Of a stretch of 64,000 nt of DNA, positions 1-64,000 are shown in pieces (the first letter of the stretch is position 1; the number at the start of each line of letters is the position of its first letter). The notes below the pieces were generated by a model. It ran no database searches and had not been told where the DNA came from. It was given only the letters and a program-made list of their open reading frames with translations. The stretch is from the NCBI RefSeq assembly GCF_900107165.1, contig NZ_FNOY01000012.1, forward strand, positions 1-64,000, written 5' to 3'. The stretch comes from Nitrosomonas halophila (GTDB taxonomy: Bacteria; Pseudomonadota; Gammaproteobacteria; Burkholderiales; Nitrosomonadaceae). The position numbers were made by a program, and so were the translations under genes.

Positions 1-2
1 TG

Positions 3-65
3 CTGCATAACAACATGCCGTTTGATGGTGACAAGTTTTTCAAAATAAAGGGCGCTAATATGTAA
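3..65 (+). CDS. Possible 3' end of a CDS cut by the window start
   Basis: An open frame enters from the left edge and stops at TAA 63-65, giving a C-terminal tail that ends FFKIKGANM. It is too short to identify. An AT-rich stretch follows and no gene starts in the same direction until 1386. It may be a real gene end or a chance open frame. Confidence 0.22.
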   Translation: MHNNMPFDGDKFFKIKGANM

Positions 66-119
66 ATTTTGCTTGACTGAAGACAGAGTATCTACAATAA
101 TTGGCTCGTTACCGGTTTT

Positions 120-142
120 TGCGTAGGGTACGCTTGCGCACT
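120..142. repeat. Half copy of the GTAGGGT-CGCTTGCGCAC dispersed repeat
   Basis: The words GTAGGGTACGCTTGCGCAC match one arm of the palindrome at 8086-8172. Similar half-copies occur near 6904-6922 and, inverted, near 48559-48580. This is a short dispersed repeat outside genes with no coding content. Confidence 0.5.
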
Positions 143-265
143 GGCAGATCGATGCACGGGGCCGCGTACCTGAAATTGAAAAGGGTTCACAGGCATCAAT
201 CACACATGATATATGGAATAGGCGCGTTGTTGAGCGTCAGCAAATCGCAGCGCATAGCTGAAGCG

Positions 266-1012
266 TCAGGTGCCTTGCCCTGTCGTCAGCTCAATCCGCC
301 CGATCAGGGGCAGTCTGAGAGCGATTGGATCCGGATCGATCCCGAATGCCAGGCCAAGCAAATTGATTTCGAAACCCTCGACCTCGCTCACGGTGACACC
401 CAGCAAGCCGTACAGCGACCACTGCCAGCCCGCACCACTGGGGGCGGTACCCATCAACTCACTGCCCAGATAATCCTTGCCGATCGCCGTGGGAGGCAAA
501 TCCAGCGCCAGCTCGGGAATCGCACGCGATACCCAGGCGGTGAAGGTATTGGAATTGGGACCCGGCCAGACGGTGTATTGATCCTGATAGGGATAATTGC
601 GTGCGACTTCATCGATGCGCTCGATCAACGCATCGACATGCTCGCCACGCTGTTCCGTAAGCAACACCGGGGCGCTGCCATACCAGCGCCGGTCGGGTGC
701 GCTTTGATGGACAGCCAGCACCGACCCGCCCCGACGCAGATACCAGCCGATCACCTCATAAACGGTATAGCTCCTGGCCTGTGACGGTTTGACCGCAATC
801 CAGGTATGCACGCCGAAATAGCCCCGCCAGCCAAAAGCGCGGGCGGCGTAGACTTGCACTACTGCCTCGGGCGTTTCAGTCGGATCAGGCGCCAATCCCA
901 CCCGCGCGCGGCTAGCGGTGCGCCAGTTGGTATCTGCGGAATAGCCACCCGCTACAAACAGAAAAACGATGATGGCAATGAGATAAACGCCGGGATGTAA
1001 TCGAGTAAACAT
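266..1012 (-). CDS. DUF3750 domain membrane-anchored protein
   Basis: The protein has 248 residues. An N-terminal hydrophobic segment (about residues 8-24) followed by SADTNW suggests a signal anchor. The rest looks like a periplasmic or outer-face globular domain that I assign to the DUF3750 family from its overall pattern (HTWIAVKP, YEVIGW, YPYQDQYTVWPGPNSNTF, and the C-terminal LLGLAFGIDPDP). No catalytic role is established for the family. The ATG at 1012 has no clear Shine-Dalgarno. It stands alone, divergent from the protease-like gene at 1386. Function is unknown. Confidence 0.72.
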   Translation of the reverse strand: MFTRLHPGVYLIAIIVFLFVAGGYSADTNWRTASRARVGLAPDPTETPEAVVQVYAARAFGWRGYFGVHTWIAVKPSQARSYTVYEVIGWYLRRGGSVLAVHQSAPDRRWYGSAPVLLTEQRGEHVDALIERIDEVARNYPYQDQYTVWPGPNSNTFTAWVSRAIPELALDLPPTAIGKDYLGSELMGTAPSGAGWQWSLYGLLGVTVSEVEGFEINLLGLAFGIDPDPIALRLPLIGRIELTTGQGT

Positions 1013-1385
1013 ATGTCAGGAAGTCCGTTTCTCTATCGAACAGGATAAAAGCATAAAAGACCCATTCAAATATTTGTTACATAAAGATATAGATGGGAAT
1101 GCATGGCACGGGTTCATCGCTTCAGAAAAACCCAAATGCATAAACTGGGATAGTCTTTTGCTCCAATTCACCAAAACTGCAAGCTTGGTAGATAGTATAT
1201 AATGAACTCATGGTATGAACAGCCATCTACCTAATGGTTGGTCGGTGCAGGCAAGGCATGCACCTTCCCAACATTCTCCTCGCGTAGTATTTACGCCGAG
1301 CTGTACAGTTTTCCATCATTGATAAATCCTGAGTATGAGAAATCGATAACGAAGTTATATATTCGTTTTATAGGAGGAAAAGACT
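1013..1385. other. Divergent intergenic region
   Basis: This 373-base AT-rich spacer lies between the DUF3750 gene and the protease-like gene. The only clear signal is a strong ribosome binding site, AGGAGG at 1372-1377, eight bases before the ATG at 1386, which fixes that start. A TATAAT-like word occurs near 1198 but has no convincing -35 partner. I see no gene, repeat or hairpin here. Confidence 0.5.
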
Positions 1386-1922
1386 ATGTATCATTCCCTG
1401 CTCGCCCTCTCACTAATGGGACTCGTCACATCAGTATCGGCAGAGCCAGGCAATCCGTCCGGTGAGATCAGTCCAGACAATTTCAGCATCTATGGTCATG
1501 TCGAGAAAGTTGCATTAATCCCTGACAATAGCAAATTATCGGCCGATATCGAAATTCCCGCCCTGCTCGATACAGGTGCTGCAAAAAGCTCCCTGCATGC
1601 CAAGGATATAGAAGTCATTGAAACGGATGATCAGAAATTAGTCAGGTTTGTGTTCGATGATCACAATGGCGGCCAGCATCCGATGACGTTACCTCTGGTA
1701 AAGAAGGTGTCAATTAAACAGGCCAGCGGCAAACAAGTTCGATATGTCGTAAGAATGGGCTTATGCGTGGGCGATCACTACGAAAAGCATCTTTTCACTT
1801 TGTCCGACCGAAGCAGAATGACCTACCCTGTCCTGGTTGGAAGAAATTTCCTGAAGCATACGGCGCTGGTCAGTTCCAGGCATAAAATGACGAGCGAGCC
1901 GAATTGTATGATTGATGGGTAG
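1386..1922 (+). CDS. Secreted retropepsin-like ATP-dependent zinc protease family protein (RimB/DUF785-like)
   Basis: The protein has 178 residues. A signal peptide is visible (LLALSLMGLVTSVSA, cleavage near residue 19). The core carries the aspartic-protease-like motif LLDTGAAKSSL (DTGA at 62-65) and the family's late motif YPVLVGRNFL. The family is often encoded beside RimK-like ATP-grasp glutamate ligases and is thought to act on peptide or amide bonds, although the 'zinc protease' name is poorly supported biochemically. No ATP-grasp partner is adjacent, and the signal peptide puts this member in the periplasm. A strong AGGAGG supports the start. Confidence 0.75.
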   Translation: MYHSLLALSLMGLVTSVSAEPGNPSGEISPDNFSIYGHVEKVALIPDNSKLSADIEIPALLDTGAAKSSLHAKDIEVIETDDQKLVRFVFDDHNGGQHPMTLPLVKKVSIKQASGKQVRYVVRMGLCVGDHYEKHLFTLSDRSRMTYPVLVGRNFLKHTALVSSRHKMTSEPNCMIDG

Positions 1923-2187
1923 TAGGCCTTAAACCGAATAGTCCCTTAGGCAATTTTCAGCAGAATACAGGCAGCCCAGGACAATCCCTCTCCGATTTTC
2001 ATGGTGCATCAATGCACCCGATATATTGCACGGCCCGACGGGCTGTGGCCAAGGAGACGGCCTGAAACAGAAACTTCCCAACAATTTATCGGCAATACCC
2101 GCAAGCGCCATAGCCATTTGCGCATTGCCCGTGAAAAAATCGTGAGTCAGGATACACACAGATTCAGTCACGGGTATTTGGATGATT

Positions 2188-4980
2188 TCATTTGAGACTA
2201 TCGAGCAGTTTCCTGGCCTCCTCTATCTGAGGGAAGGGTTTTTCAGCCTGCAGCAACCTTTCCAGCTCCGTGCGTGCAGTGCCCTTATCACCTGATCGAT
2301 GCAGCCCCACTGCATAGTGGTAACGAATCTCAACCGCTTCCGGTGCCCGTGAAACAGCCTTCTGCAATAACGTCACACCACGCTCGACTTCTCCTCGCTC
2401 AACCAGTATCCAGCCGAGTGTGTCCATGATGGCCGGGCTGTCCGGTGCCTGCTGGTAGGCTTTTTCTGCATATTCCAGTGCCGCCGGATCTTTTTTCTGT
2501 TGATAGACCCAGGCGAGATTATTCAATGTTGCCGCATGATCCGGATGCTGCGCCAGCACGGCCTGGTATTGTTTGATTGCTGGCGCATATTGCTGTTGCG
2601 CCAGATAGGCCCCTGCCAGATAGCTACGTGTGACCGTATCGGTCGGATTGTCTTTCAACCATTGATTGATGCGCGTTTCTGCCTGTTTTGACTTTCCGCT
2701 CTGGCTCAAGGCTGTATGCAGCTTGATCAACAACTGACTGTTTTTCTGCTTGGACAGCGCTTTATCATAGGCAGCTGCCGCGCCGGCAGTGTCTTTTTGC
2801 CCCATCAACAAATCGCCTTCCATTTCAAAGCCGACGGGATGATTTTCATGCAGCTTCTGGATGTCGCGCGTGATCCTGAGCGCTTCATCCAAACGATTGG
2901 TTTGGGCTGCCAGTCTGGCTTGAGCCACTTTGGCCTCCAAAAAATCGGGCTGAATCGCCAGCGCTTTTTTCAGGGAATTTGTGGCCGCCTTGTGGTCGCC
3001 CATGACGAGATGCACTTGCGCCAACTGCAATTGCGCGGGTGCCGAATCGGGCAGCCTGGCAGCCAGTTTCTGGAAATTATCCAATGCGGCAGGCTTGTCA
3101 TCGCTCGCCAGATAAGCGCGCGCCAGCAATTCGATGATATTCAGATTATCGGGATAGGTGCCCTGCAGCTTCTTGGCCAGTGCCAGCGCCTGCTCGGGTT
3201 CATTCACGCGCAAATAGTGCGCGCCCAGCTGCAAGGCAGGCTGCAATTCATCCGGATTTTCCCGTCTGGCTCGCTCCAGCCATGTGGTGGCTTCAGCCTG
3301 GTTGCCCTGGGATAGCGCGAGACTGGCCAGTGCATTCATCGCCTGCAGATGCTTGGGATCCTGCTTCAGCACCGCTTCGAAGCGTTGTCGTGCGCTGTCT
3401 GGATTATTTTCCTGCACATCGATTCTGGCCAGATTGGAAATTGCCGGGAAATAATCCGGCTGCAGCTTGAGCGCCTGATTGAAGCTTGCGCGCGCTTTGA
3501 TCAGATCCTTCTTGCCCAGGTAAACACCCCCTTTCAAGTTATGAAAAAGCGGATTATCCGGTTGTTCCTTTTGCAGGGATTCCACTGCCGCCAGGGCCTT
3601 GTCATATTCACGCATTTGCAAATGGGTCATGACCAGCATCACACCCGCCCGGCTGGATTGACCCTCCAGCTGGGCAGCCATTTCCAGATCGGCAATTGCG
3701 CTTTTGCTATCGCCCTGCCCCAATTTGCTCATGGCCAGCGCGGTTTGCAGGGCTGCATTATCTGGCGTCAGTGCGTCGGCCTTCTCAAAGTATTCGGTGG
3801 CCTTGACGAAGTCTCCTGACCGCATGTAGGCCTCGCCCGCCAGTGCATATAATTGCACGTCCTGCTGAACCGCATTCAGTGCAGGCGTCAGGGTTCTGAC
3901 CGCCTGCTTGGCCTGGTTACTTTTTAACTGGATCGATGCCATCAGCTTGAGGGCATAAAGATTGTTGGGAATAGCCTTGAGATATTGGGCAACATGCTGT
4001 TCCGCTTGTGGTATCGATCCCAGCGCAAACTGCGTGGCGCCCGCCAACAGGACACTGGGCATATGGTTCGGCACGACACCCAGTATCTGTTGCAATGATT
4101 CTTGGGCAGCCGTATGTTTACCCTGACTGAAATCAAGCAATGCCTGGGTGTACACAGCGGATAGATCACCCGGGGCAATTTTGCGGACAGTATTCAAATC
4201 GGCCTGAGCGGATTCAAATTTCTTGGCGCTGATCGCAATGGTCGCGCGGTTGACATAGGCGGAGACCGTATCGGGCTTCAGTGTGATGACTCGATCATAA
4301 TAGGCCAGCGCTTCGTCCACTTTGCCCTGGGCCCGCAACAAATCGGCCTTGAACAACAGGACATCACTATTCTCGGGGTTGTGGATGACGGCATCCTCAG
4401 CGTAACGCATGGCCGATTCGACATCTTGCTGCGTGAGTGAATATCTGGCCAGTCCGACCAATGCCTCGGCAGATCCTGGCTGATCCTGCAACGCCTGCTC
4501 AAACAATAACCTGGCATCCACGAATTTGCCCAATGCCAGCAGAGCATTGCCGCGCAATACCAGCAGTTCGGCAAAATCGCCCTGTTCGGACAGTTTCTCG
4601 GTCTCGTCCAGCAATTGCTGGAATTGCCCCATGCCCAGCCATGCCTGGCCCAAATCGGGCAAAACCTTGGCAGGATCCATGCCCAGGCTCAGTGCCTTAC
4701 TCAGCTCCTTTTCCGCAGACTGGATGTCGCCCACCTTGTTGTAAAGCGTGCCCAGCAAGTGACGTATTTCAGGATCATTCGGACTTTGCTGCAGGGCATT
4801 TTTCAATTGTATGATGGCCGCCTTGTCGTCGCCCTGTTGCTGATACTGTACCGCTTCGGCAACAAGTGCCTGAGCATCTTTGGCATTGCCGCAGGCAGAA
4901 AGCGAAAATACCACTATCAGCATGGAGGCAAGTAGCGTTGGAAATTTAGTTTGCTTAGTCGTTTTACCAAAGCTGCCCAT
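2188..4980 (-). CDS. prsT: PEP-CTERM/exosortase-system TPR-repeat lipoprotein PrsT
   Basis: The protein has 930 residues and begins with a lipoprotein signal ending in LSAC (Cys30). About twenty tetratricopeptide repeats then run to the C-terminus, with recurrent A-x3-L/Y-x2-A-L-x2-P-D spacing, for example in LGWILVERGEVERGV. This length, lipobox and all-TPR build match PrsT, the TPR lipoprotein found with exosortase (EpsH) and exopolysaccharide loci, where it is presumed to scaffold export at the envelope. The ATG at 4980 follows AGAGGGG. The sugar-nucleotide genes to the right fit an exopolysaccharide context. No exosortase is in the window, so the link to that system rests on family resemblance. 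Confidence 0.85.
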   Translation of the reverse strand: MGSFGKTTKQTKFPTLLASMLIVVFSLSACGNAKDAQALVAEAVQYQQQGDDKAAIIQLKNALQQSPNDPEIRHLLGTLYNKVGDIQSAEKELSKALSLGMDPAKVLPDLGQAWLGMGQFQQLLDETEKLSEQGDFAELLVLRGNALLALGKFVDARLLFEQALQDQPGSAEALVGLARYSLTQQDVESAMRYAEDAVIHNPENSDVLLFKADLLRAQGKVDEALAYYDRVITLKPDTVSAYVNRATIAISAKKFESAQADLNTVRKIAPGDLSAVYTQALLDFSQGKHTAAQESLQQILGVVPNHMPSVLLAGATQFALGSIPQAEQHVAQYLKAIPNNLYALKLMASIQLKSNQAKQAVRTLTPALNAVQQDVQLYALAGEAYMRSGDFVKATEYFEKADALTPDNAALQTALAMSKLGQGDSKSAIADLEMAAQLEGQSSRAGVMLVMTHLQMREYDKALAAVESLQKEQPDNPLFHNLKGGVYLGKKDLIKARASFNQALKLQPDYFPAISNLARIDVQENNPDSARQRFEAVLKQDPKHLQAMNALASLALSQGNQAEATTWLERARRENPDELQPALQLGAHYLRVNEPEQALALAKKLQGTYPDNLNIIELLARAYLASDDKPAALDNFQKLAARLPDSAPAQLQLAQVHLVMGDHKAATNSLKKALAIQPDFLEAKVAQARLAAQTNRLDEALRITRDIQKLHENHPVGFEMEGDLLMGQKDTAGAAAAYDKALSKQKNSQLLIKLHTALSQSGKSKQAETRINQWLKDNPTDTVTRSYLAGAYLAQQQYAPAIKQYQAVLAQHPDHAATLNNLAWVYQQKKDPAALEYAEKAYQQAPDSPAIMDTLGWILVERGEVERGVTLLQKAVSRAPEAVEIRYHYAVGLHRSGDKGTARTELERLLQAEKPFPQIEEARKLLDSLK

Positions 4981-5412
4981 TTTTACCCCTCTTGATAATT
5001 AAACACATGACTTGCGGAATGACACATTAACCTAAATGGACGACTGCCTTCAATCCACACAACCAAAGCATGACGGCAACTGACTTTCATTCAATTTCTC
5101 CGGCAGGCAATGAAGCGGCCTCCCTGTGCTCTGTGCTGACAGCAAGGCGCGTTTTCAGATACAGGAATATACATGCCATTCAGAGCAATGCCTGTTAGTT
5201 ATATCACAATTCCAGCATTCCCGAATCCCCAGAATTAACGGTTATTTTGGGCTTTGATGCTAAACTGAAGGCATCATGAATCAGTTATTTTATTCTAGTT
5301 ATTTATCTACTCAGTCACACAGAATTGGCAAAATGCGTCACGCTATTCCTGATTTTCCTGCAGCTGCCCCATGACAACTGCAGGCCTGGATGACGTAACC
5401 AATCTTGGCATC
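4981..5412. other. Long upstream region of prsT
   Basis: These 432 bases lie between the prsT start and the MITE-like element at 5413. They hold the prsT Shine-Dalgarno (AGAGGGG on the minus strand, just right of 4980) and presumably its promoter, but I could not pick a convincing -10/-35 or a sigma-54 (GG-N10-GC) site. No gene-like open frame is visible. Confidence 0.4.
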
Positions 5413-5579
5413 CTAGGAGGCTGCCCGAGATTAGCGATCGTAGCGAGAGCGAGGCTGATTGAGCAGGATTTTTCGATTATTTGGGGCAAATAGTCGTTCT
5501 ATTTAACGAAAATAATCGGAAAGTCCGGCCAATCTGCCTCGTTCGCAGTAGATCGGTCTATTCTCGGACAGCCTTCTAG
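5413..5579 (-). repeat. MITE-like palindromic element, family 1, copy A
   Basis: The element is about 167 bp with terminal inverted repeats: left CTAGGAGGCTGCCCGAGA, right TCTCGGACAGCCTTCTAG. Its reverse complement aligns along most of its length with the copy at 51972-52137, so it lies in the opposite orientation. Both share the inner words GATCTACTGCG, TCGAAAAATC and CGCTACGATCGCTA. It has no coding capacity. It ends only 39 bases before the tviB start, so the leader of that gene is partly element-derived. Confidence 0.85.
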
Positions 5580-5618
5580 GCGAACGATTATATTCAAGTT
5601 TATGAAGGAAATATTTTT

Positions 5619-6899
5619 ATGCAAACAGTAGCGGTTGTGGGGTTGGGATATGTGGGGTTGCCTCTGGCTATCGAATTTGGAAAAAAACTCGACACGATCG
5701 GGTTCGATGTTTCAGAGCAAAAAATCGCGCATTACCGTCGCCAATGTGATCCCACTGGCGAAGTCTCCTCAACAGATTTCCAGGCCGCGCAGCGGTTGAC
5801 GCTGACGGCCAATCCGGCCGATCTGGCGCAGGCCGACTTTATCGTCGTGGCCGTGCCGACGCCTGTCGACCTGGCACATCAGCCCGATTTCACTGCCTTG
5901 AAGCGCGCCAGCGAAACAGTCGGCAAGCATATGAAAAAAGGCGCGATTGTCGTTTATGAATCGACGGTCTACCCGGGCGCGACTGAAGAGGTGTGCATCC
6001 CCGAACTGGAACGGCATTCAGGCCTGCGCTGGAAGCAGGATTTTTTTGTCGGTTACTCGCCTGAGCGTATCAATCCAGGCGACAAACAGCATACCTTGAC
6101 CACCATTACCAAGGTAGTGTCCGGCGACACCCCCGAAGTACTGGATAAAGTCGCGCGCCTGTATGAAACAGTCGTCACTGCCGGCGTCCATCGTGCCTCC
6201 AGTATCAAAGTGGCCGAGGCAGCCAAAGTGATCGAAAATACGCAGCGCGATCTCAATATCGCCTTGATGAACGAGCTTGCCATCATTTTCGATAAACTGG
6301 ATATCGATACCCAAGAAACCCTGCAAGCAGCCGGCACCAAATGGAATTTTCTGCCATTCCGGCCCGGTTTGGTGGGAGGACATTGCATCGGGGTCGATCC
6401 GTATTACTTGACGCACAAGGCCGAAATGGTGGGTTACATGCCGCAGGTGATCCTGTCTGGCCGCCGCATCAATGACACCATGGCCAAATATGTGGCCGAG
6501 CAAACCATCAAACAGATTATCAAGGCCGGTTTCAACGTCAAGGGCGCGCAAGTCAACTTGCTGGGATTGACATTCAAGGAAAATTGTCCGGATTTGAGAA
6601 ATTCCAAGGTCGCCGATGTGATCCGAGAGCTGCGGGATTATGGCGTTGAGGTCCATGTGCATGACCCTGTGGCGGAAGCCGAAGAGGCCGGGCATGAATA
6701 CGGGGTAACACTCAAGGCATGGGAGGATTTGCCGCAGGCGCATGCCTTGATTATAGCGGTCGCGCACGAGGCATTCACTGGCAAATCCTTGTCCGATATT
6801 CAGGCCAAGATGGTCTCGCAGGGCTGTTTCATCGATGTCAAATCCCAGTTCGATGCACAAGCCATGCGTCAAGCGGGCTTCCATGTCTGGCGGCTTTGA
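5619..6899 (+). CDS. tviB: UDP-N-acetylglucosamine/galactosamine 6-dehydrogenase (TviB/WbpA type)
   Basis: The protein has 426 residues. It oxidises a UDP-HexNAc to the uronic acid with two NAD+, feeding a capsule or exopolysaccharide pathway in the cytoplasm. Visible features are the N-terminal Rossmann motif VVGLGYVGLPLA (residues 6-17), the middle helix with NTQRDLNIALMNE, the catalytic cysteine C256 in GGHCIGVDPYY, and the C-terminal UDP-binding domain starting GLTFKENCPDLRNSK. The closest pattern is the Vi-antigen TviB/VipA branch. A GAAGGAA Shine-Dalgarno precedes the ATG. It pairs with the TviC-like epimerase downstream. Confidence 0.92.
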   Translation: MQTVAVVGLGYVGLPLAIEFGKKLDTIGFDVSEQKIAHYRRQCDPTGEVSSTDFQAAQRLTLTANPADLAQADFIVVAVPTPVDLAHQPDFTALKRASETVGKHMKKGAIVVYESTVYPGATEEVCIPELERHSGLRWKQDFFVGYSPERINPGDKQHTLTTITKVVSGDTPEVLDKVARLYETVVTAGVHRASSIKVAEAAKVIENTQRDLNIALMNELAIIFDKLDIDTQETLQAAGTKWNFLPFRPGLVGGHCIGVDPYYLTHKAEMVGYMPQVILSGRRINDTMAKYVAEQTIKQIIKAGFNVKGAQVNLLGLTFKENCPDLRNSKVADVIRELRDYGVEVHVHDPVAEAEEAGHEYGVTLKAWEDLPQAHALIIAVAHEAFTGKSLSDIQAKMVSQGCFIDVKSQFDAQAMRQAGFHVWRL

Positions 6900-7045
6900 T
6901 CACAGGGTGCGCTTGCGTACCTGCTGACGATGGCCTATTCCAGGCTTCGTGCGTTCCACTGCAATTGCACAAAGGCATATTTTGCAAAACCTAAGAACCA
7001 TAGTTGCACGCGGTTGTTAGGTTAAATCCTCATCAAAAATTACCC

Positions 7046-8077
7046 ATGACAACACCATACACTGAGACTCGACAACATTTGCAGCACAACAGTTATTGCT
7101 GGCTGGTAACCGGTGTGGCAGGTTTCATCGGCTCGAACCTGCTCGAAACCCTGCTTGGGTTGAACCAGAAAGTGGTGGGGCTGGACAATTTTTCTACCGG
7201 CCATCCTCACAATCTCGATCAGGTAAGCATGGCAGTCGGGCCCGAGGCCTGGTTGAACTTCAAGTTTATCGAGGGCGATATTAGGCAATTGGCCGACTGC
7301 CGCAAAGCCTGCGAAGGCGTTGATTTCGTCCTGCACCAGGCGGCGCTGGGATCGGTACCGAGATCGATTGATGATCCCATTCTCACCAACGAAAGCAATG
7401 TCTCTGGCTTCTTGAATATCCTGGTCGCCGCGCGCGACGCCCAGGTCAAGCGCTTTGTCTATGCAGCTTCCAGTTCCACCTATGGCGACCATCCGGGTTT
7501 GCCCAAGGTCGAGTCAGTGATTGGCCAGCCACTGTCACCCTATGCGGTAACCAAATATGTAAATGAATTATATGCCGATGTATTTGCTCGCTGCTATACC
7601 ATGCAATCGATCGGCCTGCGCTATTTCAATATTTTTGGTCCTCGGCAAGACCCCAATGGGGCTTATGCTGCGGTCATCCCGCAGTGGATAGCGGCCCTGA
7701 TCAGAAATCAACCGCTTTACATCAATGGAGACGGCGAGACCAGCCGGGATTTCTGTTTTGTAGAAAATGCCGTTCAAGCCAACTTGCTGGCCGCATTGAC
7801 AACCGATGCTCAGGCAACGAACCAGGTTTACAATATCGCAGTGAACGCGCGCACCAGTCTCAATCAGCTTTATGCCATGATGCACGACCTGCTGATCGAT
7901 CGCTTTCCGCACATCAGCAGCCATCAGCCGACTTATCGAGATTTCCGCCAAGGCGATGTCCGACATTCCCAAGCGGATATCGGCAAGGCACATGAGCTGC
8001 TGGGCTATATGCCCACACACCGGATCGATCAAGGATTGAAACAATCGATGAACTGGTATCTACAGCATCTTTCCTGA
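7046..8077 (+). CDS. tviC: UDP-N-acetylglucosaminuronate C4-epimerase (TviC/WbpP type)
   Basis: An extended short-chain dehydrogenase of 343 residues. It has [10 protein letters not shown] (22-31) for NAD binding, the ASSSTYGD serine region (141-148) and the YAVTK catalytic pair (Y166, K170). With TviB it would give UDP-GalNAcA or a related sugar for exopolysaccharide. The ATG at 7046 gives the usual family length. An upstream in-frame TTG at 7004 would add 14 residues before it and is less likely. The exact sugar specificity cannot be read from sequence. Confidence 0.88.
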
Positions 8078-8085
8078 ACAGGCGT

Positions 8086-8172
8086 GTAGGGTGCACTCGT
8101 GCACCGGCTTTTGTTATGCGAGGGAACCTACTGACAGTGGCCGGAGTTTGACGGTGCGCAAGCGCACCCTAC
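8086..8172. repeat. Palindromic GTAGGGTGCGC repeat between convergent genes
   Basis: Arms 8086-8106 and 8152-8172 are inverted copies with three mismatches in 21, separated by 45 bases. The element sits nine bases after the tviC stop and before the convergent nfu stop, so it could fold as a bidirectional transcription barrier. There is no T-run typical of an intrinsic terminator. Half-copies occur elsewhere in the window. Confidence 0.65.
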
Positions 8173-8294
8173 GATAATATGGCTAGGAGGCTGCGGCCAT
8201 CCAGACGCCTTTCAGCGGCAATGTATCACCGCCATGTACATGATGACATTGACGAATTGGGTCTAAACGGAAATTTCCAGACAGCGGCTCAGAT

Positions 8295-8855
8295 TCACAC
8301 CGAGACGACCCGGATATCCGGTTCGATCGTTCTCAGCAGCTGCTCTATCCCTCGCAATGTACCGGTGATTGAACTCGGGCATGTCCCGCAGGCACCCTGA
8401 TAGTGGATTTGCAGGACATTCTCCTCCAGACCGAGCACGTGCAGATCGCCACCGTCATGCTGCAAATAGGGCCGCACTTCCTCGTCCAGCAGTATATTGA
8501 TACGCTCCAGCCGCTGCCGGTCTGCCTCGCTGAGATTGGCCAGTCCCTCATTGGCTGCGGCTACGGTAGCGGCCGATTCATCGGTCGCAGCCGGAGCGGC
8601 GCGAATTGGATCAGCCACGGCCCGCGCGAGGTCTTGCCAGTCGGCTTCGCCATCCTGGGTAATGGTAATCCAGCGATCGACATAAAACACATTGGTGACA
8701 TGATCGATATCGAACAGGGCCGAGGCCAGTGGATCCTCTTCGGCTTGTTCGGGATTGTCATAAGAGCGCACAACACCCCAGGTAAGCGGCTCTTTCAAAA
8801 TGAATTTCAACGCGTTGGGATTCGGCGTCCCTTCTATTTCTGCAATTTTCGGCAT
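8295..8855 (-). CDS. nfu: Nfu-type Fe-S cluster carrier (Nfu_N plus NifU C-terminal domain)
   Basis: The protein has 186 residues. Residues 1-75 form the Nfu_N domain, recognisable by TPNPNALKFIL. A linker rich in Ala follows, then the NifU C-terminal domain (about 112-186) with the cluster-binding pair CGTC (C156, C159) in GACGTCPSS. Such proteins carry [4Fe-4S] clusters from the SUF scaffold to target enzymes. It is the last gene of the leftward suf operon, seven bases after sufU. Lipoyl synthase, a classic client of carrier proteins, is encoded at 23063. Confidence 0.9.
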   Translation of the reverse strand: MPKIAEIEGTPNPNALKFILKEPLTWGVVRSYDNPEQAEEDPLASALFDIDHVTNVFYVDRWITITQDGEADWQDLARAVADPIRAAPAATDESAATVAAANEGLANLSEADRQRLERINILLDEEVRPYLQHDGGDLHVLGLEENVLQIHYQGACGTCPSSITGTLRGIEQLLRTIEPDIRVVSV

Positions 8856-8862
8856 AAGCTTA

Positions 8863-9348
8863 TCAGTGATTGCTCACTGCCAGTTGTGCCGTATTGTCTT
8901 CATCGGTTTCAGTCGAAACAGCGACAACCGAATTCATGGCGGCATGCAGCGTATGCCATGGCAAAATGGCACACTTGACCCGCGTCGGCAAATCGCGCAC
9001 CCCTCCAAGCACCTTCAACCGACCAAGGTGATCGAGGTCGGCCGGATCGGAGCCGTCCACCACCATTTCACGAAACTCATTGACCAGTGTCTCGGCCTCC
9101 TGACGGGTCTTCCCCTTGACAGCGGCTGTCATCATCGAGCTGGAAGCTTTGCAAATCGCGCAGGATTCACCATGAAAAGCAATTTGCTCGATATGCTCGT
9201 CGGCTATCGTGAGATCCAGAGTGATACGATCGCCACAGAGCGGATTGTGCCCTACCGCATGATGGGTAGGGTGATCGAGTGAGCCGTAGTTACGCGGCTT
9301 GCGGTTATGATCAAGGATGACTTCCTGATAAATGGATTTCAAACTCAT
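8863..9348 (-). CDS. sufU: SufU-type sulfur acceptor / scaffold protein
   Basis: An IscU-fold protein of 161 residues with C38, D40, C63 and C126 (PLCGD, GESCAICKASSSMM, VKCAILPW). The SufU-type insertion lies between C63 and C126, and the IscU LPPVK motif is absent. In Gram-positive bacteria SufU is a zinc-dependent sulfurtransferase taking persulfide sulfur from SufS. The start overlaps the sufS stop by four bases, implying coupled translation. No SufE is in the operon, so SufU probably fills that role. Confidence 0.9.
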   Translation of the reverse strand: MSLKSIYQEVILDHNRKPRNYGSLDHPTHHAVGHNPLCGDRITLDLTIADEHIEQIAFHGESCAICKASSSMMTAAVKGKTRQEAETLVNEFREMVVDGSDPADLDHLGRLKVLGGVRDLPTRVKCAILPWHTLHAAMNSVVAVSTETDEDNTAQLAVSNH

Positions 9349-10604
9349 AGTGCGAAGACCTTTTGTACGGATCGAATGCCTGCCACCAGGGCATCGACCT
9401 CATCTCTGTTATTGTAAAAAGCAAATGATGCACGGGAAGTTGCCGGCACCTTGAAGCGTTCCATGATCGGTTGCGCACAATGGTGGCCCGTGCGCACGGC
9501 GATGCCTTCCTGGTTAAGCAGTGTACCGACATCATGGGGATGAATACCGTCAATGACAAACGAGATCACCGCAACTTTGTTCAGGCTGTTGCCAATGATG
9601 CGCACGCCCGGCATTGCCTGGATTTGCTCGGTTGCATAGCGCAGTAAATCATGTTCGTAGGCGGCGATATTATCGAGACCAATCTGATTCAGGTAATCGA
9701 TTGCGGCGCCGAAACCGATCGCTGCCGCAATCGGCGGCGTTCCCGCTTCGAATTTGTAAGGCAGTTCGTTATAAATCGTTTTCTCAAAAGTGACCGAGGC
9801 AATCATGTCCCCCCCACCTTTGTAGGGTTGCATCGCTTCCAGCAGATGTGCCTTGCCATAAAGCACTCCGATCCCTGTGGGGCCGAAGAGCTTATGCGCC
9901 GAGAATGCATAAAAATCGCAATCCAGCTCTTGCACATCGACTTGCAAATGAGGGGCGGCCTGCGCGCCATCGATCAAAACCGGAACACCATGTTGATGCG
10001 CAATGGCAATCATATCCTTGATCGGATTGATGGTGCCAAGCGCGTTCGACACATGCGAAAGGCCGACGAAGCGAGTCTTTGAATTGAAGAGCTTTTCGTA
10101 CGCCTCAACCAGCAATTCACCGCTGTCATTGATCGGCACAACCCGAATGTGGGCGCCCTTTTCTTCCGCCAGCATTTGCCAGGGCACTATGTTGGAATGA
10201 TGCTCCAGGGTCGTGAGGATGATTTCATCACCGCTCTGGATGAACTTGCGGCCGTAGCCGTGCATGACCAGATTGATGCTGTCAGTCGTCCCGCTGGTGA
10301 AGATCACTTCTTTCTCTTCCCGTGCCCCCATGAAATGCTGCAATTTACGGCGCGCATTTTCATATTCTTGCGTGGCCACTTCGGAAAGGTGGTGGACGGC
10401 ACGATGAATATTGGCATGCTGGGTCGTCTGGTAACGGACCAATCGATCAATGACAGCTTGCGGCATCTGACTGGAAGCGGCATTGTCCAGGTAGACAAGC
10501 GGCTTGTCACCGACCCGGATGCCGAGTATCGGGAAATCGGCGCGCAGATGCTGCATTGCCGTGGGTGTTGCCTGGGGAGTGAATAATGCTTCGACGCTTT
10601 TCAT
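9345..10604 (-). CDS. sufS: Cysteine desulfurase SufS
   Basis: A PLP enzyme of 419 residues that takes sulfur from cysteine, yielding alanine and an enzyme persulfide for Fe-S assembly. The PLP lysine is K238 in SAHKLFGPTG, and the persulfide cysteine is C376 in RTGHHCAQP, the group II desulfurase arrangement. Other motifs are VYLDNAASSQ (38-47) and the phosphate-binding TSGTTDSIN (103-111). It lies three bases downstream of sufD and overlaps sufU. Length is normal. Confidence 0.95.
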   Translation of the reverse strand: MKSVEALFTPQATPTAMQHLRADFPILGIRVGDKPLVYLDNAASSQMPQAVIDRLVRYQTTQHANIHRAVHHLSEVATQEYENARRKLQHFMGAREEKEVIFTSGTTDSINLVMHGYGRKFIQSGDEIILTTLEHHSNIVPWQMLAEEKGAHIRVVPINDSGELLVEAYEKLFNSKTRFVGLSHVSNALGTINPIKDMIAIAHQHGVPVLIDGAQAAPHLQVDVQELDCDFYAFSAHKLFGPTGIGVLYGKAHLLEAMQPYKGGGDMIASVTFEKTIYNELPYKFEAGTPPIAAAIGFGAAIDYLNQIGLDNIAAYEHDLLRYATEQIQAMPGVRIIGNSLNKVAVISFVIDGIHPHDVGTLLNQEGIAVRTGHHCAQPIMERFKVPATSRASFAFYNNRDEVDALVAGIRSVQKVFAL

Positions 10605-10607
10605 AGT

Positions 10608-11921
10608 TCAATTGACCTGTGTGCTGACAAGGACAAGTTTCTCAAGCTGCTGTTTGAGCGAAGCCACCGGAATGCGGTTGATGACTTCACCACCAAAGGC
10701 ATAGGTCAGCAGATTGCGGGCAGCGGCATCGGACAATCCCCTGCTTCGCAAATAAAACAGTGCTTCCTTGTCGAGTTGGCCGATCGTTGCCCCATGCGCG
10801 CATTTGACGTCATCCGCAAAAATTTCAAGCTGTGGCTTGGTGTCCACACGGGCCTTGTCCGATAGCAGCAGATTACGGCTCATTTGCCTGGAATCAGTCA
10901 GCTGGGCATGCGGGCGCACCATGATTTTTCCGCTGAATACTCCACGGGCACTATCATCGGCAATACATTTGTGAAGTTGCTGGCTTCTGCCATGCGGCTT
11001 GGCATGATCGATAAAGGTATGCGTATCGGCCAGTTGTTTGCCGGCTATGAGCGTCAGGCCATCAATGGCACATTCCGCATGCTCGCCCGCCAGCACGATA
11101 TTCTGACTGTAGCGTGAAATTTGGGCGCCAAGAGTCAGACTGACCGCACGATAACACGCATCCGGCGCAATGACGGTGGTATTGTTGGCAATATGAAATG
11201 CCTGCTGACTCTCGCGCTGGACACGCATATGCTGTACCTGCGCGGAACGGGCAAGATGCATTTCCATCACGGAATTGGTCAGATAGGCGGCATCCCGCAA
11301 CGCAACATATTCCTCGACCAGCGTCGCCCGAGCACCCGGCTCGGCAATCACCAAACACCTCGGGTAAGTTGTCTGTTCTGGCTGCGAGGTGATAAACAAG
11401 ACATGGATCGGCGCAGCCGCCGAGACATCGGCGGGAATGATGATCCCCACGCCATCATGGAGAAAAGCCGTATTCAACGCCACGAAAATGTCATCCTGAA
11501 AGTCCGCCAGCCGGCCCAGGTGATGCGCCACCGTGGCTGTGTGCTCGCGAGCCAGCGAAGACAGATTGCCGGCGATGACGCCACTGTCATGTTCGATGCT
11601 CGATAATTCAGCTGAGAATTGACCATCGACAAACACCACCCGATTCGGCACATCATCCAGCGTATAACGCGCGATATCGCTACCGGTTAAGCTTGAGGCA
11701 ACCGATGCCCGTGGAAAAAGCGCACTTTTTAGCGGCGTGATATCGGTAAAACGCCATTCTTCATCCCGTGTCGTGGGCAGTCTGAGCGCTTCGATACGGC
11801 CGGCTGCGCTGGTGCGCAACTGATCGAGCCAAGACATGGCAGGCATGGCGGAAGCAGCCGCTTCCGCTTTCCAGGACGCAATCAGTTGCGTGAGATAATC
11901 GTCTTTGATCACTGAACTCAT
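10608..11921 (-). CDS. sufD: Fe-S cluster assembly protein SufD
   Basis: The protein has 437 residues. It is the SufB paralogue that completes the SufBC2D scaffold. The C-terminal beta-helix region carries the family words [34 protein letters not shown] and FYLRSRGL. The start overlaps the sufC stop by four bases (ATGA), as do the other suf junctions. Length is typical for SufD, and it lacks the SufB-specific N-terminal features. Confidence 0.94.
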
Positions 11922-12712
11922 AATTGCGTTCCTAACGCACGCCCTGCCTCACTATGCAACCAGTCATAGCCATGGGTTTCGAGAGCAAGCGCGAGCTCTT
12001 TGCCACTCGTCTTGATAATGCGCCCGGCCTCCATCACATGCACATAATCGGGAACGATATAATCCAGCAAGCGCTGGTAATGCGTCACCAGAACGATCGC
12101 GTTATCTTTGTTGGCAAGCCGATTCACGCCATTTGCCACGATCTTGAGCGCATCGATATCGAGACCGGAATCGGTTTCATCCAGAATGGCCAACCTCGGC
12201 TCCAGCAGGGCCATTTGCAGAATCTCGTTACGTTTTTTCTCACCGCCGGAGAAACCTTCATTGACACTCCGGTCGAGAAAATCCGGCTTCATTTCGAGCT
12301 GTTTCATTTTTTCGCGCACGAAATCATCGAATTCCAAGGGATCGAGTTCCTCCTTGCCATGCTGCGCTTGCACAGTGTTGTATGCCAGCCGTAGAAACTG
12401 GTCATTGGCAACGCCGGGGATTTCGATCGGGTACTGAAATGCGAGGAACACGCCGGCACGCGCCCGTTCTTCCGGCGCCAGACTGGACAGATCCTGACCA
12501 TCGAGACGCACCGTGCCTTGGGTCATCTCATAAGCTGGGTGGCCCGCCAGCACCTTGGCAAAAGTGCTTTTTCCGGAACCATTCAACCCCATGATGGCAT
12601 GAATCTCGCCGCTTTTGACGGTAAAATCCACACCTTTGAGGATCTCCGTTCCATCAACGGTTGCATGCAGGTCACGGACTTCCAGCAATACTTTACTGTT
12701 CGGATCTATCAT
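11918..12712 (-). CDS. sufC: SUF ATPase SufC
   Basis: An ABC-type ATPase of 264 residues without a membrane domain. Walker A is GLNGSGKST, the signature is [11 protein letters not shown], and Walker B is [18 protein letters not shown]. It drives the conformational change of SufBC2D during cluster assembly in the cytoplasm. It overlaps both neighbours sufB and sufD by four bases, so these three are probably translated together in stoichiometric amounts. Confidence 0.96.
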
Positions 12713-14145
12713 CCCACACTCCCTTCCAGCTTGAAGCTGAGTAATTTTGTCGCTTCCACGGCGAATTCCAACGGCAACTGCTGGAAGACTTCCTTGCAGA
12801 AACCATTGATGATCATCGATACTGCCTCTTCGGCATCGATGCCACGCTGAGCGAAATAAAACAATTGATCTTCTCCGATCTTGGAAGTCGACGCTTCATG
12901 CTCGACCTGTGCGCTGTTGTTTTGCACTTGAATATAGGGAAAGGTATGCGCACCGCACTGACTGCCGATCAGCATCGAATCACACTGCGAATAATTGCGG
13001 GCATTGGTTGCTGTGGGCGCGATTCTTACCAACCCGCGATAGCTGCTATTGGATTGACCGGCCGAGATGCCCTTGCTGACAATGGTGCTGCGGGTATTCC
13101 GGCCGATATGAATCATTTTGGTGCCCGTATCTGCCTGCTGATGATGATTGGTGACGGCCACTGAATAGAATTCCCCCACGGAATTCTCGCCACGCAGGAT
13201 GCACGAAGGATACTTCCAGGTAATTGCGGAACCGGTTTCCACCTGGGTCCAGGAAATACGCGAGTTCCTGCCTTTTGCCAGGCCGCGCTTGGTGACGAAA
13301 TTATATATGCCGCCCACGCCATTTTCATCGCCAGCATACCAATTCTGTACCGTCGAATATTTGATGTCGGCATTATCCAGTGCGACCAACTCGACCACTG
13401 CCGCATGCAGTTGATTGGTATCGAATTGGGGTGCGGTGCAGCCTTCCAGATAGGAAACGGATGCACCCTCTTCCGCGATGATCAGGGTGCGCTCGAACTG
13501 CCCGGATTCCTGGGTATTGATCCGGAAATAAGTGGACAGGTCCATCGGGCATTTGACGCCCTTGGGAATATAGCAGAAAGATCCATCCGTAAAGACGGCG
13601 GAATTCAATGCCGCATAGAAATTGTCTCCCGGCGGCACAACCGTACCCAGATACTGCTTGACCAGCTCAGGGTGATGTTGAACCGCTTCGGAAATGGAAC
13701 AGAAAATGATGCCAACCTCGGCCAGCTTTTCCTTGTAGGTCGTGGCAACCGAGACGCTGTCAAAAATGACATCAACGGCGACCCAAGCCAATGCGGCCCG
13801 TTCATGCATGGGCACACCCAGTTTTTCGAAGGTTCGCAGCAATTCGGGATCCACTTCATCCATACTGGCCAGCTTTTTCTTCGGTTTGGGCGCAGAATAA
13901 TAACTGATGGCCTGAAAATCGATTTTGGGATGTTTGACGTTCTGCCAGGTCGGCTCGGTCATGTCCAGCCACCTCTGGTAGGCCTCCAACCTGAAAGCCA
14001 GCAGCCATTCAGGTTCATTCTTTTTGGAAGAAATCAGCCGGATGACATCCTCATTCAGGCCCTTGGGCGCGACATCCGATTCGATATTGGTGACAAAGCC
14101 GTGCTTATATGGTTGATTAACCAAATGTTGTAATGCAGCACTCAT
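12709..14145 (-). CDS. sufB: Fe-S cluster assembly scaffold SufB
   Basis: The protein has 478 residues and is the main scaffold subunit of SufBC2D. Typical SufB words are present: [76 protein letters not shown] and the C-terminal [12 protein letters not shown]. Length is normal. Its ATG lies two bases before the sufA stop in the operon order and its stop overlaps sufC. Confidence 0.96.
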
Positions 14146-14147
14146 TT

Positions 14148-14498
14148 TTATAATTCCTGATTTTGTTCCTGCGTTTTAAGGCTGAAACTCTCTCCACAGC
14201 CACAAGTATTATCAATGTTCGGGTTGCTGAATCTGAAAGTACTGTTCAGGCCTTCCTGAACATAATCAATTTCGGATCCATCAAAAAAGGACAGATGATC
14301 CTGCCTGACCACGACCTTGGCGCCGCGTGACTCGAACAGCTGATCGTCAGCCTGTACTTCATCTGCATAATCGAAAAGATAGGCAAACCCTGAACAACCG
14401 GATTTTTTAATTCCCAGTCGCAGGGCAACCCCCTTGCCTCGTTTGGTCAGCTGTTGCCGAATCTGGCTGGCTGCGCGTTCTGTCAAAGTAATTGCCAT
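14148..14498 (-). CDS. sufA: A-type Fe-S carrier SufA/IscA
   Basis: The protein has 116 residues. The three cluster-binding cysteines are C35 (SGCSGF), C99 and C101 (TCGCGESF), the defining A-type carrier pattern. I use the ATG at 14498 because GGAAG stands at the right distance and MAITLTERA matches the family start. A longer open frame runs to 14630 but overlaps iscR and is not family-like. It is second in the operon, 25 bases after iscR. Confidence 0.92.
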
Positions 14499-14523
14499 GG
14501 TTCTTCCTTTCATGGATTGCCAA

Positions 14524-14991
14524 TCAGAATGCCGCTTCCCGCATATCGTACAGCTTGACCACGGCCTGTTCGCGTTGCAGCTCGCGTTGGTTCTGCTCAT
14601 CCACCAGACGCTGCAGCGTGACATGCCCAAGATAATCGAATATGATTTCGTTGAGCTTGGCCCAAAGGTCGTGGGTCATGCATTTGCTGTCGCCAAGACA
14701 GTTTTCTTTGCCGCCACACTGGGTGCTGTCGATCGGTTCATCGACGGCCAGAATGATGTCCGCTACCGACACCTCATCCAGGTCCTTGGCCAGGCAATAG
14801 CCGCCGCCTGGTCCGCGCACGCTGTCAACCAGTTCGCGCTGGCGCAATTTGGCAAACAGCTGCTCAAGATAGGATAGTGAAATTTTCTGCCGCTGGCTGA
14901 TATCGGCCAGCGCAACCGGGCCGCTGCCATGCCGCATTGCGATATCCAACAGTGCTGTTACCGCAAATCGTCCTTTTGTTGTCAATCTCAT
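14524..14991 (-). CDS. iscR: Rrf2-family Fe-S regulator IscR (SUF operon regulator)
   Basis: The protein has 155 residues. The N-terminal winged helix starts MRLTTKGRFAVTALLDIA. The cluster ligands C92, C98, C104 and H107 fall at the same numbers as in E. coli IscR. Cluster-loaded IscR represses type-1 sites, so demand for clusters raises expression. Here it heads a suf rather than an isc operon. Its own promoter contains two type-1-like boxes (15027-15051, 15055-15079), which predicts autorepression of the whole operon. Confidence 0.93.
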   Translation of the reverse strand: MRLTTKGRFAVTALLDIAMRHGSGPVALADISQRQKISLSYLEQLFAKLRQRELVDSVRGPGGGYCLAKDLDEVSVADIILAVDEPIDSTQCGGKENCLGDSKCMTHDLWAKLNEIIFDYLGHVTLQRLVDEQNQRELQREQAVVKLYDMREAAF

Positions 14992-15026
14992 TACAATTCC
15001 TTAGTACAATAGAGCGGTTAAAAAGT

Positions 15027-15051
15027 ATTTCCGATAATTTTTGTCAACTAT
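15027..15051 (-). promoter_or_regulatory. IscR type-1-like box, promoter-proximal
   Basis: Read on the minus strand this 25-bp site starts ATAGTTGAC and ends ATCGGAAAT. It keeps about 19-20 positions of the E. coli type-1 consensus (ATASYYGAC-T-RWWWYA-GTCRRSTAT). It overlaps the -10 region of the iscR-suf promoter and lies next to a stronger box. The match was made by eye. Confidence 0.6.
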
Positions 15052-15075
15052 ATAATACCCGACAATATTAGTCAA
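15047..15075 (-). promoter_or_regulatory. Sigma-70 promoter of the iscR-suf operon
   Basis: On the minus strand TTGACT (15070-15075) is followed after exactly 17 bases by TATAGT (15047-15052). Both hexamers are embedded in the two IscR boxes. The predicted start point is about 50 bases before the iscR ATG at 14991. Confidence 0.65.
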
Positions 15076-15079
15076 CTTT
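15055..15079 (-). promoter_or_regulatory. IscR type-1 box, near-perfect
   Basis: Read on the minus strand the site starts AAAGTTGACT and ends GTCGGGTAT. It agrees with the E. coli IscR type-1 consensus at 23 of 25 positions. It covers the -35 hexamer of the iscR-suf promoter, as expected for repression by holo-IscR. It lies 50 bases upstream of the divergent RND adaptor gene, so that gene may respond as well. Confidence 0.8.
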
Positions 15080-15128
15080 AGTGGTCCATAAACTGCCTGC
15101 ATGCGTCACTAAATAATTCCAATAAACA

Positions 15129-16322
15129 ATGAATTCCAATCCGTCAAAATACCGCTTCGCATCCACTGGATCAAAAAAAACCAAGTCTTGCCCGCTTCCT
15201 GCAATGCTCGCTGCACTGCTGTTATGTGCTTTGCTTGCTGCATGTTCCAAAGACAGCACAAACCGGAATGAATTCCCTGAAACGGATCAGGCACTGCCAG
15301 TAAGCGTTGTCAGAGTCAACCCAGTCAACGCACCGAGAATGACCGAAACGGTTGGCCAAACGGAAGGCGCGAAGGAAGTGGAAGTGCGCCCACGCGTCGG
15401 CGGCATTCTGCTCAAACACTTATATGAGGAAGGCGAAAGTGTCCAGGCGAATCAGGCGCTGTTTCTGATTGATCCGGAACCGTTCCAGATTGCACTGGCA
15501 CAGGCACACGCCAAACTCTCCGAACAACAGGCACGCGTGACGGATGCCGAACTGGAAGAGGCGCGCCTGAAAAGACTGGTCGCTGAAAACTTTGTCAGTC
15601 AGCGCATGTATGACAATGCCGTGGCAAGTCTCGCCATCGAACGGGCGGGCCTGAGGGCCACGCGCGAGCAGGTCAGGCAGGCACAACTCAATCTCTCCTA
15701 TACCAAGGTGGTGGCCCCGGTCGGCGGATCGTCGGGTCGCGCCCAGTTTTCCGAAGGCTCGCTGGTCGAAGCGCAGAACAGCCTGTTGACCACCATTCAC
15801 CAAGTGTCGCCCGTGTGGGTGCGCTTCAGTCTTTCCGATCATGATCTGACCAGGCTGGGAGGCTATCTCACCGAACAGAACGTCCAGCTTGTCCAGGTTA
15901 TTCAGCCAGACGGCAGCGAGTATCCGCTGTCTGGCAAAATCAATTTTGCTGCCAGTTATATTGACCCCATACTCGGTACGCAGCAGTTGCGCGCAACTTT
16001 CGAAAATCCGGACAAGCGCCTGTTACCCGGCCAGTTCGTGCGCGTCAGAATCAAAACCGGCGAATACCAGAACGTGTTTGTCGTGCCCCAACCCGCCGTG
16101 CTGGCTTCGGATCTCGGCAAATACGTTTATGTCGTGAACGAACAAAACGAGGCTACCATACGCTCCGTCCAGGCAGGCGAATGGACGGGCAAGGACTGGG
16201 TCATTCTGGATGGACTCATGTCAGGCGACCGAGTGATCGTGGACAACCTGATCAAACTACAGCCCGGGCTGATTGTTGCGCCACAGGAAGCGACTGACGC
16301 ACCCGGGCACGCGTCGCTCTGA
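15129..16322 (+). CDS. RND efflux periplasmic adaptor (membrane fusion) lipoprotein
   Basis: The protein has 397 residues with a lipoprotein signal ending LLAAC (Cys39). Behind it come the AcrA/MexA-type modules: split lipoyl halves (VEVRPRVGGILLKHLYEEGESVQANQ and YTKVVAPVGGSSGRAQF), a coiled-coil hairpin between them, a beta-barrel and a membrane-proximal domain. It bridges the inner-membrane pump encoded 46 bases downstream to an outer-membrane channel that is not in this window. It is transcribed divergently from iscR. No obvious Shine-Dalgarno precedes the ATG. Substrates cannot be predicted. Confidence 0.92.
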   Translation: MNSNPSKYRFASTGSKKTKSCPLPAMLAALLLCALLAACSKDSTNRNEFPETDQALPVSVVRVNPVNAPRMTETVGQTEGAKEVEVRPRVGGILLKHLYEEGESVQANQALFLIDPEPFQIALAQAHAKLSEQQARVTDAELEEARLKRLVAENFVSQRMYDNAVASLAIERAGLRATREQVRQAQLNLSYTKVVAPVGGSSGRAQFSEGSLVEAQNSLLTTIHQVSPVWVRFSLSDHDLTRLGGYLTEQNVQLVQVIQPDGSEYPLSGKINFAASYIDPILGTQQLRATFENPDKRLLPGQFVRVRIKTGEYQNVFVVPQPAVLASDLGKYVYVVNEQNEATIRSVQAGEWTGKDWVILDGLMSGDRVIVDNLIKLQPGLIVAPQEATDAPGHASL

Positions 16323-16368
16323 AAACCGGCCCAGGCCCAATCCACCCACTTCTTCATTTGTTTGAATC

Positions 16369-19300
16369 ATGAGCCGTTTTTTTATCACACGCCCCATTTT
16401 TGCCTCGGTTTTATCAATCTTGATCGTACTCGCCGGGATTGCGGCCGTTTTGCAATTACCGATCGCACAATATCCTCAAATCACGCCGCCAACCGTACTG
16501 ATTACCGCTACTTTTCCCGGCGCCAATGCCGAAACACTGGCCAGAACCGTTGCTGCGCCGATTGAACAGGAACTCAGCGGCATCGAGGGGTTGCTCTATT
16601 TCGATTCCAGCGCAGATTCGAGCGGCACATTGACCATCACGACCACATTTGAAATCGGCACCGATCTTGACCAGGCCACGTTCAACGTCAGCAACCGCAT
16701 GAATATCGCCCTGCCGCGCTTGCCCGAAGAAGTGCGCCGCACAGGGGTCATCGTACAGAAGCGCTCCAACGATATCCTGCTTGTACTGATGCTGACTTCA
16801 AACAATGAAAACCATACGCCGCTGTTCCTGAGCAATTACGTCACCACCAATATTCTCGATGAACTGAAGCGCACGCCAGGCGTCGGCGAAGCGAGAGTCT
16901 TCGGCGCCCAGGACTATTCCATGCGTATCTGGATCCGGCCCGATCGCATGGCACAGCTGGGCGTGACCACCAGCGATATTGTCGAAGCCATACGCGCACA
17001 AAATTCACAATATGCGGTGGGGAAAATAGGCCAGGAACCGGCATTGCCGGATCAGCAGCTGGTCTATACGGTCACAGCCAAGGGGCGCCTGTTGCAGCCC
17101 GAAGAATTCGGCAACATCATATTGCGGGCGGACGGTCCACGTGGCGTACTGCTGCTCAAGGATGTCGCACGCATCGAGCTCGGCCCCCAGGACTACGACA
17201 TCCGGACTTTTCTGGATGGCGAACCTGGCGTGGGCATTCCCATTTTCTTGCGGCCGGGATCGAATGCCCTGGACACCGCCAAGGCCATCAAAACAAAAAT
17301 AGCCAAACTGGAGCAGGGCTTTCCGGAAGGCGTGGTTTACAGCATACCCTATGACACCAGCGATTTTGTCAAGGAATCAATCTGGGAGGTATTCAAAACC
17401 CTGGGTGAAGCGATGATCCTGGTCATCATCGTCGTCTATCTATTTCTACAAAGTTGGCGCGCGGCATTGATTCCCATTATCGCCGTGCCGATTTCCCTGA
17501 TTGGTACCTTTGCCGGCCTGTGGCTACTCGGCTTCTCCATCAACACCATGACACTGTTCGCGATGGTGCTCTCGATCGGAATCGTGGTAGACGACGCCAT
17601 CGTGGTACTGGAAAATGTCGAGCGGCTGATTTCGCAGGAGAAACTTCCTCCCCTCGAAGCTGCCATCAAGGCCATGCGCCAGGTTTCCGGCGCTGTGATA
17701 GCCATGACCCTGGTCCTGGTCGCTGTCTTTCTGCCAGTGGCGTTCATTGGCGGGATCGCGGGCGAACTCTACCGGCAGTTTGCAGTCACCGTGGCAGTGG
17801 CCGGCGTACTATCCGGCGTGGTCGCTTTGACCCTATCGCCAGCCTTATGTGCAATTTTGCTCCAATCCACACACACCGACACAAAATTTTTCCGCCTCTT
17901 CAATCGCGGCTTTGATTCGATCCGGAATGTCTATGTGGGCCTGGTCAACAAAAGCCTGCATCACGCCTTCATCAGCACGCTCATTTTTCTGGCGTTCGTA
18001 GGGGCTGTTCTGTATCTGGCCAATATTATCCCTAAGGGCTTTGTTCCACCAGAAGACCAGGGGTACGTTATCACCGAAATTATCCTGCCAGACAGCACCA
18101 CCTTGACCAGAACGATCCAGACCACCGAGGCTGTGCGGACTCAAATAGCACAACACCCGGCCGTCGCACACGAGTTCGCGGTCAATGGCTTCGATCTGAT
18201 CGGTGGCGGCAACAAAACCAACGTGGCCACCATGTTTGTCCGCATGACGGACTGGTCGGACAGAAGCGCGACGGCAGACGATATCGTGCAGGAGCTGTTC
18301 GGAATCGGTGCACAACGCTCGGATGGATTGGTCATCGCTTTCAATCCGCCGGCCATTCGCGGCCTGGGCAGCACCGGCGGGTTTGAAGCATATATCCAGA
18401 CACTTGCCGTATCAGATCCGCTGGTGCTGTCCGAGATCGTCTCCGATTTCATGGACAAGCTGCGGGCAGATCCGGCGATTGCCTCGGTCAATACCTTCTT
18501 TCGTCCGAATGTTCCGCAACTGTTTGTGGAAGTCGATGAGGCCAAGGCGATTTCACAGGGCATAGCCATTGGTGACATATACGCCACCTTGCAAAGCACG
18601 ATGGGCGCATTCTATATCAATGACTTCAACCGTACCGGCCGAACCTATCGAGTCCAGTTGCAGGCGGATGCCCCCTACCGCATGAAACCGGAGGATCTGG
18701 GTAACGCTTATGTCCGTGCGGCATCCGGCGCCATGGTGCCGTTATCCGCAATCAGCAAGGTGCACCATATCATCGGCGCGGAGCAGTTAGAGCGTTTCAA
18801 TGGCTTGCTGTCAGCAAAGATCCTGGGCGAAGGCATTCCCGGCGCAAGCTCGGGCGAAGTGATCGAACGGGTCGAAGCGCTCGCCGCTGAATTTCTCCCG
18901 AACGGCTACCAGTTGGCCTGGACCGGCAAGGCATTCCAGGAAAAGCAAACGGGGGCGGCCGCTGTGCTCGCTTTCAGCCTTGCCATTGTGATGGTATTCT
19001 TGATCCTTGCAGCCCAATACGAAACTTGGGCATTGCCGTTGGCGGTTATCATGGCCGTGCCATTCGCGGTCACTGGCGCATTGGTTGCCGTCCTGCTGCG
19101 CGACATGCCGAACGATATCTATTTTCAAATCGGAATGGTCACGCTGATTGGCTTGGCCGCCAAGAATGCTATATTACTGGTGGAGTTTGCCAAACAAAAA
19201 ATGATGGAAGGTGTGCCAACCTTTGAGGCCGCCATTCAATCGGCCCGGCTGCGTTTCCGGCCGATCGTCATGACCTCGATGGCATTCATTCTGGGTGTCG

Positions 19301-19467
19301 TCCCGCTGGTAATCGCCACCGGCGCGGGTTCGGCCGCGCGCCAATCGATGGGCACCGGGGTATTTGGCGGGATGATACTTGCGGCATTCATCGCACCCAT
19401 TTTCGTGCCCTTGTTCTTTTCCTGGCTAGCCGGCAAAAAACGCCCGCGTGCCACTGAAAAGGCATGA
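16369..19467 (+). CDS. RND efflux transporter, AcrB/HAE1 family
   Basis: The protein has 1032 residues. It has the duplicated twelve-helix RND build with two large periplasmic loops. The proton-relay aspartates lie in helix 4 (GIVVDDAIVVLENVER), and the N-terminus FFITRPIFASVLSI is typical of hydrophobe/amphiphile pumps. It exports small molecules by proton exchange, with the adaptor encoded upstream. No TolC-like gene follows, so it must borrow an outer-membrane channel from elsewhere. Confidence 0.94.
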   Translation: MSRFFITRPIFASVLSILIVLAGIAAVLQLPIAQYPQITPPTVLITATFPGANAETLARTVAAPIEQELSGIEGLLYFDSSADSSGTLTITTTFEIGTDLDQATFNVSNRMNIALPRLPEEVRRTGVIVQKRSNDILLVLMLTSNNENHTPLFLSNYVTTNILDELKRTPGVGEARVFGAQDYSMRIWIRPDRMAQLGVTTSDIVEAIRAQNSQYAVGKIGQEPALPDQQLVYTVTAKGRLLQPEEFGNIILRADGPRGVLLLKDVARIELGPQDYDIRTFLDGEPGVGIPIFLRPGSNALDTAKAIKTKIAKLEQGFPEGVVYSIPYDTSDFVKESIWEVFKTLGEAMILVIIVVYLFLQSWRAALIPIIAVPISLIGTFAGLWLLGFSINTMTLFAMVLSIGIVVDDAIVVLENVERLISQEKLPPLEAAIKAMRQVSGAVIAMTLVLVAVFLPVAFIGGIAGELYRQFAVTVAVAGVLSGVVALTLSPALCAILLQSTHTDTKFFRLFNRGFDSIRNVYVGLVNKSLHHAFISTLIFLAFVGAVLYLANIIPKGFVPPEDQGYVITEIILPDSTTLTRTIQTTEAVRTQIAQHPAVAHEFAVNGFDLIGGGNKTNVATMFVRMTDWSDRSATADDIVQELFGIGAQRSDGLVIAFNPPAIRGLGSTGGFEAYIQTLAVSDPLVLSEIVSDFMDKLRADPAIASVNTFFRPNVPQLFVEVDEAKAISQGIAIGDIYATLQSTMGAFYINDFNRTGRTYRVQLQADAPYRMKPEDLGNAYVRAASGAMVPLSAISKVHHIIGAEQLERFNGLLSAKILGEGIPGASSGEVIERVEALAAEFLPNGYQLAWTGKAFQEKQTGAAAVLAFSLAIVMVFLILAAQYETWALPLAVIMAVPFAVTGALVAVLLRDMPNDIYFQIGMVTLIGLAAKNAILLVEFAKQKMMEGVPTFEAAIQSARLRFRPIVMTSMAFILGVVPLVIATGAGSAARQSMGTGVFGGMILAAFIAPIFVPLFFSWLAGKKRPRATEKA

Positions 19468-19500
19468 CGGACATGACAATCAGCCATGGCGCAGACAATC

Positions 19501-19661
19501 AGGAGCCGTGAAGGAATAAGTGTGACAATTGGGCGCGTCTGGTGGGATGCAACGCAAGGCGAGAGGAGGAGTCATAGCAAGGCTATGGCGACGACGAGTA
19601 ACACCGCAGTGCGCCCGCCAGATGCGATCCAAGTGTTACAGTTGTTTTTGAGCGACTCCTT
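19501..19661 (+). repeat. MITE-like element, family 3, long copy F
   Basis: The element is about 161 bp. Its left end AGGAGCCGTGAAGGAATAAG and right end (reverse complement AGGAGTCGCTCAAAAACAAC) share AGGAG-CG at the tips. Further in, both carry an ACACTT word read inward on the minus strand. Both ends reappear fused in the 51-bp copy at 27062-27112. It contains no gene and lies 33 bases after the RND pump stop. Confidence 0.75.
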
Positions 19662-19956
19662 AGCCAGACTGAAGCCGCGCTACCCCGATTAAATGCTCAA
19701 AAAAATGTTTTGTGCCCTTGAATTGTTAAATTGAATAGCGGCCTGTTTACGGCGTGCCTGGCAATGCAACGCACCGAATTGCGCTGCATTCAGGTCTCAT
19801 GGTGGTGCTGCAACGCCCTGGAAGGCATATCGATGCTCTCCTGGCCATGCCTGCCACGCGGCTTAAAAACCGCACACGCCAGCCCGTCCACCAACCCATA
19901 TTTCCAGGTTCAAGAAACCTGATGTGCGAGGTATAATGATATTTTTGCAGATTTTC
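19662..19956. other. Spacer upstream of dacC
   Basis: About 295 bases without a gene follow element F. A TATAAT word at 19932-19937 could be the -10 of dacC. If so, the in-frame ATGs at 19924 and 19936 lie at or before the transcription start, which favours the ATG at 19957. No good -35 match is visible. I see nothing else here. Confidence 0.4.
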
Positions 19957-21078
19957 ATGAAACGACTCATCTTCTTTCTGCTTTGCCTACTGACAGCATT
20001 ACCGGCCTTTGCGCAACAACCCGAGCTGTCCTTGGCCGCCAAATCTTTTGTTTTAAGCGATTTCCACAGCGGCCAGGTACTGGCCAGCCATAACCCGCAC
20101 GAACGGCTGGATCCAGCTTCACTGACCAAGCTGATGACCGCCTATGTGGCATTCTCCGCTATCAAGCAGGAACGCATCGCGCTTGATCAAGTAGTGCCCG
20201 TCTCGAAGAAATCCTGGCGCATGGTCGGGTCGCGCATGTTCATCGAACCCAACAAGCGAGTCACTGTCAACGAACTGATTCGCGGCATGATCGTTCAATC
20301 CGGCAATGATGCCTGTGTCGCACTGGCGGAATTGATCGCAGGCTCGGAAGACATGTTCGCGCATATGATGAACGAAGAAGCGAAACGCTTGAAAATGCAC
20401 AATACGCATTTCACCAACTCGACCGGATTGACACATCCCGAGCACTACAGCACGGCACATGATCTGACATTGCTCGCATCGGCCATTATTCGGGATTTCC
20501 CTGAATTCTACCCGCTCTATTCGTTGAAGGAATATACCTACAACGGCATTACCCAGCCCAACCGCAACCGGTTGCTATGGACCGATCCCAACGTGGACGG
20601 CATGAAAACCGGCTGGACCGAGGCTGCTGGCTATTGCCTGATCACATCTGCCCAGCGGGATCACCGCCGGCTGATTTCTGTTGTCATGGGCACTGCCTCG
20701 CCCAATGCCCGCAGCATCGAGAGTCAACGTTTGCTGAATTATGGCTTCCAGTTCTTCGATACTGCCCATCCTTACAAGAAACATCAAACCGTGGCCAACG
20801 TCCAGCTCTGGAAAGGCGCCCAGAACAAACTCAAGGTGGGTTTCGACCGGGATATCTATTTCTCACTGCCCCGGGGCAAGGTTGACAAGCTCAAGGCCAG
20901 GATGGAATACCGGCAGCCGCTTGTCGCGCCGATCGGTCAGGGACAGGAAATTGGCGCTGTCAGATTCGTTCTGGATGGCCAGGAAATTGCTTCTTACCCG
21001 TTGATTTCACTTGAAACTGTCGAGGCGGCCGGTTTCTTGGGGCGAGCCTGGGACAACCTGAAGATGTGGCTCAATTAA
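19957..21078 (+). CDS. dacC: D-alanyl-D-alanine carboxypeptidase (PBP5/6 family)
   Basis: The protein has 373 residues. A signal peptide MKRLIFFLLCLLTALPAFA is followed by the serine peptidase S11 motifs SLTK (55-58), SGN (115-117) and KTG (217-219). After these come the C-terminal PBP5 domain and a weak amphipathic tail (FLGRAWDNLKMWLN) that would dock it to the inner membrane. It trims the terminal D-Ala from peptidoglycan pentapeptides. It heads a rightward set with D-amino acid aminotransferase, a YbeD-like gene, lipB and lipA. The dacC versus dacA name is by context. Confidence 0.92.
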   Translation: MKRLIFFLLCLLTALPAFAQQPELSLAAKSFVLSDFHSGQVLASHNPHERLDPASLTKLMTAYVAFSAIKQERIALDQVVPVSKKSWRMVGSRMFIEPNKRVTVNELIRGMIVQSGNDACVALAELIAGSEDMFAHMMNEEAKRLKMHNTHFTNSTGLTHPEHYSTAHDLTLLASAIIRDFPEFYPLYSLKEYTYNGITQPNRNRLLWTDPNVDGMKTGWTEAAGYCLITSAQRDHRRLISVVMGTASPNARSIESQRLLNYGFQFFDTAHPYKKHQTVANVQLWKGAQNKLKVGFDRDIYFSLPRGKVDKLKARMEYRQPLVAPIGQGQEIGAVRFVLDGQEIASYPLISLETVEAAGFLGRAWDNLKMWLN

Positions 21079-21093
21079 CGCATATTGGTATTT

Positions 21094-21954
21094 ATGATTT
21101 ATCTCAACGGAAAGTTTCTGCCCATCGAACAGGCTTATATCCCGGTCTTGGATCGCGGCTTTATTTTTGGTGACGGCGTTTACGAGGTCATCCCCGTCTA
21201 TTCGCGCAAACCCTTCCGGCTCTCTGAACACTTGATCCGCTTACAACACAGCCTGGATGGAATTCGCCTCGACAACCCCCATTCCGAAGCACACTGGAGC
21301 CAGTTGATCGCACATATCATTGCGCACAATGAAGGCGAAGATCAATATCTTTATCTGCATATCACCCGCGGTGTCGCCAAACGGGATCATGCTTTTCCGC
21401 TGGGCGTACCGCCGACCGTCTTCATCATGAGCACCCCCTTGCCGCCACCGCCCCAGGCATTGCTCGCCAGTGGCGTGCCAGCCATCACTGCGCAGGACAA
21501 TCGCTGGGGGCGATGTGATATCAAAGCCATTTCCCTGCTGCCCAATGTGCTGCTGCGCCAGCTGGCTATCGATGCACGCACCATGGAAACCATTCTGCTG
21601 CGTGACGGATTGCTGACCGAGGGCGCCGCCAGCAATATCTTTATCGTCAAGGATGAGGTGTTGCTGGCCCCGCCCAAAGACCACCGGATGTTGCCCGGCA
21701 TCACCTATGATGTCGTACTGGAGTTGGCTGAGACCCATGCCATCCCACATGCCGTGAGAGAGATCTCCGAGGCTGAATTACGCTCCGCCCAGGAAATCAT
21801 GCTGACCTCTTCCACCAAGGAAATCCTGGCGATCACCCGGCTGGATGGCGAACCGGTCGGCAACGCCAAGCCCGGCCCGGTATTTCAGCAGCTCAATCAG
21901 CATTATCAAGCCTACAAGGCAACTATGATGCGGGGTCAACCCGCGCTCTCCTAG
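21094..21954 (+). CDS. dat: D-amino acid aminotransferase
   Basis: A fold-type IV PLP enzyme of 286 residues. It has the early motif YLNGKFLPIEQAYIPVLDRGFIFGDGVYEV, the PLP lysine K144 in CDIKAISLLPNVL, and EGAASNIFIV. It interconverts D-alanine and D-glutamate with their keto acids, supplying peptidoglycan precursors, in line with its place 15 bases after dacC. A branched-chain aminotransferase is the alternative family, but the RGFIFGDGVYE-VI pattern favours Dat. The ATG at 21094 is preferred over an in-frame TTG at 21085. Confidence 0.88.
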   Translation: MIYLNGKFLPIEQAYIPVLDRGFIFGDGVYEVIPVYSRKPFRLSEHLIRLQHSLDGIRLDNPHSEAHWSQLIAHIIAHNEGEDQYLYLHITRGVAKRDHAFPLGVPPTVFIMSTPLPPPPQALLASGVPAITAQDNRWGRCDIKAISLLPNVLLRQLAIDARTMETILLRDGLLTEGAASNIFIVKDEVLLAPPKDHRMLPGITYDVVLELAETHAIPHAVREISEAELRSAQEIMLTSSTKEILAITRLDGEPVGNAKPGPVFQQLNQHYQAYKATMMRGQPALS

Positions 21955-21964
21955 CAGGACCAGT

Positions 21965-22231
21965 ATGACTGAAGAGTCTTCGTTGATAGAATATCCTTGT
22001 GATTTTCCTATAAAAATCATGGGAAAATCGCACCAGGGTTTCACCCAGGAAATATTGACCATCGTGAAAACCCATGCGCCGGATTTCGACGACACCACTG
22101 TCGAAGTGCGAACCAGCAGGAATGGCGCCTACCTGAGCCTGACCTGTATTATTTGCGCCACCTCACGCCCGCAACTGGACGCGCTCTATCAGGCACTGCA
22201 CGATCATCCACTGGTCGTCATGCTGCTGTAG
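21965..22231 (+). CDS. ybeD: YbeD-like DUF493 protein
   Basis: A small protein of 88 residues with the DUF493 core (LIEYPCDFPIKIMGKS at the start, YLSLTCIICATSRPQLDALYQAL near the end) and an ACT-like regulatory fold. Genes of this family typically lie just before lipB-lipA, as here, and a role in lipoate metabolism has been suggested but not proven. It starts ten bases after dat. Confidence 0.9.
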   Translation: MTEESSLIEYPCDFPIKIMGKSHQGFTQEILTIVKTHAPDFDDTTVEVRTSRNGAYLSLTCIICATSRPQLDALYQALHDHPLVVMLL

Positions 22232-22356
22232 CCGGCAGACAAACGGAAAACTCAGGCACATCATTAACGCCTTGCCGATTAGGCCAGCCCGTTCCGGGCA
22301 CTGAAAGGCCCGCACTTTTTTGGATCATTACCATGGCCGTATGGGTACCCCCCTGA

Positions 22357-23043
22357 ATGACCGATCATATGGAACAAATATCAGACCACAACCGCCTGGG
22401 CCGGCATGATGACCGCAGCCAAAGCGAATCGATCCCAGTCATCATCAAGCCCCTCGGCCATATGGAGTATCTAGCCACTTGGCAGGCCATGCAACACTTT
22501 ACGGCACAGCGGACCACACAGACGCTTGATGAGATCTGGCTGGTGGAACACCCGCCCGTTTATACGCAAGGCATTGCCGGCAAGCCCGAGCACCTGCTAC
22601 GGCAGAACGGCATTCCGCTCGTCCGGACAGACCGGGGCGGGCAAATCACCTACCATGGGCCCGGTCAAGCCATCGCCTATCTGTTGCTTGACCTGCGCCG
22701 CTGGCAATTAAATGTCAGGGCGCTGGTCAGAAAGATGGAAGGCGCCGTGGTAGACTTGCTGCACGCCTATCGCATCGAGGCGCAAGGCCGGGTGGATGCG
22801 CCGGGAGTCTATGTCGATGACGCCAAGATTGCCTCTTTAGGCTTGAAAATAAGGCATGGCTGCTGCTATCACGGCATCGCGCTCAATGTCGCGATGGATC
22901 TTGCGCCTTTTGCCGCGATCAATCCCTGTGGCTACCCAGGGTTACGCATCACACAGGCCAGCGATCTTGGCATAGCCGATAGCCCGGAAATGCTAAGCAC
23001 AAAACTGGCCCAGAGATTACTGGCCCGATTAACCAACCCCTAA
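22357..23043 (+). CDS. lipB: Octanoyl-[ACP]:protein N-octanoyltransferase LipB
   Basis: The protein has 228 residues. It moves the octanoyl group from acyl carrier protein to lipoyl domains. Key words are TDRGGQITYHGPGQ, the lysine region ASLGLKIRHGC and the acyl-cysteine motif NPCGYPGL. It is about 20 residues longer than usual at the N-terminus. The ATG at 22357 has no clear Shine-Dalgarno, so a later start is possible (for example M36 in GHMEYLATW). It is followed 19 bases later by lipA. Confidence 0.93.
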   Translation: MTDHMEQISDHNRLGRHDDRSQSESIPVIIKPLGHMEYLATWQAMQHFTAQRTTQTLDEIWLVEHPPVYTQGIAGKPEHLLRQNGIPLVRTDRGGQITYHGPGQAIAYLLLDLRRWQLNVRALVRKMEGAVVDLLHAYRIEAQGRVDAPGVYVDDAKIASLGLKIRHGCCYHGIALNVAMDLAPFAAINPCGYPGLRITQASDLGIADSPEMLSTKLAQRLLARLTNP

Positions 23044-23062
23044 TAGAGGAAACTGATTTCTC

Positions 23063-24007
23063 ATGACAGCTGACACTCATCAACGCGGCGCTGCCAAAAC
23101 CGCACGCAATCCGGTTAAACTGGATTCACAGCAGTCCAGCCAACCGCTGCGCAAGCCTGCTTGGATCCGCGTGCGTTCATCCAATAGCCAGAAGTATCTT
23201 GAAGTCAAACGCCTGCTGCGGGAAAACAAGCTGCATACCGTCTGCGAAGAAGCCTCCTGTCCCAATATCGGTGAATGCTTCGGACGCGGCACGGCAACTT
23301 TTATGATACTCGGGGACTTGTGCACCAGGCGCTGCCCCTTTTGCGATGTCGCCCATGGCCGCCCCCATGCACCCGACCCTGACGAGCCCAAACATCTGGC
23401 ACATTCCATCGCGGTGCTGAAACTCAACTACGTCGTGATCACCAGCGTGGACCGCGATGACCTGCGAGATGGTGGCGCACAGCATTTTGCGGACTGCATT
23501 CGCGAAATACGCGCGCAGTCTCCCCAGACCCGGATTGAAATTCTCGTGCCGGATTTCCGTGGCCGGCTCGCGGTGGCACTGGAGAAATTATCTTCCTGTC
23601 CACCCGATGTCATGAACCACAATCTGGAAACGGTGCCACGCTTATACAAACAATGCCGGCCGGGTGCGGATTATGCGCACTCATTGCAATTGCTCAAGGA
23701 TTTCAAATCCGCCTTCCCGGATATTCCCACCAAATCCGGTCTGATGCTCGGGCTGGGCGAAACCGATGAGGAGATTATCGATGTCATGCGCGATTTACGC
23801 GCCCATCAGGTCGATATGCTGACCGTCGGGCAATACCTGCAACCCAGCACTGGCCACTTGCCCGTTGTCCGCTTTGTCTCACCGGAAGATTTCAAGAGCT
23901 TTGAACGCATCGCCCTCAAGCTTGGATTCAGCCATGCCGCCTGCGGGCCAATGGTGCGCTCCAGTTACCATGCCGATCAGCAAGCGCACGAGGCCGGGGT
24001 CAAATAG
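23063..24007 (+). CDS. lipA: Lipoyl synthase LipA
   Basis: A radical SAM enzyme of 314 residues that inserts two sulfurs into octanoyl groups. The auxiliary cluster motif [12 protein letters not shown] and the radical-SAM motif CTRRCPFC are both present, as is the C-terminal RSSYHADQ motif. It consumes its own auxiliary [4Fe-4S] cluster and so depends on Fe-S repair, which the Nfu carrier encoded nearby could provide. GAGGAAAC precedes the ATG. Confidence 0.96.
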
Positions 24008-24130
24008 TGGATTTTGCGGTAGGAATTCGCGTCGCCCGCGTACAGACACAGATACGCAAGCATGTAACAAACGGCCCTCGCCGCACGCGAGAGCAGGAAT
24101 TTAAAGCCTGACAGCCACTTGCCTGCTTGC

Positions 24131-25024
24131 CTATCCCGCAGCCAGGTGGCCATCCTCTTCCGGCATGGCCGGCCAGCCCGGCGGTTCATCGTCGAACGCT
24201 TTGTCACCATCCTCAATAGCCACACCATGCGGCATCAGCCCGGCAAAGTCGTAATGCTGACGATCTGCCAGATGCGAAAGCTGCACATTCTGCAAGGCAG
24301 TAAACATTGTTTCCAGCCGGCCTGGAAACTTCTTGTCCCATTGCTGCATCATCTCCTTGATGGCCTGGCGTTGCAGATTCTTCTGAGACCCGCATAAATT
24401 GCAGGGAATGATTGGAAATTGGGCGCTGGCAGCATAGGCGGCGACATCCTTCTCCCGGCAATAGGCCAGTGGCCGGATCACGATATGACGGCCATCGTCG
24501 CTGACGAGCTTGGGGGGCATGGCTTTGAGCTTGCCGCCATAAAACATGTTGAGAAAGAAAGTTTCCAGAATATCATCACGATGATGACCGAGGGCAATTT
24601 TGGTTGCACCCAGCTCGCCCGCAACCCGGTATAACACGCCCCTGCGCAGGCGGGAGCAAAGGCTGCAAGTTGTTTTCCCTTCCGCAATCACGCGTTTGAC
24701 TACACTATAGGTATCCTGCTCCACGATGCGGAAGGGCATGCCTATTTTCGTCAGATATTCTGGCAATACATGTTCTGGGAAACCTGGTTGTTTCTGATCG
24801 AGGTTGACCGCAATCAGCTCGAAATCGAGCGGCGCATGTGCCTGAAGGTTGCGCAGGATATCGAGCAGCACATAACTGTCTTTCCCACCAGACAGACACA
24901 CCATGACTCGATCACCCTGTTCAATCATGTTGAAATCGGCGATAGCCGTCCCCACAAGGCGGCGGAGTCGCTTGTGTAGCTTGTTAGTGTTATATGCCGA
25001 CTTTTTAGAAAGAACTTCCATCAC
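24131..25024 (-). CDS. ttcA: tRNA 2-thiocytidine biosynthesis protein TtcA
   Basis: The protein has 297 residues. It thiolates C32 of certain tRNAs. The PP-loop ATP site is SGGKDS (45-50). The cluster-binding cysteines are C120 and C123 ([12 protein letters not shown]) and C208/C211 (IPCNLCGSQ). It is convergent with lipA across a 123-base gap. The first two codons are both Met; the first is used here. Confidence 0.94.
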
Positions 25025-25168
25025 CTTATCGATTCCTGTTATACATAAAAATGCAGCACATGCAAAAAATCTGGTGGATCCTATTGACGAAAAGGAACAT
25101 TCGAATAATCTTGCTATCCAACCAGAAGGCAGTTACAGGCTCTGTACTCTATCCAAGCGGAGGGTTGT

Positions 25169-25624
25169 ATGAAAAAGTCTCTAATTGTATCCTTCTCGAT
25201 TCTTTGCCTGGGATCAGCCATGACTTATGCTGCCGAACAGCATTATAGCAACGCAGCGATAGGCAAACCAGGCGTCCTTGAAAACGTGACGCGAACCGTT
25301 GAGATCGAGGCCTATGAAAACCGCTTCTCACCCTCCGAGATTACTGTCAGGCAGGGCGATACCGTCCGGTTCATCGTCAGAAATACCGGAGAAAAAAAAC
25401 ATGAAATGATGATAGATACCATGCAACATCTCAGGGAGCATGCAAAAATGATGCGGTTGCATGCTCATATGGAACACAACGAACCCAATCAAGTAACACT
25501 TGCACCGGGTGAACAAAAAGAACTGATCTGGCAGTTCACGCACGCAGGTGTCGTCGATTTCGCTTGTCCGATGCCCGGCCATTTCAAGGGCATGCGTGGC
25601 AAGATCATAGTGGAGGAAAAATGA
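25169..25624 (+). CDS. Secreted cupredoxin-domain copper protein
   Basis: The protein has 151 residues with a signal peptide ending near MTYAA. The cupredoxin fold carries a type-1-like ligand set H78 (KKHEM), C133 (FACPMPGH), H138 and M142. A Met/His-rich insert lies at about 80-103 (MMIDTMQH, AKMMRLHAHMEH), which could bind additional Cu(I). It is the first gene of a three-gene unit: its stop overlaps the DUF411 gene start (ATGA). It is probably a periplasmic copper carrier or electron-transfer protein. The partner is unknown. Confidence 0.86.
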   Translation: MKKSLIVSFSILCLGSAMTYAAEQHYSNAAIGKPGVLENVTRTVEIEAYENRFSPSEITVRQGDTVRFIVRNTGEKKHEMMIDTMQHLREHAKMMRLHAHMEHNEPNQVTLAPGEQKELIWQFTHAGVVDFACPMPGHFKGMRGKIIVEEK

Positions 25625-26151
25625 CCAAACAACTGAATCAATTCTTTACCCAATCCATGCTGGCCATCGCTTTGGCAGGTGCCAGCATGCATGTGGCCGC
25701 AGCGGCAACCATCGAAGTTTATAAAAGCCCGACTTGTGGATGCTGTTCAAAGTGGGTCGACCACCTGCGGGACCATGGCTTCACTGTCAATACCCATGAC
25801 GTCGGCAATCAGGAAGCCCGTGCACGGGCCGGCATCTCTCCTTCACTGGGGTCTTGCCACACCGCAACAGTCAATGGCTATGCCATCGAAGGACATGTAC
25901 CGGCAGCCGATATCCAACGACTCCTCAGGGAGAAACCGCGCGCGGTCGGGCTAGCCGTTCCGGATATGCCGCATGGCTCGCCCGGCATGGAAACCGGCCG
26001 GAACGATCCCTACAACGTATTGCTGATCCGCAAACCAGGCGACGAACGCAGCGCTGCAACAATTTACAGCCGCTACGGTACAGATGGGCAAACGCAGACT
26101 GGCGGCGCAGCAAACAGCGACACATCGGGATCTGTCTTGAGGCTCAGATAA
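25621..26151 (+). CDS. Periplasmic DUF411 (CopG-like) metal-binding protein
   Basis: The protein has 176 residues. A signal peptide (LAIALAGASMHVAAA) precedes a thioredoxin-like domain with CGCC (C39, C41, C42) in YKSPTCGCCSKWVDHL and a further Cys (C79) in LGSCHTATV. The GHVPAADI and PGMETG motifs are typical of DUF411. Members of the family are linked to copper resistance and can bind Cu(I) through these cysteines. The ATG at 25621 overlaps the cupredoxin stop, implying translational coupling. The last 40 residues look low-complexity. Confidence 0.88.
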   Translation: MTKQLNQFFTQSMLAIALAGASMHVAAAATIEVYKSPTCGCCSKWVDHLRDHGFTVNTHDVGNQEARARAGISPSLGSCHTATVNGYAIEGHVPAADIQRLLREKPRAVGLAVPDMPHGSPGMETGRNDPYNVLLIRKPGDERSAATIYSRYGTDGQTQTGGAANSDTSGSVLRLR

Positions 26152-26152
26152 A

Positions 26153-26635
26153 GTGGCGTTGACCAGAATAGCCCTGCTTGTTTCCTTGTGTTACGTCACG
26201 GCCTGCTCGGATCAGCAGACTGCGGCTCCCGCCAGCGAGGCGCTGGATCGCATCTTGGGCAGATCCATGACACAAGAACCAGTCATACGCGACTTCGATC
26301 CAGCCCAGGTTGCGCGCGGACAGGCGATCTTCCGCAACAACTGCGCCGGATGCCATGGCCAGAATGCGGAAGGCACACCGGACTGGCGCAAACCATTGGA
26401 AAGCGGCAGATATCCTCCACCGCCTCTCAACGGTACCGCACATGCCTGGCATCATTCGACGGAAGAACTCAAGCGTTTCATTCTGAATGGTGGCCCGCCC
26501 GGAGAAGGGCGCATGCCCGGCTGGGCAGGCATCCTGACAGATCAGGAAATCGACGATGTTCTGGTATGGATAAAATCCTTGTGGCCGGACGAAGTCTATG
26601 AGGGTTGGTATACGCGAATCGAGAACAGGCCTTGA
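26153..26635 (+). CDS. Mono-haem c-type cytochrome lipoprotein
   Basis: The protein has 160 residues and starts with GTG one base after the DUF411 stop. The signal ends in a lipobox-like VTAC (C18). Haem is bound at CAGCH (64-68), with M121 (EGRMPGWAG) as the likely distal ligand. The C-terminal LTDQEIDDVLVWIKSLWP is the usual class I cytochrome helix. It would sit on a membrane facing the periplasm and exchange electrons with the cupredoxin or with a respiratory partner. Confidence 0.87.
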   Translation: MALTRIALLVSLCYVTACSDQQTAAPASEALDRILGRSMTQEPVIRDFDPAQVARGQAIFRNNCAGCHGQNAEGTPDWRKPLESGRYPPPPLNGTAHAWHHSTEELKRFILNGGPPGEGRMPGWAGILTDQEIDDVLVWIKSLWPDEVYEGWYTRIENRP

Positions 26636-26643
26636 GCTGACTT

Positions 26644-26723
26644 GAAGGCTGTCCGAGACTGATCTACTGCGGACGAGACTGGCCGGCCCTCGCTACGATA
26701 GCTATGCTCGGACAGCCTCCTAG
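26644..26723 (+). repeat. MITE-like element, family 1, short copy B
   Basis: The element is 80 bp, with ends GAAGGCTGTCCGAG and CTCGGACAGCCTCC. It keeps the left (GATCTACTGCGGACGA) and right (CCTCGCTACGAT-GCTAT) arms of the copy at 51972-52137 but lacks about 85 bp of the middle. It lies just after the cytochrome stop and could act as a transcription-ending hairpin. Confidence 0.8.
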
Positions 26724-26794
26724 GCAAGCGCAATACGCCATACGGCAAGGCGCTTGCCGGCCAGCATGACTGGATTATTATTTTGGTACTCGCT

Positions 26795-27152
26795 AAGAAG
26801 CTGTTTGGAAATTCCAATCTCAGATCAGATTGCTCAGCGCTGTGGCAACTGTAGCGTTATTGTTACCGAAAAGCATCTGGATGGTCGCGGCCCATTGGGC
26901 CTCGCCAAGACGGCGGTTGAAATTGCGAATGGCCGTTGTTTTCTGCCGTCTTTGCGAGCACAGCGAAGCAATCCAGCCTAACGTCAGCCTAGCTTCGATA
27001 CCGAGTCGCTTGCCAGGATGCTTGCGGTTTGGAAAAACCACTCGTATCCATATGCGTCATACTAGGAGTTGCTCATAAATAACTGTAACACTTATTCCTT
27101 CACGGCTCCTAGGGCACGTTCACTCAAGTTCAGCATTTCCAAACAGCTTCTT
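26795..27152. mobile_element. Decayed insertion sequence with perfect 18-bp terminal repeats
   Basis: The ends AAGAAGCTGTTTGGAAAT (26795-26812) and ATTTCCAAACAGCTTCTT (27135-27152) are perfect inverted repeats. The inside is only about 320 bp, too short for a transposase gene. A minus-strand open frame (26820-27041) ends with a tail such as EAQWAATIQMLFG that may be a transposase remnant, but I cannot name its family. A TTGCGAGCACAGCGAAGCAATCCAG-type bacterial repeat lies near 26955-26980, and family-3 copy G is nested at 27062-27112. Confidence 0.6.
27062..27112 (-). repeat. MITE-like element, family 3, minimal copy G
   Basis: The element is 51 bp bounded by CTAG on both sides. Its left 30 bases match the right end of copy F (reverse complement) at 27 positions. 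Its right 23 bases match the left end of F exactly (reverse complement). The two parts join at ACACTT, a word present near both ends of F. Confidence 0.8.
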
Positions 27153-27261
27153 TGATGTGGGCCACGTGCAAATTGTGCTTATCGGTTTTCTGGTACGGGA
27201 GGCGATAGCACGCACATGACCATCACAACCACTATGCACGGAGTCTGTGGTACTCCAAAAC

Positions 27262-27337
27262 TGGCGCGCCCAGCACGATTCGAACGTGCGACCCCCGCCT
27301 TCGGAGGGCGGTACTCTATCCACTGAGCTATGGGCGC
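27262..27337 (-). tRNA. tRNA-Arg (anticodon CCG)
   Basis: The gene is 76 nt on the minus strand with an encoded 3' CCA. The acceptor stem GCGCCCA pairs with TGGGCGC, the D arm is GCTC-AGTGGATA-GAGT, the anticodon stem CCGCC pairs with GGCGG around loop CTCCGAA, and the T arm is GCACG-TTCGAAT-CGTGC. The anticodon CCG reads CGG codons. Confidence 0.97.
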
Positions 27338-27347
27338 TCTGGAGCCA

Positions 27348-27374
27348 GGAAATACTGAATCGTTCAGTATTTCC
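27348..27374 (-). terminator. Perfect 12-bp hairpin between the CorC-like gene and tRNA-Arg
   Basis: GGAAATACTGAA and TTCAGTATTTCC flank a TCG loop. The hairpin lies 15 bases after the CorC-like stop and ten bases before the tRNA start on the same strand. There is no T-run, so it may be an RNA processing or stabilising structure rather than a classic terminator. Confidence 0.45.
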
Positions 27375-27389
27375 CATGCATAACAGCTA

Positions 27390-28685
27390 CTAATGTTCCG
27401 GCGGATCCGTCTCGGATTTTTGAAAGACCGCCGGATAAATGCGCACAATCTTGACCACCTGGTTGCTGGTCTGGAGGATTTCCATCGGATACCCCTCGAT
27501 GTTCAAACCCGTGCCCGCCTCGGGAATATCCCGGAAGAACTCGAGTATCAGTCCATTCAGCGTCTTGGGACCATCGAGCGGCAATTGGAATCCCAGCTTG
27601 CGATTCAAATCGCGCAACAACGTGCCACCTTCGACTATTATACTACCATCCGGCTGCTGTTTGAACGAACTCGTTTGAGAGGGCGCCTGCGTCGTAAATT
27701 CACCAATGACTTCCTCGAGAATATCCTCGAGCGTCACCAGTCCCAGCCATTCGCCATATTCATCAACGACCAGCCCGATCCGCCTGTGATTTTCCTGGAA
27801 CAGTTGCAATTGAGAAAACAAGGGCGTGCCGGCAGGAATAAAATAGGGTGACTGCATGACCGCTTCCAGCATCTCGGTGGTAATCTTTTCCTCTCGCAAC
27901 TGGTTGAGCACCTTGCGTACATGCACGATGCCAACCACATTGTCGAGCCGCCCGCGATAAACCGGGAATCGGGTATGGTGACAGGTCAATAACTGTCCGC
28001 GAATGACTTCCTCATCCGCTTCGAGGTCAATCGCCTCGATCTGATTTCTGGGAACCATGACATCCTCGACCGTAACCGACTCGAGATCGATGAGGTTTGC
28101 CAGTACACTTTGATGTTTTTTCTGAATGAGATGGCCGGCCTCCAGCACCAGCGCCTTGAGCTCTTCCATGCTCAGTTGGTGCGTCGCCTGCTGCGAAGGC
28201 TTAAGGCGCAGCACAGCCAGCAGCATCTGCACAAACAAGTTGACAAACCAGACAACGGGATAGAAAACTCTCAGTAAAGGGGTCAGAATATAGCTGACTG
28301 CCAGCGCGATCCGCTCCGGATAAGCTGCCGCGATGACCTTGGGCGTAATTTCGCTGAATATCAGTATCGCCAGTGTCACGGCAATACTGCCAAGCAGCAA
28401 TGCCAACTCATCATGGGCGAAAAAGATGGACACAATGGCGGCGACCAAGGTCGCCGCAGCCGTATTCAGCAGGTTATTGCCAAGCAGAATAACACCCAGC
28501 AATCGGTCCGGATTCGCCAGCAGCTTCGCAGTCAGCTGAGCACCGCGATGGCCTTGTTTGGCCAGATGCCTGAGCCGATAGCGATTGATCGCCATCATGC
28601 TGGTTTCCGACAATGAAAAAAAGCCGGAAACAATCAACAAAAGCACCAGCGCGATGAGCAGGAGGTATAACGGAATATCTTCCAA
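27390..28685 (-). CDS. HlyC/CorC (CNNM) family membrane transporter with CBS domains
   Basis: The protein has 431 residues. The N-terminal DUF21/CNNM membrane domain covers about 1-185, with FSLSETSMMAINRYRL. A CBS pair follows (about 200-330, including VMVPRNQIEAIDLEA and the DEYGEWLGLVTLEDILEEVIGE motif), then a C-terminal CorC_HlyC domain. Relatives move or sense Mg2+ or Co2+ across the inner membrane; the older name 'hemolysin' is misleading. It is a single gene followed by a hairpin and tRNA-Arg. Confidence 0.9.
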   Translation of the reverse strand: MEDIPLYLLLIALVLLLIVSGFFSLSETSMMAINRYRLRHLAKQGHRGAQLTAKLLANPDRLLGVILLGNNLLNTAAATLVAAIVSIFFAHDELALLLGSIAVTLAILIFSEITPKVIAAAYPERIALAVSYILTPLLRVFYPVVWFVNLFVQMLLAVLRLKPSQQATHQLSMEELKALVLEAGHLIQKKHQSVLANLIDLESVTVEDVMVPRNQIEAIDLEADEEVIRGQLLTCHHTRFPVYRGRLDNVVGIVHVRKVLNQLREEKITTEMLEAVMQSPYFIPAGTPLFSQLQLFQENHRRIGLVVDEYGEWLGLVTLEDILEEVIGEFTTQAPSQTSSFKQQPDGSIIVEGGTLLRDLNRKLGFQLPLDGPKTLNGLILEFFRDIPEAGTGLNIEGYPMEILQTSNQVVKIVRIYPAVFQKSETDPPEH

Positions 28686-28895
28686 AGAAGTCTATCCTTG
28701 CAATGTGATTGCAATCATTTGCGCCAGGCGTGGCTGATCACCTGTCGCGAGCGCAAACCGTGTACCACTTGCATCAAGTCAATACGCCTGAAATAGCGCG
28801 CCATTCAGCGCAATATTCCGGGTAAAACTCAAGAATTTCCTGGCAATCGCCAGATTGTCGCCATTGACAACACTTTGTCACTTCAAACATCAAGA

Positions 28896-29102
28896 CTATT
28901 GCTCACCCTCTTTGCCAGGCCATGAAAAATAAACATAACCATTCTGTGGCACCTTGTTTTCCTTGAAACGTTTCAAGGCTTCTCTGTCGACCTGCTTGTC
29001 CCACCAGATCGCACGCGCTTCTTTCTGTTTTTCGATCAGTTCAGGTCTTTTAGCGAACAGTTCACGCATAAATTTGGTGTGCTCGGATTCGTAAAATTCC
29101 AT
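28896..29102 (-). CDS. DUF3460 family small protein
   Basis: The protein has 68 residues. It starts MEFYESEHTKFMRELFAKRP and ends with YVYFSWPGKEGEQ, the pattern of DUF3460, a short cytoplasmic family common in betaproteobacteria with no known function. It is highly charged, mostly helical, and has no signal or membrane segment. Confidence 0.8.
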   Translation of the reverse strand: MEFYESEHTKFMRELFAKRPELIEKQKEARAIWWDKQVDREALKRFKENKVPQNGYVYFSWPGKEGEQ

Positions 29103-29263
29103 GTTGGTTTGCCCGTTAAATTATTAGTCTATAAAATCCATACCTATTTTGATCAAGCGCCACCGTGCGATGTTTGTATTTGCGCTTTGCAATCTCGCTT
29201 CGGCAGCATCATTACGCCGCATTATAGATTAAGAACAAGATTATTATAAAAGATATTATATAA

Positions 29264-30682
29264 ATGATTAGATATGAAAAATTCGCCGGTTTTAAAGGAA
29301 AGCTTGTATTGGTTGGTTTTGGCAGCGTGGGACAAGGTTCCCTGCCGTTGCTACTCAGGCATTTAGATATCTCTCCCAGTCAGGTTTTAATCATCAGCGG
29401 AGATGATTGTGGGCGGGCGCAGGCGGACCAGGCACAGGTTGCGTTCAAGGTTTGCCCGCTCACACCGGCAAATTACCGGAAGGCACTGGATCCGATCCTG
29501 GACGCCGGTGATTTTCTCCTCAATCTTTCTGTCAATGTCTCCAGTCTCGCGCTGGTCGAATTCTGCCATGCGCGTGGAGCGCTCTACCTGGATGCCTGCA
29601 CTGAACCCTGGGAAGGGGGATATACGGACACCCGTCTATCGCCATCGGAGCGCTCTAACTATGGCTTGCGCGAGCAGGCTTTGGCACTTCGCCAACGACT
29701 CGGCAATGGCCCAACCGCAGTGCTCTCCCATGGCGCCAATCCCGGTCTGGTCTCTCACTGGGTGAAGCAAGCGCTACTGAATATCGCGCGCGACACGGGT
29801 CGCGACATTGCCACGCCGCAAACCCGGAATGAGTGGATGGCGCTCGCTTGCAGTCTGGATATCAAAGTGATCCAATGTGCAGAACGCGATACACAAACCG
29901 CCAAGCCATTCAAGCGCATTGATGAATTCGTCAATACTTGGTCAATTGACGGCTTTGTGGGAGAGGGACTCCAACCAGCGGAACTGGGCTGGGGAAGCCA
30001 CGAAAAATACCTACCGGCAGACGCCAGGCACCATGACTTTGGCTGTAATGCCGCCATTTATCTGCAACGCCCTGGCATGCGCACCCAGGTACGGGGCTGG
30101 ACGCCCCTGACCGGCGCCTATCAGGGTTTTCTGATCACTCACTCCGAATCAATATCGATAGCCGATTATTTCACGCTCAAACAGGATGGCGAACTTCGCT
30201 ACCGTCCGACGGTCTATTATGCTTACCATCCGACGGATGCGACCGTACTATCGATCCATGAGCTCAGCGGTAGAAATCTGACATTACAGTCGCAAACACG
30301 TCTGCTGATGGATGACATTGCGTCCGGAACGGATGCGCTGGGTATGGCGCTGATGGGACATGCCAAGGGGGTCTACTGGTATGGTTCGATGCTATCGATC
30401 GAGGAAGCTCGCCAACTCGCACCCTACAACAATGCCACCAGCCTGCAAGTTGCCGCGGGAGTTCTGGGTGGGCTGGTTTGGGCGCTTGAAAATCCGGATG
30501 CCGGTATCGTCGAACCGGATGAAATGTCTTTCGAACGCGTATTGGAAATCGCGAACCCTTATCTGGGCGAGATGGTTGGACAATACAGCGACTGGACACC
30601 CCTCCAGGACAGACAGGCATTGTTTCAGGAGGATGTTGACCTAACCGACCCCTGGCAGTTCAAGAACTTCCGGGCTAACTGA
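29264..30682 (+). CDS. hss: Homospermidine synthase
   Basis: The protein has 472 residues. It makes sym-homospermidine from two putrescines using NAD+ as a prosthetic hydride carrier. The N-terminal Rossmann site is LVLVGFGSVGQGSLPLL. Other family words are YLDACTEPWEGGYTD, LSHGANPGLVSHWVKQAL, WGSHEKYLPADARHHDFG and MLSIEEARQLAPYNNATSLQVA. Length is typical. No Shine-Dalgarno is visible before the ATG. The DUF457 gene follows after ten bases. The main polyamine here may therefore be homospermidine. Confidence 0.94.
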   Translation: MIRYEKFAGFKGKLVLVGFGSVGQGSLPLLLRHLDISPSQVLIISGDDCGRAQADQAQVAFKVCPLTPANYRKALDPILDAGDFLLNLSVNVSSLALVEFCHARGALYLDACTEPWEGGYTDTRLSPSERSNYGLREQALALRQRLGNGPTAVLSHGANPGLVSHWVKQALLNIARDTGRDIATPQTRNEWMALACSLDIKVIQCAERDTQTAKPFKRIDEFVNTWSIDGFVGEGLQPAELGWGSHEKYLPADARHHDFGCNAAIYLQRPGMRTQVRGWTPLTGAYQGFLITHSESISIADYFTLKQDGELRYRPTVYYAYHPTDATVLSIHELSGRNLTLQSQTRLLMDDIASGTDALGMALMGHAKGVYWYGSMLSIEEARQLAPYNNATSLQVAAGVLGGLVWALENPDAGIVEPDEMSFERVLEIANPYLGEMVGQYSDWTPLQDRQALFQEDVDLTDPWQFKNFRAN

Positions 30683-30692
30683 TTTCAAGGAC

Positions 30693-31700
30693 ATGGATTT
30701 ACTCACTCAAGGACTACTGGGGGCCAGTCTGGCACAGACGCGCGCGCATGCGCATGAAGCACGCCTGGCGACCGGCGTGGGTTTTCTCGCAGGATTGATT
30801 GCGGATGCGGATATTCTGATTCAATCAACCAATGATCCTCTTCTGAATATCGAGTTTCATCGCCACTTCACGCATTCCCTATTTTTTGTTCCGCTTGGGG
30901 CATGCATAGCGGCCATCCTGCTGTGGCCATTCGTGCGCAAGCACATGGCCTTTTCCCGGCTATATCTATTCGCCCTTCTGGGCTACAGCCTGAGCGGTGT
31001 GCTCGATGCACTGACCAGTTACGGCACCCATTTGTTATGGCCCCTGAGTGAGACACGGCTGGCATTCAACATCATATCGGTGATCGACCCGGTCTTCACG
31101 CTGGTCTTGCTGATCGCGACAGCCTATGCATTCAAGCATCGTGCCGCCCGGTTTGCCGGCTTTGGACTGGCCATTGCTTCGCTTTATTTGCTGCTTGGCT
31201 GGACACAGCTGCAACGAGCAGAGACTGAGGCACTGGCCCTGGCGCAGGCACGCGGACATGATGTCGAGCGCCTGCTGGTCAAGCCCACGCTCGCGAATTT
31301 ACTGCTGTGGCGCTCGGTCTACGAAAGTAATGATCGGTTTTACGTGGATGCAATTCGCGTTGGATTGCTATCCGAACCCAAAATTTATCCCGGGGAATCC
31401 ATCGAGAAATTCAACCTGGCACAATATTCACGCCAATTGCCCGAAACATCTGTGCTGGCCGACGATATTGCCCGCTTCACCACGTTTTCCGATGGATTTG
31501 TCGCGCTGCAGCAGGAAAACCATGATTTGCTGGTAGATATCCGTTATTCCAGTCTGCCAACCAGCACGGCACCACTCTGGGCAATAGCAATGGATCCCGC
31601 ACTGCCACAGCAACATGCCCGCTTTCAGGTATTTCGTGATATCCCCAAGGCAGTGCGTGAGCAATTCCTGGCCATGCTGTGGGGCCACAAGCTCAATTGA
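30693..31700 (+). CDS. DUF457 / YdjM-like membrane-bound metal-dependent hydrolase family protein
   Basis: The protein has 335 residues. The N-terminus MDLLTQGLLGASLAQ and the HRHFTHSLFFVPLGA stretch are typical of the family, with conserved histidines and an aspartate (GLIADAD) that may bind metal. Four or more membrane segments lie between about 65 and 175. A soluble C-terminal half of unknown role follows. It is probably co-transcribed with homospermidine synthase. Its stop is only 18 bases from the convergent glgB stop. Confidence 0.8.
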   Translation: MDLLTQGLLGASLAQTRAHAHEARLATGVGFLAGLIADADILIQSTNDPLLNIEFHRHFTHSLFFVPLGACIAAILLWPFVRKHMAFSRLYLFALLGYSLSGVLDALTSYGTHLLWPLSETRLAFNIISVIDPVFTLVLLIATAYAFKHRAARFAGFGLAIASLYLLLGWTQLQRAETEALALAQARGHDVERLLVKPTLANLLLWRSVYESNDRFYVDAIRVGLLSEPKIYPGESIEKFNLAQYSRQLPETSVLADDIARFTTFSDGFVALQQENHDLLVDIRYSSLPTSTAPLWAIAMDPALPQQHARFQVFRDIPKAVREQFLAMLWGHKLN

Positions 31701-31718
31701 TGCAGCGCTCTGTTGCGC

Positions 31719-33929
31719 TCAATTTGAGCGTGACAGAATAATGCCCGCCAATGGCGGCAGGGTTACGGCGATTGAATCATTCTGCCCCGACCAGGGTTCG
31801 CCAGTGGTCTCGAGGCTGCCGCCGTTACCGACATCACTGCCACCATAATAAGTGGAATCACTGTTGAATAGCTCGCGATACCGACCTGCTTCCGGCACAC
31901 CCACGCGGTAATCCATACGAGGCAATGGTGTGAAATTCAGGACAATCAGCACAAATGACCCATCTCGCGCCCGGCGCAGATAGCTGATGACCGATTGCTC
32001 GGCGTCATGACAATCGATCCAGCTAAAGCCTTCCGGGAAAAAATCCAGTTCATGCAGCGCCGGCATGGTCAGATATAGATGATTCAGATCGCGCGACAAC
32101 GTCTGCATGCCACGGTGTTGCACACGTTCCAGCAAATACCAGTCAAGCGGCTGACCAACGCCCCATTCCCTGCCCTGTGCGAATTCATTGCCCATGAAAT
32201 TGATTTTCTTGCCCGGACAGGTCATCTGATAAGCAAACAACAGACGCAGATTGGCGAACTTCTGCCAGGCATCGCCAGGCATTTTGTCCAGGAGCGATCT
32301 TTTGCCATGCACGACTTCATCATGCGAAAGCGGCAGAACAAAGTTTTCGGTATAGGCATAGAGCTGGTTAAAAGTCAGCTCGTTGTGATGATAGCGCCGG
32401 TGCACGGGATCATGTTGCATATAGCCTAATGTATCGTTCATCCAGCCCATGTTCCACTTCATGGAAAAGCCCAATCCTCCCAGATAGGCAGGACGCGAGA
32501 CCGCCGGCCAGGACGTGGACTCTTCGGCAAGCGTCAACGCGCCCGGGAATTCCCCGTGCACCATGGTGTTCAATTCTCGCAAGAATTCGATTGCCTCGAG
32601 ATTCTCCCGCCCCCCGAAGCGGTTGGGCAGCCATTCCCCCTCCTGGCGCGAATAATCCAGATAAAGCATCGAAGCGACCGCATCGACGCGCAAACCGTCA
32701 AGATGGAACCTCGTCAGCCAGTAATGCGCACTCGACAGCAAAAACGATTTGACCTCGTTGCGCCCGTAATTGAAGATATATGTCCCCCAATCATGATGAT
32801 AGCCCAGGCGCGGATCTTCATGCTCGTACAAGGCGGTGCCATCAAAACGTGCCAGCGAGAAACTGTCACAGGGAAAATGTGCGGGCACCCAATCGAGAAT
32901 CACACCGATGCCTGCCCGATGACAGGTATCCACAAAATACATGAAGTCCTCGGGCCGGCCAAAGCGGCTCGTTACGGCAAAGTAGCCGGTTGTCTGGTAT
33001 CCCCAGGATTCATCCAGCGGATGTTCCGATATCGGCAGCAACTCGACATGCGAATAACCCATGTCCGATAAATAGGGAACTAATTGATCGGCCAGTTCAC
33101 GGTAGGACAGGAAACTGCCATCGGGATGCCGTTGCCACGAACCCGCATGCATTTCATAAATATTCATCGGGGCATGCAGCCAGTCCCATGCCTCCCTGCG
33201 CCGCGTCATCCAGTCATCATCCTGCCAGTCAAAACGGCCTTGATTCGGTGTATACGCTGCATTGCTGGGGCGCAGCTCATGTCGGCTCGCGTACGGATCG
33301 GTTTTGAGCATGATCGCGCCGGTTGCCCGGTTGCGGATCTCATATTTGTACAACATGTCTGCGGGCAAATCCGGAATGAACAACTCCCATACCCCGCTGT
33401 CCGGATGGATCGACATTGGATAGGCACGCCCATCCCAGCGACAAAAGTCCCCGACGACACTTACCCGCTCGGCATTGGGTGCCCAGACCGCAAAACGGAT
33501 ACCGGTCACACCATGATTTTTTACCCGGTGCGCACCCAGCATGCGATAAGCCTGGTACAGACGCCCCTCATTGAACAAATACAAGTCATGGCTGGAAATC
33601 TGCATGGGGAAGGCATAGGGATCGTGGCACTCATCGATCGTCCGGGTTGCCGCATCCTCCAGGCGCAGCAAGTAGGGACGCGCCAGATGCTCACCTTCCC
33701 ATTCAAAGATCCCTGCCGGGTGCACACACCGCATCGGCTCAAAGCCAAAGGAAGTTTGAACCCAGACCCGCGACTTGTGGGGCTGAAACACCCTGACCAG
33801 CTTGCCACGCGGACTGTGGTGCATGCCCAGATAGGCACAGGGGTTATGCAGGCGCGCGGCCAGCAACAATGTTTGCAAGGAGTCACCCGTTTCGGCTGAT
33901 TGCATCGGTAATATGGATTCTGTTTGCAT
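31719..33929 (-). CDS. glgB: 1,4-alpha-glucan branching enzyme GlgB
   Basis: A GH13 enzyme of 736 residues. It has an extra N-terminal beta domain (about 25-120), a CBM48 (about 135-225) and a catalytic barrel. The nucleophile is D416 ([11 protein letters not shown]), the acid is E469 ([10 protein letters not shown]), and the conserved histidine lies in [12 protein letters not shown]. It adds alpha-1,6 branches to glycogen. It is divergent from glgC across 120 bases, so the two probably share control signals. Confidence 0.96.
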
Positions 33930-34049
33930 ACCCTACTTTATAACGCGCGCGAACGGCTGGCAATGATTATTGAGATCAAGTAAGATGAAGCGCAGTGATT
34001 CGAATGTACGGTATCACGCTGTGCGTGATCGCAATCCAGCGAGGAGACC

Positions 34050-35345
34050 ATGGACACCCAGCAAAGCCCCCAACCCAATTATTACCCACGTTTCGTCAGC
34101 GCCATTACCCGCAATACTCTTGCGTTGATTCTGGCAGGTGGACGGGGAACACGTCTCAAACATCTCACCGACTGGCGCGCCAAGCCGGCAGTACCGTTTG
34201 GTGGGAAGTTTCGTATCATAGACTTTGCCCTGTCCAACTGCGTCAATTCAGGTGTGCGCCGTATCGGCGTCGTCACCCAGTACAAGGCACAAAGCCTGAT
34301 CCGCCATATACAACGAGGCTGGAGTTTTCTGGACGGCCGGTTCAAGGAATTTGTCGAACTGCTGCCTGCCCAGCAGCGCACCGAAGAAACCTGGTATCAG
34401 GGCACCGCGGATGCGGTTTTCCAGAATCTTGACATTCTGCGCAGCCACAATTCCGACTATGTGCTGATTCTGGGTGGCGACCATATTTACAAGATGGATT
34501 ATGGCCGGCTGCTGGCCGAGCATGTCGAGAAGCGAGCGGATTTGACTGTCGCCTGCGTGGAAATTCCCGTCAGCGAAGCGAGCGCCTTCGGGGTCATGGA
34601 TGTCGATGACAATTGGCGCATCACCGCCTTCACCGAAAAACCAGAGCACCCCCCCTCGATCCCCGGACAACCCGACCTGGCTCTGGTCAGCATGGGCATT
34701 TATGTCTTCAATGCAAAATTTTTATATGAGCAACTGATACTCGACCATGATCTCGAACATTCGTCGCATGATTTCGGCAAGGACCTGATTCCCAGCCTGA
34801 TAAAAAATGCCAATGTTTATGCCCATCGCTTTCAGAACAGTTGCGTCAATATGGCATCGGGCACGCCCTACTGGCGGGATGTCGGCACGGTCGATGCCTA
34901 CTGGGAAGCCAATATCGACCTCACCACCATCACGCCGGATCTGAACTTGTACGATGAAGACTGGCCGATCTGGACACATCAGGAACAACTGCCCCCTGCC
35001 AAGTCTGTATTCGACGACGACAACCGGCGTGGTCAAGCACTGGATTCGATGGTATCGGGCGGATGTATCATCAGCGGCGCAACCGTGCGCCGCTCCCTGC
35101 TGTTTTCCAATGTCCAGGTCCGCAGTTTTGGCACCATCGAGGATTCAGTCATCCTGCCCAATGTTGACATAGGCCGGCATGCCTATCTCAAGCGGGTGAT
35201 CATCGAGAAAAGCTGTGTTATCCCTGAGGGGTTGAGAGTCGGATTCGATCGCGAAGAAGATCAAAAACGATTTTATGTCACCGAGAATGGCGTCACACTG
35301 ATCACGCCAGAAATGTTGGGGCAGCGCATTCATCAGATTCGCTGA
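34050..35345 (+). CDS. glgC: Glucose-1-phosphate adenylyltransferase GlgC
   Basis: The protein has 431 residues. It makes ADP-glucose, the committed step of bacterial glycogen synthesis. The nucleotide site is [34 protein letters not shown], the sugar site includes [11 protein letters not shown] and [11 protein letters not shown], and a C-terminal left-handed beta-helix carries [27 protein letters not shown] lies at a good distance before the ATG. Glycogen synthase (GlgA) is not in the window. Confidence 0.96.
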
Positions 35346-35510
35346 GGCTGATGGTCTGGCAGGTCGTTCGCGGCCAGCCACCCGAAATAAGACCGGAATT
35401 GAGAGCTGCCTTAAGCTTTAATTTATTTGATTCAATTTTAGTTTGCTTGCATGAGTTGTATTTTTCTATGCTGCTCGCAACAAACTTTTACAGACTTAGG
35501 TTGATAGACC

Positions 35511-37241
35511 ATGATACCTCATATCCCTAAACTCGATCTTGTCCTGCTGTGGCATATGCATCAACCCGATTACCGTGACAGTGAAACCGGCGAATTCGTA
35601 CTGCCCTGGGTTTACCTGCACGCGATCAAGGATTACACCGACATGGCCTACCATCTGGAAATGCACCCGGACATCAAGCTGGCCATCAATTTTGTGCCCA
35701 TCCTGCTGGACCAGCTGGAAGATTATGCCGATCAATTCGCCCATGGCGAAATCCGCGACCCGCTGCTGCGTCTGCTTGCTGCGCCCGATCTCGACCGGAT
35801 TTCGTTGTCCGAGCGCACCTTGATTCTGGAAAGTTGTTTCCTCAGCAATCATGAGACCATGCTCAAGCCATACCCGGCATACCAGTACCTGCGCAACCTG
35901 TACGACAATCTGCAACAACTTGGCGACAAGACGCTGCGCTATGCTTCGGGACAATACCTGGCCGACCTGCTGGTGTGGTACCACTTGGCGTGGACAGGGG
36001 AAAGTGTGCGCCGGGAAAATGCCAGTATCGTGCAGCTGATGTCGCAGGGTAAATTGTTCAGCTATGGCGACCGGTTGCGCTTGTTCAACCTGATTGGCGA
36101 ATTGATCCAGGCGCTCATTCCCCGCTATCGCAAGCTGGCACAGTCCGGGCAAATAGAACTTTCCACCACACCGCATTATCATCCGCTAGCCCCGCTGCTG
36201 ATTGATTTCACATCTGCGCGCGACAGTCTGCCAGAAGCCGTCCTCCCGCCTCATGCCAGCTATCCCGGTGGCCGGGAACGCGTATCTTTTCATTTGAAAT
36301 CGGCCAAGGACAGCCATACCCAGCGCTTTGGCGTCCAACCAGCCGGCATATGGCCGGCAGAGGGCGCGATCTCCGAACCGTTCCTGAACATCCTGATCGA
36401 AAATGATTGTCAATGGTGCGCCAGCGGCGAAGGGGTACTGGCCAACAGCCTGCGCAAATCCTTTCCGGACCAGCCATTGCCGGCTCGCAGCGATTATCTG
36501 TACCGTCCTTACAGCTTCAAAGCCGAGCATGGCAGCACTCTGTGCTTTTTCCGGGACGATCAATTATCCGATATGATCGGATTCGAATATTCAAAATGGT
36601 TCGGTCGGGATGCCGCCGAGAATTTTGTTCAGCGGCTTGAACAGATCCGGCATGAAGTCCACAGTCACCGCTCCGGCAACACCAACCCGGTTGCGAGCGT
36701 CATTCTTGACGGTGAAAATGCCTGGGAGTCCTATCCCTATAACGGATACTACTTCCTGAATGATCTTTACGAACTGCTTGAGAAGCACCCGCATATCCAG
36801 ACCACAACCTTTCAGGACTATATCGCAAAGCTCTCGCGGTCACGGACTGCCATCAAACCGTTACCTGCGCTGGCTGCGGGCAGCTGGGTATACGGCAGCT
36901 TCTCGACCTGGATCGGTGACCATGACAAAAACCTCGCCTGGGAATTACTCTGCGCAGCCAAGCAAAGCTATGATCTCGTCCTGCAGAGTCCGCGTTTGAC
37001 CAAAACAGAAAAGGCAGCCGCCGAACGGCAGCTCGCTTCCTGCGAGAGTTCCGACTGGTTCTGGTGGTTTGGTGACTACAATTCCCCCCATGCTGTCGAA
37101 AGCTTTGATCGGCTGTTCCGCGGAAATCTCACCAATCTTTATCGCTTGTTGAAAATTCCGGCACCGGTTACCGTGCTGGAACCGATCAGCCATGGCGGCC
37201 TTTCGGACAGCGACAGCGGTGCTATGCGGCGCGCCTCCTGA
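35511..37241 (+). CDS. Glycoside hydrolase family 57 protein
   Basis: The protein has 576 residues. GH57 motifs are HMHQPD (15-20), a GIWPAEGAISE stretch with the likely nucleophile-region Glu (E284), and SVILDGENAWE near residue 402. The fold would be a (beta/alpha)7 barrel followed by helices. Characterised GH57 enzymes include amylopullulanases, alpha-amylases and branching enzymes. I cannot tell the activity of this one. It has no signal peptide and so would act on cytoplasmic glucan. It lies between glgC and a second, different GH57 gene. Confidence 0.88.
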   Translation: MIPHIPKLDLVLLWHMHQPDYRDSETGEFVLPWVYLHAIKDYTDMAYHLEMHPDIKLAINFVPILLDQLEDYADQFAHGEIRDPLLRLLAAPDLDRISLSERTLILESCFLSNHETMLKPYPAYQYLRNLYDNLQQLGDKTLRYASGQYLADLLVWYHLAWTGESVRRENASIVQLMSQGKLFSYGDRLRLFNLIGELIQALIPRYRKLAQSGQIELSTTPHYHPLAPLLIDFTSARDSLPEAVLPPHASYPGGRERVSFHLKSAKDSHTQRFGVQPAGIWPAEGAISEPFLNILIENDCQWCASGEGVLANSLRKSFPDQPLPARSDYLYRPYSFKAEHGSTLCFFRDDQLSDMIGFEYSKWFGRDAAENFVQRLEQIRHEVHSHRSGNTNPVASVILDGENAWESYPYNGYYFLNDLYELLEKHPHIQTTTFQDYIAKLSRSRTAIKPLPALAAGSWVYGSFSTWIGDHDKNLAWELLCAAKQSYDLVLQSPRLTKTEKAAAERQLASCESSDWFWWFGDYNSPHAVESFDRLFRGNLTNLYRLLKIPAPVTVLEPISHGGLSDSDSGAMRRAS

Positions 37242-37325
37242 ATGGGATCATAACGATGGCCGGTCAAGATCCAGCCAAGCAGCAGAAACGATTGGACCAA
37301 TAACTTAGCCACAGGAAATTCTTCC

Positions 37326-39350
37326 ATGCCCCCATCCGTCTCGTTGCTTTTTGGCGTCCACGCACACCAGCCGATCGGCAATTTCCCCGAAGTCATCATG
37401 GACGCGCATGAACGCTGCTACAAACCTTTCTTGCAAACCTTGTACCGCTACCCGGAATTCCGTTTTGCGGTCCACTTTTCGGGCTGGTTGCTCGATTTTC
37501 TATTCGAGCACTTCCCGCAAGATATGGCCTTGCTACAGGACATGGTTGCACGCGGACAAATCGAACTCTTCGGTGCGGGCGAAACCGAACCGGTACTTGC
37601 TGTGATTCCCGAGCGGGATCGAATCGGCCAAATCAGAACTTTCTCTGCCAAGCTCAAGAAAAAACTGGGGCAACGGCCACAGGGCGCCTGGTTGACCGAG
37701 CGGGTTTGGGAATCCACCGTTATTCCTGCGCTGGCCGATTGCGGCATCCGCTATGTAATCGTCGATGACTATCACTTCATCTGCGCTGGCAAGGACAAAA
37801 CCGAACTCTCCGGCTATTTCACCACCGAGGAAGATCGCCGCAAACTCGACCTCTTCCCCATTTCCGAGGCATTGCGCTACAAACTGCCGTTTTCTCCGGC
37901 GCCGGATGCGGTCAGCTATATCGAATCCCTGGCAGATCAGCTGCCAGGTGGACGGCAACCCGCAGCCATTTATTTCGACGATATCGAGAAATTCGGCATC
38001 TGGCCGGAAACCCATAAATGGGTCTACGAACAGGGCTGGCTGGAACAATTCATTCAGGGCGTGCTCGCTTCCCCCCATATTACCCCCCGGCACTACCGGG
38101 ATTACCATGCCAGCGAGCAGACCTGCGGGATCATCTACCTCCCCACCGCTTCCTATATCGAAATGAGTGAATGGACGCTGCCCGCCGCGCCGGCCCATAT
38201 CTATGCCGACCTCGTGCAGCAGGCCAAAGCGGAAGGATGGTACGAGCAAAACAAACCCTTTATACGCGGCGGCATCTGGAAGAATTTTTTTTCGCGCTAT
38301 CCGGAATCCAACTGGATGCATAAGCGCATGCTGGGGCTTTCCGCCCGTTTTGCCAAATTGCCGGCAACACAGCGAACGGAAAGCATGCAGCAATGCCTAT
38401 ATGCCGCCCAGGCCAATGACGCCTACTGGCATGGCCTGTTTGGTGGCCTCTATCTGCCTCATCTGCGGCGCGCAATCTATAACAATCTAATTGAACTGGA
38501 AGCCTTGCTGGATGCAAGCTCACCACGCTCATCTCTATTTATCGAGGATACCGATCTGGATGGCGTAGAAGAAATTTATCTGCACAACACCACCCTGCAA
38601 GCCGTATTGAAACTTGACGGCAGCGCCAGCATATGTGAACTCGACGCCTATCCGCTCAAGCATAACTTCGCCGATACCCTGGCTTGCCAGCCGGAGCATT
38701 ACCATCGCAAGATTCAGCTGAACGCCCAACAAAACTCGACCCATCACGATACCGGTATTGCTTCGGCGCATGACCGCATCAGTTTCAAACATGAAATTCA
38801 CCCCATCGACCTGGAGCCGGACCCCCACGCACAATTTTTGTTTATCGACCGGCTGAATGACAGCCTGTTGACGCGTTATCTGCACCAGCCCTCTGACAGC
38901 GGTGAAGTCATTTTTCAGACTGCATCCGGTCAAATTTCAGTCAAAAAACAGATCCAGATCGCTGACCACCAGCTGATCGTGCTGTACGACCTGGCTGGCG
39001 ACACGGCCGGAGCGCTGATGCATACCGAAATCAATCTGGCCATGCCCAGCTGCGACGGCCCAGCCGGGCGCTATCGTCAGCATGAAACCATACTTTCTGG
39101 CTTCGGCCAGCCACTCGAACTGGCCGCGCTGACCGTCATCACCCTTGAGGACGACACCCTGCAAGGCGATCTGACGCTGACCACATCGCAAGCGGTACGG
39201 CTTCTGGCACGCCCGCATTTCACCGTTTCCCAATCGGAGGGAGGATTCGAAAAAATCATGCAGGCAGTCAAATTGACGCTCAGCTGGCCGGCATCCATTC
39301 AACGGCAGACCATTTCCCTGCAATACAAGCCACGAAACAGCACCAGCTGA
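37326..39350 (+). CDS. GH57 4-alpha-glucanotransferase / alpha-amylase-like enzyme
   Basis: The protein has 674 residues. HAHQPIGNF (13-21) opens the GH57 barrel. E88 in GETEPVLAVIPERD matches the nucleophile region of archaeal 4-alpha-glucanotransferase, and D218/D219 in YFDDIEKFGIWP match the acid. The C-terminal half (about 390-674) is a beta-rich domain like DUF1925/DUF1926 of those enzymes. It probably disproportionates or debranches linear glucans in the cytoplasm. It is unlike the GH57 protein upstream, so the pair is not a recent duplication. Confidence 0.88.
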   Translation: MPPSVSLLFGVHAHQPIGNFPEVIMDAHERCYKPFLQTLYRYPEFRFAVHFSGWLLDFLFEHFPQDMALLQDMVARGQIELFGAGETEPVLAVIPERDRIGQIRTFSAKLKKKLGQRPQGAWLTERVWESTVIPALADCGIRYVIVDDYHFICAGKDKTELSGYFTTEEDRRKLDLFPISEALRYKLPFSPAPDAVSYIESLADQLPGGRQPAAIYFDDIEKFGIWPETHKWVYEQGWLEQFIQGVLASPHITPRHYRDYHASEQTCGIIYLPTASYIEMSEWTLPAAPAHIYADLVQQAKAEGWYEQNKPFIRGGIWKNFFSRYPESNWMHKRMLGLSARFAKLPATQRTESMQQCLYAAQANDAYWHGLFGGLYLPHLRRAIYNNLIELEALLDASSPRSSLFIEDTDLDGVEEIYLHNTTLQAVLKLDGSASICELDAYPLKHNFADTLACQPEHYHRKIQLNAQQNSTHHDTGIASAHDRISFKHEIHPIDLEPDPHAQFLFIDRLNDSLLTRYLHQPSDSGEVIFQTASGQISVKKQIQIADHQLIVLYDLAGDTAGALMHTEINLAMPSCDGPAGRYRQHETILSGFGQPLELAALTVITLEDDTLQGDLTLTTSQAVRLLARPHFTVSQSEGGFEKIMQAVKLTLSWPASIQRQTISLQYKPRNSTS

Positions 39351-39363
39351 AAGTGCGTGCACT

Positions 39364-39897
39364 TCACATCCCAATGGGCTCGTCGGCATGGTCCACAAAA
39401 ATCAAACCGGTGGTGTCGAAACCCAGCGCATTCGCCTGCGTGATAAATTCCTCGATGATTGCCCTGTCAATCTGTGGCGATCTTGCCAGCAGCCATAGAT
39501 AAGAAGTGTCCGGCCCTGTGACAAAAGCGTATTGATAATTCTGCTTATCCAGTGCGAACACCACGTAGGATCCATAAAATGGTCCCCAGAAAGATACTTT
39601 CAAATAACCCTGTTCCGGATTTCTGACAAAATAAGCTCTGCCCTCGGCTTCCTTCCATCTATTTTCGCTGGCTGAATAGCCGCGATTGATCACCCGGACG
39701 CCGCCATCCTGATGCAGGGAATATTCCGCCGTCACGTTATCGAGTCCGCGCTCAAAAGAATGATCAAGACGAGCGATTTCGTACCATTTGCCCAGATATC
39801 GGTCCAATTCAAACTCATCCACCGGGCGCACCCCTTCGGGGTAACCCAGACAGCCACTCAGCAACAGGATAAACACGATATGCAGATATCGGCACAT
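39364..39897 (-). CDS. blc: Outer-membrane lipocalin (Blc-like lipoprotein)
   Basis: The protein has 177 residues. The lipoprotein signal ends LLLSGC (C16). The lipocalin hallmark RYLGKWYEIARLDHSFERGL follows, with the later words FWGPFYGSYVVFALD and YLWLLARSPQ. It binds lipids at the envelope. I start at the ATG at 39897, which has GAAGGAGA before it; an open frame 28 codons longer has no family match. It is opposite in direction to the carbohydrate genes around it and probably independent of them. Confidence 0.92.
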   Translation of the reverse strand: MCRYLHIVFILLLSGCLGYPEGVRPVDEFELDRYLGKWYEIARLDHSFERGLDNVTAEYSLHQDGGVRVINRGYSASENRWKEAEGRAYFVRNPEQGYLKVSFWGPFYGSYVVFALDKQNYQYAFVTGPDTSYLWLLARSPQIDRAIIEEFITQANALGFDTTGLIFVDHADEPIGM

Positions 39898-40113
39898 AAA
39901 CAAATCTCCTTCAAAGCATGATTCGATCACCTGCTGACGCCTTGCGCCAACCCGGTTTGGATTGAGAAAAAATATTGACACAACTTTACCTTTTTGCGTT
40001 CGCAGTAAAATTTTGATACGCTCAAGCCAGAATCGTTAACAACGATACGCCGCCAGCCTGCCTTGCAGACCAAACCGCAAGACTGGCCATGCCTGCATTT
40101 GAGGAACCGTGAC

Positions 40114-42804
40114 ATGACGAATGAATTTCAGCGTCTCAGGCAATGCGATCAAGATAATATACCCTGGAAAAAATGGGGGCCTTATCTGAGCGAACGGCAA
40201 TGGGGTACCGTCCGTGAGGACTATAGCCCAGATGGAGAAGCCTGGCAGTATTTTCCGCATCTCCAGTCCACGGCCCGCGCTTACCGCTGGGGCGAGGATG
40301 GATTGGCCGGGATCAGCGATGATCGGCAGCGGCTCTGCTTCGCACTCGCCCTGTGGAATGGACGAGACCCGGTATTGAAAGAACGACTGTTTGGTTTGAC
40401 CGGCACACAAGGCAACCATGGTGAGGATGTCAAGGAATACTACTTCTACCTGGATGCAACCCCTACCCACAGCTATCTCAAATACCTCTACAAGTATCCG
40501 CAAGCGCCCTTTCCCTACGAAGATCTGGTCACCACCAACAGCCAGCGCTCCAAACACCAGCCAGAATATGAATTATTGGATACCGGTATTTTTGCAGAGA
40601 ATCGTTACTTCGATATTTTTGTGGAATACGCCAAAGCGGATCCTGAAAATATTCTGATTCAAATCAGCGTGGTCAATCGTGGCCCCGAAGCAGCACAGCT
40701 GCGCGTATTACCGACACTGTGGTTTCGCAATACCTGGTCATGGGAACCCGATGCAGCCAAACCGTTACTCAAGCAATGCCAGAGAGAAGGCGGGAACCCA
40801 GCCGCACTGGCCAGCCATCACCAGTTGGGTGATTACCAGTTGTTCTGCGCGGATAATCCCGATCTGCTGTTCACTGACAATGAAACCAATGCCCAGCACC
40901 TGTTTAATGGCACCAATGAGAATCCCTATGTGAAAGACGGGATCAATCAGTTTGTCCTGCATGGCAATAAGGCTGCGGTGAATGCCGACGGTTGCGGCAC
41001 CAAGATGGCGGCTGATTATGCCCTGCTCATTGCAGCCGGGGAAACGCAGATCATCAGGTTGCGGCTGGCCCGGGCAGGAAGCATTGCAACAGGCGCCGCC
41101 TTTACTGATTTTGAAACGGTTTTCGATTTACGGCGACGGCAGGCCGATCATTTTTATGAACAGCTGTCTGGCGACAAACTGGACACCGAAAGACAGCGCC
41201 TGCTGCGACAAATGCTGGCAGGTATGCTCTGGACCAAGCAATACTATGAATTCGATGTCGGACGCTGGCTGGATGAGCATCACGGCCAGGCCACCCGCAA
41301 TGCTGACTGGGGACATATGAAAAACCGGGATATCCTTTCCATGCCCGACAAATGGGAATACCCCTGGTACGCAGTCTGGGACACGGCCTTCCATACGCTG
41401 CCGCTGGCCATGGTGGATCCGGTTTTTGCCAAGCACCAGCTGAGTTTGTTTCTGGAGGCGCGCTACTTACACCCAAGTGGACAAATGCCAGCTTACGAGT
41501 GGAATTTTAGTGATGTCAATCCACCCGTCCATGCCTGGGCAACATATGCTGTATATCAAATCGACCGTGAGTCCCGTGGCCAGGGCGATCTCGCCTTCCT
41601 GCAAAGCGCTTTTGCCGGCCTGGAACGCAACTTTCACTGGTGGGAAACACGCAAGGGACCAGATGGGAATGTTTATCAGGGAGGATTTCTCGGCCTGGAC
41701 AATATCGGTGTATTTGACCGCAGCCATGCGCTGCCTACCGGTGGCCACCTGGAACAATCCGACGGCACTGCCTGGATGACCCTGTATGCGCAGAACATGC
41801 TGCAAATCGCGCTGGAATTGAGCCTGCATGACTTAAACTACGAACCAAAGGTAACCGCTTACCTGGATCATTTTCTGGCAGTTGCCGCGGCCATGCATGA
41901 CATCGGCAGCGAGCACCGGGATATGTGGGACGAGGAGGATGGCTTTTTTTATGATGTCCTGCGCTTTCCGGATGGCCACTCGACCCGCCTGAGAATACGC
42001 TCGCTGGTTGGGTTATTGCCTTTATGTGCCGTGACCGTGATCGAACAGAGCACCTTGCAAAAACTTCCTCAGGTCGCGGCACGCTTCGAGGCGTTGGTCA
42101 GGCATAAGAATCATTTGACGGCTGACATTTTCTGTCCGATTAAACCCGGCATGGCGGGCCGTCGTTTGCTGGCAGTCCTGGATGAGGAAAAATTACGCAG
42201 GGTCCTGGCGAGATTGCTGGACGAACAAGAGTTCCTGAGTCCTTATGGCATACGATCACTTTCCAAATATCATCAGGCGCATCCCTACCACTTTCACTGG
42301 CAGGATCAAACGTTCACGGTAAGCTACCAGCCAGGCGAATCGGACTCTTATATGTTCGGCGGCAACTCCAATTGGCGAGGGCCGGTGTGGATACCGGCCA
42401 ATATCCTGATCATACGCGCGCTCTTATCCCTGTACACTTATTATGGGGATGATTTTCAGATCGAATGTCCGACCACAACGGGCACCCCATGCAATCTATT
42501 CCAAATCGCCGAAATGATTGCCGAACGGTTGTTTCGCATCTTTTTGCCGGATGCACAGGGAAGGCGGGCGGTTTTTGGGGGGAGCGAGAAATTTCAAACA
42601 GATCCGCATTGGCATGATCACCTGTTGTTTTATGAGTATTTTCATGGCGAGGATGGGTCCGGATTGGGCGCCAGCCATCAAACCGGCTGGACTGGCGCGC
42701 TGGCCACCTTGCTCACAATCTTCGGCTCACTGGCGCCGGCAGATTTGTCAGCCGCCGGCATGCAGCGGGTCACAGCCAGCCTGGCATCGACAAGTACCTC
42801 ATGA
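40114..42804 (+). CDS. GH63-like glucosidase (MGH1-type (alpha/alpha)6 glycoside hydrolase)
   Basis: The protein has 896 residues. After an N-terminal region specific to large bacterial members (EDYSPDGEAWQYFPHLQSTARAYRWGEDGLAGI), the C-terminal half resembles the GH63 alpha-glucosidase toroid, with PWYAVWDTAFHTLPLAMVDP, MPAYEWNFSDVNPPVHAWA, HLEQSDGTAWM and GPVWIPANILIIRAL. It has no signal peptide, so it probably cleaves cytoplasmic glucosyl compounds and releases glucose. The ATG at 40114 has GAGGAA before it. An ATG at 40063 would add 17 residues. Confidence 0.85.
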   Translation: MTNEFQRLRQCDQDNIPWKKWGPYLSERQWGTVREDYSPDGEAWQYFPHLQSTARAYRWGEDGLAGISDDRQRLCFALALWNGRDPVLKERLFGLTGTQGNHGEDVKEYYFYLDATPTHSYLKYLYKYPQAPFPYEDLVTTNSQRSKHQPEYELLDTGIFAENRYFDIFVEYAKADPENILIQISVVNRGPEAAQLRVLPTLWFRNTWSWEPDAAKPLLKQCQREGGNPAALASHHQLGDYQLFCADNPDLLFTDNETNAQHLFNGTNENPYVKDGINQFVLHGNKAAVNADGCGTKMAADYALLIAAGETQIIRLRLARAGSIATGAAFTDFETVFDLRRRQADHFYEQLSGDKLDTERQRLLRQMLAGMLWTKQYYEFDVGRWLDEHHGQATRNADWGHMKNRDILSMPDKWEYPWYAVWDTAFHTLPLAMVDPVFAKHQLSLFLEARYLHPSGQMPAYEWNFSDVNPPVHAWATYAVYQIDRESRGQGDLAFLQSAFAGLERNFHWWETRKGPDGNVYQGGFLGLDNIGVFDRSHALPTGGHLEQSDGTAWMTLYAQNMLQIALELSLHDLNYEPKVTAYLDHFLAVAAAMHDIGSEHRDMWDEEDGFFYDVLRFPDGHSTRLRIRSLVGLLPLCAVTVIEQSTLQKLPQVAARFEALVRHKNHLTADIFCPIKPGMAGRRLLAVLDEEKLRRVLARLLDEQEFLSPYGIRSLSKYHQAHPYHFHWQDQTFTVSYQPGESDSYMFGGNSNWRGPVWIPANILIIRALLSLYTYYGDDFQIECPTTTGTPCNLFQIAEMIAERLFRIFLPDAQGRRAVFGGSEKFQTDPHWHDHLLFYEYFHGEDGSGLGASHQTGWTGALATLLTIFGSLAPADLSAAGMQRVTASLASTSTS

Positions 42805-42903
42805 CCAGGTTACTCCTCATACCTGCTCACGGTTCAGTCCCGGGATGGGCCGATCCATGCACATGATCCGAAGATATGAAATCCTCTAGCCGATAATGCA
42901 ATC

Positions 42904-43455
42904 ATGACAACCGAAGCATGCTCTCGTCAGCCCATCAATCGCGGCCGCGTCATCATACTCTGCGGCGTTTCAGGTTCTGGCAAGTCCACTGTGGGACAGG
43001 CCTTGGCCAAACGCCTGGGCTGGCACTTCATCGAAGGAGACAGTTTTCACCCGCACACGAACATCGCCAAAATGCAGCGCAACGAGCCGCTGAATGATAG
43101 CGACCGGGAACCCTGGCTGTACCGCCTACGGGACGAAATCAAGAATTGCCTGGCCCAGGAAAATCAGACCGTCCTCGCTTGCTCGGCGCTCAAAGCCCGC
43201 TATCGCGCAATTTTGTGCCTGGACTGCCGGGTGAATTTCGTGTTTCTCATCGGCAAACATGATCTATTGCGGCAGCGCCTGACTCAGCGCGCTCAGCATT
43301 TTATGGGCCCTGATTTGTTAAACAGCCAACTGGATACACTGGAATTACCGCAGCATGGCCTGATCGTCGATATCAATCAGCCGGTTCCAGTCATCGTTGA
43401 ATTGATTGTGAGCTGGCTTGCCTCGAAGAAAAATGGCTGTCAGCGGCCTGGCTGA
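42904..43455 (+). CDS. gntK: Gluconokinase
   Basis: The protein has 183 residues with P-loop GVSGSGKST (21-29). It has the gluconate-site pattern HFIEGDSFHPHTNIAKMQRNEPLNDSDREPWL and ALKARYRAILC. It phosphorylates D-gluconate to 6-phosphogluconate. The genes just downstream could produce gluconate from glucose, giving it a local substrate. Element D (43520) separates it from them. Confidence 0.93.
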   Translation: MTTEACSRQPINRGRVIILCGVSGSGKSTVGQALAKRLGWHFIEGDSFHPHTNIAKMQRNEPLNDSDREPWLYRLRDEIKNCLAQENQTVLACSALKARYRAILCLDCRVNFVFLIGKHDLLRQRLTQRAQHFMGPDLLNSQLDTLELPQHGLIVDINQPVPVIVELIVSWLASKKNGCQRPG

Positions 43456-43519
43456 GAATTATTCACAGGCGCAATATAAATAGCAATCAACCGGGCTTGT
43501 CAGGATCACGCACCACGTC

Positions 43520-43690
43520 TAAGGGCTCGTTAATGAATACTTGAGCATACGCTGGGGTTGTTGCGTATTCGGGCATCTGCGGCGTTGCGAGGCTTGCGAA
43601 TGGAACGACCATTCGGCTGCGCCTCTCGCCTTGCATCTTTCCCGAATACGTAACAACGTATGCCCAAGTTATTCATTAACGAGCCCTAAT
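43520..43690 (+). repeat. MITE-like element, family 2, copy D
   Basis: The element is about 165 bp flanked by TAA on both sides (43520-43522, 43688-43690). Its ends are GGGCTCGTTAATGAAT and ATTCATTAACGAGCCC, perfect inverted repeats. Its reverse complement aligns with much of the copy at 45512-45785. The Shine-Dalgarno of the SMP-30 gene begins just after the right TAA. Confidence 0.85.
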
Positions 43691-43704
43691 AGGAGGCAGC
43701 ATTT

Positions 43705-44550
43705 ATGCATTTGGAAACAGATATTCTTCTGACTGGTCTCGCTTTTCCGGAATCACCACGCTGGCGGGAGGATCGCTTGTGGTTCACCGATCAGCATGCC
43801 CGAAAAATCATGACCGTAACCGCGGATGGCGAAGCGGAATGCGTCCTGCAGACCCAAGATCTGCCAGGTGGGCTGGGCTGGCTGCCGGATGCGACCTTAC
43901 TGGTTGTCGCCATGACCGAGCGCGCGCTTTACCGCCTGACCGGATCAGGTCTGGAAAGATATGCCGACCTTTCCACTTTGGCGCCCTTTCACTGCAATGA
44001 CATGGTGGTCACCAGTAACGGTCGGGCCTATGTCGGCAACTTTGGCTTTGATCTGCATGCGGGCGCGACGATTGCCAGCACTCGTCTTGTCCTGGTCGAA
44101 CCGGATGGCTCTTGCCGGCTGACTGCCTCCGACCTGATTTTCCCCAATGGCAGCAGCATCACTCCGGATGGCATGACATTCATCGTTGCAGAAACCTTTG
44201 CCCATCGCCTGACAGCGTTTACCATCGATGACACTGGCTCACTTCACGCCCCCAGACTCTGGGCTGATCTTGATCAGGCCACACCAGATGGCATCTGTTT
44301 AGATGCCGAAGGGGCGTTATGGGTGGCGAGCCCTGGCACCCGGGAAGTGATTCGAGTCAGGCAGGGAGGCGTAATTACCACAAGCATTCGTCCCCTTGGA
44401 ACACCGTATGCCTGCATGCTCGGCGGCCATGACCGCCAGACATTGTTCATACTGACCGCTGAAACAGACGATCCTGGACAAGCCAATACGCTACGTTCAG
44501 GCCGCATAGAAATCGCGACAGTGAATGTGCCCGGCACCGGGCTGCCGTAG
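43705..44550 (+). CDS. SMP-30/gluconolactonase family protein
   Basis: A six-bladed propeller protein of 281 residues. Motifs are LAFPESPRWREDRLWFTDQ (with the metal-binding Glu), FHCNDMVVTSNGRAYVGNFGFD, LIFPNGSSITPDGMTFIVAETF and ATPDGICLDAEGALWVAS (metal-binding Asn/Asp). Members hydrolyse sugar lactones such as gluconolactone with a divalent cation. The context of a dehydrogenase after it and gluconokinase before it supports this role. The ribosome site AGGAGG (near 43692) directly abuts MITE-like element D. Confidence 0.85.
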   Translation: MHLETDILLTGLAFPESPRWREDRLWFTDQHARKIMTVTADGEAECVLQTQDLPGGLGWLPDATLLVVAMTERALYRLTGSGLERYADLSTLAPFHCNDMVVTSNGRAYVGNFGFDLHAGATIASTRLVLVEPDGSCRLTASDLIFPNGSSITPDGMTFIVAETFAHRLTAFTIDDTGSLHAPRLWADLDQATPDGICLDAEGALWVASPGTREVIRVRQGGVITTSIRPLGTPYACMLGGHDRQTLFILTAETDDPGQANTLRSGRIEIATVNVPGTGLP

Positions 44551-44577
44551 TTTTCTCAGCAATATAATGGAGGAATC

Positions 44578-45393
44578 ATGTCCAAGAAAAATGATAAACC
44601 ACTGGCCGGACAGCGTGCGCTGATCACTGGCGGCAGTTCTGGTATCGGCGCGGCAATTGCGCGCGCCATGGCCGAGGCTGGCGCCCGGGTAGCGGTCAAC
44701 CATCTGTCCGCCCCCGAAGCCGCGCACAGTGTGGTTGATGCCATCTTGGCAAATGGTGGCAAGGCACTGGCGATTCAGGCGGATGTCAGTCAGGCGGCAC
44801 AAGTCAAGGCTATGTTCCAGAAAGTGATTCAAACCTGGGGCAGTCTTGATATTCTCGTGACCAACGCCGGCATTCAGGATGATGCACCCTTCACTGAAAT
44901 GACTTTATCGCAATGGGAGAAAGTGCTGGCGGTCAATCTGACCGGACAGTTCCTATGTGCGCAGGAAGCGGTCAAGTCGTTTCTGCATCGTGGGATTGTG
45001 CCAGAACTGTCCAGCGCCGCCGGCAAAATCATTTGCATTTCTTCCGTTCATGACATTATTCCCTGGTCCGAACGCGTCAATTACGCAGCCTCCAAGGGCG
45101 GGCTGCTCATGTTCATGAAAAGCCTGGCTCAGGAAGTCGCCCACCAAAAAATCAGAGTCAATGCTATTTCACCCGGCGCGATCCGCACGGCGATCAACCG
45201 TGCTGCCTGGGAGACACCCGATGCGGAAGCGGCGCTACTCAAGCTGATACCCTATGAGCGCATCGGAGAGACGCTGGATATCGCGCGGGCCGCAGTCTGG
45301 CTGGCTTCCGACGCCTCCGATTATGTCATCGGCACAACGCTCTACGTAGACGGCGGCATGACTTTGTATCCGGCGTTTCGGGCAGGCGGATAA
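44578..45393 (+). CDS. SDR-family oxidoreductase, glucose 1-dehydrogenase-like
   Basis: A classical short-chain dehydrogenase of 271 residues. The cofactor site is TGGSSGIGAAIA (17-28), NAG is present (96-98), and the catalytic residues are S156, Y169 and K173 (YAASKGG). It resembles glucose 1-dehydrogenases (beta-D-glucose to gluconolactone), which fits the adjacent lactonase and gluconokinase, but SDR substrate cannot be fixed from sequence. An IIPWSERVNYAASKGG stretch supports the assignment. It starts 27 bases after the SMP-30 gene with GGAGG upstream. Confidence 0.82.
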   Translation: MSKKNDKPLAGQRALITGGSSGIGAAIARAMAEAGARVAVNHLSAPEAAHSVVDAILANGGKALAIQADVSQAAQVKAMFQKVIQTWGSLDILVTNAGIQDDAPFTEMTLSQWEKVLAVNLTGQFLCAQEAVKSFLHRGIVPELSSAAGKIICISSVHDIIPWSERVNYAASKGGLLMFMKSLAQEVAHQKIRVNAISPGAIRTAINRAAWETPDAEAALLKLIPYERIGETLDIARAAVWLASDASDYVIGTTLYVDGGMTLYPAFRAGG

Positions 45394-45511
45394 ACCGCCG
45401 CCGCAGCTGTATTCACCACGCTTGCCTGGCGCCGTTATCTCGCATTGTCATACCAGCAGGTGCGACAATTTGTCACATGGTCCCGGCAACCATTTTACGT
45501 TATTGTTGCCC

Positions 45512-45785
45512 TAAGGGCTCGATAATGAATAATAACTTGGACATACGTTGTGACGTATTCGGGAAAGATGTAAGGCGCGAGGCTTGCGAATGATCATTCC
45601 ATTCGCAAGCCTCGCAACGCAGCAGATGCCCGAATACGCAACAACCCTTCGGGCTGGGGTCGCTTTTGGCGCATACCGGCGTTGCAGGCCACTTGTTGTG
45701 AATGACACGGCGGCGTGTCTTGCGCTTTGGTCTGCGCCAAAAGCGACCCCAGCGTATGCTCAAGTTATTCATTAACGAGCCCTAA
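45512..45785 (-). repeat. MITE-like element, family 2, long copy E
   Basis: The element is about 268 bp flanked by TAA (45512-45514, 45783-45785). It lies in the opposite orientation to copy D. It carries an extra internal segment of about 100 bp bounded by 20-bp perfect inverted repeats: CTGGGGTCGCTTTTGGCGCA at 45654-45673 and its complement at 45733-45752. A second palindrome centres on GAATGATCATTC near 45590. It ends only two bases before an in-frame ATG upstream of regB. Confidence 0.82.
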
Positions 45786-45868
45786 GCATGCAATTTGTGC
45801 TGCTCCATACACACGACACACCATCCAGCCAAGAAATCCAGGATAATCAGAACTACAGAACACGAACC

Positions 45869-47146
45869 ATGGCCATATTCAGCATCCTGCACCACTCTCC
45901 GCTCAGCAAGAACCTGCAACGCCTGTTTCTGCTCAGGATCATTGCCGTCGTTGCCCAGACCATCATTTTTGGCTCGGTCTACAGCATTATCGAATTCGAT
46001 TTGCCCTGGCCGGAAATCATTCTGACGATCGTTGCGCTGGCCCTGCTCAACCTGCTGACATGGATCCGTCTGCGCTACCACTGGCCGGTCACGAACCTGG
46101 AGCTTTTTGTACAATTGTTAATCGATGTGGCCGCATTGACTGTGCTGCTCTATCTCAGTGGTGGTTCAACCAATCCATTTATCTCACTTTATCTGATTCC
46201 ACTCACCATCGCTGCGACAGTGCTGCCCTGGCACTACACCTGGAGCATGGCGGCCATCACCATTTCCTGCTACACCTTTCTGCTCTATGCATATATCCCG
46301 CTCCCGCACAATCATTCCGATGATCACAGCCGGCATATGTTTGAATTCAATCTGCATGTCTCCGGCATGTGGCTGACTTTTGTACTCAGTACACTGCTGA
46401 TCGCGTGGTTTGTGGTCAAAATGAGTGCATCGATTCGCGACCGGGACAAGGAGTTGGCAAGGTCACGTGAGCAGGCGCTACAAAACGAACAAATCCTTGC
46501 GCTGGGCACACTTGCCGCTGGCGCAGCCCATGAACTGGGTACGCCATTATCGACCATGGCCGTCATCACCAAGGAACTCGAGCAGGAATACCCTCAGGAT
46601 ACTGATTTTCAAAACAATGTCCGGATCCTGCGCGATCAGATTGCGCATTGCAAGCAGACCCTGACACAACTGCTGGCAAATACCGGCCAGGCACGTGCCG
46701 AAGAAGGCGATGGCCAGCCAGTGGATGCCTTTTTGAGTCACATTATCGGCAAATGGAAGTTGATTCGTCCTTCGGTGAAATTCACCTATCAATGCAAGGG
46801 CATGCAGCCAGCCCCCGCCATCATGAATACGAAACTGTTGAGCCAATCGATTCTAAATTTACTCAATAATGCTGCCGATGCCTCGACCAAACAGGTCGAT
46901 ATCACCAGCTACTGGGACCAGCATCTGCTGCACCTGGAAATACTCGATGATGGAGAAGGCTTGAACGCCGAAGCGATTCAACGGGCGGGGGAGGCATTTT
47001 TCACCAGCAAGGGGCCTGGCCAGGGTTTTGGCATTGGCTTGTTTCTCGCCAATACCAACATTGAACGCTTCGGCGGAAATGTGCGCTTATTCAATCGTCC
47101 AGAAGGGGGCGCCTGCACCCATGTTACCCTGCCGGTCTTGTCTTGA
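45869..47146 (+). CDS. regB: Redox-sensing histidine kinase RegB/PrrB
   Basis: The protein has 425 residues. Six membrane helices (about 20-185) carry the quinone-binding heptad GGSTNPF (98-104). H221 in AAHELGTPLST is the phosphorylated histidine. C261 in AHCKQTL lies exactly 40 residues later, the same spacing as H225/C265 in Rhodobacter RegB, whose Cys senses redox. The ATPase domain has NLLNNAADAS and GQGFGIGLFLA. An earlier in-frame ATG at 45788 lies next to element E and would add 27 residues without family support. Its partner RegA follows. Confidence 0.93.
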   Translation: MAIFSILHHSPLSKNLQRLFLLRIIAVVAQTIIFGSVYSIIEFDLPWPEIILTIVALALLNLLTWIRLRYHWPVTNLELFVQLLIDVAALTVLLYLSGGSTNPFISLYLIPLTIAATVLPWHYTWSMAAITISCYTFLLYAYIPLPHNHSDDHSRHMFEFNLHVSGMWLTFVLSTLLIAWFVVKMSASIRDRDKELARSREQALQNEQILALGTLAAGAAHELGTPLSTMAVITKELEQEYPQDTDFQNNVRILRDQIAHCKQTLTQLLANTGQARAEEGDGQPVDAFLSHIIGKWKLIRPSVKFTYQCKGMQPAPAIMNTKLLSQSILNLLNNAADASTKQVDITSYWDQHLLHLEILDDGEGLNAEAIQRAGEAFFTSKGPGQGFGIGLFLANTNIERFGGNVRLFNRPEGGACTHVTLPVLS

Positions 47147-47184
47147 AAAACTGAAATCATTGTAGCTAAAAAGGAGTGTCAACC

Positions 47185-47730
47185 ATGAATGATGCCATGG
47201 ATCGCCCAAACTTAATGATTGTAGATGATGATACAGTGTTTTGTGACGTGCTTGCCAAAGCCATGGGCAGACGAGGATTTGAAGTGGTCTGTGCCCATAC
47301 CATCCAGACCGCCCTGCAACAGGCAGAATTGCTGGCACCCGAATATGCCATTATCGACCTCAAGCTCGCCGATGAATCCGGCTTATCGCTGGTTGAGAAA
47401 ATCAAGGCGTTGGATCCAGGCACTCGCATCGTGGTACTGACGGGTTATGCCAGTATCGCTACGGCTGTTGAAGCCATCAAGCTGGGTGCGACGCATTACC
47501 TAGCCAAGCCCGTGGACGCAGACGAGATTATGGCCGCTTTCGAACGAACCAACGGCGACTCCGACACCCCCATCAATGCCCATCCGCTATCAGTCGAACG
47601 CCTTGAATGGGAATATATTCACCGCATACTCGCAGAAAACGACAACAATATTTCAGTCACTGCCAGGCTGCTGAATATGCACCGCCGGACTTTGCAACGA
47701 AAACTCTCCAAGAAACCCGTACAATTGTGA
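47185..47730 (+). CDS. regA: Redox response regulator RegA/PrrA
   Basis: The protein has 181 residues. The receiver domain has D58 (AIIDLKLADESGLSLV) and K in HYLAKPVD. The Fis-like helix-turn-helix at the C-terminus (WEYIHRILAENDNNISVTARLLNMHRRTLQRKL) is the conserved RegA DNA-binding unit. AAGGAG at 47171-47176 sets the ATG at 47185. The pair controls energy metabolism genes in response to respiratory redox state in other proteobacteria. Targets here are not known. Confidence 0.94.
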   Translation: MNDAMDRPNLMIVDDDTVFCDVLAKAMGRRGFEVVCAHTIQTALQQAELLAPEYAIIDLKLADESGLSLVEKIKALDPGTRIVVLTGYASIATAVEAIKLGATHYLAKPVDADEIMAAFERTNGDSDTPINAHPLSVERLEWEYIHRILAENDNNISVTARLLNMHRRTLQRKLSKKPVQL

Positions 47731-47839
47731 TTTGCTGCCATAGAATTGGCACTTGTCAGCAAATTCACAGATAGAGGTTGCCCTGTCCCGCAATCTGGTT
47801 TATGCTGTGCGGCCATATTGCCCTAAAGGCATTCCAAAC

Positions 47840-47930
47840 GGAGAAGTGACCGAGTGGTTGAAGGTGCACGCCTGGAAAGCGTGTGTACGGTAATACCGTA
47901 CCGCGGGTTCGAATCCCGCCTTCTCCGCCA
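47840..47930 (+). tRNA. tRNA-Ser (anticodon GGA)
   Basis: The gene is 91 nt with encoded CCA. The acceptor GGAGAAG pairs with CTTCTCC. The anticodon stem CACGC pairs with GCGTG around loop CTGGAAA, so the anticodon is GGA. The long variable arm (GTACGGTAATACCGTAC) is typical of a class II serine tRNA. The T arm is CGGG-TTCGAAT-CCCG. Confidence 0.97.
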
Positions 47931-48079
47931 GATTCAGGCACGTTTGCCAGCAACTCACCGATACACGCTGGCTGATTTTTCTGTACCGTAATTTATACTG
48001 AATTTCCGATCTGGCTCACGCTTATACGTTAGCCACGGGTATATACTCATAACTGTCAACGGTTCCAGGAAAGGAGAGG

Positions 48080-48433
48080 ATGAAAATGAGATACCTTGTG
48101 TTGATCTTGCTGTATTGGATAACCTCTTCTCATGGTTTGGCAGAATCCTTGTCTGGATTGCAGCAGCAGACCAGCTATGCCTATGAACAGATGAGGCAAA
48201 CCGAACTGGAAGCGAGCAAGGCCAGAAAGGAAGTTGCGGCAAAAGAGGAACGCTGGCGCTACTTTAAGCGCAAGCTGGCTGAAGCCGAGCAAGCACTGCA
48301 GACTGCCCAAAAGGCCGCTCTGGAAGCTGATGAAAACATGCTGGCGGCCAAAAAGAAATGGGACCAATATTCTGAAACGCTTTACCAAGAGTGGCACCGG
48401 CAAGGAAGCAGTCCCCAGGAAAGCCGCCCATAA
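48080..48433 (+). CDS. Small secreted coiled-coil protein of unknown function
   Basis: The protein has 117 residues. A signal peptide (YLVLILLYWITSSHGLA) is followed by a single long helical region (about 25-105) rich in Glu, Lys and Ala with heptad-like spacing (ELEASKARKEVAAKEERWRY, LAEAEQALQTAQKAALEADE). A strong AGGAAAGGAG before the ATG supports expression. It resembles DUF4398-like or outer-membrane-associated helical proteins only in general character. I do not recognise its family. Confidence 0.65.
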   Translation: MKMRYLVLILLYWITSSHGLAESLSGLQQQTSYAYEQMRQTELEASKARKEVAAKEERWRYFKRKLAEAEQALQTAQKAALEADENMLAAKKKWDQYSETLYQEWHRQGSSPQESRP

Positions 48434-48587
48434 TTGCTGCAGATAACCGAGAGCTGAACAGCCACAGCACCCAACGAATAGGTGCATGTGCATCGTCCAC
48501 GAAGCTGAAAATCGCGAAGCTGGGCCTTTCTGGTAACCGTAATTTAGCTTCGGCCGGATGGTGCGCAAGCGTACCCTACAATAAATA

Positions 48588-48828
48588 GAGCTTACTCAAA
48601 AAGTATTTCTTATGATCATTTGAAATTTAAAATTAACAACTAATTGTTTTATAAAGAATATTTTTCTAACAATCCGCGGTTTAATATGATTAATTGAGCA
48701 TGGGTGAGCTTGCGTTCAAATCAAGTGCAAGGGTTTTCGCATAGTTTGTTCAAAAACCTTGCACTTAAATATTGATTTATACAATATTTCAATTCAAAAA
48801 CAACCATTTATACTTTCTGAGTAAGCTC
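48588..48828. repeat. 241-bp AT-rich element with 19-bp terminal repeats and TA flanks
   Basis: The ends GAGCTTACTCAAAAAGTAT (48588-48606) and its inverted partner (48810-48828) agree at 18 of 19 bases. A TA dinucleotide stands on each side (48586-48587, 48829-48830), as expected for Tc1/mariner-IS630 type insertion. An inner pair AAGTGCAAGG / CCTTGCACTT forms a further hairpin. There is no coding capacity. It fills most of the 493-base gap between the coiled-coil gene and purA. Confidence 0.75.
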
Positions 48829-48926
48829 TAAATAGCTATAGCAACAAAAATTATAATCGATTCTGCATCCAGTATTCACACCCATTAGGGTGAAATTCAA
48901 TTATCCGCAATCCGCGCTGTCTATCA

Positions 48927-51427
<2,501 letters not shown>

Positions 51428-51505
51428 TTTTGATGTCGAATCGGGACGATTGTGCCCGGTCCGATTGTAGGAGTGATAAAGGTAAAACCACTTGAGAAGT
51501 GCCGA

Positions 51506-51691
51506 TTAATTGACCAGATAGAGAATAATCAAACCGACTAGCATGGCACTGAGGCCTATAAAGCGTATCTGGCTATCTTCCAGCTGCAAAAGTTTTTGAA
51601 AGGTCTCGCGCCAGGCTTTAGGCGATATGAACGGTAGAATACCCTCCAGCACGAGCATCAATGCAATGGCCATCAAAAAAGTATCCCACAT
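51506..51691 (-). CDS. DUF2065 small inner-membrane protein
   Basis: The protein has 61 residues with two membrane helices (about 4-20 and 43-60) around the conserved FISPKAWRETFQKLLQLEDSQIRFIGL stretch, the YjeT/DUF2065 pattern. The gene commonly sits between hflC and hisZ/purA, as here. The ATG at 51691 gives the family start MWDTFLMAIALML. A longer frame to 51721 is less likely. Function is unknown. Confidence 0.85.
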   Translation of the reverse strand: MWDTFLMAIALMLVLEGILPFISPKAWRETFQKLLQLEDSQIRFIGLSAMLVGLIILYLVN

Positions 51692-51971
51692 ATCAGTACA
51701 TCCTAAAATTAGAAAATCCATTCATTGATAGAGAAAACCAGCCTGCCATTCATTCGCACCTGTATTCAGTTGTTTTGAACACATAGGTCTTGGAAGCGCC
51801 TTGGCTTATGGCTTATCACCAGGCGCATGTATGGCCTTATGGATACCGCATCCAGCCAGCTCGGTTATCACAATCTGATAGAATTTCCTGTTGTCTTTTG
51901 TTTCGGGTTGAGCGAACCTGGTACAACCGCCATTTTCTGGAATTGCAATACGGAAATAATGCAGAAATCAT
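51692..51971. other. Spacer between the DUF2065 gene and element C
   Basis: These 280 bases have no recognised gene. A plus-strand open frame (about 51790-51975) has no recognisable product, and its stop codon is made by the CTAG of element C. It may be chance or a fragment of something cut by the insertion. Promoter signals for the leftward DUF2065-hisZ-purA genes should lie here, but none stood out. Confidence 0.35.
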
Positions 51972-52137
51972 CTAGGAGGCTGTCCGAGAATAGCTGATCT
52001 ACTGCGGACGAACCTGCCAGGCTGGATTTTTCGATCCTTTTCGTTGAATAGAACCACTATTCGCCTCAAATGATCGAAAAATCCCGCTCAGCCAGCTTCG
52101 CCCTCGCTACGATCGCTATTCTCGGACAGCCTCCTAG
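51972..52137 (+). repeat. MITE-like palindromic element, family 1, copy C
   Basis: The element is about 166 bp bounded by CTAG. The ends CTAGGAGGCTGTCCGAGAAT and ATTCTCGGACAGCCTCCTAG are perfect inverted repeats, and an inner near-palindrome centres on TTCGATCC / TGATCGAA. It is the best-preserved copy of the family. It lies between hflC and the DUF2065 gene, within what is otherwise a conserved leftward gene cluster. Confidence 0.87.
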
Positions 52138-52202
52138 GAAACCCGCAAACGCTTGTTATCGTACCGCTGAGGCCATCCAGGAATTTATATTTGCAAGCGT
52201 CC

Positions 52203-52242
52203 GAAATTGACCGCCATGTTTAGAATCTAGCGGCCAATTTCC
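52203..52242 (-). terminator. Possible stem-loop downstream of hflC
   Basis: GAAATTGACCGC and GCGGCCAATTTC form an imperfect 12-bp stem with a 15-base loop, about 35 bases after the hflC stop on the minus strand. No T-run follows, so its role as a terminator is uncertain. Confidence 0.35.
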
Positions 52243-52276
52243 AATCGAGCTATTTTTTACTTGAAAATTCAAAAGC

Positions 52277-53155
52277 CTACTTTTTATACTCTCCCGGACC
52301 CTTCAGATATTTGAAGAAATCCGATTTAGGCTCCAGCACCAGCATATCGCCTTTTTCACTGAACGACTGCTTGTATGCTTCCAGGCTTCTGTAGAACTCG
52401 TAGAATTTTGCATCTTTCTGGAAAGCCTCGGCGTAGATTGCGGTTGCCTGGCCATCCCCCTCACCCATGATTTTCTGGGCTTCGCGGTAAGCTTCAGCCA
52501 ATATGACTTCACGCTGGCGATCGGCATCAGCACGAATCTTTTCAGCCTCGGCAGCACCGGTCGAACGCAATTCATTGGCGACCCGTTTACGTTCGGCCTC
52601 CATTCTGCGATAGACAGATTCACTCACTTCCTGGGGCAGATCAACCCGTTTCAGCCGCACGTCAACCACTTCGACGCCAATTTTACGAGCATCCGCATTC
52701 GCTTTTTGGCGCATGATTTCCATGATCAGGTCGCGCTCACCGGATACCACTTCATGCACGGTCCGGTTACCGAACTCATCCCGCATGCTCGAGTTGATCG
52801 TTTGTGAAAGACGCGTTTGTGCCAGGGCTTCGTCTCCATTCACCGCAACATAGTATTGCTTCACATCGACAATACGCCACTTGACAAACAAATCGACGAT
52901 AACGTTCTTTTTCTCGGAAGTAATGAAACGCTGCGGTTCATCCGCATCCAGCGTCAGGATACGTGAATCAAAGAAGCGTACATTTTGTGCAACCGGTATT
53001 TTGAAATACAGTCCGGGTTCTGTCTTGACATCGATGACTTCCCCCAGTTGGAACACCACGGCCTGTTCACGTTCATCAACGATGTATATAGCCGCACTGC
53101 CAACCACCAGCAACACTAACAGAATACCAGTAAATATCGAAGAAATAGCTTTCAT
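52277..53155 (-). CDS. hflC: FtsH protease modulator HflC
   Basis: A band-7/SPFH protein of 292 residues with an N-terminal membrane anchor (about 6-27) and a large periplasmic domain. Typical words are YIVDEREQAVVFQLGEVI, DVRLKRVDLPQEVSESVYRRMEAERKRVANELRS and ADRQREVILAEAYREAQ. With HflK it forms a large cage around FtsH in the inner membrane. It follows hflK by one base. Confidence 0.95.
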   Translation of the reverse strand: MKAISSIFTGILLVLLVVGSAAIYIVDEREQAVVFQLGEVIDVKTEPGLYFKIPVAQNVRFFDSRILTLDADEPQRFITSEKKNVIVDLFVKWRIVDVKQYYVAVNGDEALAQTRLSQTINSSMRDEFGNRTVHEVVSGERDLIMEIMRQKANADARKIGVEVVDVRLKRVDLPQEVSESVYRRMEAERKRVANELRSTGAAEAEKIRADADRQREVILAEAYREAQKIMGEGDGQATAIYAEAFQKDAKFYEFYRSLEAYKQSFSEKGDMLVLEPKSDFFKYLKGPGEYKK

Positions 53156-53156
53156 A

Positions 53157-54341
53157 TTATCTTATCTCCCGCTCACGGCTACGAAACGATTCACGCGAAC
53201 GTAAGCTCGCATCTGTTGAATAATCCTGAACCTGTGGCAGCGGCTTCATATTGGTAGTCGGTTTGGACTTGCCCGGCTCTGCTTGAATCAGTTTGTCCAG
53301 CGGCAGATAGAGCAGATTGTTTCCGCCTTCCTGATCGATCAGGATCTTGCTGGTATTGGATAGGACTTGCTGCACGGTATCGATATACATACGATCCCGG
53401 GTTACGCCAGGCGCTTTGGCATATTCGACCAGCACCTGATCAAATCTGCTCGCATCACCTTCCGCACTCGCAATCACACGCTGCTTGTAACCTTGGGACT
53501 CTTCCAACAGGCGCGAAGCACTACCTCTGGCACGCGGAATGACATCGTTTGCGTAGGCCTGGCCTTCGTTTCTTTGCCGCTCCCTGTCCTGTCCAGCTTT
53601 AACCGCATCGTCAAAAGCAGCTTGCACCTGCTCAGGCGGCTGCGCATTCTGCATGGTCACCCGGTTAATCAGGATGCCAATCTGATAACGATCCAGTATT
53701 TCCTGCATCAACTCAGTCGTTCTGGCCGCAACTTGCTCACGCCCCTCATACAGCACAAAGTCCATTTTACTTTTACCGATGACCTGGCGAATTGCAGTTT
53801 CTGCCACTTGCAAAACTGCAGCCTCGGGATCACGATTGGTAAACAGAAAATCTTCGGGGTTACGCAGGATGTATTGCGCGGCGAATTGGATATCGACGAT
53901 ATTTTCATCATCGGTCAACATCAACGATTCTTTCAAAACCTTGTTGCGCACATTAGTGCGGTAGCCTATTTCAACCGTGCGCACGCGACTGATATTGACC
54001 GTCTCGACCTTCTCTACTGGATACGGCATGTGCCAACGCAAACCAGGCAAAGTCGTGTCCACGTGCTTACCAAAACGCAGCACGACGCCTCGCTGACCTT
54101 CATCGACTATGTAGAACCCACTGCCTACCCAGGCGGCCAGCAACAAAACGAGGATGATAATGATGCCGCCACTGCCATGCTTGTCGTGACCACCACCAGC
54201 TCCGCCCTCATCGCCACCGTCTCCGCCCTTGCGGCCGAAAATTTCGTTAATCTTTTGGTTGAAGGTGCGCATAATCTCTTCAAGATCAGGAGGGCCGGCA
54301 TTACCCCTCCTTTTCCCCCACTGTGGATCATTTAAACCCAT
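53157..54341 (-). CDS. hflK: FtsH protease modulator HflK
   Basis: The protein has 394 residues. A Gly-rich cytoplasmic N-terminus (KGGDGGDEGGAGGGHDKHGSGG) precedes one membrane helix (about 58-78) and the SPFH domain with YIVDEGQRGVVLRFGKHV and RDRMYIDTVQQVLSNTSKILID. It partners HflC. It lies six bases downstream of hflX. Confidence 0.95.
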   Translation of the reverse strand: MGLNDPQWGKRRGNAGPPDLEEIMRTFNQKINEIFGRKGGDGGDEGGAGGGHDKHGSGGIIIILVLLLAAWVGSGFYIVDEGQRGVVLRFGKHVDTTLPGLRWHMPYPVEKVETVNISRVRTVEIGYRTNVRNKVLKESLMLTDDENIVDIQFAAQYILRNPEDFLFTNRDPEAAVLQVAETAIRQVIGKSKMDFVLYEGREQVAARTTELMQEILDRYQIGILINRVTMQNAQPPEQVQAAFDDAVKAGQDRERQRNEGQAYANDVIPRARGSASRLLEESQGYKQRVIASAEGDASRFDQVLVEYAKAPGVTRDRMYIDTVQQVLSNTSKILIDQEGGNNLLYLPLDKLIQAEPGKSKPTTNMKPLPQVQDYSTDASLRSRESFRSREREIR

Positions 54342-54347
54342 AATGAT

Positions 54348-55547
54348 TTAATCCTTTCTTTTATTGAAAAAAGTAGTACGGGCATCATCATCTGCCTGTA
54401 TAGGCGATGCGAGATGCGCCTGCGGCCCGGTTTGATTCTGTTTGAATGCTTCTGCCAGCGCGGTATACAGATAATCCAAACCCTCTCCCGTTTTCGCGCT
54501 CAGACGAATGGTTTTGATTCTACCATACTCATCACGCATGTAATTCGCTGTAGATTTCGATTCGATCCGGTCAATTTTGTTCAAAATTAAAATCTGCGGG
54601 ATCATCCCCGCACCAATTTCCCGCAACAATTTGTTAACCTCATCAATATGTTGGTCCCGATCAGAGCTCGATGCATCGACTACATGCAGAAGCAAATCGG
54701 CCTGCCTGGTTTCCTCAAGTGTCGCACGGAACGCAGCCACCAAGGTATGAGGCAGCGCGTGTATAAAGCCGACGGTATCGGAAATCACGATAGAGCCGTG
54801 GCCGGGGATGAACAGCTTGCGAGTGGTCGTATCCAGGGTGGCGAACAGCTGATCGGCAGCATAGGCGTCGGCCCTAACCAGCCGATTGAATAAGGTCGAC
54901 TTGCCCGCATTAGTATAACCCACAATGGAAACAGTCATAACTTCAGACCGTTTTCTTGAGCGACGTTGCACTTCTCGTTGCCGTTTAACAGCAACCAGTT
55001 TCTCCTTGAGCAGTTTCACCCGTTTAGCGAGCAACCGCCGGTCCGTCTCTAATTGGGTTTCACCTGGCCCACGCAAACCGATCCCGCCTTTCTGACGTTC
55101 CAAATGGGTCCACCCCCTCACCAGTCGAGTGGAAAGATATTCCAGTTGCGCCAGCTCAACCTGCAGCTTCCCTTCATGACTTCGAGCGCGTTGGGCAAAA
55201 ATATCCAGGATCAGGCTGGTTCGGTCTATTACCCGGCAAGCCAGCCATGTGGCTAAATTTCTTTGCTGAATGGGAGAAAGTTCATGGTTGAAAATCACCA
55301 TCTCCGCGTGTGTCTGTGCCAGCACCTGGCGAATTTCTTCCAGTTTACCCTTACCGACAAAAGTAGCAGGATCGGGCGTTTTTCGTTTGCCTTCGACAAT
55401 CGCCACCACCGACAGTTGATCGCTGGCGGCCAATTGGCAGAGCTCATCCAGACTTGCCTGATCCCGCTTGCCAAAATCGACATTGACCAAAATGGCAGTA
55501 TTCGCCGAATCGTTCAGCTTTGCTTCCGCGCCGGAATCATGAGTCAT
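54348..55547 (-). CDS. hflX: Ribosome-associated GTPase HflX
   Basis: The protein has 399 residues. The N-terminal HflX domain has [14 protein letters not shown] and [14 protein letters not shown] coiled linker follows ([34 protein letters not shown]), then the G domain with [20 protein letters not shown] and NKID. It splits stalled or hibernating ribosomes. I choose the ATG at 55547, which overlaps the hfq stop by 11 bases. A TTG at 55568 would add seven residues. Confidence 0.94.
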
Positions 55548-55791
55548 TTTGGTCAGTTGGCGTCTCAACCGGAATTGGCATTGTAACGGCCTTGGCTGGG
55601 ACTACGGTGGAAATCGCGTGCTTGTAAACCATCTGTGTGACCGAGTTCCGCAGCAGCACAACATACTGGTCGAACGAATCGATATGCCCCTGCAGCTTAA
55701 TGCCATTGACCAGATAGATGGAAACCGGCACACGCTCCTTTCGCAGGACATTTAGAAATGGATCCTGAAGCAACTGTCCTTTAACACTCAT
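55537..55791 (-). CDS. hfq: RNA chaperone Hfq
   Basis: The protein has 84 residues. The Sm1 motif ([41 protein letters not shown]) and the Sm2 motif with YKHAIST are intact. The C-tail is short, as in betaproteobacteria. A strong AGGGGGG precedes the ATG. It heads the hfq-hflX-hflK-hflC unit. It matches small RNAs to messengers. Confidence 0.97.
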
Positions 55792-56207
55792 GTCAACCCC
55801 CCTGATTAAATTTATAGTTGTTTGAAGTCAAAACCTACGGGTATGATTTGCAGATCAATACATCTCATCCGACAAAACTCACCCTTTTGCATTACGAGTC
55901 ACTTTGTAACATGAAGTTAATGAAAAGAAGCAAAATAACGCTTGCCTTCATCGTACAAAATCCCGTACCAAAGTATATGATGCGAAAGACCATAAGTCTA
56001 ACACGGGAAATAATGCCATTAATGTACGTGTTTACGCTTATTTTCGAGTTGCGGTACGATGTGCAAAACCGCACTTGACCCTTGGCTTGCAGCCGTGCAG
56101 TTCTGCATCCCTCAAGGGAATGCCGGGATTTTCGGCTTGGTGACTGACGCAAAAAATATCAAAGACACACTAACAACATGGTTTTAATGACCTGCCGTCA
56201 TGATGCA
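55792..56207. other. Intergenic region between hfq and phoR
   Basis: These 416 bases separate the hfq start from the phoR stop, both leftward. The hfq ribosome site (CCCCCCT on the plus strand near 55797) lies at the left end. Open frames here (for example 55818-56078 plus) have no recognisable product. I found no convincing promoter pair, repeat or RNA gene. Confidence 0.4.
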
Positions 56208-57569
56208 TCACGATGCTTCTTCACTCGCTGCTGTTGACAGTACCGCTGCACCCGGCGCGACGGGCAATACTCTCGAAGCAGGAAATTTGATCCTGAAAGT
56301 GCTGCCCACTCCCAGCTCGCTGGCAATCTCCAAGCTTGCTTGATGGCGGTTCAACACATGCTTGACTATTGCCAGTCCAAGTCCAGTTCCGCCCGTTTCG
56401 CGGGAGCGACTACGGTCGACCCGGTAAAAGCGCTCTGTCAGACGTGGGATATACTCCGATTCAATCCCAATACCGGTATCCTGCACATAAAACAAACCCT
56501 TGCCTTTTTCCAGCGTCCAATTCAAGGATATTTTTCCACCTTCGGGCGTATAACGCACGGCATTGCTGACCAGATTGCCAAACGCGCTGCGTAATTCATC
56601 TTCACTCCCCAGAACCATTGCGTCACTGAGAATATTCAAAGTGATCACATGACGTCCGGCGCTTAACGAGCGCGCTTCCTGATGAAGCCCACGCAACAAT
56701 TTCACGACATCCACGCTTTCTTCACACAGGGTATTCTGGGTATTTTCCAGGCGTGACAGAGTCAATAAGTCTTCAACCAGCCGCTGCATGCGCGTCGCTT
56801 GATGCGCCATCAGTTCCAGCGCATTTTTCTCCATTTTCCCGGATATTCTGTTCTCGTCCAACAGGGTTTCCAGAAATCCCCCGATGACTGTCAGTGGCGT
56901 GCGCAATTCATGTGAAACATTTGCGATAAAATCGCGCCGCATAATTTCGATCTTTTCAAACCGGGTGATATCACGGCTGATCAACAGTTTCTCTCTGTCA
57001 CCGTATGGCACCAATTGCAGTGAAAGCAAAATATCCTGAGAACGCAGCTGTTTTATTATCAACGGCTTATTAAAATCACCCGAGTTCAAATAAGCAACAA
57101 ACTGCGCTTGGCGGACCATCCGGGTGATATGCTGTCCAGCATCCATTTTGAGATTCAATCCCAAATGTTGTTCTGCAGCCAGATTGCACCATTCGATCTG
57201 GCCGGCCTCACCAAGGATAACGATGCCTTCCGGCATTGCGGAAGTCGCGCGTTGCAATCGATCCAGGGATATATTGAGATGCAGGCATTCTTTGTCATAG
57301 CGCCTGACAAATCGCGCCAGACGGATAAAAACTTCTCCCCACACCCCAGCGCCATCCGGCACTGCCGCAGGAGAAGGATAGCCATTACGCAACCATTGAT
57401 CCAGCGCATAAAGCTTACAGGTATGATAGACAACCAGCCATAGTGATACGAGACTGAACAGGCTCAATGCGGTGATGGCATCCAATGCAAGCCAGACACC
57501 CGCCACGATGACCGCCAGCCAAATCAGTCCGGTAAAGTGCCGCCAGATCGAATTCACGTTATCAAGCAA
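56208..57569 (-). CDS. phoR: PhoR-like sensor histidine kinase
   Basis: The protein has 453 residues. Two N-terminal membrane helices (about 14-50) are followed by a PAS domain (about 105-200, AMPEGIVILGEAGQIEWCN), the phospho-His H220 in FIANVSHELRTPLTVIGGF, and an ATPase domain with NLVSNAVRYTPEGG, DTGIGIESEYIPRLTERFYRVD and GTGLGLAIVKHVL. This layout is that of the phosphate-regulon kinase PhoR. Its usual partner phoB does not flank it in this window, so the name rests on domain order and motif resemblance. Confidence 0.85.
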   Translation of the reverse strand: MLDNVNSIWRHFTGLIWLAVIVAGVWLALDAITALSLFSLVSLWLVVYHTCKLYALDQWLRNGYPSPAAVPDGAGVWGEVFIRLARFVRRYDKECLHLNISLDRLQRATSAMPEGIVILGEAGQIEWCNLAAEQHLGLNLKMDAGQHITRMVRQAQFVAYLNSGDFNKPLIIKQLRSQDILLSLQLVPYGDREKLLISRDITRFEKIEIMRRDFIANVSHELRTPLTVIGGFLETLLDENRISGKMEKNALELMAHQATRMQRLVEDLLTLSRLENTQNTLCEESVDVVKLLRGLHQEARSLSAGRHVITLNILSDAMVLGSEDELRSAFGNLVSNAVRYTPEGGKISLNWTLEKGKGLFYVQDTGIGIESEYIPRLTERFYRVDRSRSRETGGTGLGLAIVKHVLNRHQASLEIASELGVGSTFRIKFPASRVLPVAPGAAVLSTAASEEAS

Positions 57570-57633
57570 TCAAAAAGTAGCATATCCCACATTCAAAACC
57601 CGCAGCACCTTGGCTCTGGCTGGTGGATATGGA

Positions 57634-58638
57634 TCATAGGCCGAACGTTAAGAAACGCATGATGCGCTGAGGCAGCCATTCCAGCTTGCCGGGAAAGGCG
57701 CCATGCATAAAACCGACATGCCCTCCTTGCGCAGGAAAATCCAACGTAACGCATGATGAAACATCTGCCTGCCCGGGCAAGACATGGGCTGGCAGAAAGG
57801 GATCATTGCAGGCATTCAGCAGCAGCGTCGGCACCCGAATTTGTCCTAACCACGGCTTGCTGCTCGATTTGCGCCAATAATCGTCAGTATTGCGGAAACC
57901 ATGCAGCGGCGCGGTCACCAGGTTGTCAAATTCATACAGCGTCTTGCATGCCGCAACCGCCTGAATATCCAGCAGACCCGGAAAACGCTTGTGCTTATCC
58001 AACACCTTGCGCTTCAACGAAACAAGAAAATGCTGGGTATAGACGCGGTTAAAGCCTGCGTCAAGGGCTTTGCCGGCCGCCGCCAAATCCAGCGGCACGG
58101 AAACCGCAACAGCACCCGCGATCAATTTATTGGCCTGCATGCTCTGCTCTCCCAGCCATTTTAACAAAGCATTCCCCCCAAGCGACACACCCACCACATA
58201 GCAGGGAGGATGCTGACTCATAGCCCTGCCATGACCGGCTATTCTGCGCAATATCCGGTCTATTTCAGCTGAGTCTCCGGCATGATATGCACGCGGCAGA
58301 CGATTGGGCGATCCGGAGCAGCCACGAAAATGCACCACCGCCCCCCGCCAATTCAGTGTCCGCAGCAAATGCATGATGCTCAATGCATAATGGCTGCGGG
58401 AGCTCCCCTCCAGGCCGTGCAACAGAACCAGCAGCGGCTTATTAGCGCGCCCATCGAGCCAATCGATATCGATGAAATCCCCATCATCCAGTTCCCAGCG
58501 CTCGCGGCGGTAGCTGATCGCTGGATTGGCATTCAAGAAATAAGGATAAATGGTTTGTGCGTTACCGCCAGGCAGCCATTTGGGTGCGGTATAAGGCAGC
58601 AATTGCTCGGCACTTGTTAACAGGGAGAGATCATTCAT
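57634..58638 (-). CDS. YheT-family alpha/beta hydrolase
   Basis: The protein has 334 residues. The family opening YTAPKWLPGGNAQTIYPYF, the oxyanion-region LLVLLHGLEGSSRSHYA, the nucleophile elbow VVGVSLGGNALLKWLGE, and the late GGHVGFM are all present. YheT-like proteins are cytoplasmic hydrolases or esterases of unclear substrate. The ATG at 58638 is favoured over a TTG at 58653. It is leftward with proB upstream by 51 bases. Confidence 0.88.
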   Translation of the reverse strand: MNDLSLLTSAEQLLPYTAPKWLPGGNAQTIYPYFLNANPAISYRRERWELDDGDFIDIDWLDGRANKPLLVLLHGLEGSSRSHYALSIMHLLRTLNWRGAVVHFRGCSGSPNRLPRAYHAGDSAEIDRILRRIAGHGRAMSQHPPCYVVGVSLGGNALLKWLGEQSMQANKLIAGAVAVSVPLDLAAAGKALDAGFNRVYTQHFLVSLKRKVLDKHKRFPGLLDIQAVAACKTLYEFDNLVTAPLHGFRNTDDYWRKSSSKPWLGQIRVPTLLLNACNDPFLPAHVLPGQADVSSCVTLDFPAQGGHVGFMHGAFPGKLEWLPQRIMRFLTFGL

Positions 58639-58689
58639 ATTGACTATAAACAAGCTCGATCCAACTGGGCGGTCCGAAATTCATCATCA

Positions 58690-59811
58690 TCACAAAACAA
58701 CCAAATTATTTCTATGGATAAGCTCATACTCATCAACGTAACCCAGCACAGTCTCAATCCGGCTAGTAGGAAGCTGCATGATCTTCCGTGTCTCCCGGGC
58801 GCTATAATTGACCAGGCCGCGCGCAATTTCGCGACCGCTAGTATCCAGGCATGACACGGCCTCACCGCGCTCGAAATGTCCCCGGACCTCTGCCACGCCA
58901 ATTGGCAACAGACTTTTACCTTCGGCCAACAACGCCCTGACCGCGCCCGCATCCAGCACGACACTTCCCCTCACCTGCAAATGATCGGCAAGCCACAGTT
59001 TGCGCGCAACTCTGACTGGCATGTCAGCGAGCAGGCAAGTCCCGATCGCCTCGCCTCTTGCCAAACGAACCAGTACATCCTGCGCTTTGCCTGATGCGAT
59101 GAGGGTATGCGCGCCGCTGCGTGCAGCACGCTTGGCAGCCATGACTTTGCTTTGCATGCCACCCCGCCCGATCTCACTACCGGCGCCGCCCGCCATGGCC
59201 TCGATGGCCGGATCGCTGACATGGGTTTCCGGTATCAGGGTCGCGGCAGAGTTTTTGCGTGGATCGCTCGTGTACAAACCAGCCTGATCTGTCAGGATCA
59301 CCAGGACCTCCGCTTCAATCAGGTTGGCAACCAGCGCTGCCAGATTATCGTTATCGCCAAATCGAATTTCATCGAAAACGACAGTATCGTTCTCATTGAT
59401 AATCGGTATGATACCCAGATTGAGCAAGGCCAGAATCGTCGAACGGGCATTCAGATAACGTTTGCGATTGGATAGATCATCATGGGTGAGCAGGATCTGC
59501 GCGGTCTGCAATCCATACGCACTGAAACAAGTGGCATAGGCCTGAGCCAGGCCCATTTGCCCCACAGCCGCAGCAGCTTGCAATTCGTAGAGCGCCGCGG
59601 GACGGCTTTTCCAGCCCAGACGCTGCATGCCTTCGGCAACCGCCCCGGATGAAACCAATACGATTTCCTTGCCCATTTGCCCGATGCGAAAAATCTGCTC
59701 TGCCCAGCAACCAAGCGCCTCGTGATCCAACCCATTGCCCTGGTTGGTTACAAGGCTGCTGCCGACTTTGACAACGATCCGGCGGGCTTGTTTCAGAATC
59801 GGTTGCGTCAT
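58690..59811 (-). CDS. proB: Glutamate 5-kinase ProB
   Basis: The protein has 373 residues. The amino-acid-kinase domain ([14 protein letters not shown] at the start, [50 protein letters not shown]) is followed by a C-terminal PUA domain (about 275-350). It starts proline synthesis. The ATG at 59811 lies five bases after the obgE stop; a longer frame to 59928 would overlap obgE and lacks family similarity. proA is not in the window. Confidence 0.95.
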
Positions 59812-59816
59812 GGCAA

Positions 59817-60869
<1,053 letters not shown>

Positions 60870-60923
60870 TCATTGCTGATAAAAAAATCTGCTCTTCTTC
60901 TCTTATATAACAGACTGAAAATA

Positions 60924-60962
60924 AAGCAAAAAGCCCCATTACAGGAATGGGGCTTTTTGCTT
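60924..60962 (-). terminator. Strong 17-bp hairpin terminator between rpmA and obgE
   Basis: AAGCAAAAAGCCCCATT and AATGGGGCTTTTTGCTT are perfect arms around the loop ACAGG. On the minus strand the stem ends in a T-rich tract (TTTTTGCTTTATTTT), so it should terminate or attenuate leftward transcription from rplU-rpmA before obgE. Confidence 0.85.
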
Positions 60963-60997
60963 CGGTGAGCACTGATCGTCAAGCGCAACCACTACGC

Positions 60998-61255
60998 TCA
61001 CACGGGAATCACGGCAACCGTCTTACGGTTCAATGCACCCTTGGTGGTAAATTGTATTTTCCCTTCCACTTTGGCAAAAAGTGTATGATCGCGGCCAATG
61101 CCCACATTGTCTCCAGGATGGAACTGGGTGCCACGTTGGCGGACGATGATGCCACCCGCCTTAATCAACTCACCACCAAAGCGTTTAATGCCCAAACGCT
61201 TGGAATGGGAATCGCGCCCATTTCTTGAACTACCGCCTGCTTTCTTATGTGCCAT
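60998..61255 (-). CDS. rpmA: Ribosomal protein bL27
   Basis: The protein has 85 residues. It has the L27 pattern [28 protein letters not shown] and [26 protein letters not shown]. It sits at the peptidyl-transferase region of the 50S subunit. It starts 12 bases after rplU on the same strand. Confidence 0.98.
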
Positions 61256-61267
61256 GAACTAACCTCC

Positions 61268-61585
61268 TTATGCGGAAATACCGGTAATCTGAATTTCAGT
61301 GTAATTCTGCCGGTGTCCCTGATGTTTCTGATAATGCTTGCGCCGGCGCATCTTGAATATGCGCACTTTGTCATGCCGCCCATGACCGATCACAGTCGCA
61401 TTGACTTTGGCCTGATCAAGCAATGGCTTGCCGGTAGCGATGTTTTCACCATCCGCCACCATCAGAACCTGGTCCAGCAATATTTCGCTGCCTGCTTCGG
61501 CAGACAGTGTTTCAACTTTCAATTTGTTACCAACTTCAACCCGGTATTGTTTACCGCCTGTCTTGATTACTGCATACATATCCAT
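61268..61585 (-). CDS. rplU: Ribosomal protein bL21
   Basis: The protein has 105 residues. [38 protein letters not shown] and [23 protein letters not shown] are the standard L21 motifs. It is first of the rplU-rpmA unit. A TATAAT on the minus strand about 20 bases before the gene is the likely -10. Confidence 0.98.
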
Positions 61586-61602
61586 CTCCCATCATAGAAC
61601 CG

Positions 61603-61631
61603 CCAATTATATCGCTACCAGCAGATTATGT
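61603..61631 (-). promoter_or_regulatory. Probable rplU-rpmA promoter
   Basis: On the minus strand a perfect TATAAT lies about 20 bases before the rplU ATG, with TACACA (4 of 6 matches to TTGACA) 17 bases further upstream. GGGAGA serves as the ribosome site. Confidence 0.5.
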
Positions 61632-61837
61632 GTAATATTTATGCGTTAGCGCACGCGGCCACAATGCTCGCGCAGCGAAAAACCCCTGCTGCCGCAGAAA
61701 AAACCAGCAACCAAGCAAATTTCAACGCGAGCCGGCAGCGCTCATGACAAATACCGGCACCCGGATGGCTCATCCTATCCAACCCGTACTCAAGACAGGG
61801 ATACTATCCCGGGCAGAATTTTTCGCGTTGGCTGTGA

Positions 61838-61846
61838 TGCTATAAT
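61838..61846 (+). promoter_or_regulatory. Extended -10 promoter of gshA
   Basis: TGCTATAAT is a perfect extended -10 (TGnTATAAT), 34 bases before the gshA ATG. No good -35 is seen, which such promoters can tolerate. Confidence 0.55.
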
Positions 61847-61880
61847 TAGCCATTCCAATTTTTATCTTTATGCTTTCCAC

Positions 61881-63179
61881 ATGCCGGTACCTCACCTCAC
61901 TATCGCCTTGAACGGGCCGATTTTCGAACTCGAGAAACGCATCCTGGATGCCATGCCGCTAATCGAGCACTGGCTGCGCAAACAATGGCATGAACATGCC
62001 GTACCGTTCTATTGTTCGGTGGATTTACGCAACAGCGGCTTCAAGCTGGCGCCTGTCGACACCAACCTGTTTCCGGGTGGATTTAACAATCTTAATCCAA
62101 CGTTTATTCCATTGTGTGTGCAGGCAATGATGACCGCGGTGGAAAAAATCTGCCCCGATGCACACAGCATCTTGCTGATCCCGGAAAATCATACGCGCAA
62201 TATTTTTTATCTGCAAAATGTTGCTGTTCTGCAGTCCATCATGCGCCAGGCTGGCCTGGATATCCGCATCGGATCACTGCTGCCGGAAATCACTCGTCCC
62301 ACGCCGGTAGCGTTGCCCAATGGCGATACCTTATTGCTGGAACCCGTGCAACGCAGGGGAAACAGGCTTCATACAGCGGATTTTGATCCTTGCGCCATTC
62401 TGCTCAACAATGATTTATCCGGCGGTGTGCCGGAAATCCTGCAAGACCTGGAACAAATTACCATTCCGCCACTGTATGCAGGCTGGGCAACTCGCCGCAA
62501 GTCATCCCATTTCAACGCTTACGACAGTGTTGCACAGGCCTTTGCCGAATTGATCGATATCGACCCCTGGCTCATCAACCCCTATTTTACATCTTGCGGC
62601 AAAGTCAATTTCCATGAAAAGGAAGGCGAAGACTGCGTCGCTGCAGCTGTTGATGAAATCTTGCGCGACCTGCAGGAGAAATACACACAATATGGCGTCA
62701 AGGAGAAACCTTTTGTCATCGTCAAGGCCGATTCCGGCACTTACGGCATGGGCATCATGAGCGTCAAAGATGGCGCTGATGTCTATAAACTCAACCGCAA
62801 GCAACGAAACAAAATGGCCACCGTCAAGGAAGGCCTATTCGTGAGGAATGTGCTGGTACAGGAAGGCGTATATACTTTCGAGAGCATACATCAGGCCGTG
62901 GCTGAACCCGTCATCTACATGATCGACCGTTACGTGGTCGGCGGTTTTTACCGGGTTCATACCGGGCGCGGCATCGATGAAAATCTGAATGCCCCCGGCA
63001 TGCATTTCGTGCCCCTGGCATTTGACACCACCTGCGTGCAACCCAACCCCACCGCCAGGCCTGATGCGGTGCCCAATCGCTTCTATGCCTACGGCGTAAT
63101 TGCCAGGCTGGCGCTGCTCGCAGCGGCGATCGAGCTGGATCGTTATGCAAAACATCCTGTACTGAATACGAACGCATGA
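61881..63179 (+). CDS. gshA: Glutamate-cysteine ligase, Acidithiobacillus-type
   Basis: The protein has 432 residues. It makes gamma-glutamylcysteine, the first step of glutathione synthesis. It belongs to the distinct family first defined in Acidithiobacillus ferrooxidans rather than to the E. coli GshA fold family. Key stretches are FSLP-like VDLRNSGFKLAPVDTNLFPGGFNNL, ILLIPENHTRN, FVIVKADSGTYGMGIMSVKDG and YVVGGFYRVHTGRGIDENLNAPG. gshB follows after 11 bases. Confidence 0.93.
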   Translation: MPVPHLTIALNGPIFELEKRILDAMPLIEHWLRKQWHEHAVPFYCSVDLRNSGFKLAPVDTNLFPGGFNNLNPTFIPLCVQAMMTAVEKICPDAHSILLIPENHTRNIFYLQNVAVLQSIMRQAGLDIRIGSLLPEITRPTPVALPNGDTLLLEPVQRRGNRLHTADFDPCAILLNNDLSGGVPEILQDLEQITIPPLYAGWATRRKSSHFNAYDSVAQAFAELIDIDPWLINPYFTSCGKVNFHEKEGEDCVAAAVDEILRDLQEKYTQYGVKEKPFVIVKADSGTYGMGIMSVKDGADVYKLNRKQRNKMATVKEGLFVRNVLVQEGVYTFESIHQAVAEPVIYMIDRYVVGGFYRVHTGRGIDENLNAPGMHFVPLAFDTTCVQPNPTARPDAVPNRFYAYGVIARLALLAAAIELDRYAKHPVLNTNA

Positions 63180-63190
63180 GGTGAAACACC

Positions 63191-64000
63191 ATGAAATTGG
63201 CATTTATTCTGGACCCGCTCGACACCATCAAGATCCACAAGGATTCCAGCTATGCCATGATGCGTGAAGCGGCAGCACGCGGTCATCAGCTTTATGTCCT
63301 GCAGCAAGGGGATCTTGCCTGGAAAAACGAGCAGGTGGTCGGTTTTGCGCGCGCGCTGGCCTTTGCCGAGCAGCCAGACACCCCCTACCACTGGTATCAG
63401 GAAGGCGTGACGGAAGCGCTACCGCTGCATCACTTCGACGCGGTTCTCATGCGCAAGGATCCTCCCTTTGACAGCGAATATATCTACAGCACTTATTTGT
63501 TGGAATTGGCCGAACGGCAAGGCGCCTATGTCATCAACAGGCCACGGGCCATCCGTGATCACAATGAAAAACTGGCCATCACGGAATTTCCTCACCTCAT
63601 CCCGCCCTCCATCGTCACCCGGCAGGAATCTCTGATCCGCGAATTTCTCGCCGAATACCAGGACATTATCCTGAAGCCGCTCGATGGCATGGGCGGTGCC
63701 GGAATTTTCCGTGTACACAGCACCGACCACAATATCGGCGTGATCTTGGAAATGCTGACCCATTATGGGACGCGCACCATCATGGCGCAGCGTTTCCTGC
63801 CCGAAATCAGCGAAGGTGATAAACGTATTCTGTTAATCGCGGGGGAGCCCGTAGCTTACGCCCTCGCACGCAAACCGAAACCCGGGGAGACACGTGGCAA
63901 TTTGGCTGCCGGCGGCACGGGCACGGCCCAGCCCCTGTCAGCGCATGACAGGGAGATTGCCGCGAAACTGGGACAGATTCTTTACCAGCGCGGCCTAATG
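63191..64000 (+). CDS. gshB: Glutathione synthase GshB (cut by the window end)
   Basis: The first 270 codons are present and the frame is open at the right edge; the family is about 315 residues. MKLAFILDPLDTIKIHKDSSYAMMREA, MRKDPPFDSEYIYSTYLLELAE, VINRPRAIRDHNEKL, ILKPLDGMGGAGIFRV and the GGTGTAQPL stretch are classic. It adds glycine to gamma-glutamylcysteine with ATP in the cytoplasm. It forms an operon with gshA. Confidence 0.97.
   Translation, partial: MKLAFILDPLDTIKIHKDSSYAMMREAAARGHQLYVLQQGDLAWKNEQVVGFARALAFAEQPDTPYHWYQEGVTEALPLHHFDAVLMRKDPPFDSEYIYSTYLLELAERQGAYVINRPRAIRDHNEKLAITEFPHLIPPSIVTRQESLIREFLAEYQDIILKPLDGMGGAGIFRVHSTDHNIGVILEMLTHYGTRTIMAQRFLPEISEGDKRILLIAGEPVAYALARKPKPGETRGNLAAGGTGTAQPLSAHDREIAAKLGQILYQRGLM

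Follow-up and report, generated by a model that had tools for sequence, protein, structure and literature searches.

A glycogen gene block with a probable gluconate shunt in Nitrosomonas halophila

The window, a stretch of 64,000 nucleotides of Nitrosomonas halophila contig NZ_FNOY01000012.1, holds within 14 kb the genes glgB and glgC, two unlike GH57 enzymes, a GH63-like glycosidase (GH63L), a gluconokinase (GntK), an SMP-30 family lactonase and an SDR of the glucose dehydrogenase type. The locus is fairly likely to be the glycogen block of Nitrosomonas with a gluconate shunt attached, parallel to the phosphorylase and glucokinase route. Gene content and family membership were computed from open reading frame positions and family profiles, as were co-location and co-occurrence in other genomes; every gene named in a preliminary description of this DNA was found at its place and matched its family. 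Nitrosomonas is an ammonia oxidiser, and the lithoautotrophy presumed in that description is consistent with the physiology of the genus.

Glycogen genes and glucan-acting enzymes

The block opens with glgB, the 1,4-α-glucan branching enzyme (31719..33929, minus strand; PRK05402, 1007 bits, cut-off 741), followed on the plus strand by glgC, the ADP-glucose pyrophosphorylase (34050..35345; PRK00725, 694 bits, cut-off 470). Next come GH57a (35511..37241, plus strand), an amylase-like or chain-trimming GH57 protein (PF03065, 175 bits; 265 bits to the solved GH57 chain 9jlq), and GH57b (37326..39350, plus strand), which is of the 4-α-glucanotransferase type (PF03065, PF09094 and PF09095; 438 bits to 1k1w). 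A gene for a Blc-type lipocalin (blc, 39364-39981, minus strand), absent from the earlier gene list, lies between GH57b and GH63L; with this gene and a repeat element lying inside the block, a single transcript is doubtful, and scans for promoters and terminators gave counts at the level of shuffled sequence (13 versus 10.5 and 14 versus 14.4, respectively). A simple hydropathy scan of the enzymes acting on glucan detected no N-terminus resembling a signal peptide, in agreement with the earlier description.

As for GH63L (40117..42804, plus strand), it is a cytoplasmic GH63-like (MGH1-like) glycosidase that matches PF22422 with 86 bits (cut-off 27) and PF03200 with 37 bits (cut-off 22). It belongs to a family of roughly 900 residues, of which at least 590 stretches were found in public genomes. 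Its AlphaFold model (pLDDT 84, pTM 0.90) has the GH63 fold, in line with the sequence match to the GH63 family; the nearest solved structures are those of the ER processing α-glucosidase I (Foldseek ranks 1-15, TM 0.53-0.56 by query), followed by E. coli YgjK, also GH63, at ranks 16-23. The fold is shared with these enzymes, but the identity is just 10-14%, and GH63L, set beside them, is without a signal-peptide-like N-terminus. Two residues, E840 and D528, are invariant across 48 homologues and are putative catalytic acid and base residues; the alignment of the E840 region with the Chaetomium enzyme is weak. GH63L is the probable glucose-releasing step.

Enzymes of the proposed gluconate route

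Downstream of GH63L, gntK (42904..43455, plus strand) matched TIGR01313 with 162 bits (cut-off 114) and the structures 3t61, 4eun and 1knq. The SMP-30 protein (43705..44550, plus strand; PF08450, 158 bits, cut-off 26) is, by its family, a probable gluconolactonase. In the match to its best solved relative, 7plb (66 bits), E16, N148, D195 and the ND pair at 98-99 align with identical letters; these residues are putative metal ligands.

Regarding the SDR (44578..45393, plus strand), it scored above the cut-off of NF005559, "glucose 1-dehydrogenase" (239 bits, cut-off 215), and fell short of NF006493, "glucose-1-dehydrogenase" (277 bits, cut-off 420). It matches the Bacillus NAD(P) glucose 1-dehydrogenase over its full length (1gco and 1rwb, about 212-217 bits), sharing the catalytic S/Y/K region and the SSVHxxIPW stretch. 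Of the C-terminal glucose contacts that Rozova et al. 2021 (PMC8062543) name for the B. megaterium enzyme, the alignment retains just the alanine; this and the NF006493 score weigh against the favoured reading.

Glucan, glucose and 6-phosphogluconate enzymes elsewhere in the genome

The preliminary description had found neither glgA nor glgP in the window, correctly so, and whole-genome profile searches placed both on other contigs. The idea of a missing phosphorylase was rejected: TIGR02093 stayed below its cut-off in this genome, but TIGR02094 (cut-off 192) yielded two glucan phosphorylases, scoring 839 and 869 bits. The genome further encodes a full-length glucokinase (280 bits, cut-off 225), a transaldolase, zwf (479 bits, cut-off 401) and, adjoining zwf, an NAD-type gnd (TIGR00872, 410 bits, cut-off 297). 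Since glucokinase, both phosphorylases and zwf are encoded, the gluconate route is parallel to glucokinase, and the proposal that it bypasses glucokinase does not hold as worded, nor is such a bypass a necessity with glk present. That glucokinase and the phosphorylases make the gluconate route dispensable was counted against the favoured reading.

With gnd, the genome has an outlet for 6-phosphogluconate. No edd was found in the genome: the best match reached 254 bits against a cut-off of 708, and it overlaps an open reading frame judged by eye to encode a dihydroxy-acid dehydratase, so that an Entner-Doudoroff outlet is not supported. In view of this, gnd is the likely sink for 6-phosphogluconate, and the pentose phosphate pathway probably takes up the product of the route.

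Occurrence in related genomes

Among 25 genomes of the genus that were searched, five others have GH63L, and in four of them it comes immediately after glgC, GH57a and GH57b, with glgB divergent; gntK, the SMP-30 gene and the SDR gene were not found near GH63L in these four glg-type loci or in two other loci of the genus. Likewise, GntK was near GH63L in none of 80 named GH63L loci. In another genome of the genus (G051), the genes for the SDR and transaldolase form one row with zwf and gnd.

A sample of 300 genomes of the order provided 19 SDR loci besides the present one, which were set against 20 control windows. The SDR lies beside a glucose-releasing glycosidase (GH15, GH63L with GDE_C, or GH100) at 16 of the 19 loci, the remaining three showing no glycosidase, and such enzymes occurred in 0 of the 20 controls. 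SDR and GH63L are found together in nine genomes of the sample (1.47 expected, p 1.1e-6), and GntK is encoded in 11 of the 15 genomes having an SDR of at least 55% identity (3.25 expected, p 1.6e-5); it was near the SDR at none of the 19 loci. This last result counts against the favoured reading, as do the three loci free of glycosidases and the absence of gntK, SMP-30 and SDR genes around GH63L elsewhere in the genus. Location of gnd beside gntK was discarded as support specific to SDR-bearing genomes, as it occurred at 4/10 loci there and at 5/10 other GntK loci. Genome comparison gives strong support to the proposed route.

Proposed route and alternatives

In the favoured reading, GlgC and GlgB, with the GlgA encoded elsewhere, would make an α-glucan whose chains would be trimmed and redistributed by the two GH57 enzymes, and from which GH63L would remove terminal glucose in the cytoplasm. 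The SDR would then oxidise glucose to gluconolactone with NAD(P), the SMP-30 protein would open the lactone, and GntK would form 6-phosphogluconate, to be converted, most likely via gnd, into ribulose 5-phosphate. We infer these activities and substrates, together with the direction, physiology and co-transcription of the route. The path from free glucose to 6-phosphogluconate had been proposed in the preliminary description, and this part of it is sustained by the Bacillus type of the SDR, the glycosidase neighbours and the co-occurrence with GntK; the glucokinase bypass is not, and the idea itself is not new. Freed glucose would be committed to oxidation because the gluconate route forms no glucose 6-phosphate, and the yield, when ammonia is short, would be reducing power and Calvin-cycle pentoses. 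For the survival of ammonia oxidisers under ammonia starvation, the locus thus offers a concrete and testable route from stored glucan, while the GH63-like family and the SDR clade found beside glycosidases gain a likely physiological setting.

A broader reading is advanced tentatively, with somewhat less than even confidence: SDR and glycosidase may form a recurrent hydrolyse-then-oxidise module, observed in a single order of bacteria as well as in cyanobacteria, that hands over β-d-glucose. Fusion of the module with gntK, the lactonase gene and the glycogen genes would give this Nitrosomonas a complete route for starvation. The partner enzymes are unlike in sequence and substrate; GH15, GH63-like/GDE_C and GH100 are all (α/α)6-barrel families that invert the anomer. 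Such partners would supply β-d-glucose, the form oxidised by the SDR, and stored carbohydrate would, if the module is real, be oxidised apart from the glucose 6-phosphate pool.

It is unlikely, by comparison, that the shunt is real and draws its glucose from trehalose, glucosylglycerate or another soluble α-glucoside, GH63L being a hydrolase of stress-related solutes and not tied to glycogen. PF22422 is Pfam's mannosylglycerate-hydrolase-like family; the GH15 genes beside SDRs elsewhere score best against trehalase models, below the cut-offs, with a trehalase-like N-terminal domain in both of the two proteins scanned; and a GH100 invertase, a sucrose enzyme, adjoins two SDRs. Nevertheless, in the genus GH63L sits within the glgC-GH57-GH57 row, it adjoins a GDE_C gene of the glycogen-debranching type in five further genomes of the order, and its nearest solved fold is that of an oligosaccharide-trimming α-glucosidase, all of which speaks against this alternative.

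Two copies of a palindromic repeat, in opposite orientation, bracket the SMP-30-SDR gene pair, one between gntK and the SMP-30 gene (43518..43690) and one behind the SDR gene (45510..45786). Among 17 genes of the window whose G+C was determined, the pair has the highest values (0.573 and 0.571, respectively), the others ranging from 0.495 to 0.551; GC3 is not unusual, and base composition is too weak to prove a foreign origin. A location of gntK and of the lactonase and SDR genes due to chance or insertion, with a role in the use of another sugar or in general stress that is unconnected with the glucan block, would agree with these features, with the fetched loci of same-genus relatives, which are without the three genes at this place, with the interruption by blc, and with a 66-bit match to 7plb that cannot predict the SMP-30 substrate, but we regard it as improbable, more so than the soluble-glucoside source, given the co-location of the SDR with glycosidases, its co-occurrence with GntK, the contiguous GH63L-GH13-SDR genes of locus L089, and the grouping of GH63L, SDR and SMP-30 in three cyanobacterial loci (L037, L040 and L042).

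Comparison with known systems

A gluconate shunt of glycogen-derived glucose has been demonstrated in obligate methanotrophs (Rozova et al. 2021, PMC8062543), and that of Methylotuvimicrobium alcaliphilum 20Z is closest to the present case. In both systems a bacterium that does not live on sugars has an SDR glucose dehydrogenase and GntK, with glucokinase in parallel and glycogen as the glucose source (proposed here); the location of gntK close behind an amylase gene in strain 20Z is a further likeness. Unlike N. halophila, that methanotroph has the Entner-Doudoroff outlet open, its glucose is thought to arise via GlgP, GlgX and MalQ, and the available part of that paper reports no glg row in which gdh and gntK are joined by genes for a lactonase and a GH63-like enzyme. 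Among the titles and abstracts listed, the literature gave neither a gluconate route in Nitrosomonas nor a glycosidase-SDR stress operon, and the terms glycogen, glucokinase and glucose dehydrogenase gave no match in a term search of an N. europaea flux model (PMC8853641). The concept is already known; what is new is the host organism, the joining of the route to the glycogen block, the likely release of glucose by a GH63-like enzyme, and the recurrence of the glycosidase-dehydrogenase pair. As for the classical GlgP-glucokinase-Zwf route, it is encoded in the same genome and also reaches 6-phosphogluconate, but it passes through glucose 1- and 6-phosphate, which the gluconate route would avoid.

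Gene Block and Enzyme Identities

The glucan and gluconate gene block that the preliminary description placed at 31719-45393 was borne out, each gene being verified as an open reading frame with a family match. The order is glgB (minus strand), glgC, GH57a, GH57b, blc (minus), the GH63-like (MGH1-like) gene GH63L (40117..42804, plus), gntK (42904..43455, plus), a repeat, the SMP-30 gene (43705..44550, plus), the SDR gene (44578..45393, plus) and a second copy of the repeat. GH57b matched the 4-alpha-glucanotransferase structure 1k1w with 438 bits and GH57a the GH57 chain 9jlq with 265 bits; the structure matches of GntK were gluconate kinases. As for the SMP-30 protein, a probable gluconolactonase, its top natural structure match was 7plb (66 bits), with regucalcin and gluconolactonases weaker. 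The SDR aligned over its full length with Bacillus glucose dehydrogenase structures (212-217 bits); its first-ranked NCBIfam model, NF006493, scored 277 bits, below the cut-off of 420, and it passed that of NF005559 (239 bits, cut-off 215), the same two families ranking on top for 10 SDRs taken from other loci. The Blc-type lipocalin gene (39364-39981, minus) breaks the row of glucan genes; four other genomes of the genus have GH57b leading directly to GH63L instead.

Regarding GH63L, its only sequence-level structure match was the Chaetomium ER alpha-glucosidase I (E 0.003). Its AlphaFold model, built with 48 natural sequences, had a mean pLDDT of 84 and a pTM of 0.90, and Foldseek placed ER alpha-glucosidase I on top in 15 rows (TM 0.53-0.56 by query, 0.61-0.65 by target), followed by E. 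coli YgjK; on this predicted fold, the protein is likely an alpha-glucosidase. We infer its substrate from the glg neighbors in the genus and from the debranching neighbor in other families.

Co-occurrence and Neighborhoods in the Burkholderiales

The SDR, GH63L and GntK were searched in one common set of 300 genomes of the order, and were found in 20 (E ≤ 1e-60), 22 (E ≤ 1e-100; two matches partial) and 65 (E ≤ 1e-15), respectively. SDR and GH63L occurred together in 9 genomes vs 1.47 expected (p 1.1e-6) and, with the own genome left out, GH63L was in 8 of 19 SDR genomes (p 6.8e-6), p values that here and below refer to genomes that are not independent, several coming from one genus. With a split at 55% identity, chosen after the identities were known, GntK accompanied 11 of the 15 SDRs at or above it (3.25 expected, p 1.6e-5; 10/14 without the own genome, p 5.3e-5) and none of the five at 45-49%; over all 20 SDR genomes the count was 11 (p 7e-4). 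GH63L and GntK coincided in 10 genomes vs 4.77 expected (p 0.008).

A glycosidase lay beside 16 of the 19 non-own SDR loci (12 of 15 genera by genus labels), the neighbor representatives being named by Pfam and NCBIfam and the remaining members assigned to them by tblastn. Five of these loci carried GH63L with a glycogen-debranching-type GDE_C protein and a GMC oxidoreductase, six a directly adjoining trehalase-like GH15, four a glucodextranase-like GH15 directly upstream, and one a GH100 invertase; the queries used matched no glycosidase near the other three. With the same queries, no match appeared in 20 control windows of 20 kb taken at fixed positions in the wider set (1,000,001 for 18, 300,001 for 2), and no glycosidase was found in 20 GntK neighborhoods hand-picked from 66 matches, a contrast that is flattered because the queries were picked after viewing the SDR neighborhoods. 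Elsewhere, a GH15 gene adjoins a 48% identical SDR, and in the same-genus genome G051 a 61% SDR forms one gene row with zwf, gnd, transaldolase and a ROK-family member (L112:6319-15642); a GH100 invertase gene lies at a distance of about 2 kb.

GntK was near none of the 19 other SDRs of the order sample, which counts against a link. The gnd gene directly adjoins gntK in 9 of the 20 GntK neighborhoods, at 4/10 in SDR-bearing genomes and 5/10 in others, so GntK is tied to Gnd and not specially to the SDR.

Loci Beyond the Order

The 80 named GH63L loci that ranked best out of at least 590 stretches included seven with a same-strand SDR of at least 40% identity no more than 2.5 kb away. Six of the seven are cyanobacterial, as 21 of the 80 are by title, and the seventh is L089, a record labeled Planctomycetota. 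The remaining 73 had no such SDR, many contigs being short, and GntK was near none of the 80; both results count against a link. SMP-30 genes, 22-26% identical to that of the window, were near GH63L in three of the cyanobacterial loci with an SDR and in one further locus, L038, that lacks such an SDR. In L089 (7412-12583), a GH13 gene is flanked by GH63L (67%) and the SDR (72%); this points to passage of the module from one phylum to another, so GH63L-GH13-SDR may travel together.

The Rest of the Pathway in the Genome

The own genome (3.2 Mb, 156 contigs, 99.2% complete) encodes the glgA that the preliminary description had not seen in the window (contig C71, 566 bits, cut-off 328); the open reading frame just ahead of it is a glucose-6-phosphate isomerase, judged by eye. 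Also present are a pair of glucan phosphorylases (TIGR02094, 839 and 869 bits, cut-off 192) and a glucokinase (C97, 280 bits, cut-off 225), the latter shared by 15 of the 16 genomes of the genus that were examined, own counted. The zwf gene (C37, 479 bits, cut-off 401) adjoins a gnd of the NAD type (TIGR00872, 410 bits, cut-off 297), with a transaldolase gene near. The proposed conversion of glucan-derived glucose to 6-phosphogluconate by SDR, SMP-30 and GntK is well supported by comparison. Its description as bypassing glucokinase does not hold: phosphorylases, glucokinase and the hydrolytic gluconate genes were all found, therefore both routes are encoded, and the gluconate route would be a parallel one. 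Since edd was not found in the genome (top score 254 bits, cut-off 708) and gnd is present, 6-phosphogluconate would go to Gnd as its outlet. In the genus, zwf and gnd matches are patchy (6/16 genomes including own, one zwf match being a fragment) and were not found in a single-contig genome, G006.

Conservation and Repeats

Of 41 genomes searched, own included, eight carry GH63L, and six of the eight are among 25 same-genus genomes. Four of these have glgC-GH57a-GH57b and then GH63L, with glgB divergent, and no match to gntK, the SMP-30 gene or the SDR gene at these loci (18.5-19.9 kb each); in a further genome, G018, no glg row accompanies GH63L. A G018 locus (L095) aligns collinearly with a record of Nitrosomonas sp. 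Nm33 (L023) across 4924 bases at 82.7% identity; this one locus, together with the genus label of G018, makes Nitrosomonas the most likely genus. A second GH63L copy in G021 adjoins a GH13 gene and lies about 4 kb from glk (L091:7062-16388). Of 37 same-genus genomes, own included, three have the SDR (E ≤ 1e-60), and of the eight in the order sample one, the own genome, has GntK; the gluconate part seems to have been gained locally.

Two palindromic, MITE-like repeats, at 43518-43690 (173 bp, between gntK and the SMP-30 gene) and 45510-45786 (277 bp, after the SDR gene), are about 88% alike over 136 bp and bracket the SMP-30 and SDR genes in opposite orientation, which fits gain of this pair; one repeat end recurs behind the transaldolase gene of the own genome (L114:8270-8304). 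Because of the repeat between them, gntK and the SMP-30 gene may lack a shared transcript.

Comparison with Known Systems

GH63, GH133-type GDE_C and GH100 enzymes are anomer-inverting, and GH13, which has a member between GH63L and SDR in L089, is a retaining family. The title of PMC12446779 describes GH15 enzymes as inverting, and a passage of PMC8062543 gives beta-D-glucose as the form oxidized by this dehydrogenase type; partner glycosidases releasing beta-glucose would suit the dehydrogenase.

Among the titles and abstracts listed in literature searches, none described the gluconate route in Nitrosomonas. In obligate methanotrophs, passages of Rozova et al. 2021 (PMC8062543) report NAD-preferring SDR glucose dehydrogenases and GntK: a gntK/glk mutant built up gluconate and a gdh/glk mutant glucose, growth of the gdh single mutant was unchanged, no GntK activity was found in extracts, and the gluconate shunt was concluded to be the entry of glycogen-derived glucose. 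Thus, through this mutant work, the gluconate-shunt concept is already established outside Nitrosomonas.
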